Shown piece after piece: positions 1 through 41,285 of a DNA stretch of 41,285 bases; the stretch's first letter is position 1, and each line of letters starts with the position of its first letter. The DNA comes from a virus, in IMG/VR virus record IMGVR_UViG_3300047472_000439, positions 1 through 41,285 of that record; one strand, given 5' to 3'. The notes under the pieces are model-generated. The model was not told where the DNA came from. It saw only the letters and a list, made by a program, of their open reading frames with translations, and ran no database searches. The translations under genes were made by a program, and so were the position numbers.

Positions 1-1737
1 CAGCCGGGCCTTGGCCATCTCGTCCATGATCGATTGCGAGCGCGGATCGCCCAGCAGCCAGGCCGAGGCGGCCAGGGTGCGGACCGAGGTCTCGCTGACC
101 CCCAGCACCTTCTCCAGCGCCTCGAACGGCGAGTTGGAGCCGCCGATCTTCTTGAGCTTCACCTCGCCCTTGATGCCGGCCAGGCTCTTGGCCTTGTCGA
201 CGGCCTCGTAGAAGCCGCCCAGCTCGTCGACCAGGCCCAGCTGCTTGGCCTGGACGCCGGTCCAGACCCGGCCCTTGGCGATCTCGCGCACGCGCTCGAC
301 GGGCAGCTTGCGGCCCTCGGCCACGCGGCCGACGAAGCCGGCGTAGATCCGGTCCATCCAGGCGGCGAACCTGGCCCGCTGGTCGGGGGTGAACTCCTGG
401 CCCGTGCCGAACGCGCCGGCGTAGTCGCCGCCGACATGCACCTGACGGGTGTCGACGCCGAACTTGGCCAGGGCCTCGCCCAGGGCGAACTTGCCGCCGA
501 ATACGCCGATCGAGCCGGTCAGGGTGGTGGGCTCGGCGACGATCGCCGAAGCGCCCGAGCTGATCCAGTAGCCGCCCGAGGCCGCATAGGTGCCCATGCT
601 GACCACGATCGGCTTGTTGGCCTTCTTGGCGGCCTTCACGGCGGCCAGGATCTGTTCCGAGGCCGTGTCCGACCCGCCGGGCGAGGACACCCGGAACACG
701 ATCGCCTTGACGTCCTTGTCGTCGATGGCGTCGTACAGCGCCTTGGCGACCTGGTCGGAATAGATCGTGCTGTCGCCGCCGAACGGCGAGCCGCCTTCGC
801 CGCTGCCGGTCATGATCGCGCCCTCGGCCGAGACCACCGCGATGGTCGGGCCGGTCTTGGCCGGCGGATGCTTGGCGCGCGAGGCGTAGTCGTCGAAGTC
901 CAGCAGCTTGGCGCCCTTGCCGGCGCGGGCCAGCATGGCGTCCTGGGCCTCCTTCACCTGGCCGACGCGGTCGATCAGGCCCTTGGCCTTGGCTTCCTCG
1001 GCGCTGTAGGGGCCGGCCTCGATCGTCTTGATCAGGGCGGCCGGATCGATCTTGCGGTCCTGGGCGGCCGTCGTCAGGGCCGTGGTGTAGACCGAGCCCA
1101 TCCACGACAGCGTCGATTCCCGGTGAGCCGGCGTGTAGTCGCTATAGAGGTAGGGATTGACCGCGTTCTTGTATTCATAGCGCTGCTCGTAGTCGGCCTT
1201 GACGCCGTACTTGTCGAAGAAGCGCTTGAAGAACATCTCCTCGCTGGACGCGCCCACCGCCTGCAGCGAGCTGTCGGGCTGCATCCAGAACTCGCTGGCC
1301 GCCGCGCCGAGCATGTAGGTCGAGGTGACCAGGCCCGAAGGATAGAGCCCCTGGCTGTGGGCGAAGATCGGCTTCTTGCCGACCGCGCGGAAGTGCTTGA
1401 AGGCCAGGCGCAGTTCGTCGGCCGACGCCGGGGCCATGCCGCCCTCGGGCAGGCGCACCAGCACGGCTTCGACCTTGTCGTCGGTCTCGGCGCGGCGCAG
1501 CGTCTCGATGATCGACATCACCGACTGGCCGCCCCCGCCGCCAAAGGCCGCGAACGGGTTCTGCGAATCCTGGTCCGAGAGGCCGCCGCGCAGGTCCAGC
1601 TGCAGCACCGTGTGGGCGGGAACCGGGGCGGGGCGCGCGGCGCTGGCCGCCATGACGATCAGAAGGAAGGGGACGCCGACCAGGAACAACACCAAGCCGA
1701 CGAAAACGCCGGCCACGGTCATGAGAAACTGCTTCAT
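1..1737 (-). CDS. sppA: Signal peptide peptidase SppA (3' end outside window)
   Basis: Membrane-anchored serine protease of family S49 that degrades cleaved signal peptides in the cytoplasmic membrane. 579 codons are visible and the reading frame runs off the left edge. The N-terminus is one hydrophobic anchor (MKQFLMTVAGVFVGLVLFLV). Two S49 halves follow, as in the long 67-kDa form. The likely catalytic Lys lies in YKNAVNP in the first half. The Ser lies in GTYAASGGYW in the second, preceded by SPGGSD. The ATG at 1737 places the anchor at the very N-terminus. It is a host chromosomal gene transcribed away from the tRNAs. The family call is firm; only the last residues are missing. Confidence 0.95.
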   Translation of the reverse strand, partial: MKQFLMTVAGVFVGLVLFLVGVPFLLIVMAASAARPAPVPAHTVLQLDLRGGLSDQDSQNPFAAFGGGGGQSVMSIIETLRRAETDDKVEAVLVRLPEGGMAPASADELRLAFKHFRAVGKKPIFAHSQGLYPSGLVTSTYMLGAAASEFWMQPDSSLQAVGASSEEMFFKRFFDKYGVKADYEQRYEYKNAVNPYLYSDYTPAHRESTLSWMGSVYTTALTTAAQDRKIDPAALIKTIEAGPYSAEEAKAKGLIDRVGQVKEAQDAMLARAGKGAKLLDFDDYASRAKHPPAKTGPTIAVVSAEGAIMTGSGEGGSPFGGDSTIYSDQVAKALYDAIDDKDVKAIVFRVSSPGGSDTASEQILAAVKAAKKANKPIVVSMGTYAASGGYWISSGASAIVAEPTTLTGSIGVFGGKFALGEALAKFGVDTRQVHVGGDYAGAFGTGQEFTPDQRARFAAWMDRIYAGFVGRVAEGRKLPVERVREIAKGRVWTGVQAKQLGLVDELGGFYEAVDKAKSLAGIKGEVKLKKIGGSNSPFEALEKVLGVSETSVRTLAASAWLLGDPRSQSIMDEMAKARL

Positions 1738-1925
1738 CGGACGTCCTGCTGCCTAGTGTCGCGCAAGCTAGTAGCGACCCTGGCGGCGCGGTCAAATGAA
1801 CAGCGCGCAACCCGCCGTTTCGGGGCCGGACGCGCCCGCCGCGCGGGCGTCATGGGGGCGCGAGGAGGCGCGCCCCGAGGGGGCGGCGGCGCCGTGCCGT
1901 ATCTTTGAAAATCTCGGGAAAAGAA

Positions 1926-2002
1926 TGGTCGGAGTGGCAGGATTTGAACCTGCGACCCCTGCGTCCCGAACGCAGTGCTCTACCAGACTGAGCCACACTC
2001 CG
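1926..2002 (-). tRNA. tRNA-Pro(CGG), CCA encoded
   Basis: Read on the minus strand this folds as a standard cloverleaf. The acceptor CGGAGTG pairs with CACTCCG, the anticodon loop is TTCGGGA with anticodon CGG, the T arm contains GGTTCAAATCC, and the discriminator A is followed by an encoded CCA. It decodes CCG proline codons. It is divergent from the tRNA-Gln gene about 150 bp away. No duplicated fragment of it is seen elsewhere in the window. Confidence 0.95.
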
Positions 2003-2153
2003 ACTTGGAGGGCGGCTTATAGACACGCCTCGACGGTCTCGCAAGCGACAAAAAACCACCTCGAAAAAAGAAGTTCAAAGCAGCGTTGCATCCGTCCGAC
2101 TCCTGCGCTATCTCCACCGCCTCGCCGGGCCCAACGGGTCTCGCCGTTCCTGC

Positions 2154-2227
2154 TGGGGAATGGTGTAATGGTAACACTGCGGTTTTTGGTACCGTCATTC
2201 TAGGTTCGAGTCCTAGTTCCCCAGCCA
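2154..2227 (+). tRNA. tRNA-Gln(TTG), CCA encoded; likely the host side of the left prophage junction
   Basis: The acceptor TGGGGAA pairs with TTCCCCA. The anticodon arm is GCGGT/ACCGT with loop TTTTGGT, giving anticodon TTG. The T arm contains GGTTCGAGTCC and the 3' end is GCCA. The gene is intact. Its 3' end faces the prophage, and the integrase gene about 0.7 kb away is transcribed towards it. That is the usual arrangement when a tRNA 3' end serves as attachment site. Its use as attB here is inference. Confidence 0.95.
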
Positions 2228-2276
2228 CTCTCTTTTCAATGACTTAGCTAACGCCCTACGGGGCCCGCCTGGGCCT

Positions 2277-2297
2277 GGTTTACAGGGTGGTTTACAG
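2277..2297. repeat. Tandem GGTTTACAG pair, possible integrase arm sites
   Basis: GGTTTACAG occurs at 2277-2285 and again at 2289-2297, a 12-bp period, 50 bp downstream of tRNA-Gln. This is the expected place for arm-type or core integrase binding sites near attL. No protein-binding evidence exists. The stretch 2228-2382 contains no gene that I can support. Confidence 0.35.
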
Positions 2298-2382
2298 CTT
2301 CCGCTCTCGGTATGTTCTGGCGGCCTTCTGGCCCCCCTGAAATCGACTCGACAGTTCAGGTCCCACGGCTCAACTTTTCAGC

Positions 2383-2955
2383 ATGTTGTGGGATGTCCTT
2401 TCAGAATCCGCGAGCACTGCCTGGACGATCGCCGGGACGCTGGCCACGGTCGTGATCGCGCTGGCCGGCGGTATTCTTTACCTGCGCAACGAAATGGCCG
2501 CGAGGAGCGAGCGCCGATGGGATCGCGCTTTGAAGCTCGCCGCTGTCGTCGCCGACGAGAACGCATCTGAGATAGTCAAAGATGTTGCCCGGCTGGGGCT
2601 AGAAGACATCGGCGTCGAAATCCGCGAGCGACGTGCTTCAAAGCGGGCGCCATTGATCCAAGTCGTGCTTGACGCCTTCAACGCGACCGTGACTCGGGCC
2701 GAAGTCACGGCGATCGAGAACGCGCTCGCGCCGCCTGCACCCGCCGAAGAAGTCTCACGCCGTCGTCCGATCAGCGATCCTGACATCCGTATGCTTATCG
2801 ATTGGGTCTGGAGAATTGAAGAGTCATTCGCCTTAAGCCGCGCAAGGGCCGCGCCAGAGGACGACACCCGAATCCGGATATTCTTCGTCCTGCTGATCTT
2901 TGGGTCTGCATTCTTCGTTCTGTCGGTCGGGGCGATTCACTCCGCTCTGTTTTGA
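2383..2955 (+). CDS. Two-helix membrane protein of unknown function next to attL
   Basis: 190 aa, family not recognised. A hydrophobic helix lies near residues 14-34 (TIAGTLATVVIALAGGILYL). A mostly charged cytoplasmic-looking middle of about 125 residues follows. A second strong helix lies near 165-187 (FFVLLIFGSAFFVLSVGA). The gene is convergent with the integrase gene and the two 3' ends overlap by 19 bp. Its place between tRNA and integrase, on the opposite strand to the early-left operon, is typical of lysogenic-conversion genes expressed from the prophage. Superinfection exclusion or phage defence is one possibility but nothing in the sequence proves it. Confidence 0.7.
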   Translation: MLWDVLSESASTAWTIAGTLATVVIALAGGILYLRNEMAARSERRWDRALKLAAVVADENASEIVKDVARLGLEDIGVEIRERRASKRAPLIQVVLDAFNATVTRAEVTAIENALAPPAPAEEVSRRRPISDPDIRMLIDWVWRIEESFALSRARAAPEDDTRIRIFFVLLIFGSAFFVLSVGAIHSALF

Positions 2956-4049
2956 GCCCTGGCTTTGTTCTCGCGCATGCGGCGAACGATCGCCAAGCCG
3001 ATGGCCTGGCCGCTGATGTAGCGACGGCGAATCTCTCCGACCGTCTCGCGCTTCCATCCCAAGATGACGGCGATATCGTCGTCTTCGAGTCCGCCGTGGA
3101 CCATGAAGTTGGTCGCCGCCGTGCCGCGCATGTCGTGGATGCGCAGGTGTTCGATGCCGGTCTTGGCCTCGGCTCCCTGCTGTTCCTGCACCTTCTCCAG
3201 GGCCTTACGCTTGGCGGTCTGGATGGCGCTTTCCGCGCCGGCCTCAGTCCAGGGGCGACCACGCGATGAATTCAGGACGGTGACCGAATCGCCGCGCGGG
3301 ATCGCGGCCAGGATGTCGCGCAGCGGGTCGGTGATCGGGATGACGACCGTCCGCTTGCGGTTCGACTTGCCGGTCTGAAAGACGATTGCGTCGTCGCCGA
3401 CGGCGCTCCAGGTCAGCTTGCGGATGTCGCCCAGGCGAATGCCGGTGTGGACGGCCAACTGCACGAGGTTGGCGAACGCGGGCGTGGTGTGCGCCAGCAG
3501 CAGCTCCAGGTGATGGGCTTCCCAGATGATTTCCGAGCGGTCAGGTGGGGTGTAGAGCCCTTCAACGCTCTCGATCGGGTTGGCCGACACCTCGCCCCGG
3601 TCGACCGCCCAGGCGATGACCTTGGACAGCGCGCCCAGCAGCTCGTCGGCGGTCTTGGGGGTGGCCTTGTGCTTGTCGCGCCAAGTGATCAGGACATGGC
3701 GCGCCCGCTTGCTCTCCAGCGCCCGGATTTCCATCTTGCCCAGACCCTCGCGCACCTTGTCGAGGTACTTGCGCAGGTCGCTCTTGGTTCGGGGCGCTCC
3801 AGGCATCGCCTCTAGGGCGATGAGATATCGGGTGATCAGGCCGAACAGCGTGACCTTGTCGGCGTTGTTCGACCCGGCCTCGCGGAAGGCGGTTATCGCG
3901 GCCGGCGCGGCGGCGGCGATAAGCCTGGCCAACTCGTCGTCGCCCCTTGCCGAGACCTTCAGAATCTGCGGGCCGCCGCGCCATGCGTACCAGTATTCGG
4001 TTACCTGGCCGGCCTTGCGCTTCTTCACCCGGTGCAGGCCGGGGAGCAT
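2937..4049 (-). CDS. int: Tyrosine recombinase integrase
   Basis: Site-specific recombinase that inserts and excises the phage chromosome. Numbering from the ATG at 4049 gives 370 aa. An N-terminal arm-binding segment is followed by a SAM-like core-binding domain (about residues 60-160). The catalytic domain has Arg205 in HTGIRLGDIR, Lys228 in TGKSNRKR, His305 and Arg308 in HDMRGTAA, Trp332 in place of the second His in ILGWKRE, and nucleophile Tyr344 in RRRYI. An in-frame TTG at 4076 would add nine residues. I prefer the ATG because TTG starts are rare, although neither start has a strong ribosome site. It lies last in the leftward early operon, 4 bp after the excisionase-like gene. Confidence 0.95.
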   Translation of the reverse strand: MLPGLHRVKKRKAGQVTEYWYAWRGGPQILKVSARGDDELARLIAAAAPAAITAFREAGSNNADKVTLFGLITRYLIALEAMPGAPRTKSDLRKYLDKVREGLGKMEIRALESKRARHVLITWRDKHKATPKTADELLGALSKVIAWAVDRGEVSANPIESVEGLYTPPDRSEIIWEAHHLELLLAHTTPAFANLVQLAVHTGIRLGDIRKLTWSAVGDDAIVFQTGKSNRKRTVVIPITDPLRDILAAIPRGDSVTVLNSSRGRPWTEAGAESAIQTAKRKALEKVQEQQGAEAKTGIEHLRIHDMRGTAATNFMVHGGLEDDDIAVILGWKRETVGEIRRRYISGQAIGLAIVRRMRENKARAQNRAE

Positions 4050-4053
4050 CTGG

Positions 4054-4311
4054 CTAACTGGCAATGAACCGGTCAAGGGCGGCCTCCGCGTCGTCCGCGC
4101 CCTCCATAGAAGAGGACGGCGACGGATTCGGACGCAGACCGCTCAGCGCGTCAAGCTTGGCGTCGATGGCGTAGCGGTCGTATCGGACCGAGCGGACAAG
4201 CGGCGTGCGCCCCCAACCCAGTTTCTTGAACTCGGCGACGGGGATCTTGCCGCAGTAGTCCGCAGCCTCCTCGGCCGTGAGCAAGCGGGATTGTGGGAGC
4301 GCGCTAGCCAT
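4054..4311 (-). CDS. Excisionase-like AlpA/MerR-type HTH protein
   Basis: 85 aa. The N-terminal part (LLTAEEAADYCGKIPVAEFK) is a helix-turn-helix of the AlpA/excisionase type, followed by a typical RYDRYAIDAKLD wing. Proteins of this kind bend attachment-site DNA and steer the integrase towards excision. The gene sits directly upstream of the integrase, and its start overlaps the stop of the SciP-like gene as TGATG, implying coupled translation. The C-terminal 30 residues are acidic and probably disordered. The excisionase role is inferred from fold and position. Confidence 0.75.
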   Translation of the reverse strand: MASALPQSRLLTAEEAADYCGKIPVAEFKKLGWGRTPLVRSVRYDRYAIDAKLDALSGLRPNPSPSSSMEGADDAEAALDRFIAS

Positions 4312-4529
4312 CAGGCCCGTAACCTCTGGGTCTGGGTGGTGGCGAGGCCGCGAGCGCCGTACGCCGTCCAGCGGCGGGTCCAGCTCTCCAGCTCGTCCTC
4401 GGTGACGCCAAAGCGCTCGAAAGCGCCGTGGCGGGTGATCTCGCCGGCCGCGATGTCGTTCAGCAGTTCGACCTTGCGCAGGGCGGTCCAGCGGCCCGTC
4501 GGGGCGGCCTTGGTCGGGCGGGGGATCAT
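4311..4529 (-). CDS. SciP-like (DUF1153) small regulatory protein
   Basis: 72 aa. Residues 12-71 follow the DUF1153 pattern of the Caulobacter CtrA antagonist SciP: RW..LRKVELL, then an HTH-like GAFERFGVTEDELESW, then a terminal YGARGLATTQTQRLR. Host SciP is roughly 90 aa; this copy lacks the host's N-terminal extension and is little more than the domain. In the host family this protein binds CtrA at promoters and blocks polymerase recruitment. Here it lies in the early-left operon between a 30-aa membrane peptide (ATGA overlap) and the excisionase-like gene (TGATG overlap). That it acts on host CtrA is inference; it could instead regulate phage promoters. Confidence 0.85.
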   Translation of the reverse strand: MIPRPTKAAPTGRWTALRKVELLNDIAAGEITRHGAFERFGVTEDELESWTRRWTAYGARGLATTQTQRLRA

Positions 4530-4618
4530 GGCGCTAGGAAGCCCAGGGCGAAGGCCGCAAGGGCCGCCAGGGCGACCATGGTCCAGCCGGCGGGGGTGAG
4601 GGTGCGGAACAGGCTCAT
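4526..4618 (-). CDS. 30-aa single-pass membrane peptide
   Basis: A small gene with coupled starts at both ends. Its ATG at 4618 shares a base with the upstream stop (TGATG) and its TGA overlaps the next ATG (ATGA). The product begins MSLFRTLTPAGWTMVALAAL and continues as one uninterrupted hydrophobic helix to residue 30. No family is recognised. The tight packing in an operon of like-packed genes is the main evidence that it is translated. It might be a membrane-acting lysis regulator or toxin-like peptide, but no function can be assigned. Confidence 0.6.
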   Translation of the reverse strand: MSLFRTLTPAGWTMVALAALAAFALGFLAP

Positions 4619-4836
4619 CAGGCGCAGGCCTCGGCCACGGCGCGGCCCTGGGTGGTGAGCCAAAAGCCGTCGTCGAGCGCGTCGACGCCGCTAGTGGCCA
4701 GGCCGAGCGTCTGGAGCGTGCGGCAGACCCGCCACTGGGCCTCGGCCTCGGGCAAGAAGGTCTGGCCTTCTGTCAGGCGATCGAGGGCCGCCAGCATGCG
4801 GCGCTCGGTGGGCAGAAGGTCGGTCGGCGCGAACAT
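4618..4836 (-). CDS. Small phage protein of unknown function
   Basis: 72 aa, not recognised. The predicted content is two or three helices followed by a short strand-turn-strand (DGFWLTTQGRAVAEAC). That would suit a winged-helix DNA-binding protein, but this is only a shape resemblance. It starts 4 bp after the stop of the 130-aa upstream gene and its stop overlaps the start of the 30-aa membrane peptide, so it belongs to the leftward early operon. Codon use is like its neighbours. Confidence 0.6.
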   Translation of the reverse strand: MFAPTDLLPTERRMLAALDRLTEGQTFLPEAEAQWRVCRTLQTLGLATSGVDALDDGFWLTTQGRAVAEACA

Positions 4837-4840
4837 GGGT

Positions 4841-5233
4841 CTAGCCCTCCTGGATGACGGGGAAGATGCGGAAGCGGGGGCGGCGCACGATCACGGGCGC
4901 GCTGAAGCCCTGGCTCTGGCCGAGGTCTACGCGGATGCGCGCCACCGTCTGGCCGAAGCGAATGGAGGTCGACGCGTCGCCCTCGCCGGGACGTTCCCAG
5001 GCCAGGACGACGCCCCGGCGGCGGCGGTCGTAGTAGTCCACCTCGACCTCGTCGCCGACGGCCACGCCGCCGACCTGCCGCAGGGGCTCCAGGACGGGCG
5101 TGGACAGGCGGCGGCAGGCCCAGGCCGTGCGGGCGCGAAAGAGGGCTGGGCGCTCTTGCCGCGAGGCGGACGTGGCCCGTGTGGCGAAGATGTCGACGAT
5201 GGTGCCGTCAGACATGGCCCAGCCCCCGATCAC
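4841..5233 (-). CDS. Phage protein of unknown function
   Basis: 130 aa from GTG at 5233, or 124 aa from the in-frame ATG at 5215 ([10 protein letters not shown]). The GTG start overlaps the GapR-FtsK-gamma stop as GTGA, a junction type used repeatedly in this operon, but it lacks a clear ribosome site. The protein is strand-rich and basic with a [19 protein letters not shown] segment, which could be a small SH3- or KOW-like barrel. No known family is recognised. Confidence 0.6.
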
Positions 5234-5835
5234 GCGGCGGCTTGCGCGAGGATTTCGCGCTTGCCGGCGTGGTTAGGCGGGCCGACGACGCCGTCCCGTT
5301 CCATGCGTTCCATGAGGGCGGCGGCTCGGTTGTAGCCGAGCTGGAGGCGGCGCTGGACGTAGGACGCCGAGGCCTTGCCATCGCGGCGAACGATGGCAAC
5401 GGCTTGGTCGTAAAGCGCCTCGTCCTCGGATGCGCCTCGGACCATTTCCACGGCGACGGCCAATTGATCCGGTGTGCCGGAGGCCGAGCTGCCGTCGTTC
5501 ATGGTCAGCGTGACGGTGGCGATCCCACTCTGGTCGGCGGCTTCGCGGTCGGCCACGGTCTCGAACAAGGGCAGTTCGCCGAGCGCCTCCCAGTATAGGT
5601 CTTCAACGGCTTCCTCTTCCTGGCGCTTGGCGGTGTCGATCTTCCGCTTGCGGACGACGCGTTTGAGGATCTTGGCGTCAAAGCCGTTGCCCTTGGCCTC
5701 GGCGTAGACTTCCTTGATCTGCTCGGTGATTGCGTCCTTCTCAGCCTCCAGGCGCTCGACGCGATCGACGATCGAACGGACTTGGCCTTGGGCGTTCTTG
5801 CCGAGGACGTCGGCGTGGGGCGTGTCGTCAGCCAT
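5230..5835 (-). CDS. GapR (DUF2312) - FtsK gamma fusion protein
   Basis: 201 aa from ATG 5835, which overlaps the upstream stop as TGATG; the longer open frame upstream is not needed. Residues about 12-86 match Gap[21 protein letters not shown], then [14 protein letters not shown], then [20 protein letters not shown]. GapR is the alphaproteobacterial nucleoid protein that encircles overtwisted DNA. After a linker of about 50 residues, residues 136-197 match the FtsK gamma winged helix ([49 protein letters not shown]), which in FtsK reads KOPS sequences and activates XerD. No motor domain is present. The function is unknown; candidates are interference with host chromosome organisation or segregation, and phage DNA organisation. 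Confidence 0.88.
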
Positions 5836-6755
5836 CACGCCGCCGCCTTTGCGGGTTCGGCGGCGACGCCCAGCATCTCGTCGGTGGCCACTTCCCAGAG
5901 AGCCCAAATCTGCTTGACGCAATCATAGACCGGGTCGTGGGCCGTGCCGGGGATGTCGAGCTTGGGGGCGGTGCGGCGCTTGGGCAGCTTGCGGCGCAGG
6001 GTGCGGTTGTCGGTGGCCGCCCAGTATTCCCACGGCGTCTTGGCGCCCGCGTCGAACATGGCCGAGGCGAGGTTGCTGAGGTCGAAGGCGATGCCCTGGG
6101 AATAGACTTCGCCCTTGGGGACGCAGTGCTGGGCTAGGTGGTGGGCGAGGCGCGGCGCGAGGAGCGCCATGGTCACGCGCTCCGGGCGCGCGCCGTCGTG
6201 GCCGACATAGGCCGGGTCGGCGAAGTGGGCGCGAGCGGCGGCGGGCTGGTCGCGCCAGAACCCGCGCGTCTTGTCGTCGATATGCCGGGTGCTCAGCAGT
6301 TGCTCCAGCAGATCGAAGACCAGCAGCAGCGGCGGGCCCATGACCGGGCCCTCTTGGGTCAGGCGGAACGGGACCACGGCCTGGCTGAGCAGGAAGGCGT
6401 TGCCGGGGTGCAGCGACAGGCTCTCGATGTCGGTCATCGCGCAAGGGAAGAGGGGTGGTGGCTCGGCGAGGGTTAGCCCGACGACGTGACCGGTGGGGCC
6501 GTCGATCTGGACGTTGGCGAAGACCACGGCGGCGTCCGCCTCGGTGCGCCACGATCCGGAGGCGACTACGTCAGCTTCGAAAACGATCGTGTTTGCGTCG
6601 AGGCTGATGATGTCGGCGTCTGGCGCGGCCGGGTTCGTTCCCGTCATGGCGGGTCCTTTCGGGTAAAGGTGGTCGAGAAGGTCGGGGCACGGGTTCGCCG
6701 CGGCGTGCTGGGCGGCGATGGCCTGGGCCAGTTGGGAAAGGGTCGGGCCGCTCAC
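5835..6755 (-). CDS. Phage protein of unknown function, 306 aa
   Basis: Starts at GTG 6755, overlapping the upstream stop as GTGA. An in-frame ATG at 6647 would give a 270-aa product. No family is recognised. The middle (about 50-170) is strand-rich and holds [20 protein letters not shown], followed by helical segments and a basic patch ([15 protein letters not shown]) near residue 260. It is the largest unknown of the leftward early operon and lies immediately upstream of, and translationally coupled to, the GapR-FtsK-gamma gene. Confidence 0.65.
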
Positions 6756-6886
6756 AGGAAGGCCCTGGCGAGGGCGGTCAGGCCTTCGAAGACCTCGCGC
6801 CAGAACAGGCCGCAGATCGCGCCCGCGACGCCGCCTGACAGGAAGGCGCGGAAGGTGTCGGGGGCGGGCAGGGGCGCGCGGCTCAC
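6752..6886 (-). CDS. 44-aa small membrane-associated protein
   Basis: GTG start at 6886 overlapping the upstream stop (GTGA); its TGA overlaps the next GTG in the same way. It encodes VSRAPLPAPDTFRAFLSGGV followed by a glycine/alanine-rich hydrophobic stretch (AGAICGLFWREVFEGL). No known family. Evidence for translation is the seamless packing between two neighbours that start the same way. It may pair with the 42-aa membrane protein encoded just upstream. Confidence 0.5.
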   Translation of the reverse strand: MSRAPLPAPDTFRAFLSGGVAGAICGLFWREVFEGLTALARAFL

Positions 6887-7011
6887 AGGCCGAGACCCAG
6901 GATGGCGGTCGCCACGACGGCGAGGCCGATCAGAACCAGAACCCAGCCGGGTTCGATGGGGGGATTATCGCGCCCGTGGCCCTGGGGGGCGGGCATCTCT
7001 GGGTGGCGCAT
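6883..7011 (-). CDS. 42-aa single-pass membrane protein, first gene of the leftward operon
   Basis: The ATG at 7011 follows a GGAG ribosome site and lies about 20 bp downstream of the expected start of the PL-like promoter. The first 22 residues are polar and proline-rich (MRHPEMPAPQGHGRDNPPIE). The rest is one transmembrane helix (WVLVLIGLAVVATAILGLGL). Not recognised. As first gene of the early-left operon it should be among the first proteins made on induction. Confidence 0.55.
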   Translation of the reverse strand: MRHPEMPAPQGHGRDNPPIEPGWVLVLIGLAVVATAILGLGL

Positions 7012-7037
7012 GGCCGGCTCCGTCGTGGTGACGGAGC

Positions 7038-7066
7038 AACATCGTGTGCAACACGTTTCGTGTCAA
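7038..7066 (-). promoter_or_regulatory. PL-like early leftward promoter
   Basis: On the minus strand a perfect -35 TTGACA (7066-7061) is separated by exactly 17 bp from GATGTT (7043-7038) as -10. The second position A and last T of the -10 are conserved. A repressor operator overlaps the end of the -35 and the spacer and a second lies just upstream, so it should be shut off in the lysogen. It drives the operon that starts at 7011. Confidence 0.6.
7051..7063. promoter_or_regulatory. Left operator 1 (ACACGTTTCGTGT)
   Basis: A 13-bp imperfect palindrome sharing the ACACG/CGTGT arms with the identical sites at 7076-7088 and 8252-8264. It overlaps the -35 and spacer of the leftward promoter. It is presumed to bind the CI-like repressor encoded at 7504-8205. 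Confidence 0.65.
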
Positions 7067-7075
7067 CTTAGAATA

Positions 7076-7088
7076 ACACGTAACGTGT
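7076..7088. promoter_or_regulatory. Left operator 2 (ACACGTAACGTGT)
   Basis: A perfect 13-bp palindrome around a central A, identical to the site at 8252-8264. Its centre is 25 bp from that of left operator 1, between two and two and a half DNA turns. This arrangement would suit side-by-side repressor dimers upstream of the leftward promoter. Confidence 0.7.
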
Positions 7089-7098
7089 CAGAAGGCCG

Positions 7099-7488
7099 CT
7101 ATTTGCGCGGCGGTACTAGCAGTATCTGACCACCAAGCACCGCTGAAACGACGGTTACGCAGCTCGGCTCAAGTGCAGCTAGGCATGTGACGTCTGCGGT
7201 AACCGCGCCAAGTCGACCCGATGAATCGCTAATCGCACATTGGATTCTGGGTGACGGGGTGGCGGCTAGGACAACCGGATCAACTGCCACAAGTTCGGCG
7301 CGCGCGAGCTTTCGTGTTGCCCGTGACGCCTTAGTCAAGGCGGTCGCGCAGCTACCCGTGTAAACGCCGTGTGGGGCAGTTTGTCCGGCTACCAAGGGTT
7401 CTGAGTTGGAGGCTTGATCGCATCCCAGAAGCATGAGGGCGCTCAGGGTGGCAATGCCCACTGTAGTTTGGCGTCGTGCTTCTGGCAA
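7099..7488 (-). CDS. Lipoprotein encoded behind the repressor; exclusion or conversion candidate
   Basis: 129 aa from TTG 7488. The start is supported by AGGGGAG at 7502-7496, seven bases upstream. A basic N-terminus and hydrophobic core lead to the lipobox MLLGC with lipidated Cys23. The next residue is Asp, which in enterobacteria retains lipoproteins in the inner membrane. Four further cysteines (GSCAT, IQCAI, VTCLA, PSCVT) could form disulfides in the periplasm. The gene starts 15 bp after the repressor stop, so it is probably expressed in the lysogen. Phage lipoproteins in this position often block superinfection; that role is inferred. No sequence family is recognised. Confidence 0.7.
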   Translation of the reverse strand: MPEARRQTTVGIATLSALMLLGCDQASNSEPLVAGQTAPHGVYTGSCATALTKASRATRKLARAELVAVDPVVLAATPSPRIQCAISDSSGRLGAVTADVTCLAALEPSCVTVVSAVLGGQILLVPPRK

Positions 7489-7503
7489 AGGCTGGCTCCC
7501 CTA

Positions 7504-8205
7504 TTATCTGAGATCTAGCAGCGGTCCCCGACCGCTGCGGCCGACGTCATACCTGGCCACGACCACGGCGATGATTTCCACGCCATCATCCGCGTCTCTC
7601 GCCTTCTCGATCAGATAGGGTTCTTGGAAGGCTGGGTCGTCGGAGCGCGGCCAAAGCTCAATCGCGCCAGCAGCGTTGACGGATAGCTGCTTGAGTGTGG
7701 TTTCCACGAAACTGCCGCGCGTGCGCCGTACAACCACGAAGTCGCCGTCCCTGACGCCGCCTTCTGTAGCTGGAATGCAGACGATACGGCTCCCGTCGGG
7801 ATAGACGCGGTTGGTCGATGGGCCGCGTACGATGAGCGCGAATGCTTTTGCGCGAGCGTACTCTGGTTCGTCGAAAACTACCCATTCCGCAGGCTCTGGA
7901 TCGTGATCCATGACCTCGGCCCATGCCCCCGCCTGCACAACCCCCAACACAGGCACTCGTCGCACGCCCTCTACTACACGCCCGGGGCTAGAAGCGGCTT
8001 TGAGGCGCTGGCCCGGGAAAAGTATATCCTCCGGGCTTACGCCAAGAGCGGTCGCATAGGCTGTAGCGGCCTTGGGCTTGATGCCGTTTTGCTCATTTTC
8101 ATGCGCGCGCACGGTCGAGGCTGCACTGCCGACTCGCTCGGCTAGGGTTTCTGGCGTGAGTCCAGCCGCGAGGCGAAGTTCACGAAGGCGGGCACCGGGG
8201 GTCAT
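7504..8205 (-). CDS. CI/LexA-like phage repressor (XRE HTH + S24 peptidase)
   Basis: 233 aa from ATG 8205; the longer open frame upstream crosses the operator and the divergent gene and is not used. An N-terminal XRE helix-turn-helix (LRELRLAAGLTPETLAERVG, then STVRAHENEQNG) covers residues 6-62. The C-terminal S24 domain has an Ala92-Gly93 pair in VVQAGAWAE as likely self-cleavage site, Ser130 in VRGPSTN and Lys172 in TTLKQL as the Ser-Lys dyad. RecA-stimulated cleavage would therefore couple induction to DNA damage. It is divergent from the Cro-like gene across a 72-bp region holding one operator, and is followed by the lipoprotein gene. This stretch is less GC-rich than its surroundings. 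Confidence 0.92.
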   Translation of the reverse strand: MTPGARLRELRLAAGLTPETLAERVGSAASTVRAHENEQNGIKPKAATAYATALGVSPEDILFPGQRLKAASSPGRVVEGVRRVPVLGVVQAGAWAEVMDHDPEPAEWVVFDEPEYARAKAFALIVRGPSTNRVYPDGSRIVCIPATEGGVRDGDFVVVRRTRGSFVETTLKQLSVNAAGAIELWPRSDDPAFQEPYLIEKARDADDGVEIIAVVVARYDVGRSGRGPLLDLR

Positions 8206-8223
8206 ATCGGCCGCTTCGCACAA

Positions 8224-8252
8224 ATCGTGACGCAGGTAATGTTGACGATCAA
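8224..8252 (-). promoter_or_regulatory. Candidate repressor-maintenance promoter
   Basis: On the minus strand TTGATC (8252-8247) is followed after 17 bp by CACGAT (8229-8224), then the repressor ATG about 20 bp on. The match to consensus is modest. The -35 abuts the operator at 8252-8264, so bound repressor could activate or limit its own synthesis as in lambda. Confidence 0.4.
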
Positions 8253-8270
8253 CACGTAACGTGTCACGAC
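8242..8270 (+). promoter_or_regulatory. Candidate early rightward promoter (PR-like)
   Basis: TTGACG (8242-8247) is followed after 17 bp by CACGAC (8265-8270). The -10 is weak. The operator fills the spacer exactly. A transcript from here would start near 8277, so the ATG at 8278 would be leaderless or nearly so, which is common in Caulobacter. Confidence 0.4.
8252..8264. promoter_or_regulatory. Right operator (ACACGTAACGTGT)
   Basis: A perfect 13-bp palindrome between the divergent repressor and Cro-like genes, identical to left operator 2. Sharing of one sequence between the two early control regions marks it as the immunity operator. Confidence 0.75.
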
Positions 8271-8277
8271 GGTGGAC

Positions 8278-8529
8278 ATGAAATGTGTTGCCATCATCGA
8301 GCGCTGGACCGTTGCCGGGTTGGCAAAGGATCTCGGCATCCCGCCCAAAAACGTCCGTCGTTGGTTGGATTTCGACAGCATTCCCGCCGAATGGTTTTCG
8401 GCCATCGCGCGGGCCGCTGAAAGTCGCGGCTACCACGACATAACCGTTGAGATGCTTGCCGGTGTCGCTGAGGCGAGGCGGCTGGAGCGCACAAGGGTGC
8501 GGGGCGACGCTGTTGAGGCATCGGCCTGA
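8278..8529 (+). CDS. Cro-like HTH regulator
   Basis: 83 aa from ATG 8278; a GTG at 8272 would add two residues. A helix-turn-helix is visible at about residues 9-31 (RWTVAGLAKDLGIPPKNVRR). Position and size fit a Cro-type repressor: first gene of the rightward early operon and divergent from the CI-like gene across a shared operator. Its stop overlaps the next start (TGATG). The Cro role is inferred from synteny. Confidence 0.7.
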   Translation: MKCVAIIERWTVAGLAKDLGIPPKNVRRWLDFDSIPAEWFSAIARAAESRGYHDITVEMLAGVAEARRLERTRVRGDAVEASA

Positions 8530-8621
8530 TGTCGGTTCCTGTTCATGCCGGGACCCTGCGGCAGACCGCCGCACGCGTCATCCGGAATCCTCGGCCCTCA
8601 ATTCCGGAGCTTCGCCCGTGA
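8529..8621 (+). CDS. 30-aa peptide in the early-right operon
   Basis: A small open frame whose ATG overlaps the Cro-like stop as TGATG and whose TGA overlaps the next GTG as GTGA. The product is short, basic and proline-rich: MSVPVHAGTLRQTAARVIRN, then PRPSIPELRP. It has no membrane segment and no recognised family. Support is its exact fit into the overlapping operon. It may serve mainly for translational coupling. Confidence 0.45.
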   Translation: MSVPVHAGTLRQTAARVIRNPRPSIPELRP

Positions 8622-9121
8622 CGCGAACCCGCATCGGCTACAAGCCGCGCCTGCCCGGCTCGCTCGACGAGGTGTTGAGCCGATCCTTCGCCCAGGCCGG
8701 CGGCGTCAAGGCGGCGGCCGACGTGCTGCCGGGGCGCACCGCCACACGCCTCTACGAAGCCGCATCGCCCGACGCCGATCCGAGCCGTGACACTCAGCTG
8801 ATGTACGCCGAGGCGCGCCTGTTGACCCGCGCCATGGCGGGCCGCGTGACGGCCATGGCCGAGGACATGGCCCTGCTGGCCGGCGGCGTCTTCTTGCCGC
8901 CGTTGAACGACAGCATGGGCACGGTGGGCGGCCAGGCCGGGCGGTTCGGTCGCGAGGTGGGCGAGGCTATGGCCTCGGTCTACGCCGCGCTCGAAGACGG
9001 CACGATCACGCGCGCCGAAGCCCAGGCCGCCTTGCCGCAGGTGCGCGAGGCCATCGAGGCCGCCGCCGAACTGTACCGCCTGCTCGAAGCCATCATCCAC
9101 CCGCCGACGACCTCGGCCTGA
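8618..9121 (+). CDS. Putative phage regulatory protein
   Basis: 167 aa from GTG 8618, which has GGAG (8605-8608) upstream; the open frame extends further upstream but would overlap the 30-aa gene. A possible HTH is at the N-terminus (SLDEVLSRSFAQAGGVKAAADVLPG). It is followed by long helices (EARLLTRAMAGRVTAMAEDM) and a C-terminal helical bundle. The layout recalls CII-type phage regulators that bind DNA and oligomerise, but no signature motif is decisive. It is third in the rightward early operon. Confidence 0.6.
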   Translation: MTRTRIGYKPRLPGSLDEVLSRSFAQAGGVKAAADVLPGRTATRLYEAASPDADPSRDTQLMYAEARLLTRAMAGRVTAMAEDMALLAGGVFLPPLNDSMGTVGGQAGRFGREVGEAMASVYAALEDGTITRAEAQAALPQVREAIEAAAELYRLLEAIIHPPTTSA

Positions 9122-9144
9122 ACCACAGAACGGGGCAGTCAGCC

Positions 9145-9720
9145 ATGCATATCAACGCTTCCGGAATTTCCGCCGCCAGCCTGACCAAGGTGGTCGCCGA
9201 GTTCTACGCGGGCAAGTCGATGACGCAGCTCGCGACCCGCCATAACGTCGGGCGCGGCGTTCTGGCCGGGCGTCTGGAGCGGGCCGGGGTGGTGCGCGCC
9301 ATCCAGCCCGACGCCGAAAGCGTGCAGTTCGACGCGGCGGCTAGCCGCTTGTTCGCCGACCGCATGGCCTATGGCTTCAACGCCGTCGAGGCGGGCGCGT
9401 CGCTGGGCAAGACGGCCGAGGCCAGCCGTAGGCACGCCCTGATCCTGGGCTTGGGCCTGCCCCAGCCCGACCCTATCCGTCCGTCGGCGGCCCTGGGCGG
9501 CGGCGTCGCGACGTCGTCGCCGCTCCAGGTGCTGGTCAGCCAAGAACATGACGCCGCCCATGTGGCCGCGATCCTGGCCCAGGGCGGCTTCGACCGCTGC
9601 GACTTCGAGAGCGGTTGGGTGGTCGGGATCGACGGCGCGCTGCGCTATCCGTTCACCCAGGCCGCCGCCGACGCGGCGCGGGCCAAGATCGCCGCGTCGC
9701 AGGCCGACCGTGCCGCATGA
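9145..9720 (+). CDS. HTH-containing early protein
   Basis: 191 aa. Residues 12-45 contain a Fis- or GcrA-like recognition pattern (VVAEFYAGKSMTQLATRHNV, then GRGVLAGRLERAG), in which an invertase-type HTH is plausible. A second similar unit may lie near residues 70-110 (GFNAVEAGASLGKTAEASRR). The C-terminal 60 residues look like a separate small alpha/beta domain. It is likely a DNA-binding regulator of the early operon; no family is assigned. Its stop overlaps the next start as ATGA. Confidence 0.6.
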   Translation: MHINASGISAASLTKVVAEFYAGKSMTQLATRHNVGRGVLAGRLERAGVVRAIQPDAESVQFDAAASRLFADRMAYGFNAVEAGASLGKTAEASRRHALILGLGLPQPDPIRPSAALGGGVATSSPLQVLVSQEHDAAHVAAILAQGGFDRCDFESGWVVGIDGALRYPFTQAAADAARAKIAASQADRAA

Positions 9721-10010
9721 CCCCGCCGCGCCTGCCCAGCGGACCTCGCCAGCCGGGGTTCTTCGATCCCGCCGAGGTCGGGCCGACGCTGCGTCCTCGC
9801 CCGCCGGTCATCGCCCCGCTGCCGGTCGAACCGGCCAAGGTGCTGGACCCTGCGCAGCGCCCCGCCGACTGGCGCGAACCGACCAAGGGCGAGGAAGTCT
9901 GCCGGGGTTGCGCGGGCGCGGCCTGCTACGGCCAGGACGGGCAATGGTTCTGCTACCACTGCCGCCCGGCGGGCTTCCTGCCGAAGGATCGCGGCGAGGT
10001 GGGCAAGTGA
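9717..10010 (+). CDS. Small zinc-ribbon protein
   Basis: 97 aa from ATG 9717, overlapping the upstream stop (ATGA). The first 60 residues are proline-rich and probably disordered. The C-terminus holds a compact four-Cys site: EEVCRGCAGAAC followed by QWFCYHCRPAG. This suits a zinc ribbon for binding DNA or protein. It is the first of two Cys-rich small proteins in this operon. No specific function is recognised. Confidence 0.65.
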   Translation: MTPPRLPSGPRQPGFFDPAEVGPTLRPRPPVIAPLPVEPAKVLDPAQRPADWREPTKGEEVCRGCAGAACYGQDGQWFCYHCRPAGFLPKDRGEVGK

Positions 10011-10312
10011 CCGCCCCGGCCGCCCTGCCGGTGCCGCTGGCGCTGGTGCTGGCCTGCGCCAGCGAGCGCATGGCCGAGCTGATCGCCAGCCGGGCCCGGC
10101 GCGGGATCGCGCCGCTGGACCCGGCCTTGGTCAGCCTGCACGGCGCGCGCTACTTCGCGGCGGTGTCGTTCGCCGACGGCTCGCGCTGCGCGGTGATCGT
10201 GCCGCTGGACGTCTGGACCCGCGACATGACCGCGCGGGCCGACAGCGGCCTTGCGGCCCTGCGCGGCGTCGCTGTACCTGAAACCGGCCCCATCCCATCG
10301 GGTGACGCGTGA
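10007..10312 (+). CDS. Phage protein of unknown function
   Basis: 101 aa from GTG 10007, overlapping the zinc-ribbon stop as GTGA. The N-terminus is mildly hydrophobic (LPVPLALVLACASERMAELI) but too polar for a clear membrane helix. The centre reads as alternating strands (ARYFAAVSFADGSRCAVIVP). No family is recognised. It is kept as real because of the overlapping starts on both sides. Confidence 0.55.
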   Translation: MTAPAALPVPLALVLACASERMAELIASRARRGIAPLDPALVSLHGARYFAAVSFADGSRCAVIVPLDVWTRDMTARADSGLAALRGVAVPETGPIPSGDA

Positions 10313-10701
10313 GCGCGGGCCGTCTAGACGCCATGTCGGCCGCGCCTGCTGCTGCTGGTGGCCGCGACTCCCGGCGCTTCGAGTGCTTGGAGTGCGGCGG
10401 CGACTGCGAGAGCACGGCGGCCAACGCCGAGTTCTGCACCACGGCCTGCCGCAAGGCCTGGAACAACCGTCGCGCCATGCGCGGGGCCGAGATCTACGAC
10501 CTGTTGATGGTGCTGCGCTTCGACCGTGGCCGGGCCAACCATCTGCGCGTCTGGACCCTGATGTGTCGGATGGTGGCGCTGTTCCGCCAGGACGACTGGC
10601 GCGAGCGCGGCGGTCGCCGGAGCTGGCTCCCGGCCGAGCAAGTGCTGGAGCGCAAGGCGTACCTGCACGCCATGGTCGTTCACCGGCAGCGGGGGCGGTG
10701 A
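10309..10701 (+). CDS. Cys-cluster zinc-finger phage protein
   Basis: 130 aa from GTG 10309 (GTGA overlap). The Cys cluster FECLECGGDC, then EFCTTACRKAWNNRRAMRG near residues 43-74 resembles FCS/MYM-type zinc fingers. A helical, arginine-rich C-terminal half follows (IYDLLMVLRFDRGRANHLR). A nucleic-acid or protein-binding role is likely; the function is unknown. The first codons contain one of four copies of the palindrome CGTCTAGACG. Confidence 0.65.
   Translation: MSAGRLDAMSAAPAAAGGRDSRRFECLECGGDCESTAANAEFCTTACRKAWNNRRAMRGAEIYDLLMVLRFDRGRANHLRVWTLMCRMVALFRQDDWRERGGRRSWLPAEQVLERKAYLHAMVVHRQRGR
10321..10330. repeat. Palindrome CGTCTAGACG, copy 1
   Basis: A 10-bp perfect palindrome just inside the start of the zinc-finger gene at 10309. 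Three more identical copies are at 11651, 34690 and 38865. Its CTAG core is usually rare in bacterial genomes. Confidence 0.6.
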
Positions 10702-11384
10702 TGAGGGTGCTTGTCGCGTGTGAATATAGCGGCACGGTAAGGAACGCGTTCGCGGCCTTGGGGCATGACGCTTGGTCGGTCGACCTGCTGCCGTCGGACG
10801 ATGGGAGCAACCGCCATATCCAAGGCGACGCGCGGACGGTGCTGAACGACGGGTGGGACCTGTTGATGGTCGCGCATCCGCCCTGCACCCGCCTGTGCAA
10901 CTCCGGCATCTGCTGGCTGACCCGGCCGCCCAAGGGCAAGACGGTTGAACAGGTCTGGGCCGAGTTGGACGAAGCGGCGGCGCTGTTCTCGGCGTTCTGG
11001 TCTGCACCCATCGAGCGCATCGCCATCGAAAACCCCATCATGCATCGGCATGCGAAGGCGCGGATCGGCAACTATCGTCCGCCCGCGCAAACCGTCATGC
11101 CCTGGCAGTTCGGCGACCCTGTTCAGAAGAAGGTTTGCCTCTGGCTCAAGAACCTGCCGGCGCTCCGGGCGACGAACGTCGTCGCACTACCCGAGCCCAG
11201 CTACGTTCTACGAAAGACGGGCCCGCGCGCCGGGAAGCCGTACCGCTACTACTTCCATCAGGGCAGGTCGGGCCATGAACGGTCCCGGTTCTTCCCGGGC
11301 ATTGCCGCCGCGATGGCGGAGCAATGGGGCGACCTCGACGGGATGACGCCCGTTCAACGCGACCTCTTCGAGGTGGCGGCATGA
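10701..11384 (+). CDS. C5-cytosine-methyltransferase-like protein
   Basis: 227 aa from ATG 10701 (TGATG overlap). Motif I is MRVLVACEYSGTVRNAFAAL, followed by an acidic SVDLLPSD. Motif IV is MVAHPPCTRLCNSG with a PPC cysteine, and motif VI is IAIENPIMHRH. These are the core marks of C5-type DNA methyltransferases. It is far shorter than a full enzyme (usually above 300 aa) and I see no distinct target-recognition domain. Related short proteins are frequent in phages; whether they methylate DNA is uncertain. Expected roles are protection against host restriction or base modification. It lies among replication genes. Confidence 0.8.
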   Translation: MRVLVACEYSGTVRNAFAALGHDAWSVDLLPSDDGSNRHIQGDARTVLNDGWDLLMVAHPPCTRLCNSGICWLTRPPKGKTVEQVWAELDEAAALFSAFWSAPIERIAIENPIMHRHAKARIGNYRPPAQTVMPWQFGDPVQKKVCLWLKNLPALRATNVVALPEPSYVLRKTGPRAGKPYRYYFHQGRSGHERSRFFPGIAAAMAEQWGDLDGMTPVQRDLFEVAA

Positions 11385-12250
11385 CGGACGTCGAAACCCC
11401 GGCCGCCGTCATGGCCCGCATCGAGGCGCACCTGTGGGACGTGTTCGCCACGGGCGCGAACCCCTGGCGGGCCGGCGGCGTGCTGCTGGCCAAGCGCCTG
11501 GGCATGACGGCCGAGGTGGCCTTGCGCGGCGTGACCGAGCTGGGCGGCGGCTTCGCGCGCGTGGTGCAGCAGGAAGACGATCCGCGCCGTTTCCGACTCG
11601 CTGCTACGGCCGAGCGCGAGAAGGCGACGCCAGCCCTGATCCTGCCGCGCCGTCTAGACGGCGACGACGCCGACCTGATCGCCTTCAGCCTGACGCCTGA
11701 CAGCCGCCGGTTCTGGCGCTGCACCTGCAAGGCGACGCATCTGGGCGAACCCGACTTCGGGCCCGGCGGCGCGCTGCTGCTGCGGCAGGACGCGCACGCC
11801 TATGTCGGACGCATGCTGAAGGCGGCCTGGGCTAGCGGGCGGTCGATCGAAGACCGCGAGGACATCCTGGCCAGGGGCTTCGCGGCGGCGCGCGTGGCCG
11901 GCGGCTTCGCCAACATGGAAGAGGCCTTGGCCCAGCCCGCCGAGGATCTGCATCGCCGGGCCTATCTGCGCGGCGTGGTCGCGGCGCGGCGGGCGGCGAC
12001 TTCGGCGGCCCAGCGCTGGGCGGTCGAGATGCGCCCGCCGGAGGGCGTGCTGGTGCTGGACCCGGTCGCCATCAACTGGACCCGGCGCGGCGCGCTGGCC
12101 GAGGCCGAGGCCATCGAGATCGTCGACGCGCCAGCGAACGGCGGCCTAGGCCGCGCGCTGCGGCGTCTGAACACCACCATCGGCACGCCGCGCGGCGTGC
12201 CTCTGTACGGCGTCGAGGCCCAGGCCCTGGCGCGAGGGAGGGCGGCGTGA
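11381..12250 (+). CDS. Early protein of unknown function upstream of the helicase
   Basis: 289 aa from ATG 11381 (ATGA overlap with the methyltransferase-like gene). The N-terminal 60 residues suggest a winged helix (GGVLLAKRLGMTAEVALRGV). The middle has FWRCTCKATHLGEPDFGPGG, which might be part of a metal site, and the C-terminal part is helical and arginine-rich. Its stop overlaps the helicase start, so it may be a replication partner such as a primase subunit or loader, but no motif confirms this. It contains palindrome copy 2. Confidence 0.55.
   Translation: MTDVETPAAVMARIEAHLWDVFATGANPWRAGGVLLAKRLGMTAEVALRGVTELGGGFARVVQQEDDPRRFRLAATAEREKATPALILPRRLDGDDADLIAFSLTPDSRRFWRCTCKATHLGEPDFGPGGALLLRQDAHAYVGRMLKAAWASGRSIEDREDILARGFAAARVAGGFANMEEALAQPAEDLHRRAYLRGVVAARRAATSAAQRWAVEMRPPEGVLVLDPVAINWTRRGALAEAEAIEIVDAPANGGLGRALRRLNTTIGTPRGVPLYGVEAQALARGRAA
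11651..11660. repeat. Palindrome CGTCTAGACG, copy 2 (extends to 16 bp)
   Basis: Inside the 289-aa gene. The symmetry continues outwards to 11648-11663 (CGCCGTCTAGACGGCG), the longest of the four copies. Confidence 0.6.
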
Positions 12251-13848
12251 GTAACGACCCATTCGAAGGCCTCGACGAAGGCAACTACTTCCGCGACGAC
12301 GGCGAGGCCGTGGACGCGCCCAAGGCGGGCGCCCTGAAGGCCATCGTCGGCGGGCTGGAGCCGACGCCGCTGGACGTGAAGCTGTGCGCGCTGCCGCAGA
12401 ACGACCTTGGCAACGCCAAGCGCCTGGGCCTGCGCAACGAAGACCTGATCTGGTGGACCAAGGAGTGGGGAGCGGGTGCGTGGGACGGCCGGCGGTTCGA
12501 CTTCCGCGCGGGCGAGGCGGCGGCGGGGCGGATGGCCCAGGCCACGGCCGAGCGCATGCTGAGCCATGAGGTGACGGCCTTCTACCAGACCCAGCAGGGC
12601 CCGAGGGAGCCGCAGGGCGATTTCGAGAAGCGCGCGGCCGGGTTCTATGGCTGGGCGGTGCAGGCCGGGAACAACGGCCGAACCGAGGGCATGCTGAAGC
12701 AAGCCGAGCGGCGGGCGACGCGCCTGCTGGCCGACTTCGACGCCGATCCGGACAAGCTGGCCGTGGCCAACGGAACGTTGGTGTTGCCGCAGGATGGCTC
12801 GGACCATCGCTTCACGCCCAGGCACGACCCGGCCGACCTGATGACCGTCTGCGGCTCGGCGGTCTACGATCCCGGCGCGCGCTGTCCGCACTTCGACGCC
12901 TTTCTGGCCAAGGTGCAGCCCGACGCGGAGGTGCGCGCCTTCCTGGCCCGCATCATCGGCTATTGCATGACGGGGCAGATCGGAGAGCAGGCCTATTTCA
13001 TTTTCCAGGGCAAGGGAGGCGACGGCAAGTCGACCTTCCTGTCCGGGATCGAGGCGGCGCTGGGCGACCTGGTGGCGAACGCCAGCATCGACACGTTCCT
13101 GCACCGCGACCGCAAGGGCAGCGACCACTCGGCCGACGTGGCGCGCCTGGCCAGCGGCGTGCGGCTGGTCAAGGCCAGCGAGCCGGAGCAGGGCGCGCGG
13201 CTGGCCGAGTCGGTGCTGAAGGTGGTGACGGGCGGCGAGCCCTTCCCGGCGCGGGCCATGTATCGCGAGCCGTTCGAGTTCATCGCGCGGTGGAAGCTGA
13301 TCATCAGCTGTAATCGCAAGCCGCAGATCCGGGGCGATGACCGTGGCATCTGGCGGCGCACGCTGGTCGTGCCGTGGCCGGTGTCGATCGCCAAGGAAGA
13401 CATGGACAAGACCTTGGTCGCCAAACTCCAGGCCGAGGCCAGCGGCATCCTCAATTGGGCGCTGCGGGGCTGGGCCGATTGGCTGGAGCAGGGGCTAGCG
13501 CCGCCCAAGGCGGTGCTCGACGCGATCGAGGAATACAAGCTGAACTCCAACCCGTTCGGCGCGTGGTTCGATGGCTGCTGCATCCCTCACGACAAGCTCA
13601 GCGAGCGGTCGGACAAGCTCTATCGGTCCTACACGGGGTGGGTCACGGAAGGCGGCTTCCAGGCCATGACGCGCACCGCCTTCGGCAAGGCGCTGTCGGA
13701 TCGCAACCTTGTGCGGGGGCGCTCGAACGGGATCGTCTGGCATGGCGTCGGCCTGAACGACGCGGGCGAAGAGGCCATCCGCTCGGCTGACCACGCCGAC
13801 GACGAGGCCCGCTATGGCCGCCGCGACTACGGACCCGACCCCGACTGA
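12247..13848 (+). CDS. D5/P4-type SF3 replicative helicase
   Basis: 533 aa from GTG 12247. It has a D5_N-like N-terminal region, followed by the SF3 helicase core: Walker A FIFQGKGGDGKST near residues 251-263, Walker B-like LVKASEPEQG, and motif C LIISCNRKPQIRG. A C-terminal winged region (FGKALSDRNLVRGRSNG) ends the protein. Such proteins unwind phage or plasmid origins. No obvious primase active site is seen in the N-terminal part, so priming may come from another protein. It is the last gene of the rightward early operon, directly upstream of the iteron cluster. Confidence 0.9.
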   Translation: MSNDPFEGLDEGNYFRDDGEAVDAPKAGALKAIVGGLEPTPLDVKLCALPQNDLGNAKRLGLRNEDLIWWTKEWGAGAWDGRRFDFRAGEAAAGRMAQATAERMLSHEVTAFYQTQQGPREPQGDFEKRAAGFYGWAVQAGNNGRTEGMLKQAERRATRLLADFDADPDKLAVANGTLVLPQDGSDHRFTPRHDPADLMTVCGSAVYDPGARCPHFDAFLAKVQPDAEVRAFLARIIGYCMTGQIGEQAYFIFQGKGGDGKSTFLSGIEAALGDLVANASIDTFLHRDRKGSDHSADVARLASGVRLVKASEPEQGARLAESVLKVVTGGEPFPARAMYREPFEFIARWKLIISCNRKPQIRGDDRGIWRRTLVVPWPVSIAKEDMDKTLVAKLQAEASGILNWALRGWADWLEQGLAPPKAVLDAIEEYKLNSNPFGAWFDGCCIPHDKLSERSDKLYRSYTGWVTEGGFQAMTRTAFGKALSDRNLVRGRSNGIVWHGVGLNDAGEEAIRSADHADDEARYGRRDYGPDPD

Positions 13849-13928
13849 CGGAACGGTTTTGGAACGGTTTTGGAACCGTTCCGGAATGGTTCGGCTCAGC
13901 CGCGGCATATTATAGATGAATAAAACCA

Positions 13929-13942
13929 ATGGCTTAAGCCAT
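13929..13942. repeat. 14-bp palindrome in the candidate origin
   Basis: ATGGCTTAAGCCAT is perfectly symmetric and sits between the AT-rich stretch and the tandem iterons at 13947-13964. It could be a protein site or cruciform in origin melting. Confidence 0.5.
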
Positions 13943-13978
13943 CGGCGGAACGGTTGGAACGGTTGGCCTTGGGTTTAT

Positions 13979-13990
13979 GTGTGCGCACAC
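13979..13990. repeat. 12-bp palindrome GTGTGCGCACAC
   Basis: A perfect palindrome downstream of the tandem iterons, in the non-coding gap between helicase and next gene. It is a possible regulator site; it shares no sequence with the immunity operator beyond GTGT/ACAC ends. Confidence 0.4.
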
Positions 13991-14084
13991 CCGCTCACGC
14001 ACAAGGATTGAAATAACAGTTCCAACCGTTCCACCAGGAAGGCTCTTCGAGAAGTAAGTGAAAGTAATTCAAGGGGTTATCGGG

Positions 14085-14738
14085 ATGGCAAAGCAAGGCA
14101 AGAAAACGGAAACCGTTCCTACCACCGTTCCGGACGTGGCCCAGCCGCCCCGCCGCATCCTCAAGGCCGGGGTCGTGGCCGTGGCCGAGTGGAACCGCCT
14201 GCGCAACGAGGCCATCGCCGAGGCTGAGGCGATGCGGCAGGAAGCGGCCGAGCGCGAGGCCAAGGCCACCGAGTATGGCCTGATCGCGGCCGAGCGGGCG
14301 GCTAAGCGCCAGGGCGTGAAGGTCGAGCGTGATGAACCGCGCGGACCCATCATCGCCGCCCGCGACGGTCTGCTGTGGCTGGTGCGCAAGGGCAAGGTGT
14401 TGCCGGTGCATGAGCGGGCCGGTCTGCGGTTCCGGCAGGACTATGAGCGCGCCACCTCGGACGGCCTGGGTTCGTCGCTCGGCATGCAGGCCGGCGGCGG
14501 CTATGGTCCTAAGTCGGGCGCGACGGAAGAACAGATCCGGGCGCGGCAGGCGGTCAAGGAGGCCCTGGCTTCGCTCAGCTCGCCGATGCTGCGCCCCTAT
14601 ATCGAGGAGGTCGCGGGCCGTGGTGAGATGCTGAGCGGGCCGGTGTTCGGGGGCGACGCGCGGCGGGTCGGCGATCACCTCTTGCCCTGCGTCATCGCCC
14701 TGGACGCCCTGGCGCGGCACTATGGGATGATCCGCTGA
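14085..14738 (+). CDS. DUF6456-like protein, putative DNA-binding regulator
   Basis: 217 aa from ATG 14085, with AAGGGG eight bases upstream; a GTG at 14058 lacks this site. Residues about 45-80 are a charged coiled coil. The C-terminal 120 residues (ERAGLRFRQDYERA, then GATEEQIRARQAVKEAL, then LPCVIALDALARHYGM) resemble the DUF6456 domain of alphaproteobacterial HTH proteins. Two iteron copies lie in its first codons, so it may bind the origin region and regulate itself or replication. The family call is moderate and the function is inferred. It is followed by a terminator, separating early from late genes. Confidence 0.6.
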   Translation: MAKQGKKTETVPTTVPDVAQPPRRILKAGVVAVAEWNRLRNEAIAEAEAMRQEAAEREAKATEYGLIAAERAAKRQGVKVERDEPRGPIIAARDGLLWLVRKGKVLPVHERAGLRFRQDYERATSDGLGSSLGMQAGGGYGPKSGATEEQIRARQAVKEALASLSSPMLRPYIEEVAGRGEMLSGPVFGGDARRVGDHLLPCVIALDALARHYGMIR

Positions 14739-14759
14739 AAGAAAGTCCCTCGCGCCGTA

Positions 14760-14790
14760 TTGTCATTCCCCGGGGAAATACGTCATAGAT
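14760..14790 (+). promoter_or_regulatory. Possible promoter with palindromic spacer
   Basis: TTGTCA (14760-14765) is followed by the perfect palindrome TTCCCCGGGGAA (14766-14777) and, 17 bp from the -35, a poor -10-like TCATAG. This lies between the early and late blocks. The palindrome may be an activator or repressor site; the promoter call is weak. Confidence 0.3.
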
Positions 14791-14818
14791 CACGAAGGTC
14801 GACAGGTGCGACCACGAA

Positions 14819-14860
14819 GAACCCGCCGGGCCCCGCGCCTTCGGCGGGTTCTGTCGTTCT
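14819..14860 (+). terminator. Intrinsic terminator after the DUF6456-like gene
   Basis: A 10-bp stem GAACCCGCCG (14819-14828) pairs with CGGCGGGTTC (14842-14851) around a 13-base loop, followed by TGTCGTTCT. The T tract is imperfect. The position, between early and packaging genes, supports a terminator or antitermination target. Confidence 0.6.
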
Positions 14861-14900
14861 AGGCGTCCTCCCTTAGCTGACTTGTCGGAGGCCTGGCCCT

Positions 14901-15287
14901 ATGCCGTCCAGGCCTTCGACCTTTCGTCCGCGTGGCATGCGCACCAAACAAGAGCGCGACCGCGACGATGACCAGCGCCGGGGTTCGGCCGCCTCTCGCG
15001 GCTATGACGGCAAATGGGCCAAGGCCTCGGCCACCCATCGTCAGCGCCACCCGCTGTGCGCTTACTGTTCTCTTCGCGGCTGGGTCACGCCCACCACCTG
15101 CACCGACCACCTCTATCCGCACCGCTGGCCGATCTATGCCGGCGTCTTCTGGCGCACCGAATGGTGGGTCTCAAGCTGCGACCCCTGCCACTCCGGCTTC
15201 AAGCAAGGCGTCGAACGCCAAGGCCCGGCCGCCCTCGACGCGCTCGCCCTTCGCCTCGGCCGCCCGACCTTCAGGGTGGGGGGGTAG
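14901..15287 (+). CDS. HNH endonuclease, packaging-associated
   Basis: 128 aa. The HNH core has a zinc pair in HPLCAYCSLRG, the catalytic-type TCTDHLYPHR, then VSSCDPCHSGFKQ with the second Cys pair and His. HNH proteins encoded immediately upstream of terminase genes assist cos cleavage in HK97-like phages, and the position fits that role. The N-terminus (MPSRPSTFRPRG, then MRTKQERDRDDDQRRG) is basic; an alternative ATG at 14937 would remove 12 residues. Confidence 0.88.
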   Translation: MPSRPSTFRPRGMRTKQERDRDDDQRRGSAASRGYDGKWAKASATHRQRHPLCAYCSLRGWVTPTTCTDHLYPHRWPIYAGVFWRTEWWVSSCDPCHSGFKQGVERQGPAALDALALRLGRPTFRVGG

Positions 15288-15381
15288 TCAGAGTCTGCAA
15301 CCTTTTCGGAGAAGACCGGCGGGGTAAGGACGAAAAAAACGCCGCGTTATTTTCGCCAGAAGTTTTTTTATGGAGGGTCCG

Positions 15382-16020
15382 ATGGCTCGACATCCCGACC
15401 CTCCGGAGTTGCAGGCGGCCAAGGGCCATCCGGGCAAGCGCAAGTCGGCGGTCAAGGCGCGGGCGGCGGAAGCCGATCGCATCGCGGCCATGCTGTCGTC
15501 GGCGTCGAGCGCCGACATCATGACGCCGCCGGTTCTTAGCGACCCGATGTTCGCGCCGGCCCTGGCGGTGTGGCGCGACCTGGCGCCGGAGCTGGCGCGC
15601 ACGCACCGCCTGCCCAAGGAAAGCCGGCTGATCTTCGTGCAGCTCTGCGTCTACATGGCCGAATGGCTGTCGGCTGAAGTCGACATCGCGGCTAACGGCT
15701 ACACCCAGAAGGTCAAGACCGTGGCCGGCGGCTACATGGAGCGGAAGCGGCCCATGGTCGACCGCCGCGAACGGGCCTTCGACAACGTCATGAACCTGTC
15801 GGCCGAGTTCGGTCTGACGCCGAACGACATGTACAGCCTGTTCAAGGATCAGGCCGTGGCCGCCCAGCATCACCCCGACCTGTTCGGCCGGCGCGAGAAG
15901 CCCGCCGCCCAGGCCGAGACCGAGGCCCAGGCCGCGCCGGAAGCGCCGCCGCCGCGATCAACCTTGGTCGGATCGGCCGCGCGCCTGCGCTCGCCGCCGC
16001 CCGGCAGTCTGCCGAACTGA
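15382..16020 (+). CDS. Terminase small subunit, P27 family
   Basis: 212 aa from ATG 15382, chosen because GGAGGG precedes it by eight bases and lies inside the longer reading frame that starts at 15370. The opening (PPELQAAKGHPGKRKS) is the hallmark of P27-type small terminases, followed by a helical DNA-recognition region and a disordered alanine/proline-rich tail. It recognises phage DNA and delivers it to the large subunit encoded one base downstream. Residues 50-150 contain the oligomerisation helices. Confidence 0.88.
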   Translation: MARHPDPPELQAAKGHPGKRKSAVKARAAEADRIAAMLSSASSADIMTPPVLSDPMFAPALAVWRDLAPELARTHRLPKESRLIFVQLCVYMAEWLSAEVDIAANGYTQKVKTVAGGYMERKRPMVDRRERAFDNVMNLSAEFGLTPNDMYSLFKDQAVAAQHHPDLFGRREKPAAQAETEAQAAPEAPPPRSTLVGSAARLRSPPPGSLPN

Positions 16021-16021
16021 C

Positions 16022-17800
16022 ATGACCGTCGGGCATGGGCCGGGCGGAGAGGTCTCGGCCGCCGCCATGCTCAAGGCGCACCCGGAAGGGCTGGACCCGC
16101 TGCCGTCCTGGCTGCGGGAGGTCGAGGACGACGAGATCTATGAATGGGCCGTCCTGGCCCATCGCCGGGCGGCTGCGGTCGAGGGCGCGTGGTTCGACCA
16201 CCAGTTGGCCGACGGCGTCGTGGCCGAGTGGTCGAACTGGGCGACGCTGACCACCGACCGGTTCGCGGGCAAGAAGTTCAAGCTGCTGCCGTGGCAAGAG
16301 CTGATCGTCCGCCTGCTGGTCGGGTGGACGGCTCCGGTCGAGGTGCTGGACGCCGAGACCCATCTGCCGACGGTCGAGCATGTGAGGATCTTCCGCCGCC
16401 TCTTGCTGTGGATCCCGCGCAAGAACGGCAAGACCGAGTTCCTGGCGGCGCTGACCCTGCTGTTCTTCACCCTGGACGGGCTGATCGGCGGCGAGGGCTA
16501 CGTGTTCGCCCGCGACGAGACCCAGGCCCGCGTCGTCTTCGACAAGATGAAGACGATGATCGCCAACAGCGACGATCTGCGCTCGGCGGCCATCGCCTAC
16601 AACAAGTCGATCTTCTTCAAGGAACTGCGCGCGGCGATCACGCTGCTGACGGGCGCGGCCGACGGGAAGCACGGCAAGGGCCCGACGGTCATCGTCGGCG
16701 ACGAAATCCACGAATGGCGCTCGCTGGAGCTGGCCAACCACCTGCGGCAGGGGACCGGCGGTCGCCTGCAACCGATCGAGCTATACGCCTCGACCACGGG
16801 CAAGAAGTCCAACGCCGTCGGGACCCAGGTCTGGGACGAAAGCCGCGCCATCCTGGATGGTCGGATCTCGGACCCGGCGACCTTGGTCGTGATTTTCGCC
16901 GCGCCGCCCGATGCGGACTTCCGCGACGAGGCGGTCTGGCGTCTGGCCAACCCGTCGCTCGGCCTGTCGCCGACGCTGGCGTACCTGCGGCGCGAGGCGG
17001 CGCTGTGTGTCGATAACCTGCGGCAGGAAGCCTACTTCAGGTGCTTCCACCTCAATCAGTGGATCGACGCGCACGTCCGTTGGCTGAACGTCAAGAAGTG
17101 GGACGCCTGCACCGACGACGCCACGGCGTGGAAGACCTATCCCGAGCGGCTGCGTAATCGCCGCTGCTGGGGCGCGGCCGACATCTCGTCGACCAAGGAC
17201 GTCACCGCTCTGGTGTGGCTGTTCGAGCCGACCGAGGACGATCCCAAGTGGCGCATCCTGCCGCGCTTCTGGGTTCCCGAGGACACCATGGCCCAGCGGG
17301 TCAAAGAGGATCGGGTCGACTACGACAAGTACGTGGCGGCCGGGGCGATGGAGACCACGCCCGGCGACGCGGTCGACCAGAACTATGTCCTGCGGGCGAT
17401 CCTCGAAGGGCTGGAGATGTTCGACGTCGTGGCCGTGGGCTACGACCCGTGGAACGCGACCAAGCTGGTTGGTGATCTCCAGGCCGAGGGCGTGGACGTC
17501 GCGCTGCTGGTGAAGATGCGCCAGGGCGTCCAGACGCTCGGCGAGCCGTCCAAGCACTTCGAGCGTCTGGTCTATGCGGGCCAGCTCGATCACGGCGGCC
17601 ACCCGGTGTTGCGCTGGATGGCGGGCAACGTCGTCGTCCGCTTCGACGAGAACCTGAACTTCATGCCGGCCAAGAAGCGGTCGGCGGAAAAAATCGACGG
17701 CATCGTGGCGGGCGTCATGGCGACGGGTCTGGCCCTGTGCGCGGCGAACGATGACGACGGCTTTGACGACTTCCTCAAGAGCGTGGGCGCGGCGGCATGA
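16022..17800 (+). CDS. Terminase large subunit
   Basis: 592 aa packaging motor and nuclease. The ATPase domain has Walker A IPRKNGKTEF (about 131-140) and Walker B TVIVGDEIHEW (about 222-232). The RNase H-like nuclease domain has its first acidic residue in AADISSTKDVTAL (about 384) and the next in VAVGYDPWNATK (about 470), with a late acidic site in EKIDGIVAG. Length and motif spacing are normal for the Terminase_1 group of HK97-like phages. It overlaps the portal gene as ATGA. Confidence 0.95.
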   Translation: MTVGHGPGGEVSAAAMLKAHPEGLDPLPSWLREVEDDEIYEWAVLAHRRAAAVEGAWFDHQLADGVVAEWSNWATLTTDRFAGKKFKLLPWQELIVRLLVGWTAPVEVLDAETHLPTVEHVRIFRRLLLWIPRKNGKTEFLAALTLLFFTLDGLIGGEGYVFARDETQARVVFDKMKTMIANSDDLRSAAIAYNKSIFFKELRAAITLLTGAADGKHGKGPTVIVGDEIHEWRSLELANHLRQGTGGRLQPIELYASTTGKKSNAVGTQVWDESRAILDGRISDPATLVVIFAAPPDADFRDEAVWRLANPSLGLSPTLAYLRREAALCVDNLRQEAYFRCFHLNQWIDAHVRWLNVKKWDACTDDATAWKTYPERLRNRRCWGAADISSTKDVTALVWLFEPTEDDPKWRILPRFWVPEDTMAQRVKEDRVDYDKYVAAGAMETTPGDAVDQNYVLRAILEGLEMFDVVAVGYDPWNATKLVGDLQAEGVDVALLVKMRQGVQTLGEPSKHFERLVYAGQLDHGGHPVLRWMAGNVVVRFDENLNFMPAKKRSAEKIDGIVAGVMATGLALCAANDDDGFDDFLKSVGAAA

Positions 17801-19005
17801 ACCTTTTTCAGAAGGCGTGGTCGGGCCTGGTGGGTCGCTTCGTCCAGCTCGGCTTCCCCAACCGGGAAGGCCACCGATCCTACGCGGGCGTGCCGGTCAA
17901 CGAGACGTCGGTGCTGGCGCTGTCGGCGGCCTGGGCCTGCACCAACCTGCTGGCCGGCGCGGTCGCGTCCCTGCCTCTCAAGCTGTACGTGCCCGATGGG
18001 CGCGGCGGTCGAAAGGAGATCAACGACCACCCGCTGTACAGCCTGTTGCACGACAGTCCGAACGCCGATCAGGACGCCTTCATGTTCTGGGAAGGCGGCC
18101 AGGCTCGGCTCGAACTGCACGGCAACATGATGGCCGAGAAGGTGTTCAGCGGCGACCGCCTTGTCGCGTTGAACCCGATCCTCGACGGCACGGCCTCGCG
18201 GGCCAGCGACGGTGAGATTTGGTACACTTGGACCGAAAACGGCCAGTCGCGGCGCGAGCCGTCTAGTCGGGTGTTCCACGTTCGCGGGTTTGGCGGCTCG
18301 CCGCTCGGCGGGCTGTCGACCCTCGCCTATGGCGCCCAGGTCTTCGGCTTGGCCTCGGCGACCAACATCGCCGCCCAGCGCACCTTCGCCAACGGCCTGC
18401 GGCCCTCGGGTGTCATCTCGGTCGACAAGTGGGTGACGGCTCCGCAGCGCGACCAACTGGAGAGCGCGCTGGCCGAGAAGTACACGGGCGCGATGAACGC
18501 CGGACGGCCCTTCCTGTTGGAAGGCGGCATGACCTGGTCGGATGTGAACATCACGCCCGAAGACGCCCAGATGCTCCAGTCGCGGGGCTACGGCGTCGAA
18601 GAGACCTGCCGTTTCTTCGGCGTGCCGCCGTTCATGATCGGCCACAACGACAAGGCCAGCGGCTACCCGGCTTCGCTTGAGCAGCAGCTCTTGCTGTTCT
18701 CGAAATTCCACTTCGCCAAGCGTCCGCGTCGGATCGAGATGGCCAGCCGCAAGCAACTGCTGACGCCGCGCGACCGCGCGCTGGGCGTCACGGTATCGGC
18801 GGATCTCGACGAGATGCTGCGCGGCGACAGCGCCGGCCGCGCGACCTTCTACGACACGATGACGCGCATTGGCGCGATGACCATCAACCAAGTGCGCGGC
18901 CGGGAAGGTTGGGGGCCGATCGAGGGCGGCGACATCCCGCGCATCCAATCCCAGAACGTCCCGATCAGCGAGGCCGTCCCGGCCCGCCCGGTCGCCCCCC
19001 GCTAG
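17797..19005 (+). CDS. Portal protein, HK97 family
   Basis: 402 aa. It forms the dodecameric ring through which DNA enters and leaves the head. Typical blocks are seen: NETSVLALSAAWACTNLLAG, HPLYSLLHDSPNADQ, the clip/stem region MLQSRGYGVEETCRFFGVPP with FMIGHNDKASGYPASLEQQL, and the helical C-terminus with INQVRGREGWGPIEGGD. Length is within the normal range. It is translationally coupled to the large terminase and followed closely by the prohead protease. Confidence 0.95.
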   Translation: MNLFQKAWSGLVGRFVQLGFPNREGHRSYAGVPVNETSVLALSAAWACTNLLAGAVASLPLKLYVPDGRGGRKEINDHPLYSLLHDSPNADQDAFMFWEGGQARLELHGNMMAEKVFSGDRLVALNPILDGTASRASDGEIWYTWTENGQSRREPSSRVFHVRGFGGSPLGGLSTLAYGAQVFGLASATNIAAQRTFANGLRPSGVISVDKWVTAPQRDQLESALAEKYTGAMNAGRPFLLEGGMTWSDVNITPEDAQMLQSRGYGVEETCRFFGVPPFMIGHNDKASGYPASLEQQLLLFSKFHFAKRPRRIEMASRKQLLTPRDRALGVTVSADLDEMLRGDSAGRATFYDTMTRIGAMTINQVRGREGWGPIEGGDIPRIQSQNVPISEAVPARPVAPR

Positions 19006-19014
19006 GAGCACGCC

Positions 19015-19698
19015 ATGTTGGTGAAAGACGCCGCCTTCGGCCTGAAGGTGAAGAACGCCGGCCTGCGCCTGGACCTCAAGTCGGTCGGCGACGACGGCAC
19101 GATCGAGGGCTACGCCTCGGCCTGGAACGTCGTCGACAGCTACAACGAGGCCGTGCTGCCGGGCGCGTTCAAGGTCTCTCTGGCCAACGGCCAGCGCGAT
19201 AAGCGCCGCGTGAAGATGCTGTATCAGCACGACACCTATACGCCCGTCGGCGTCTGGGATGAGCTGGTCGAGGACAGCACTGGCCTGCACGCCAAGGGCC
19301 GCCTGCTGATCGAGGCGTCGCCCAAGGCGCTGGAGGTCTACGGCCTGGTCAAGGCCGAGGCGCTGGACGAACTGTCGATCGGCTATCGCGAGATCGAGAC
19401 CAAGAAAGACCCGTCCAACCCGAAGGTCTTGCTGCTGAAGACCCTGGACCTGCGGGAAATCAGCATCGTGACGTTCGGCGCGCTGGGCCGCGCCGCGCAC
19501 ATCGACAGCGTGAAATCCATTCTGGAGGGCGGCGAGCTGCCGACCGTCCGCGAGTTCGAAGGATTCCTGCGGGATGCAGGGTTCTCGAAGAGCCTGGCCG
19601 CGACCATCGCGAGCAAGGCGACGCCGCATCTTCGGGGGGAACCCGAGGCGAAGGCGGATGACGTGATCGCGTTCCTCAAAGCCTTCGAACGCGCCTGA
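19015..19698 (+). CDS. Prohead protease, HK97 family (S78)
   Basis: 227 aa serine protease that trims the capsid delta domain during head maturation. The pattern is EGYASAWNVVDSYNEAVLPG, then the catalytic His in MLYQHD, the Ser in DELSIGY, and the third-residue region in LREISIVTFGA. The C-terminal 60 residues are a helical scaffold-like tail. The start at 19015 has GGAG upstream. It is encoded between portal and capsid as usual for this head type. Confidence 0.93.
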   Translation: MLVKDAAFGLKVKNAGLRLDLKSVGDDGTIEGYASAWNVVDSYNEAVLPGAFKVSLANGQRDKRRVKMLYQHDTYTPVGVWDELVEDSTGLHAKGRLLIEASPKALEVYGLVKAEALDELSIGYREIETKKDPSNPKVLLLKTLDLREISIVTFGALGRAAHIDSVKSILEGGELPTVREFEGFLRDAGFSKSLAATIASKATPHLRGEPEAKADDVIAFLKAFERA

Positions 19699-19736
19699 CC
19701 CCCAACCCTACCCAAGCGGCCTAGGAGGCCAATATC

Positions 19737-21011
19737 ATGACCACCACCACCCGCGCCCGCCTGGGCGTCAGCACCGCCATGTTCGCTTCGGCCGCCGCGA
19801 TGTCGTTCATGGCGCGCGGCCCCGCCGTCGCCTACGACGCGCCGAACGATCGCGGCGCGAAGTCCGTCGAAGAGATGGCCGAGGACCTGAAGAAGAGTTT
19901 CGGCAAGAAGCAAGAGCAGGTCCAGGAAATCGCCGAGAAGGCCCTGGCTGAGGCCGAGAAATCGGGCAAGCTGGTCGAGGCGACCAAGGATGCCGCCGAC
20001 AAGGCGCTGTCCGAATTTAACGTCATCAAGGAGACGCTGAAGGACATCGAGCAGAAGATGGCTCGTCGGCCGGGGCCGGATGACGGCGAGGTCAAGAGCT
20101 ATGGCTCGCAGGTCGTCACCACCGAGAAGTTCAAGTCCTGGCAGGGCGCGGGCCACACGGGGGCCGCGCGGTTCTCTCTGAAGGCCCTGTCGACGGGCGT
20201 CGCCTTCAGTCAGCGCGAGACGGCTCTGGTTTCCAATCCGCGCCAGCGCCTCGTGATCCGCGACCTGCTGAACGTGGTGAAGACCACCAGCGGCTCAATC
20301 GACTACATGCGCCAGTCGGCCCGCGTGAACAACGCCGCCGTCGTCGCCGAGGGCGCTCAGAAGCCGACGTCGAACTACAACTGGACCCTGACCAGCGTGG
20401 CGGTCCGGACCATCGCGCACCTGGCCAAGCTGACCCGCCAGCAGATCGACGACGTCGAGCAACTGCAAGGCGAGGTCGACGCCGAAATGCGCTACGGCCT
20501 GGCGCTGGCCGAAGAGGGCGAGCAACTGAACGGCGACGGCACGGGTCAACACCTGACCGGCCTAATCCCGGCGGCCACCGCGTTCGCCGCGCCCATCGTC
20601 GTCGCGGGCGCCACTCGCATCGACAATCTGCGTCTGGCCCTGCTGCAAGCCGAGCTGGCGCTGTATCCGACCGACGGCATCGTGCTCAGCCCCGGCGACT
20701 GGGCCGGCATCGAACTGACCAAGGACGGCAACGGCCGGTACGTCTGGGCCGATCCGATGCAGCTCGGCGGTCCCCGCCTGTGGGGTCAGCCGGTCGTCTC
20801 GACGCCCTCCATGGCGCTCGACAAGTTCCTGGTCGGCGCTTTCAAGCTCCAGACCCTCTACGACCGCATGGAACCGGAAGTGGTGATCGCCTCGGAGAAC
20901 AACGACGACTTCGAGAAGAACTCGTTCACCATGCGCTGCGAGAGCCGACAGGCCTTGGCCATCAAGAAGCCGGGCGGCCTGATCTACGGCGACTTCGGCT
21001 TGGTCGGCTAA
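19737..21011 (+). CDS. Major capsid protein, HK97 fold
   Basis: 424 aa with a strong GGAGG ribosome site. Residues 30-120 form a charged coiled-coil delta domain (EEMAEDLKKSFGKKQEQVQE) expected to scaffold assembly and be removed by the protease. The mature region has TGVAFSQRETALVSNPRQ, VVAEGAQKPTSNYNW for the E-loop side, and VWADPMQLGGPRLWGQPVVS followed by FMVGAFKL-type strands (here FLVGAFKLQTLYDRMEPEV). Length is normal for unprocessed HK97-type capsids. Confidence 0.95.
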   Translation: MTTTTRARLGVSTAMFASAAAMSFMARGPAVAYDAPNDRGAKSVEEMAEDLKKSFGKKQEQVQEIAEKALAEAEKSGKLVEATKDAADKALSEFNVIKETLKDIEQKMARRPGPDDGEVKSYGSQVVTTEKFKSWQGAGHTGAARFSLKALSTGVAFSQRETALVSNPRQRLVIRDLLNVVKTTSGSIDYMRQSARVNNAAVVAEGAQKPTSNYNWTLTSVAVRTIAHLAKLTRQQIDDVEQLQGEVDAEMRYGLALAEEGEQLNGDGTGQHLTGLIPAATAFAAPIVVAGATRIDNLRLALLQAELALYPTDGIVLSPGDWAGIELTKDGNGRYVWADPMQLGGPRLWGQPVVSTPSMALDKFLVGAFKLQTLYDRMEPEVVIASENNDDFEKNSFTMRCESRQALAIKKPGGLIYGDFGLVG

Positions 21012-21029
21012 CGGCAGGCCACAGCAGCG

Positions 21030-21049
21030 GGCGGGGCCTCGGCTCCGCC
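21030..21049 (+). terminator. Hairpin after the capsid gene, possible partial terminator
   Basis: GGCGGGGC (21030-21037) pairs with GCTCCGCC (21042-21049) with one G-T pair around a CTCG loop. There is no T tract, so it may be a processing or stability element that raises capsid expression over downstream genes rather than a full terminator. Confidence 0.4.
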
Positions 21050-21079
21050 TATCCTCCCTCAAAATCCAAGGATACCGCC

Positions 21080-21337
21080 ATGGCCGATCTGGTCGAATAC
21101 GAGGTCGCGCGCGACCACCTGGGCGACAATTACGAAACCGCCGACAACGGCGAAGTCACGATCGTCGCCAAGCAATTCCGCACGGGCGACGTGCGCACGG
21201 CCCCGGCCGACGTGGTGTCGACGATCGTCGGCACGGTGCTGGTCGATCCGAACGGCGAAAAGGCCGATCCGGACCACAAGAACAAGGCCGCCGCCAAGCC
21301 GAAGAACAAGGCCGCCGCCGCCAAGTCGGAAGCCTGA
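21080..21337 (+). CDS. Small head-region protein of unknown function
   Basis: 85 aa from ATG 21080, preceded by AAGGAT. The first 60 residues are acidic with strands (LVEYEVARDHLGDNYETADN). The last 25 are a lysine/alanine repeat (KNKAAAKPKNKAAAAKSEA) likely to be disordered and nucleic-acid or capsid binding. Position between capsid and connector genes suggests a head decoration or accessory protein. Not recognised otherwise. Confidence 0.65.
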   Translation: MADLVEYEVARDHLGDNYETADNGEVTIVAKQFRTGDVRTAPADVVSTIVGTVLVDPNGEKADPDHKNKAAAKPKNKAAAAKSEA

Positions 21338-21340
21338 TCC

Positions 21341-21883
21341 ATGCGCGTCGCCGTCGTCACGCCGCCCGGTCCGCTCGTCGAGCTGGACCTGGCGAAGCAA
21401 CACCTGCGTGTCGACGGCGATGCCGAGGATGCGCTGATCGAACTGTACGTCGCCGCCGCTAGCGGCCATATCGACGGACTGACCGCGTACCTGGGCCGCC
21501 CCGTCGGTGAACAGGTGCTGGAGTGCGCCTTCGACCAGTTTCCGGCCTGTGGCGGTCTGGCGCTGCCGGGCGCGCCGGTCTTGTCGATCGTGTCGATCAA
21601 GATCAAGGACCCTTCCGGCGGCGAGCAAACCCTGGCGACCGAGGACTATCGTCTGGTCGACGATGTGGTGCTGCCGCCCATCGGTGCTGCCTTCCCGGCG
21701 GTAGCGGGGACCGTGGGCAGCGTGCGGGTGCGATGGCGCGCCGGCTACGCCAGCACACCCTCGGCGATCGCGGCGGCGGTGCTTTTGATCACCGGGGACC
21801 TCTACAAGGTTCGCGACTTTGAAGTGACGGTCTCGAACACGGTCGAGAACCTGCTTCGCCCTTACCGCGTGCTGGACGTCTGA
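21341..21883 (+). CDS. Head-tail connector, gp6-like family
   Basis: 180 aa. The opening VELDLAKQHLRVDGDAEDAL is the classic start of gp6/gp15-like adaptor proteins that dock under the portal. It is followed by IELYVAAASGHIDGLTAYLG helices, a strand-rich insertion, and RWRAGYASTPSAIAAAVLLI with closing helices. It forms a ring joining portal to the tail completion proteins encoded next. It is separated by 3 bp from the preceding gene. Confidence 0.9.
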   Translation: MRVAVVTPPGPLVELDLAKQHLRVDGDAEDALIELYVAAASGHIDGLTAYLGRPVGEQVLECAFDQFPACGGLALPGAPVLSIVSIKIKDPSGGEQTLATEDYRLVDDVVLPPIGAAFPAVAGTVGSVRVRWRAGYASTPSAIAAAVLLITGDLYKVRDFEVTVSNTVENLLRPYRVLDV

Positions 21884-21884
21884 C

Positions 21885-22256
21885 ATGGCCGAGGCACGCA
21901 GCGCCGGGTCTTTGCGCTCCCGCGTGATGCTCCAGCAGCGCCGTCTCGACGACAATGGCGACCGGCTGGGCGATTGGGAAACCGTGTCCAGTGGCGCGAC
22001 GGATCATGCCTGGTGGGCCGAGATCCTTGCGCTGCGCGGCGGCGAGCCGGTCATGGCCCAACGCCTTCAGGGCGTTCAGCCGGTCATCATCGCGGTTCGC
22101 GCCAATCCAACGACGCGGGCCATCGACAACGCCTACCGGGTGATCGGGGTGCCTGACCGTCAGGTTTACGACATCACGGCGGCGACGCTGACCATGGACC
22201 GGGCCTGGGTCGAGATCCTGGCCACGGGCAAGCTTGGAGACCGGCTCGATGGCTAG
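21885..22256 (+). CDS. Head-tail adaptor / head closure protein
   Basis: 123 aa. It has the form of SPP1 gp16-like head closure proteins: SLRSRVMLQQRRLDDNGDRL at the start, WETVSSGATDHAWWAEILAL with the typical GGE that follows, and a closing VIGVPDRQVYDITAATLTMD. It seals the head after packaging and contacts the tail. Spacing and order (connector, closure, gp10-like, DUF3168, tube) are canonical. Confidence 0.85.
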   Translation: MAEARSAGSLRSRVMLQQRRLDDNGDRLGDWETVSSGATDHAWWAEILALRGGEPVMAQRLQGVQPVIIAVRANPTTRAIDNAYRVIGVPDRQVYDITAATLTMDRAWVEILATGKLGDRLDG

Positions 22257-22707
22257 GAAGAAATCGGCGGTCTTCGTCACCAACCGGGAGATCAAGGGCG
22301 TCGAGGGACTGGTCGAACTTCAGCGTCGCATCGCGGCCATTCCCCAAGCCGTGACCGACGCGGCCAAACTCGCGCTGGAAAAGGGCGCGGATGAGATGGT
22401 CGCCAAGGTCAAGTCGATCGCGCCCGTCGCTCCGGAGTTCGAGAGCCAACCGGGCCAGTTGCGCGACAGTGTCCACCGCGAGCCTGGCCGGCATGAGCTG
22501 GCCGTCGTCGTCGTCGAGGACGCGCGCGACGCCGAGGGCCACCTCTATCCCGGCCACGTCGAATACGGCCACAAGGCCGCCGACGGGTCGCACGTCGCCG
22601 CCAAGCCCCATTTCTGGCCCGCCTATCAACTGACCAAGAAGAAACGCAACGCGCGGATCAACCGAGCCATAAAGGCCGGCATCAAGGCGGGGTTCGCCAA
22701 GTCATGA
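22249..22707 (+). CDS. Tail component, HK97 gp10-like
   Basis: 152 aa from ATG 22249, with GGAG upstream; an in-frame TTG at 22234 would add five residues. The motifs GLVELQRRIAAIPQAVTDAA and APVAPEFESQPGQLRDSVHR, then VEYGHKAADGSHVAAKPHFW, are standard for the gp10 family of neck/tail terminator-associated proteins. A basic C-terminus (KKKRNARINRAIKAGIKAG) follows. It overlaps both neighbours slightly. Confidence 0.88.
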   Translation: MARKKSAVFVTNREIKGVEGLVELQRRIAAIPQAVTDAAKLALEKGADEMVAKVKSIAPVAPEFESQPGQLRDSVHREPGRHELAVVVVEDARDAEGHLYPGHVEYGHKAADGSHVAAKPHFWPAYQLTKKKRNARINRAIKAGIKAGFAKS

Positions 22708-23114
22708 GCGACGTCGCCCTGCCTATCCAGGAAATCGTCACGGCGGCGCTCAAGGGCGACGCGGCGCTCAAGACGATGTTCTCGACGCATCTGGTCCGCC
22801 TCTACGACGTGCCGGCCGTCAACGCGCCCAGCCCCTACCTGACGGTGGGCGAGGACTCGATCAGCGAGTTGGAAGGCGAAGGCCTAGATCTCAGCGAGGT
22901 CGAGGCCACGGTTCATATCTGGTCGCTGACGAACCCGCCCGGCAAGTCCGAGGCCAAGCGCCTGGGCGGTCGGGTCAAGGACGTGCTTCTCGCCCTGGCC
23001 GACGGCCCTGTGATCCGTACGACGTGGCGAGTGGCTGAGCGCTACTTCATGGATGCCGACGGCGTCACCTGCCACGGCGTCGTCACCATCGGCATGGCTT
23101 ACGAGCCGGCTTGA
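22704..23114 (+). CDS. Tail completion/terminator protein, DUF3168
   Basis: 136 aa. The pattern begins with IVTAALKGDAALKTMFSTHL, then LYDVPAVNAPSPYLTVGED, then VEATVHIWSLTNPPGKSEAK, GRVKDVLLALAD and a closing strand. This is the DUF3168 fold, which caps the tail tube and joins it to the neck. It overlaps the gp10-like gene as ATGA and precedes the tube gene. Confidence 0.88.
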   Translation: MSDVALPIQEIVTAALKGDAALKTMFSTHLVRLYDVPAVNAPSPYLTVGEDSISELEGEGLDLSEVEATVHIWSLTNPPGKSEAKRLGGRVKDVLLALADGPVIRTTWRVAERYFMDADGVTCHGVVTIGMAYEPA

Positions 23115-23187
23115 TCCGCCAGCCTACCCTGAAACCACCCACGGACCCGCTGGGCCGTGATCGCGCCTGCCTGAAAGGAGACTTCCG

Positions 23188-23652
23188 ATGGTCAAGCCCG
23201 TGACCAAGTCGTTCAAGAATTTCATCGTCGAGGTCGGAACCGCCGTTGGTCCGCCGATCGTCTACACCGCCCCCTGCGGCTTCAACTCGAAGTCGCTCCA
23301 GATGGCCGCGTCGACCAGCTCGGCCAGCGTGCCGGACTGCACCGACCCGGAGGCTCCGGCCTGGGACGAGGTCGGTATCGACTCGCTGTCGGGCCAGATC
23401 CAGGGCGCCGGCGTCATGGCCACCGAGAACTCGCCGATGTGGGACCAGTGGTTCGACAGCGCCGCGCCGAAGCCGATCCGCATCCGCATCCCCGGCGTCG
23501 GCTATCGCGCCGGGCTGGGCTTGCTCACGGCCCTGGGCGACAGCGTCGCGCTCAAGAGCGACGGCAATCTGGTGCAGCGTTCGGTGACGATCGTCAGCAG
23601 CGGGCCGTGGGCCTGGACGGCCGGCGACCCCGACGACATCGGCGAGGGCTAG
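23188..23652 (+). CDS. Major tail tube protein
   Basis: 154 aa with an AAAGGAG ribosome site. The beta-rich sequence (SFKNFIVEVGTAVGPPIVYT, SLSGQIQGAGVMATENSPMW, RSVTIVSSGPWAW) and the position between completion protein and chaperones identify the subunit that polymerises into the flexible tail tube. Its length is close to that of short TP901-type tube proteins. The stand-alone upstream gap (23115-23187) and strong ribosome site suit high expression. Confidence 0.85.
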   Translation: MVKPVTKSFKNFIVEVGTAVGPPIVYTAPCGFNSKSLQMAASTSSASVPDCTDPEAPAWDEVGIDSLSGQIQGAGVMATENSPMWDQWFDSAAPKPIRIRIPGVGYRAGLGLLTALGDSVALKSDGNLVQRSVTIVSSGPWAWTAGDPDDIGEG

Positions 23653-23655
23653 CCC

Positions 23656-24159
23656 GTGTCGCGTGACGGCTCGATCAGCCTCATGCTCGGCGGTGAGGAC
23701 CGGTTCTTCCGGTTCGGCCTGGCCGAGCATGAACGGCTCCAGGAAGCGTTGGACATGGGTGTCAGCCTCATCGTTCAGACGCTTCATCCCTACGCTTCGG
23801 CCACGCGGGCGGGGTTCGACCTTGGCCGCGTTCTCGATGCGCGCATGGTCGGCGACATTCGCCTCGACCAGATCAAGGCCGTCATCTTCAACGGCCTGAT
23901 CGGCGGCGGCCTGCCGCCCAACGAAGCGGCCAAGGTCGTCTCCATCTGGGTCGAGAACCGGCCGGTGCTCGAGAACGTGATGACCGCCTACGCCATTGGC
24001 CTGGCGGCGCTGATCGGGCCCGACGACGAGGAGGCGGCGGGGGAGCCGAAGGGGGCGAGACCGAACCGCTCCCCCGAGGAAAACTCAGGTTCGGACGCGG
24101 CGGATACTACGCGGTCGGCGCGGCGGCCGGGTTCTCGCCGGACCAAGTCCGCCGAATGA
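23656..24159 (+). CDS. Tail assembly chaperone, upstream part
   Basis: 167 aa from GTG 23656. It resembles the GTA-type tail chaperones: SRDGSISLMLGGEDRFFRFG, a middle with LDMGVSLIVQTLHPYA, and VIFNGLIGGGLPPNEAAKVV. After about residue 130 the sequence turns into low-complexity (GEPKGARPNRSPEENSGSDA), while the -1 frame becomes protein-like. It assists tube assembly around the tape measure. It probably has two products, one ending here and one shifting frame into the next open frame. Confidence 0.8.
   Translation: MSRDGSISLMLGGEDRFFRFGLAEHERLQEALDMGVSLIVQTLHPYASATRAGFDLGRVLDARMVGDIRLDQIKAVIFNGLIGGGLPPNEAAKVVSIWVENRPVLENVMTAYAIGLAALIGPDDEEAAGEPKGARPNRSPEENSGSDAADTTRSARRPGSRRTKSAE
24039..24057 (+). 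other. Candidate -1 ribosomal frameshift zone in the tail chaperone
   Basis: G-runs GGGGGAG (24039-24045) and AAGGGGGCG (24049-24057) lie where the -1 frame, open without stops from here to 24278, takes over. The -1 frame has no start codon before the ATG at 24156, yet it encodes the protein-like LRFGRGGYYAVGAAAGFSPD upstream of that ATG. No perfect XXXYYYZ heptamer is seen, so the exact slip site is uncertain. Confidence 0.5.
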
Positions 24160-24278
24160 GCCTTTGGCAATTCGCCGCGGCCATCGGCGGGGTCGCGGCG
24201 GCCAACGGCGACGGCGAGGAACGCCTGAACCGCGAAGAGGCCGACGCCCTGGCCGACCTCATCAAACAGCACGGGTGA
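24156..24278 (+). CDS. Tail assembly chaperone, downstream frame
   Basis: The open frame gives 40 aa from ATG 24156 (MSLWQFAAAIGGVAAANGDG, then EERLNREEADALADLIKQHG), overlapping the upstream chaperone stop as ATGA. It is similar in form to the small second tail chaperone of gene transfer agents and HK97-like phages (TAC_6-like). It may be made alone, by reinitiation, or as the C-terminal part of a longer protein by -1 frameshift. Either way it ends 3 bp before the tape measure start. Confidence 0.7.
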   Translation: MSLWQFAAAIGGVAAANGDGEERLNREEADALADLIKQHG

Positions 24279-24281
24279 CCC

Positions 24282-26681
24282 ATGTCTGAAGAAGCGCGCG
24301 TCGCCGCCGTGATGGAGGTGCGGCTGAGCCGCGTCGAGCAAGGATTGAGCGACTACAATCGCAAGATCGAGAATTCGATGCGCAAGGCCTCCAGGGACAT
24401 TGAGTCGGCGAACGACAACTGGTCGAAGCTGTTTGGCCAGAAGCCGAACCTCGCCAAGGCTCTCGACGGCGTGATCGACAACACCCGCCTGAAAGTCCTG
24501 GATAGCGGTGTGGCGCGTGTGGGCCTGTTGGGCTCGGCGCTGGAGAACTTGGGGCCATACGGCCTCGTCGCGGCAGGTGGCATTGCGGCGGTCGTTGGTG
24601 CGTTGGCCCAGGCGCGATCCGCCGCCGCGTTCGGCGATGAGATCGGCGACACTGCTGGGCGTCTGCACGTCACCACGGATGCGCTTCAGGAATATCGCTA
24701 CGCCATCCGTTTGGCTGGTGGCGAAGAGAAGGGGGCAGACGATGCCCTGGAGTCGTTCAGCGCCACGCTCGGAAAGGCGCAGGCTGGCCTCTCGAAGGCG
24801 CAGAAACCTTTCAAGGAGCTGGGGTTCACCAAGGCTCAGATCGACGGCTTCAAAACCGTCGAGGATGGGCTGGTGGCGGTCACGGGCCGCATCGAGAACT
24901 TGGGCAGCAACGTCCAGAAAGACGCGGTTATCGATCAGTTCGGGCTCAACGGTTTGAAGCCGCTGATCGAAGGTGGCCTGGACAACATGCAACGCCTGAA
25001 GGCCGAGGCTCAATCGCTCGGCCTAGTGATGGATGCCGGATTGATCGCCCGCGCTGGCGAGGCGAACGATAAGTTCGAGACCCTGGAAAAAGTAATCGAC
25101 GTCCAGCTTAAGAGCGCGTTCGTCGACCTCGCTCCCGTTCTGCTGAATCTGCTGTCGATCGCTGCCGACTTCGCCAAAGAGTTCGCCGACGTAGTCGCCG
25201 GCTTCGAGAAGATCGAGAACCGCGCGACGAACTCGCTTCAGCGCCAGCGTGACCAACTGGCGGGAATGATCGATCGCGGCACGAAGGCGCCAGAGGGCGC
25301 TTTCGAGCACTTGGACGCTGGCGAGCAAGCGCGCTTGCGCAAACGCCTGTCGGCGATGGATGCTGAACTGGCGCAGCGCGCCACTACGGCTGCGGCCAAT
25401 GCTCCAACCGTACCCAACGGCTCCAGCCTCATCGATCTGGACGCTATCGCCAAGGCCGAACAAGCGCGCCTGAAGGCGCTCCAGCGCGCGGCGTCTAGTC
25501 AGCAGCTTATCGACGACGCCACCCGCAATGAGCTTCAGGCTCGCCGGGCGCTGGTACACGACCTGTTCGAGCAAGCGGTTCTTGCGGGGCAGGAAGTCGA
25601 CGCCGACGCCGAGCGTAAGGCCAACCGCATCGCGGCGGATCTGGCGCAAGGCAAGATCACGAAGGCCGCCGCCGACACCGCGACGGCCTTGAACCGCCGA
25701 GCGACGGATGAACAGAAGGCCGCCATCGCCGCCGATCTGACGACGAGGCTTGAACAGGATAGGCTTTCCAAGCATCGCGAGTTGGCGAGCATCCTGGACG
25801 CTACGACCAGCATCTATTCCAGCCTGGCCCGCACTGCCGAAGAGCGTCGCAAGCTGGAGCTAAAGCTGCTGGAAAAGCAGCATCAGGACCGGGTCGACGA
25901 GTTGTCGACACGTCGCAATCAGGCTGGCCGCGAGGGGCGGTTGGACGATGTCGACGCGCTTGGTCGGCAAATCGACGCCGAGAGCGACAACTACGGAGCG
26001 TCGCGAAAGCAGGTCCTGCAGCAGACCATGGGACCTGCGGCAGCCTGGATCGACAGCCTGCCCCAGTCGATCGGCGAGTTGAATGAAGCGTTCGAAGCCC
26101 TCGACGTCCAGGGCATCCAAGGTCTGACCTCCGGCCTGGCCGACGCCATCGTCAACTCCAAGAGCCTCGGCGCGACCGCCTCCAACGTCTTCAAGCAACT
26201 GGAAATCCAGGTCTTGCAGATGCTGCTGGAAATCGCCGCCCAGAAGGCGGCGACCGCGCTGGGTCTGCCCGGCTTCGCCATCGGCGGCTACACCGGCCCT
26301 GGCGCTGCCAATGAGGCGCGCGGTGTCGTGCATGCCGGGGAAGTGGTCTTCGACCAGCCGGCCGTCTCGCGTCTGGGCGTCCCGTTCCTGGAGGCGCTGC
26401 GCAAGGGCAAGATACCCGGCTTCGCCAAGGGCGGCCCTGTCGGCTTCTCGGCCCCGAACCTGCCCAGCCTTCAATCGCTCGGCCGATCCACCGTCGTGCA
26501 GCAGTTCTTCCCGAACTTCTCCGGCGCGGTGATGACGGAGGATCTCTTGCAGCAGTTCAAGTCCTATGCCGACAGCACCGCCAGCCGGGCGGCCCTTCAG
26601 GGCGCGCAAGGCGGCGCGGCGCTGGCGCGGCAGCAGGCGCAAAAGTCGGCCACCAACCGCCTTGGCGTGCGTCGGTCCTGA
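24282..26681 (+). CDS. Tail tape measure protein
   Basis: 799 aa. It begins with an assembly coiled coil (MEVRLSRVEQGLSDYNRKIE), a hydrophobic segment (GPYGLVAAGGIAAVVGALAQ), and a long region of alpha-helical repeats rich in Ala, Gln and Lys. The end has the typical GFAIGGYTGPGAANEARGVV and HAGEVVFDQPAVSRLGVPFL motif of tape measures. At roughly 0.15 nm per residue it would set a tail near 120 nm. No lysozyme or peptidase domain is recognised inside it. Confidence 0.92.
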   Translation: MSEEARVAAVMEVRLSRVEQGLSDYNRKIENSMRKASRDIESANDNWSKLFGQKPNLAKALDGVIDNTRLKVLDSGVARVGLLGSALENLGPYGLVAAGGIAAVVGALAQARSAAAFGDEIGDTAGRLHVTTDALQEYRYAIRLAGGEEKGADDALESFSATLGKAQAGLSKAQKPFKELGFTKAQIDGFKTVEDGLVAVTGRIENLGSNVQKDAVIDQFGLNGLKPLIEGGLDNMQRLKAEAQSLGLVMDAGLIARAGEANDKFETLEKVIDVQLKSAFVDLAPVLLNLLSIAADFAKEFADVVAGFEKIENRATNSLQRQRDQLAGMIDRGTKAPEGAFEHLDAGEQARLRKRLSAMDAELAQRATTAAANAPTVPNGSSLIDLDAIAKAEQARLKALQRAASSQQLIDDATRNELQARRALVHDLFEQAVLAGQEVDADAERKANRIAADLAQGKITKAAADTATALNRRATDEQKAAIAADLTTRLEQDRLSKHRELASILDATTSIYSSLARTAEERRKLELKLLEKQHQDRVDELSTRRNQAGREGRLDDVDALGRQIDAESDNYGASRKQVLQQTMGPAAAWIDSLPQSIGELNEAFEALDVQGIQGLTSGLADAIVNSKSLGATASNVFKQLEIQVLQMLLEIAAQKAATALGLPGFAIGGYTGPGAANEARGVVHAGEVVFDQPAVSRLGVPFLEALRKGKIPGFAKGGPVGFSAPNLPSLQSLGRSTVVQQFFPNFSGAVMTEDLLQQFKSYADSTASRAALQGAQGGAALARQQAQKSATNRLGVRRS

Positions 26682-27274
26682 TGCCTGTCCAGTTTCCAGC
26701 CCTGCCCAGAACCGTCGAACCGGTCTGGCGAGTGATCGACAACAACGGCAACCTGACCCCAATCACGGGCGGCGGGTCGGCGCAACGCATCCTGCGTCCC
26801 GGGCGGTTTGCGATGTCTGCGCAGGTGCCGGCGCTGAAGGCCGATTGCGCCGACACTTGGCTCGCGGCGAGCTTGCAGCATGTGACCGAGGGCGGGACCG
26901 TGCGCATGCCGATCCCGTTAACCCGCACCGAGGGGTTGCCGGCAGGCGCGACGGTTGACGGGGCGGGACAGGCGGGCGCGCTGTTGGGCATCAAGGGATT
27001 GGCGGCGGGGCAGGTGATCAGGCCGTTCACGCCTTTCAGCTTCATCAGCGGCGGCGTGTCGTACCTGCACCGCACCACGACGCAGGCAATCGCCAACGGG
27101 GCCGGCAAGGTCGTGTTGACGCTCGGGCCATTCCTGCGCGTATCGCCTGCCGACAATCTGGCCCTGAATTTCTCCGCGCCGTTGATCGAGGGCGACCTTG
27201 ATGCTGGCGGCCTGGAGTGGACCGAGAGCCGGCTGATGACCATCGGCTTCTCCTTCACCATCACCGAGAAGTAG
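26681..27274 (+). CDS. Distal tail protein (position of Dit)
   Basis: 197 aa, TGATG overlap with the tape measure. The strand-rich sequence has FPALPRTVEPVWRVIDNNGN, an insertion with GLPAGATVDGAGQAGALLG, and a closing SRLMTIGFSFTITEK. The position directly after the tape measure is that of the Dit/gp12-type ring at the tail tip. I do not recognise a named family from sequence alone. Confidence 0.65.
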   Translation: MPVQFPALPRTVEPVWRVIDNNGNLTPITGGGSAQRILRPGRFAMSAQVPALKADCADTWLAASLQHVTEGGTVRMPIPLTRTEGLPAGATVDGAGQAGALLGIKGLAAGQVIRPFTPFSFISGGVSYLHRTTTQAIANGAGKVVLTLGPFLRVSPADNLALNFSAPLIEGDLDAGGLEWTESRLMTIGFSFTITEK

Positions 27275-27277
27275 CCC

Positions 27278-27931
27278 ATGACCCTTTCGGCCCCGATGGC
27301 CGCCGCCTTCCAGCAGGGGGCGGTGATGCCTCCCTGCTGCGTGCAATGGGACTTGCCGAGCGGCCCGCTGCGGCTGTCGACGGCAGGCTTCTTCAGCTTC
27401 ATCGTCGATGGGGCGGGCGCGACTTTCAGGGAGAGCGATCCGACGTTCGGCCGGCTGGCCGGTATCGGCGAGATCTCGGACGGGATCTCTGACGAAGCGC
27501 CCGTGACGACCTTCGTTCTGCTGCCGCCGTCGACCGACGCCATGGCCGCCCTTGTCGCGCCGGAGACGCAGGACACGCGGGTGAGGATTTGGAACCTCAC
27601 CCTCGACCCGGTCCTTGGCACCGTGTTGGGCACGCCGGAACTGTGGCTGAGGGGCAGGGCCGACGCCCCGGTGCTGACCGTTGACGAAGGGGTGTTCAGC
27701 CTGTCGGTCGACGCCCGTTCGGTCCTGGACCGCGCGTTGCGACCTAACGAGGCCGCCAAACTGAACAACGGATGGCATCAGCGCTGCCGACCCGGCGAGC
27801 TGGGTTTCCAGTTCATCTCCAGCGTCAACCGGTCGATCCCGTGGGGATCGGACACGCCGGTCTCGCCGCTGAACACCGCCCAGGCCGCCGCCTACGCCCG
27901 TCTCTACAACACGCCTTACTACGGGGTCTGA
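27278..27931 (+). CDS. Tail tip hub-like protein
   Basis: 217 aa, second of the four tail-tip genes. Alternating strands (LRLSTAGFFSFIVDGAGATF; DTRVRIWNLTLDPVLGTVLG) and a cysteine-containing end (WHQRCRPGELGFQF) suggest a hub barrel as found in gp13/DUF2163-type proteins of gene transfer agents, though the match is structural and positional rather than clear in sequence. It lies 3 bp after the Dit-position gene. Confidence 0.6.
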   Translation: MTLSAPMAAAFQQGAVMPPCCVQWDLPSGPLRLSTAGFFSFIVDGAGATFRESDPTFGRLAGIGEISDGISDEAPVTTFVLLPPSTDAMAALVAPETQDTRVRIWNLTLDPVLGTVLGTPELWLRGRADAPVLTVDEGVFSLSVDARSVLDRALRPNEAAKLNNGWHQRCRPGELGFQFISSVNRSIPWGSDTPVSPLNTAQAAAYARLYNTPYYGV

Positions 27932-27934
27932 TCC

Positions 27935-28378
27935 ATGACGCCGCTTGAAATCCGCGTGGTCGCCACCGAAGCGACCATGGCCGCCTATCAGGGCCAAGCC
28001 TTCGCCTGGGGACGCCATGACTGCGTTCGCCTGGCCGCCCATGTGCTGCGCGGTCTCGGCTACCGGCCGCGCCTGTCGCGTGGTGGTCGCTACACCACGG
28101 CGCTGGGCGCCATGAAAGCCTTGAAGCGCACTGGGTTCGCCTCGGTCGAGGAGGCGCTGGACGCGCTGGGGCTAGCGCGCGTGCCGTGGTCCTACGCCAT
28201 GGCCGGCGACATCGTGGCCTTGCCGGGGACCGAGGCGATGCGCGCGTTGGGCGTCGTGATCGCTCCCGGTCATGTGCTGGCGTTCTCGCCCCATGACAAC
28301 CTGTGTCGCGTGGCCGCGCCTGAGGCGGCCGACATCCTGACCCTTTGGAGCGCGCCGCCATGCCTCAAGCCGCGCTAG
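27935..28378 (+). CDS. DUF6950-type NlpC/P60-like tail peptidase
   Basis: 147 aa. The catalytic-type motif AFAWGRHDCVRLAAHVLRGL carries the likely nucleophile Cys. The His is in APGHVLAFSPHDN, preceded by the strand ALGVVIAP. These are the elements of a papain-fold cysteine peptidase as in tail-tip NlpC/P60 proteins, which cut peptidoglycan cross-links during DNA entry. It is encoded between hub and megatron-type tail protein as in HK97-like and GTA tails, overlapping the latter by 19 bp. Confidence 0.8.
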   Translation: MTPLEIRVVATEATMAAYQGQAFAWGRHDCVRLAAHVLRGLGYRPRLSRGGRYTTALGAMKALKRTGFASVEEALDALGLARVPWSYAMAGDIVALPGTEAMRALGVVIAPGHVLAFSPHDNLCRVAAPEAADILTLWSAPPCLKPR

Positions 28379-31044
28379 CCCTGGCCGTCTGGGTCGGCAG
28401 CAGCGCCGCGTTCGCGGCGACCGCTGTCGGCATCTCCCAAGTCGCCGCCGCCGCCATCGGGTTCGCCACCATCGGCGTGACCATCACTGCCGAGGTCTAT
28501 GCCGTGAACGCCGCCGTCTCGGCGGTGACGCCGAAGATCAAGGACCCCGGCCGGACCCAGCAATGGCAAGCCGACCCGCGCGCGGGCATCCCCTACCCGA
28601 TGGGCCGTTGCGCGACCGCCGGCAACATCGTGTTCAATCAGTCGGCCCCGGCCGACAGCCGCAAATTCCTGAACTTCGTCACGGTCTACTCCGGCGTGCC
28701 GGCCGACGCCTTCGAGGCCTATCAGGCAAACGGTATAACCGTGTCGTTCACCGCCGACGGCGGGGAGGGCGCGTCCGGCTACTACCTCAACCGCATGTGG
28801 ATGCGCTCGCAGCTCGGGAACGAACCGTCGTCCTGGCTGCACTGGACCGCGACCGGCTCCAAGGACACACCGGCCAATCATGGCGGCATGCCGACCGAAT
28901 GGACGTCGGCGCACCTGATGACGGGCTATGCGGCCTCGCTGGTCGCCATGGAGTACGACACCAAGCGCTACGCGTCGGGCGTCCCCGCGCCCCGCATGAT
29001 CGGTCGTTGGGCCAAGACCTACGATCCGCGCCAGGACTCCACGTATCCCGGCGGCTCCGGCGGTCATCGTTGGAACGACGAGAACACCTGGACCTGGTCA
29101 CGCTGCCCCTATCGCAACGGCCTGTCGTTCGGGATCGGCCGGCGGAACAACGGCCAGCTCGTGCTCGGCCTCGGCTACGACATCGACGAAATCGACGTAG
29201 CCTCCTTCGTCCACGGCATGAACGTCAGCGACGCCAACGGCTGGACGATGGGCGGCCTGGTCGACAGCGACGATCCGCCATGGGAGGCGCTGAAGGCGAT
29301 CCTCCAGGCGGGGGCCGGCTACCCGATCCTTGGCGGCACGCAGCTGTCGGTGATGGTCAACGCTCCGGCGGTCAGTGTTGCGACGATCACCGAGGCGGAC
29401 GTCGTCAGCGCCATCACAGTTCCCGCCCAGGTGTCGGCCAGCGACCGGATCAACACCATCTGGCCGAGCTATACCGAGGAGGCGCTGGACTGGCAGGTTG
29501 TGACCCCGGACGCGCCCGTCCGGGTCCCTGAGTATGTGGCGATCGACGGCGAGGAACGATCGATCCCTCTAGGCATGCCGCTGGTCCAGGACGCGACCCA
29601 GGTCGGCCAGCTCTGCCGCTACGCCATCGAAGACGCGCGGGAGCTGAGCGGCATCGTACTGGGCTGCAAGCCTTGGACGCAGTGGATCGCGCCGGGCCTG
29701 TGCGTCACCGCCAACATCCCGTCGGCGGGTCTAAACGGCCAGAAGTTGCGCATTCAGAAGCGCAAGCGCGATCCGTCGTCGATGATCGTGACGTTCATCT
29801 CGCGCACCGAGACGGATGGCAAGCACGGCTACGCCTTGGACCAGACGAACACGCCGCCCGATACCCCCGCCTTGACCGGCGGCGGCGTCGCCACGGTGCC
29901 TTTGCCTAGTGGCGACTCGTGGGCGGTTGTCGGCGGCGTCATCGCGAGCACAGGCGGGTCTTTGCCTGCCATCGTGATCGCGGGCGAGGTTGACTTGCAC
30001 GACGCGGTCACCATCGTGGTGGACTATCGCGAGATCGCGCCAGAGGTGGGCGAGTGGCAGTCGGCGTCATTCCCCGCGTCGGCGAAAACGCTCGTGGTCC
30101 AGGGCGTCAAGCCCGGCGCTCGATATCAGGTTCGCGTCCGCTACATCACGGCCAAGGGCTTGGAGGACCCGGACCAGAACACCGATCTTGGCGACATCAT
30201 CGTGGGCGGGGTCGGTGTTGAGATCCTGCATGGCCGCCCGGTCGGCGACGTCCTAAACGACGTTGACCAATCCAAGCTGGCCATTGCCGAGGAAATCCTG
30301 CGCTCCGGAACTTGGCGCGGCGAGACCGACGGCCTGATCTACATCGACGGCGTGCCCGTCCGCACCGTGACGATCCAGCTTGGCGTCAAGGTCGATGGCC
30401 ACGAAGTGTTCATCACCGACCTCAGGTCGGTCGACGGCGCGGGAGTCGGCAAGGCGGTGTTCGCCGTCAATGTCGACGGCCACATCATCGGCCGGGTCGA
30501 TCTGAATGACGGCACGATCGGCTCGACCTATTTCGTGGTCGACGAATTCGGCGTGGTCGGGACCGACCCCGACCGCCCGTACAAGCCGTTCGTCATCGAC
30601 ACGATCCTCGGCAAGCTGGTGATGACCGGTGATGTCGCGATCCACGGCGACCTCACCATCGACGGCACGCTGACGACCCTGAAGTACGCGCCGCAGTCGG
30701 TGACGATCCCGCTGGTCACGACGGGCTCCTCGACCATCTTCTGCGACGGAACCGACAAGGTGTTCATCGAGCACACGGTCGAGCTGACCGAGGACTCGTT
30801 TGTCTTCGTCAACACCATCCTGTCGGCGCACTTCCCCAGTGGTGACCGCCTGTGGTCGGCGACCCTCTGGATCGACGGCGCGGACGAGTTCACGTGCGGC
30901 GGGGCCAACGGCGTCCCGACCATGCCGATGAGCGGCGGCCGGTTCTGCTCGGCCGGCGACGTGCTCGTGCAGGTCACGCTCAACTCACACACCAGCGTCA
31001 ACGTCACCAGCCGGACGCTCAGCAGCCTTGGACCGATGCGATGA
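28360..31044 (+). CDS. Central tail tip / host-specificity protein
   Basis: 894 aa from ATG 28360 with GGAG upstream. The N-terminal 45 residues are hydrophobic (ALAVWVGSSAAFAATAVGIS), as often in J-like proteins of this group. The middle holds structural blocks (WAKTYDPRQDSTYPGGSGGH). A fibronectin type III-like unit lies near residues 520-620 (DAVTIVVDYREIAPEVGEW, ARYQVRVRYITAKG). The C-terminus is repeat-like beta structure (GKAVFAVNVDGHIIGRVDL). It forms the tail spike base and contacts receptor or fibres. Confidence 0.82.
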   Translation: MPQAALALAVWVGSSAAFAATAVGISQVAAAAIGFATIGVTITAEVYAVNAAVSAVTPKIKDPGRTQQWQADPRAGIPYPMGRCATAGNIVFNQSAPADSRKFLNFVTVYSGVPADAFEAYQANGITVSFTADGGEGASGYYLNRMWMRSQLGNEPSSWLHWTATGSKDTPANHGGMPTEWTSAHLMTGYAASLVAMEYDTKRYASGVPAPRMIGRWAKTYDPRQDSTYPGGSGGHRWNDENTWTWSRCPYRNGLSFGIGRRNNGQLVLGLGYDIDEIDVASFVHGMNVSDANGWTMGGLVDSDDPPWEALKAILQAGAGYPILGGTQLSVMVNAPAVSVATITEADVVSAITVPAQVSASDRINTIWPSYTEEALDWQVVTPDAPVRVPEYVAIDGEERSIPLGMPLVQDATQVGQLCRYAIEDARELSGIVLGCKPWTQWIAPGLCVTANIPSAGLNGQKLRIQKRKRDPSSMIVTFISRTETDGKHGYALDQTNTPPDTPALTGGGVATVPLPSGDSWAVVGGVIASTGGSLPAIVIAGEVDLHDAVTIVVDYREIAPEVGEWQSASFPASAKTLVVQGVKPGARYQVRVRYITAKGLEDPDQNTDLGDIIVGGVGVEILHGRPVGDVLNDVDQSKLAIAEEILRSGTWRGETDGLIYIDGVPVRTVTIQLGVKVDGHEVFITDLRSVDGAGVGKAVFAVNVDGHIIGRVDLNDGTIGSTYFVVDEFGVVGTDPDRPYKPFVIDTILGKLVMTGDVAIHGDLTIDGTLTTLKYAPQSVTIPLVTTGSSTIFCDGTDKVFIEHTVELTEDSFVFVNTILSAHFPSGDRLWSATLWIDGADEFTCGGANGVPTMPMSGGRFCSAGDVLVQVTLNSHTSVNVTSRTLSSLGPMR

Positions 31045-31265
31045 GCGACTACAGCCCGCCTCCCGAGGCGACGATCTGGACCGTCGGGTTCTACGATCCC
31101 GAGACCGGCGACATCGTGGACATCACCCAAGGCCCCAAGGGCTCGATCTTCCGCCACGCCGCCCCTGGCCGCCCCTTCGTCTTCCTGCCCGACAACCGCC
31201 AGAAGTGGGACCTGACCCATCGGGTCTCGGTCGAGGCGGATCACAGCCTGGTCGAGAGGGCCTGA
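31041..31265 (+). CDS. Small tail protein of unknown function
   Basis: 74 aa from ATG 31041, overlapping the preceding stop as ATGA. The sequence begins MSDYSPPPEATIWTVGFYDP and continues with ETGDIVDITQGPKGSIFRHA; it seems to be one compact beta unit with a charged end. No family is recognised. It is likely a tail-tip accessory or fibre connector because it lies between the host-specificity protein and the first fibre. Confidence 0.6.
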   Translation: MSDYSPPPEATIWTVGFYDPETGDIVDITQGPKGSIFRHAAPGRPFVFLPDNRQKWDLTHRVSVEADHSLVERA

Positions 31266-31266
31266 C

Positions 31267-33807
31267 ATGCCGACTCCCGTGGACGAAGCCAGCTTCGCCG
31301 AGCTGGTGGTGCGCTTCGGCCGCCTGACCGACATCTGGAAGAACTCGCTGGTCAATATCCAGGCGCTGATCGCGCTGTCGGCGGCGGCCGGGGCGGTGAC
31401 GCGGCCGACCTATGCGGACATGGTGGCCGACCTGTCGGGCGCGGACGGGTCGTGGGCGCTGGTCTGGCAAGATCCGGACCGCCTGCGCAACGGGCTCTAC
31501 ATCAAGGACGGCGCGCCTGGAGTTGGGGGCTGGGTCGCGTCGGGACTGCTGACCGAAGGCGAGCCGGGCGCGGAGGCCATGGCCGCCGAATCCGGTTTCG
31601 TCTGGGCTCTGGTCGATCCGCTGACGGATCGGGCGGCTCTCGGCGTGACGCCCAGCGGCGAGGTGGTGGCCCCGAAGTTGCTGCTGCCGGCTGGCGTGGT
31701 GAAGCCCGACAACCTGGGCGAGGCCCTGGCGGCCATGGTCGGCGCGACGATGCCGCCGGAGAGCGGCTACGCCTGGGCCCTGACCGACCCCGCGACCGGC
31801 CGGGCCGCCTTGGCCGTCACCCTCGACGGGCGGGTTGTCGCGCCGGGCCTGGCGCTGGGCGCTGAAACCGTCGGCCTTGGCAACCTCGACGACACCCTTG
31901 CCGCCTTGGTCGGGGCGTCTCTGCCGCCGGAAAGCGGCTACGTCTGGGCCCTGACCGACCCGACGACGGGCCGGGCGGCGCTGGCCATCTCGGTCGACGG
32001 CCAGATCGTCGGCAACATCGGCTTGAGCGGCGGCGGCTTCGAGACGGGTTTTGAGGCGGCCTATGACGGCCTGCTGGATCGGTCTGTTCTGCCCCGCATG
32101 AGCGATCTGGTCGACGTGAGGCCCGACGGCTTCCGCTCGGCCGACGCCACGTTCATCTCGTCGACCCAGCGCAGCGGCTACGGCTGGTCGCCGTTTCCAC
32201 GTCGCCTGACCCCGGCGCTTCGCGGCGTCAATACGACCGGTGTGGCGCTCCAGGCGAGGCGGCGCAATGGGCTGAAGATCGTCGGCCGGCGCAAGATCGG
32301 CGACTTCGATCCAACCGCCTCGGGCGTCCAGGGCACGAACTACCGTGGTCCAATGACGACCACCTCGACCTTCCCCCCGGCCGGAACCTACGCCAACGGC
32401 GACTATGTCCGCTACGTGGCCCAGGGCGGCAGCAGCGCGGCGCGGGTGATCGGCTCGGACACCTACGCGATCGGCGACGTCGCGGTCTACAACGGCGGCT
32501 CTTGGGTGCGGCAGGCCGCCCCGGTCGGCGGCGAGTACGACGGCGACTGGTTCAACGTCACGGCGGCCGGCGTCTTTGACGGGCTGAACCTGGCCATCGG
32601 CGACCGCGTGGTCTTCTACTGCGGATCGTTCACCCGCAAGTGGGTCAAGGGCCGTCCCGACAAGGGCGAGCACTTCCTGGTCGGCGAATGGAGCGCGGCG
32701 ACGGCCTTCCCGGCGTCGCCCCTGGACGGCGACCTGCACCAGGTCACGGCGGCCGGGACGCAGGGCGGCATCACGTTCGGGATCGACGACACGCTGGTGC
32801 GCCATGGCGGGGTCTGGGGCGTGGTTCCGACCACCACCATCACGTCGGTGGTGAGCGGCGCCTATGCCCATCTGACCTGCACGGCGGCGTCGGACGAGTG
32901 GGAATTCCGGCGCTCCGACAAGGCGGCCGGCTTCGTCTACCTGACGCTGAAATCCGAGGTTCAGGCCGAGCCCAAGTTGGGCGCAGTCGACGGCCTGGTC
33001 ATGTACGCCGACTCGATGGGTTTCTTCCTGGAGACCTCGGCCCAGGCGGCCTTCTCGCCGCGCCCGTTCGCCTCGCGGTCGGTGCCCAGCGCCCGGCCGC
33101 GCGAGATCCTGGGCTATCAGCGCAGCGACATCCTGACCGGCGATCCCTATCAAGGCCGGCTGCATCTGTTCTGGCACGGCCAGAACAGCGAGACCGCGCC
33201 GCAGGAAACGCTCGACTGTGTCGAACGCGGCGTTGATCTGACGGGCGTGCGCGATGGACGATTCATCGTCATGACCGTGCTGGGTCGGCGGACCATGGCC
33301 TATAACGGCTCGCGCATGGTGGTCGCCCAGCAGGAAGACCAGTTCACCGGCAACCTCGCCGGCGCGCCGATCGCCAAGCTGCCCGGCTGGTACGCCGAGC
33401 GCTTCCCCGGCCGCTGGTTCGACACGCGAGCGCAGCTCGGGGCGCGCGTGAACTCGACCCTGCCCGACCTGACGTTTCCCGGCATGACCGAGGCCCAGGT
33501 CGCGGCGACCTATGGCGTCATGCCCATGAGCTGGTGGTTCAACTATGGGGCTGTGCCCTGGGTCCCGTCGGCCCTGCACTTCGTCGGCTATCACGGCGCG
33601 GCTGGCCTGCCGAGCGGCGGGTCAAACCTCGACTACTACCTGCGCAGCGGCAACGGCGTGGTCGGCAACATCCTGGTCAAGGAGGCCGGGACCTGGGTCG
33701 AGCGCACGGCCGACGGCGGCCAGTGGACGCACATGATCATCGGCGGCGAGGGCAATGTGACCCTGGCCGCTGCGCTCAAATCCTTCATCGACGAAAAGGG
33801 CTGGTGA
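31267..33807 (+). CDS. Tail fibre with 57-residue repeats and SGNH-like C-terminal module
   Basis: 846 aa. The N-terminus (PVDEASFAELVVRFGRLTDI) would attach to the tail. Residues 108-255 hold three repeats of 57 residues built on ESGYxWALTDPxTGRAAL. After a module repeating short GDYVRYV/GDVAVYNGGSW units, the last 280 residues show SGNH-esterase-like blocks: MYADSMGF (Ser), FWHGQNSE (Asn), and VPSALHFVGYHG (His), though the Asp of the usual DxxH is not in place. It likely binds and perhaps deacylates a surface polysaccharide. The enzyme call is tentative. Confidence 0.72.
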   Translation: MPTPVDEASFAELVVRFGRLTDIWKNSLVNIQALIALSAAAGAVTRPTYADMVADLSGADGSWALVWQDPDRLRNGLYIKDGAPGVGGWVASGLLTEGEPGAEAMAAESGFVWALVDPLTDRAALGVTPSGEVVAPKLLLPAGVVKPDNLGEALAAMVGATMPPESGYAWALTDPATGRAALAVTLDGRVVAPGLALGAETVGLGNLDDTLAALVGASLPPESGYVWALTDPTTGRAALAISVDGQIVGNIGLSGGGFETGFEAAYDGLLDRSVLPRMSDLVDVRPDGFRSADATFISSTQRSGYGWSPFPRRLTPALRGVNTTGVALQARRRNGLKIVGRRKIGDFDPTASGVQGTNYRGPMTTTSTFPPAGTYANGDYVRYVAQGGSSAARVIGSDTYAIGDVAVYNGGSWVRQAAPVGGEYDGDWFNVTAAGVFDGLNLAIGDRVVFYCGSFTRKWVKGRPDKGEHFLVGEWSAATAFPASPLDGDLHQVTAAGTQGGITFGIDDTLVRHGGVWGVVPTTTITSVVSGAYAHLTCTAASDEWEFRRSDKAAGFVYLTLKSEVQAEPKLGAVDGLVMYADSMGFFLETSAQAAFSPRPFASRSVPSARPREILGYQRSDILTGDPYQGRLHLFWHGQNSETAPQETLDCVERGVDLTGVRDGRFIVMTVLGRRTMAYNGSRMVVAQQEDQFTGNLAGAPIAKLPGWYAERFPGRWFDTRAQLGARVNSTLPDLTFPGMTEAQVAATYGVMPMSWWFNYGAVPWVPSALHFVGYHGAAGLPSGGSNLDYYLRSGNGVVGNILVKEAGTWVERTADGGQWTHMIIGGEGNVTLAAALKSFIDEKGW
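31588..32031 (+). repeat. Tandem 171-bp repeats in the tail fibre gene
   Basis: The conserved unit begins at 31588, 31759 and 31930, each exactly 171 bp (57 codons) apart; the third is incomplete. Units two and three are closer to each other than to the first. Confidence 0.8.
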
Positions 33808-33808
33808 C

Positions 33809-34681
33809 GTGGGCATCAAGTATCTGCTGGACGGCGCGAACTTCACCGATCCGGCCATGCCGATCATCCGCGACGACCCGGTCCTGGCCGACGGCACGTT
33901 GCTGTTGGTCGACCTGGGCCACTCGCTGGGCCGGATAGCGGCGGGCCTGCCGGCCGAAGGCTCGGCTATCCCGAACATCGCCTATCGCCAGGCCGCGACC
34001 CTGATCGGCTCCGGCGATCAGGCCAGCCTTTCGCCGACCTGGAGCACGTCTGGCCTGACGAGCGGCGACGCGATCGTCGAACGCAGCGGCAAGCTGGGCC
34101 TGCATGTGATCATGTCCCAGGTCAACGACGAGGAAGGCGACAACGCCCGCGTCGCGTTCCCGGCCGCGATCAAGCAGTACATGCTCGATCACCCGACCCA
34201 CGACTACGCCCTGTCGGTCTGGGAACGCCTGACCCGCCCGGCCGTGGCGGGCGCGACCGCCGACATCGAAGCGGGCATCTACAACAGCTTCATCGGCCCG
34301 GCGACCAGCAACAATCTGATGCTGTTTTCGCGCTTCCAGGGCTATCCCGGCGTCCGCCTGGGCGCGCGGGGGATGTCGGTGCAGGCCGCCGGCAATGTCC
34401 TGCGCAACATGGCCGTCGATGGGTTCACCGGGACGCTGCCGGCGTCGCTGTCGCAGATCGAGGCGGTGTGGACCTGCGGCGGCTACGGGGCCTTCGCCAC
34501 CTACATGACCCACAAGAGCCGCAGCGCGATCTTCTACCGCATGGTGTTCGAGGACCTGACCGCGTCGGGCCGCACCTATGCCGACTTCGACGCGGCCGAC
34601 CTGGCCGCCTTCAACGCCGCCTTCGCGGCCGGCGGCCGGTTCTACGGCGACACTTTCACCGACCCGGCGACGCTGCCCTAG
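33809..34681 (+). CDS. Tail fibre-associated protein of unknown function
   Basis: 290 aa from GTG 33809, one base after the fibre stop. It starts MGIKYLLDGANFTDPAMPII, and continues with mixed strands and helices. Blocks such as LFSRFQGYPGVRLGARGMSV and DGFTGTLPASLSQIEAVWTC look like fibre-tip or adhesin domains of a tail-end protein. A VDLGHSLGR segment looks superficially like an esterase motif but lacks partners. It may be a second fibre or a fibre-binding protein. Confidence 0.6.
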   Translation: MGIKYLLDGANFTDPAMPIIRDDPVLADGTLLLVDLGHSLGRIAAGLPAEGSAIPNIAYRQAATLIGSGDQASLSPTWSTSGLTSGDAIVERSGKLGLHVIMSQVNDEEGDNARVAFPAAIKQYMLDHPTHDYALSVWERLTRPAVAGATADIEAGIYNSFIGPATSNNLMLFSRFQGYPGVRLGARGMSVQAAGNVLRNMAVDGFTGTLPASLSQIEAVWTCGGYGAFATYMTHKSRSAIFYRMVFEDLTASGRTYADFDAADLAAFNAAFAAGGRFYGDTFTDPATLP

Positions 34682-34689
34682 CGGCCTGC

Positions 34690-34699
34690 CGTCTAGACG
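34690..34699. repeat. Palindrome CGTCTAGACG, copy 3
   Basis: In the 73-bp gap between two fibre genes, 9 bp after the stop of the 290-aa gene. Identical to the copies at 10321, 11651 and 38865. Confidence 0.6.
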
Positions 34700-34754
34700 C
34701 CCCGGCGATCAGATCCATTCCGATTAAGGCGAGCCCGGTTCGCCGCGAGGTCCC

Positions 34755-36995
34755 ATGCAACCTGCATCCTACGATATCGCGCTGATGCGCGGCGACGACG
34801 TGCGCGTCGTGTTCCAGTTCAACGATCCGGAGGGCGACCCGCTGTCGCTGGTCGGCAGCACCATCGCCCTGACCGTGGCCTGGTCCGGCGGCAAACTGAC
34901 CCTGACCGACACGGACGGCCTAGCGGTCGACTTCGCCAGCGGGCGGGTCGAGTGGGACGTGACCGCCGCGCAATCCGCCAGCCTGCCGACGGGGCGGGTG
35001 TCGCGCTACGCCCTGGCGCGGATCGACGAGGACAACGGTCATCGCACCTATCTGGTGGGCCAGATCACCGGCACGGGCGGCCCCTCGGCTGGCGACGTCG
35101 GGGTGAACCTGACGGTGACGGATGGCCCGATCACGATCGTCGCGGCGGTCGCGGCGGGCGGTGTGCAGGGCCGTCCGGGGGCGGATGGGGCCGATGGCGC
35201 TCCTGGCCGGGACGGTGTCGACGGGCGCGACGGCGATCCTGGCCCGCCAGGGACCACGGTGGCTGTGGGCGTTTCCTATGATGGTGCGGCGGTCGGGGCT
35301 GCCAACGTCAAGGCGGCCCTCGACGCGCTGCTGGCCCGCTTGCCCACGCTGGGCGACGTGGTTCTGAGCAACCTTCGGTTCGTGCCGGCCGATGCGGAAG
35401 GCACGGTCTTGGCGACGATCACCGGCTGGTCGCAGGGCGCCATCCTGTCGGTCTATCCGAACGATGGCCGATTCAAGATCGTCGGCAATCAGCAAGAGGG
35501 CTTGAAGCTGGCGAAGGGGCCGAGCGCTTCGGCGCTGGGCGACGCGGCGGTCGCGATCCGACAGACGGACCCCTCGGCCACCAACGGTCCGTTCCATGAC
35601 ACGCCGGTCGTCCTGAAGGGCGTCCCGCCCATGCCGCAACTGCCGCTGGCCAACGGCACGAAGGTTGAGGCCCTGGGTCACAGCTTCATCAACTACGGCG
35701 TCGTGCAAGCCTACCTGGCCAGCCAAGCGGCCACGCTGGGCCATCAGGGGCTTACGACCACCAATCGCGGCGTCACGCGCTGGCTGGAGGCCGTCGATGG
35801 GCGGTTCAACCTCGACGTCCTCCCCGACCTGGCGAACCCGTGGTTCCCGCCCTCCAGCTTCAACGCCGCGACGGGCTCCTACCAAGGCAAGTCGGGCGAC
35901 ACCCTGGAGCCGTTCGACGGTATCGCCGGACTGATCGGCTTCACGGTGCGCGCGCCGTACTGCATCGCGCGCGGCCCCGGCATCGTCTACATCGACGGGC
36001 CGATCAACGATGTCAGCCGCTCGCGGTCCTATGCCCAGATCACGGCGGCTTGTGACGGCCTGATCAATCAACTCACCGACGCCGGCATCTGGGTTGTGCT
36101 CCAGACGATGTCCTGGACGTCGACCCTCGGGGCGGCCGGTGATCCCCGCTATACCGTGCTCGATCAGGTCAACGCCTGGATCATCGCCCAGGCTGGTCGT
36201 CGCGGCGTCAAGGTCTGCGACACGACGGCCATCGACGGGCCGCATAGCGGCATCGACGCCAACGCCGCGGCGATGTTCTGGGACGGCTCGCTGCATCCCT
36301 CGTATCAACTCGCGCGGCTGCGCAGCAACGTCCTGTTGCCGATTCTGCAGGCCATGGTCACGGCCGGCGAGCGGCGAAACCTCAACCCCCTCGCGGCCAA
36401 CCTCTTCCCGCTCGCCGGTACGCCGGGAACGACCGGGACCAAGAGCGCGGGCGTCGTCGGCAACGTCGCCACCGGCATGCGCGTCGACACCTCGACCGCC
36501 TCGACCATCGTCGCCTCGAAAGAGGTGGTCGCGGTCGGCGATGAAAAGCAGGTGCTGACCATCACGCCCGTGGCCAACGCCACGGTGCAGCACACCTGCA
36601 CCTATCGGATGATCACCGGCCCGACCCTGGCGTCCCTGGGCATGGTCGCGGGCGATTGGGCGGAAATCGACGTCGTCGTCGAGCTGGACGACTGGGCGGG
36701 CTGGGACATCCCGGTCACTCAGCAGCAGGGCCCGGCCTATATGGACAACGGCCTCTATGCGACTGGGACCAAGCTGTTTCAGGCGAACAACGGCGTGTCG
36801 GGCCGCAACGGCACGTTCATCCTGACCAGCAAGCTCTGGTGGCCACCGGGCCTGGCCGTCGATAACATCCGCTGGCAGTCGGCCATGCTGACCCTGCGAT
36901 GGCTGAGCGCGGCGGCCGGCGTCGGCGTGGTCAAGATCCGCTCGCCGATCCTCCGTAAGATCGCCGACCCGCGCGCCGCGTGGAACCTCCCGTAG
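34755..36995 (+). CDS. Tail protein with collagen-like stretch and SGNH hydrolase domain
   Basis: 746 aa. The first 130 residues are a beta domain (IALMRGDDVRVVFQFNDPEG) like baseplate-upper or fibre attachment domains. Residues about 136-167 are Gly-X-Y triplets (GRPGADGADGAPGRDGVDG), expected to form a collagen-like trimer. A hydrolase domain follows with block I EALGHSFINYG (Ser near 308), block III IDGPINDVSRS, and block V WDGSLHPSYQLARL with Asp and His. The C-terminal 180 residues are a carbohydrate-module-like beta domain. Likely a virion esterase acting on acylated host polysaccharide. Confidence 0.8.
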   Translation: MQPASYDIALMRGDDVRVVFQFNDPEGDPLSLVGSTIALTVAWSGGKLTLTDTDGLAVDFASGRVEWDVTAAQSASLPTGRVSRYALARIDEDNGHRTYLVGQITGTGGPSAGDVGVNLTVTDGPITIVAAVAAGGVQGRPGADGADGAPGRDGVDGRDGDPGPPGTTVAVGVSYDGAAVGAANVKAALDALLARLPTLGDVVLSNLRFVPADAEGTVLATITGWSQGAILSVYPNDGRFKIVGNQQEGLKLAKGPSASALGDAAVAIRQTDPSATNGPFHDTPVVLKGVPPMPQLPLANGTKVEALGHSFINYGVVQAYLASQAATLGHQGLTTTNRGVTRWLEAVDGRFNLDVLPDLANPWFPPSSFNAATGSYQGKSGDTLEPFDGIAGLIGFTVRAPYCIARGPGIVYIDGPINDVSRSRSYAQITAACDGLINQLTDAGIWVVLQTMSWTSTLGAAGDPRYTVLDQVNAWIIAQAGRRGVKVCDTTAIDGPHSGIDANAAAMFWDGSLHPSYQLARLRSNVLLPILQAMVTAGERRNLNPLAANLFPLAGTPGTTGTKSAGVVGNVATGMRVDTSTASTIVASKEVVAVGDEKQVLTITPVANATVQHTCTYRMITGPTLASLGMVAGDWAEIDVVVELDDWAGWDIPVTQQQGPAYMDNGLYATGTKLFQANNGVSGRNGTFILTSKLWWPPGLAVDNIRWQSAMLTLRWLSAAAGVGVVKIRSPILRKIADPRAAWNLP

Positions 36996-37050
36996 CGACG
37001 TCGCGCGGCCCCAACCTAATCCATTTCCCTCAAGCCGCTGGAGTACGCGG

Positions 37051-37335
37051 ATGCCACCTGCTGCCTGGATTTCGCTCGGGGGGCTGTTCCTCGCGATGAG
37101 CGCCTACGGGGCGACATTCGCCTTTTTTCTCGGTCGCCAGTCGGAACGGATCTCGACCCTGGAGCGCGAGGCCAAGCGCGACGTCGGTCTTACCGAGAGC
37201 GTCGCGCGTCTCGATGAACGCCTCAAGCATACGACCGAACAACTGGAGCGCTTCGACCGTGGCCTTCAGGGCGTGAATCGCCAGCTCGCCAACCTCGCCA
37301 CCGGCAAGGGCGGCCTCTTTCAGTCAGTGGAGTGA
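37051..37335 (+). CDS. Membrane-anchored coiled-coil protein of the lysis cassette
   Basis: 94 aa. An N-terminal transmembrane helix (WISLGGLFLAMSAYGATFAF) is followed by a long charged coiled coil (RISTLEREAKRDVGLTESVA and on to residue 80). It precedes the holin-like gene. Proteins of this shape are often annotated as phage membrane or holin-associated proteins. Not a spanin, since a convincing Rz/Rz1 pair follows. Confidence 0.7.
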   Translation: MPPAAWISLGGLFLAMSAYGATFAFFLGRQSERISTLEREAKRDVGLTESVARLDERLKHTTEQLERFDRGLQGVNRQLANLATGKGGLFQSVE

Positions 37336-37337
37336 CC

Positions 37338-37619
37338 ATGAGCAAGTGCAAAGGGCCCGGCTGGCCCGACCAACGGGGCTGGATGGCGATGGGTCTGTTC
37401 GGCCTGACCGCATGGGTGCTGTGGTTGGCTCGCCCGCTGAACGGCGCTGAGCCGTCCGAATTCTTCAAGATCCTGGCCCAGGCCGTGGTGATCACCGGCT
37501 TCATCAACGGGGTGCTGGGCTTCCTCTACACCTCCAGCAAGGCCACGGCCGAAGCCCGTGAGCAGGCGGGCAAGGCGCTGGACATCGCTCACGCGGCGAC
37601 TCGCGAGCCGACGACCTAA
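37338..37619 (+). CDS. Holin-like two-helix membrane protein
   Basis: 93 aa from ATG 37338 (GTGGAG upstream; GTG at 37332 is an alternative). Two hydrophobic helices are seen, about residues 15-34 (GWMAMGLFGLTAWVLWLARP) and 43-66 (FFKILAQAVVITGFINGVLG), followed by a charged tail. Size, topology and position before the endolysin fit a holin that opens the inner membrane. The family is not recognised. Confidence 0.7.
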   Translation: MSKCKGPGWPDQRGWMAMGLFGLTAWVLWLARPLNGAEPSEFFKILAQAVVITGFINGVLGFLYTSSKATAEAREQAGKALDIAHAATREPTT

Positions 37620-37644
37620 CCACCTTCAAACAAGGAATCTGACC

Positions 37645-38202
37645 ATGGCCAACACGACCGCCTCGGCGCGGGTCGTGCCCGCCCTCACGCTCGTTATGCT
37701 GGAGCGCTTTGAGGGTCTGCACGACGGCGACAAGAAGACCCCGAACCTGCTGGAGCCGCAGGCCGACCCGATCGGCATCTATACGGTCGGCTACGGCTAC
37801 GCCCTCTTCGAGAACGGCAAGCCCGTGAAAGACAAGGAGCGAGCCTATCGGATCTGGCGGGCCCAATGGCCGCACGGCATGACCCTGGCGGACGCCAAGG
37901 CGCTGCTGCGGGCCACCGCGCAAGACGTCTGCGATCGCGTCGTGCGCCTGTTCCCCGGCAAGGCGCTGGGCGACGCCGAATTGGCCGCCCTGGTCAGCCT
38001 GGCCTACAACATCGGCGTCGGCGAGGTGGGTGGCGCGGCGGACTTCGCCGACAGCACTGTGCGCCGACGTCTGCTGCTTGGAGACCGCCAGGGCGCGGCC
38101 GACGCCTTCCGCATGTGGGTGAAGGCCGGCGGCAAGACTCTGCCCGGCCTGGTGACGCGGCGTGAAGATGAGCGCCGGGTGTTCCTGGGCGGTGCGCTGT
38201 GA
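37645..38202 (+). CDS. Endolysin, GH24 lysozyme
   Basis: 185 aa from ATG 37645, preceded by AAGGAAT. The T4-lysozyme type triad is visible: Glu23 in LERFEGLHDG, Asp41 in PQADPIG and Thr47 in IYTVGYGYALF. Later blocks AALVSLAYNIGVGEV and GLVTRREDERRVFLGG are standard for GH24. There is no N-terminal signal-arrest-release segment, so release should depend on the holin. It cleaves peptidoglycan glycan strands at lysis and overlaps the Rz gene as GTGA. Confidence 0.92.
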   Translation: MANTTASARVVPALTLVMLERFEGLHDGDKKTPNLLEPQADPIGIYTVGYGYALFENGKPVKDKERAYRIWRAQWPHGMTLADAKALLRATAQDVCDRVVRLFPGKALGDAELAALVSLAYNIGVGEVGGAADFADSTVRRRLLLGDRQGAADAFRMWVKAGGKTLPGLVTRREDERRVFLGGAL

Positions 38203-38798
38203 TCGCCGCCGCCCTCGCGGCCGGTTGGGCGACCATGGTCGACTTCAGCAAGTCGAAGGTCGGCCGCCGCGCGCTGGCCGGCGCGGCGGGCCTGGCCCTG
38301 CTGTCTGGCGCCGTCTTTTACGCTCGCGCTCACTGGATCGACCTGGGTGTCTCGCGCGAGCGGGCGGCCGAGGCGGCGCGACTGAAGGCGGCTAAGCCCG
38401 CCATCGACCGCGTCGAGAAGGGCGGGGCCGAGATCACCGCCGCAACCGAGCAACATACCCAGGCCGAGGCCGAACGCATCCGCGTCGTCTACCGCGACCT
38501 GATCAAGGAGGTTCCCGCCTATGTCACGCCTGAAGCTGATCGCCGCTGCGATCTGCCTGTTGGCTTTGTCCGCCTGCACGACCAAGCCGTTGCTGGCCTG
38601 CCCGAAGTTCCCGCGCCTGCCGGCGACGTTCGGGACGCCCCTTCCGGAATTGCGCTCTCTGCCGCCTCCGGCGTCATCGTCGGCAACTACGGCGTCGCCC
38701 ACCAATGGCGTGAGCGCGCGGTAGCCTGCGAGACCTGGGCGGCTTCGCAGGCCGATCTCTGGAACAAGAACATCAGGACGGCCACCCCGCCGCCTTGA
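38199..38798 (+). CDS. Rz-like inner-membrane spanin
   Basis: 199 aa from GTG 38199 (GTGA overlap); an ATG at 38235 is an alternative. A transmembrane helix near residues 28-44 (ALAGAAGLALLSGAVFYA) is followed by a periplasmic helical region (VSRERAAEAARLKAAKPAID). The gene contains a complete Rz1-type lipoprotein gene in another frame, the classical spanin arrangement. It would span the periplasm with Rz1 and fuse the membranes at lysis. Sequence is not strongly conserved in this family, so the call rests on topology and context. Confidence 0.8.
   Translation: MIAAALAAGWATMVDFSKSKVGRRALAGAAGLALLSGAVFYARAHWIDLGVSRERAAEAARLKAAKPAIDRVEKGGAEITAATEQHTQAEAERIRVVYRDLIKEVPAYVTPEADRRCDLPVGFVRLHDQAVAGLPEVPAPAGDVRDAPSGIALSAASGVIVGNYGVAHQWRERAVACETWAASQADLWNKNIRTATPPP
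38521..38724 (+). CDS. Rz1-like outer-membrane spanin lipoprotein, nested in Rz
   Basis: 67 aa in the +1 frame relative to Rz, entirely inside it. A strong ribosome site AAGGAGG (38505-38511) lies nine bases before the ATG. The signal peptide MSRLKLIAAAICLLALSAC has lipobox LSAC with Cys19. The mature part is proline-rich (KFPRLPATFGTPLPELRSLP, then PPASSSA), as in Rz1. The nested frame, lipobox and ribosome site together make this a real gene rather than a shadow. Confidence 0.85.
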   Translation: MSRLKLIAAAICLLALSACTTKPLLACPKFPRLPATFGTPLPELRSLPPPASSSATTASPTNGVSAR

Positions 38799-38828
38799 CC
38801 GGCCGCTGGACGCCAGCGCCGCACAACC

Positions 38829-38863
38829 AAGCCCGCCGCTCCGAAAGGGGTGGCGGGCTTTTG
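38829..38863 (+). terminator. Intrinsic terminator after the lysis genes
   Basis: AAGCCCGCC (38829-38837) pairs with GGCGGGCTT (38852-38860). The inner CTCC and GGGG extend the stem around a GAAA loop, and TT follows. It separates the late rightward operon from the leftward SRAP gene and, by its symmetric ends (AA and TT), may work in both directions. Confidence 0.8.
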
Positions 38864-38864
38864 G

Positions 38865-38874
38865 CGTCTAGACG
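38865..38874. repeat. Palindrome CGTCTAGACG, copy 4
   Basis: Directly after the late terminator and one base before the end of the SRAP gene, whose stop lies at 38876-38878. Identical to copies 1-3. Confidence 0.6.
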
Positions 38875-38875
38875 G

Positions 38876-39457
38876 CTAGCTGAAAAGGTCTGGCGGCGGA
38901 AAGTCGCGCACCACCGAAAGCGTCCCGGCCAGAGCGGGCGCGAGCATTTCCGTCTGAGGACGCGTCAGGTCCAACCAGTCCCGCCCGGCCTCGGCCGACA
39001 GCAGAACGATTTGCCGATCATGATAGGGCTTGATGTCCGCGCCGGGCTCCGTGGTCAGCATGGTCCAGCAGTCGTTCTTGACGATGCCGGCGACCCAGAA
39101 CAGCGGGTTGTCGACCATGGTGAACTTCCACCGCGTCTTGCGCTTCTGACCCGGCTGCGGGGCGGTGAATTCATAGAAGGCGTCGGCCGGAATCAGGACG
39201 CGATCGCTCTTGCTGAAGTCGCGGTCATCGGAGCGGAAGTTGAACACCGGCCCCTTGGGACCTGGCCAAGCCCACTTGGTCATGGAGACGACGGCCTGAT
39301 CGCCGACATGGCGCACGATCGGCGCGGTCTCCGTCATCTTGATCTCGGGGCGCGGCTCGAAGTTCGAGCCCTGGCCGTCCCAGACGACCGGCAGCTTCAG
39401 CACCTTGTTCCAGGTGGCGAAGAGATCGCCGGTCTTCAGGCTGTAGAGGTTGCACAT
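38876..39457 (-). CDS. SRAP-domain protein (YedK/HMCES-like)
   Basis: 193 aa from ATG 39457. This start is set by the family because the catalytic Cys must be residue 2 (MCNLYSLKTG). SRAP proteins form a thiazolidine crosslink with abasic sites in single-stranded DNA and protect it. The other active-site residues are present: Asn73 in FNFRSDD, Glu96 in PADAFYEF and His146 in PYHDRQIVLL. Length is near the usual 190-230 aa. It is coupled (TGATG) to a small upstream gene on the leftward strand, opposite to the late operon, so it may be expressed independently. Confidence 0.92.
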   Translation of the reverse strand: MCNLYSLKTGDLFATWNKVLKLPVVWDGQGSNFEPRPEIKMTETAPIVRHVGDQAVVSMTKWAWPGPKGPVFNFRSDDRDFSKSDRVLIPADAFYEFTAPQPGQKRKTRWKFTMVDNPLFWVAGIVKNDCWTMLTTEPGADIKPYHDRQIVLLSAEAGRDWLDLTRPQTEMLAPALAGTLSVVRDFPPPDLFS

Positions 39458-39648
39458 CAGGGACCGTTCCAGAGCTTCAGATGCCACCAGCCGCGCGGGG
39501 CGTGCTCGGGATCGCCGAGCGCGTCTATCGCCAGTTCGGCGTGGTAGGCCGCCTCGGCGCGTTCTCTCACGGCCTCCGGCGGCGCGCCTTCGCCATGGGC
39601 CTCATGATCGGGCGCGCGGTTTGGTTTCGGGGTCTTGGTCTCGCTCAT
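39457..39648 (-). CDS. Small acidic protein coupled to the SRAP gene
   Basis: 63 aa, starting at ATG 39648 and ending in an overlap (TGATG) with the SRAP start. It begins MSETKTPKPNRAPDHEAHGE and has one helix rich in Glu and Ala (PPEAVRERAEAAYHAELAID), then a short WWHLKLWNGP end. Not recognised. It divides a 46-bp divergent promoter region with the 79-aa gene at 39695. Confidence 0.6.
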   Translation of the reverse strand: MSETKTPKPNRAPDHEAHGEGAPPEAVRERAEAAYHAELAIDALGDPEHAPRGWWHLKLWNGP

Positions 39649-39694
39649 GGGGCAAACCCTAGCGGCGCGGCGCGCGCTCGCCTACCTTCTGAAT

Positions 39695-39934
39695 ATGACC
39701 GACAGCCCTGACATTCCCGATCCGCACCCCAGCCAGGTCGCCAAGGAAGTCTCCGAGGTCTTGGCCGAGTTTGGACCAGCCACCACGCCCGAGGATTACG
39801 AACGCCTCGCTCGCGGGGCCGAAGCCAATCCGAGGGCCTACGACGGCGGCCCGGCCCTGGCGCGCGCGGTGGCCGCCGAGCTGCGCCGCCGCGCCGATCA
39901 CATGCGACGCGGCGGAATAGGGCCGCTGCTCTAG
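39695..39934 (+). CDS. Small phage protein of unknown function
   Basis: 79 aa from ATG 39695. It is acidic at the N-terminus (MTDSPDIPDPHPSQVAKEVS) and helical throughout (EDYERLARGAEANPRAYDGG; ARAVAAELRRRADHMRR). Family not recognised. It is divergent from the 63-aa gene and convergent with the DUF3606 gene, whose stop overlaps its own by four bases. Confidence 0.6.
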   Translation: MTDSPDIPDPHPSQVAKEVSEVLAEFGPATTPEDYERLARGAEANPRAYDGGPALARAVAAELRRRADHMRRGGIGPLL

Positions 39935-40110
39935 TCCTTCTTGAGGTAGCGCTCGACCTCGGCCGCGCTGACCCCGACCACGGTGACGGCCTGGATCAGG
40001 TCTTCTTCGCTGACGCCGAACTTCTCGGTCCAGTACCGCACTTCATGCGGCTCGTTGACGTTGACGCGGGCGCGGTCCTGGGCGCCGCGATCTTTCAGGT
40101 TGTCGGCCAT
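39931..40110 (-). CDS. DUF3606 family small protein
   Basis: 59 aa from ATG 40110, with GGGAG upstream. The pattern is that of DUF3606: a short polar start MADNLKDRGAQDRARVNVNE, then PHEVRYWTEKFGVSEEDL and a final helix AVTVVGVSAAEVERYLKKD. These small proteins are common in alpha- and betaproteobacteria and unknown in function; the conserved core looks like a helix-turn-helix. The gene is short enough to be missed by length cut-offs. Confidence 0.85.
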   Translation of the reverse strand: MADNLKDRGAQDRARVNVNEPHEVRYWTEKFGVSEEDLIQAVTVVGVSAAEVERYLKKD

Positions 40111-40164
40111 GTTGGTCTCCCTATGGGCGAAAAGAACCGTCGATCCAGGAGCGAGGTTCCGCGC

Positions 40165-40365
40165 CTAGCGGCGTGCGGCCCACTCGTCGACCAGGTCGCG
40201 CAACGCCTGGGCCGCCACGTCAGCCGGCGGCTTGCGGCCTTTGGGTGATCTCTTAGAGCCAAAGGCGCTCGTGACGCAGACGTCCTTGCCATCCACTTCC
40301 CAGGCCCCGCGCCATTTTTGGCCGCGCGCGTCGATGCTGAAGGTGTGTCCGTAAGGGGTGAGCAT
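40165..40365 (-). CDS. Small phage protein of unknown function
   Basis: 66 aa from ATG 40365. It has a beta-rich N-terminus (MLTPYGHTFSIDARGQKWRG, then AWEVDGKDVCVTSAFGSKR), a basic turn, and a C-terminal helix (ADVAAQALRDLVDEWAARR). Not recognised. It is divergent from the 90-aa gene at 40420 across 54 bp that include AACGTGTC, identical to one half of the immunity operator. Confidence 0.55.
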   Translation of the reverse strand: MLTPYGHTFSIDARGQKWRGAWEVDGKDVCVTSAFGSKRSPKGRKPPADVAAQALRDLVDEWAARR

Positions 40366-40419
40366 GGCGGGGCAACGTGTCGCCGCGCGAGAACGCTCCG
40401 ACTCAGCTATTGCCCCGCC

Positions 40420-40692
40420 ATGACCCCCGACGAAATCGACAAGCTGATCGACCTCTATGCTGACGATGGCGGCCCCGGCCTGATCAAGCTGAAGGCCGAC
40501 ACCTGGTGCAACATGCCGATGAACTTCGGCGCTCGCTGCACCAGCCCTCTTCTCGGTATTCGATATCGGGGCGTCAGGATTTGGGTGGCTCGGGCCTTTG
40601 AGAACCAGGTGCTGTCGAAGGCCGAGGCGACGGCGCTCGGCCATCGCGAGTTTCAAGAATTGACGCCGCCTCCGGAGCGAAGCCAGGCTTAG
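40420..40692 (+). CDS. Small phage protein of unknown function
   Basis: 90 aa from ATG 40420. It begins with a helix MTPDEIDKLIDLYADDGGPG, then a mixed region (NMPMNFGARCTSPLLGIRYR) and a helical end. Two cysteines (TWCN, ARCT) are present but do not make a zinc site alone. Not recognised. Its stop overlaps the end of the convergent zinc-ribbon gene by four bases. Confidence 0.55.
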   Translation: MTPDEIDKLIDLYADDGGPGLIKLKADTWCNMPMNFGARCTSPLLGIRYRGVRIWVARAFENQVLSKAEATALGHREFQELTPPPERSQA

Positions 40693-40895
40693 CGGCGGTG
40701 GCCGATGACCTGCACCTTTGGCGGCCCCTTCGCGCCGCAGGCGGTGCAACGGACGCCCATGCGGAGTTCAGCGGGCCGCATCCATGGCCCGATGCGGGCG
40801 ATGATCACCGAAGCTGGCCAAGTGACGCTGTAGCCGCACGCGCAGCGGATCGTCAGGGACGCCAGTCGCCCCGTGCGGGGGTCCATGTCGGCCAT
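40689..40895 (-). CDS. Small zinc-ribbon protein
   Basis: 68 aa. Two Cys pairs (IRCACGYSVTW near residue 18 and VRCTACGAKGPP near 49) form a zinc ribbon. The rest is basic. The gene lies 3 bp after the larger zinc-ribbon gene at 40899-41285, so the two are probably co-transcribed. Similar small proteins in alphaproteobacterial phages have no known function; binding nucleic acid is likely. Confidence 0.65.
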   Translation of the reverse strand: MADMDPRTGRLASLTIRCACGYSVTWPASVIIARIGPWMRPAELRMGVRCTACGAKGPPKVQVIGHRR

Positions 40896-40898
40896 GGG

Positions 40899-41285
40899 TC
40901 ATTGCCCCGGCGGTAGCCAGGCGTAGCCCAGGGGGCCGGGATCTATGCCGAGGTCCAGCAGCATCTCGATTAACCACGCCCGGCGGGCCGCCTCGGTCGG
41001 TATCGGCCGGTCCTGATAGCTGCCCTTCAACAAGGCGATGATGGGCATGCGGCCTGGGCAGCGGGGGCAACGCGCCTTGGCCTGCACCTCGGCCAGGGTC
41101 AGACCGAGACGATCGCGATGGGTGGTCGTCAGCTCCCAGCGGCCCCAGGTCTTGGTGGTGCCGCAGAACTGGCACTTGAAGCGGATGTCGTCGCCGTGTT
41201 CCAGGCAATCGACAAGACGCGTCGCCGAGAGCTGGCCGCCCAGATCGGCGGCCTTACGGCGGTCGCTGGCGCTAGGTTCGGGCAT
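40899..41285 (-). CDS. Zinc-ribbon phage protein (start at window edge)
   Basis: 128 aa as seen, from an ATG at the last base of the window; a longer N-terminus outside cannot be excluded. Cys pairs are in IRFKCQFCGTTKTWGRWELT and ARCPRCPGRMPI, about 31 residues apart, again a zinc-ribbon layout. A helical C-terminus follows (AARRAWLIEMLLDLGIDPGP). Function unknown. It forms a leftward pair with the 68-aa zinc-ribbon gene. Confidence 0.65.
   Translation of the reverse strand: MPEPSASDRRKAADLGGQLSATRLVDCLEHGDDIRFKCQFCGTTKTWGRWELTTTHRDRLGLTLAEVQAKARCPRCPGRMPIIALLKGSYQDRPIPTEAARRAWLIEMLLDLGIDPGPLGYAWLPPGQ

Follow-up and report, generated by a model that had tools for sequence, protein, structure and literature searches.

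A probable SaPI/PICI-type replication origin behind the helicase gene of a temperate tailed phage

What is the role of a dense cluster of short repeats that begins right behind a helicase gene in a virus genome? The 41,285 bases of the IMG/VR virus record IMGVR_UViG_3300047472_000439, analysed here at full length and called the window, carry such a cluster of the 9-mer GGAACGGTT. A sequence-only reading had proposed it as a candidate origin behind an SF3 helicase, and a comparative survey of repeats supports this proposal. We suggest that positions 13850–14131 are a phage replication origin of the SaPI/PICI type, which is read by the adjacent helicase, and we put the probability of this reading at about 0.87.

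The iteron array and its DNA context

Seven exact copies of GGAACGGTT are present, at 13850+, 13861+, 13874−, 13947+, 13956+, 14024− and 14111−, as had been counted before. The earlier count of two near copies is to be raised to three independent ones with one mismatch (13883+, 14015− and 14123−), and a further one-mismatch copy at 13872+ overlaps the exact copy at 13874−. The array spans 282 bp with ten units in four blocks (Table 1). Its first unit starts two bases past the helicase stop codon, and the last two sit inside the 5′ start of the next reading frame. Blocks 1 and 2 are mainly on the plus strand and blocks 3 and 4 on the minus strand, so that two opposed iteron sets are formed; 13944–13964 and 14015–14035 make up an inverted repeat (I1) with 90% complementarity. 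A 9-mer scan of the window found no such cluster within any gene; a lambda-type origin would have its iterons in the initiator gene itself.

Table 1. Coordinates of the array, the helicase gene and neighbouring features; L168 is the nearest relative of the window
Feature	Positions	Strand	Description
SF3 helicase, D5/P4 family	12247..13848	+	533 aa; D5_N, DUF5906, TIGR01613; Walker A around 255-262
Putative C-terminal winged helix, codons	13552..13755	+	residues about 436-503; proposed iteron reader by analogy with Cch2
Iteron block 1	13850..13891	+	four units, 11-bp spacing: 13850+, 13861+, 13872+/13874-, 13883+; conserved in L168
AT-rich spacer, blocks 1-2	13905..13938		candidate unwinding element
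Palindrome ATGGCTTAAGCCAT	13929..13942		perfect 14-bp; not kept in L168
Iteron block 2	13947..13964	+	two abutting units, 9-bp spacing; identical in L168
Palindrome GTGTGCGCACAC	13979..13990		perfect 12-bp; not kept in L168
Lowest-stability 100 bp in the 41-kb window	14006..14105		nearest-neighbour energy profile; candidate unwinding element
Iteron block 3	14015..14032	-	two abutting units, inverted relative to block 2; conserved in L168
Downstream gene, weakly DUF6456-like	14088..14738	+	44% identical homologue past the array in L168
Iteron block 4	14111..14131	-	two units, 12-bp spacing; within start of next gene; 15/18 bases match L168

Such recurrence of a 9-mer had been judged very unlikely to arise by chance. 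Over the whole window and both strands GGAACGGTT reaches 7 copies per 282 bp and the next best 9-mers reach 3. Seven copies of any 9-mer appeared in 0/150 third-order and 0/150 fifth-order Markov sequences, and in 6/150 first-order ones, for which no low-complexity filter was used.

The AT-rich DNA noticed within the cluster is also evident. Two stretches lie in the array: 13900–13939 is 60% AT, compared with 33% for the genome, and 14006–14105 has the lowest duplex stability of the window. The spacer between the inner blocks 2 and 3 is only 47% AT and other spacers are richer, thus the melting site is uncertain and the AT-rich stretches are only candidates. The GC skew of the window has no inflection at the array, which counts against an origin.

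The repeats might instead be operators for a regulator of the downstream late or packaging genes. In favour of this, the array occupies an intergenic gap and reaches into the 5′ end of the following gene, the window has genes for regulators, and Streptococcus phage TP-778L has annotated promoter elements in the equivalent gap. However, an inward-oriented array of ten units, spread over four blocks and 282 bp, exceeds what is usual for operators, and the promoter scan found no promoter-like site. Moreover, in the survey described below the repeat varies with the adjacent helicase, and the array keeps to the helicase though downstream genes differ. We therefore consider operators unlikely; an additional autoregulatory role of the helicase at the array may exist. 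Nothing noteworthy came from the promoter, terminator and Rfam scans; the sole terminator-like match coincides with the 14-bp palindrome, read on the minus strand, and chance alone predicts matches at this rate.

Conservation of the array among helicase relatives

Only one close relative was found, a Proteobacteria metagenome contig (L168); searches of viral contigs with one protein or a two-member alignment as query returned no close relative. The L168 helicase is 65% identical to that of the window over 484 residues. Behind it GGAACGGTT occurs at 6594, 6615, 6626, 6703, 6712 and 6782, followed by the homologue of the next gene, and in the L168 genome a tandem pair of the 9-mer is found at the array only. 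In the gap 69/72 iteron bases (96%) match L168, compared with 75/167 other bases (45%), a contrast somewhat favoured by the anchoring of the alignment on the repeats; the adjoining helicase coding bases match at 62%. The order of the blocks, their 11- and 9-bp spacings and their orientation agree between the two genomes independently of this anchoring.

The perfect 14-bp and 12-bp palindromes, pointed out earlier next to the repeats, do exist. As origin elements they are set aside, since neither is conserved in L168. The window contains 18 perfect palindromes of at least 12 bp and the nearest relative keeps neither of these two, hence they carry little weight and both are probably incidental.

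How general is the arrangement? The survey drew helicase relatives from viral contigs, genomes and phages, 104 loci in all, of which 80 were left once those above 80% identity were removed. With 250-bp bins, 49% of those beginning at the helicase stop have at least four copies of one 8-mer, and 0 of the twelve upstream bins do. A test with 350-bp bins used 78 non-redundant loci, with the window and L168 left out. The bin past the helicase stop is the unique repeat-richest one in 46/78 loci, where about 4 are expected. The check proposed by the sequence-only reading, which looks in related phages for the repeats at this position, is thereby strongly positive: besides the same 9-mer in L168, at least four exact copies of some 8-mer occur in 50/78 post-helicase bins, versus 16/1,577 other bins. 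By these criteria about a third of the relatives have no clear array, which counts against the origin reading.

The repeats differ between lineages (ACCCTCGC, TGGGAGGAT, GGGAGGCTA, CGGACAGTT and others), and the layout recurs. The commonest distance between consecutive same-strand copies is 9 bp (66 cases), and 127 cases fall at 8–12 bp. Blocks on either side of about +145 are opposed in 27 arrays and point in the same direction in 6 (p = 3e-4), the inner blocks facing each other in 27/33 arrays. The post-helicase region is GC-poorer than its surroundings, most of all at +150 to +300. Similarity of the repeats tracks similarity of the helicases (rho 0.22–0.26, reached in 0/500 permutations), and among the helicase domains, the C-terminal one included, none stood out as the better predictor of the repeat.

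These data bear on the view that the cluster is a functionless chance or slipped tandem repeat. A search of viral contigs for tandem pairs of GGAACGGTT yielded 78, the majority containing only that pair, and no helicase was recognised in their available stretches; such tandem copies are common, so GGAACGGTT itself is not diagnostic. On the other hand, the window and L168 share the iterons despite diverged spacers, which already makes this view unlikely, and it is further opposed by the position-specific enrichment across 78 relatives and by the mixed orientation in a recurring layout. We regard it as extremely improbable. Three viral contigs (L083:2875-2967, L028:904-1011 and L068:4311-4373) contain 7–10 head-to-tail copies of GGAACGGTT with 12-, 11- and 9-bp spacing, and such a helicase was not found in their available stretches.

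Individual genomes illustrate the association. In phi105, T25, phiSP119-3 and LP-HM00113468 the array fills a gap of 270–300 bp behind the helicase, and the block positions of phiSP119-3 nearly match those of the window. The phage-plasmid Tritonibacter p5 has the helicase and the array, as has the Methylobacterium currus plasmid unnamed3 (L210:6150-6650), which has a length of 46 kb, ParA, a type I-E CRISPR-Cas system and no structural phage genes in its annotation. A non-exhaustive scan of the unnamed3 proteins recognised no further replication protein. Plasmids with related helicases and no clear array are those of Thermaerobacter and Streptomyces, pGEOTH02 and pPL62-4. Six actinophages (L190, L191, L192, L194, L200 and L201), in which the same helicase family is followed closely downstream by DNA polymerase I, also have no clear array and may initiate replication differently; their apparent lack of it likewise counts against the origin reading.

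The same genomes speak to a DNA-packaging role, with the repeats as a cos or pac site bound by terminase. The small terminase gene of the window starts about 1.2 kb downstream of the array (TerS at 15370, TerL at 16022), and the array of Rhodobacter phage RcapNL has the helicase gene on one side and the annotated cohesive end on the other. Against this, Firmicute phages have the array at a distance from terminase genes, the four phages with a filled gap have no terminase in the annotated stretch, L168 has the array and no homologue of the window terminase in 12.5 kb, and unnamed3 carries an array without annotated structural genes. The arrays go with helicases, not with terminases; we reject a packaging site and consider it very unlikely.

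The helicase, a proposed initiation mechanism and known origins

The match of the helicase to PHROG 1156 is confined to the helicase half of this family, so that no primase is fused to it. Its AlphaFold2 model has a mean pLDDT of 92.4, and residues 436–503 follow with confidence the order helix-strand-helix-helix-strand-strand, a winged-helix-like fold; from this order of secondary structure we read the segment as a winged helix. Fold and sequence searches lead to D5-type hexameric helicases and to the SaPI5 primase-helicase (PDB 7ola). The TIGR01613 and D5_N matches, the winged-helix order and 7ola all agree with an SF3/D5-type initiator that has a C-terminal DNA-binding domain, and the helicase is likely the origin-binding initiator.

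We propose the following sequence of events. The helicase would bind the GGAACGGTT iterons via its C-terminal winged helix. Blocks 2 and 3 point toward each other; therefore, two hexamers would load face to face. These hexamers would then open AT-rich DNA that lies between the blocks or next to them, and the origin would fire in vivo with bidirectional replication, priming being provided by a separate phage or host enzyme. By analogy with the systems below, the window helicase should bind the blocks as two opposed hexamers and melt the AT-rich DNA.

The origin of SaPIs is the DNA 3′ of rep; in E. coli PICIs, where two iteron sets flank an AT-rich region, a rep-ori clone replicates, the plasmid assay having been made with EcCICFT073 (PMC6092414). 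For SaPI origins, the opposed repeats are reported to load two head-to-head hexamers (PMC9894130). The window resembles the pri-rep-ori segment of SaPI/PICI elements in the origin site directly 3′ of the rep helicase, the two opposed iteron sets and, less clearly, the AT-rich DNA, and SaPI5 has a helicase of the D5/Primase_Cterm type (PMC6092414, PMC7581432, PMC9894130). Unlike these elements, the window is a temperate phage of full size that encodes capsid, portal and terminase itself; it has four blocks, one of them inside the next gene, a different iteron sequence and no fused primase.

The D5-type helicase Cch2 of SCCmec has a putative origin behind its own gene; its C-terminal domain binds this DNA in vitro, and the binding is lost on deletion of the direct repeats (PMC7581432). 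Cch2, with D5_N/Primase_Cterm, is also a helicase without a fused primase and has its repeats right behind the gene (PMC7581432). However, it has only three 5-nt iterons and belongs to a different type of element, and the CCPol-MP primase pair of SCCmec was not found in the window.

A 302-bp noncoding origin, the PER element, serves as an independent origin upon infection in Streptococcus thermophilus phage Sfi21 (PMC6356513). It is likewise a noncoding phage origin in a replication module, and the related TP-778L has a gap behind a primase-family gene; its repeats are weak (3 exact 8-mers) and its helicase is distant from that of the window, at 22% identity. The helicase family name TIGR01613 is common to the window helicase and phage P4 alpha. 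The alpha protein is an initiator that reads short repeats; it carries a fused primase, and in P4 (ori/crr) the cis regions are separate.

The array is hence a further example of an already known origin design, and its breadth in full-size phages is more interesting. PMC6092414 presents the bipartite iteron origin as a peculiarity of PICI satellites, 'shared by ... no other known bacterial replicon'. Contrary to this description, our data suggest that the layout is widespread in full-size phages with helicases of the D5/P4 family. We consider it fairly probable that such an origin is standard for a large class of full-size phages, phage-plasmids and some plasmids with these helicases in Alphaproteobacteria and Firmicutes, the recurring four-block layout and the repeat that tracks the helicase forming a lineage-specific origin code. 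Earlier reports of such generality may exist, as the literature covered consists of open-licence papers. The earlier statement that a site after the helicase is typical of phage origins is valid for phages and satellites with a self-loading helicase of the D5/P4 type and not for phages generally. A sequence rule follows, by which phage replication origins are located directly from the helicase gene. The results also suggest that satellites and ordinary phages have one origin design, which bears on the source of PICI replicons, and the paired helicases and iterons provide material on how a winged helix reads its site.

Gene content of the window

Upstream of the helicase the window encodes an integrase, an S24-type repressor, a CII-like regulator and a DNA methyltransferase; downstream follow the weakly DUF6456-like gene, an HNH gene, the terminase subunits, portal and capsid. 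The window is a temperate tailed phage; it encodes its own terminase, portal and capsid, and is thus no PICI satellite with helper-dependent particles.

No primase gene was recognised in the window, which counts against the origin reading. The gene at 11384–12250, directly before the helicase, has no family match and a 39% identical homologue upstream of the L168 helicase. Since a separate primase is annotated upstream of the helicase in both RcapNL and RR1-A, and none is recognised in the window, this gene may be an unrecognised primase or a helicase partner.

Two minor observations concern other parts of the genome. At 1926–4076 a tRNA-Pro (minus strand) and a tRNA-Gln adjoin the integrase gene (2937–4076, minus strand); one of these tRNAs possibly serves as the attachment site, and host DNA may make up the leftmost 2 kb. 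At 31710–32011 a long structural reading frame contains a direct duplication of 131 bp (79% identical, 171 bp apart), which is probably a repeated tail-protein module.
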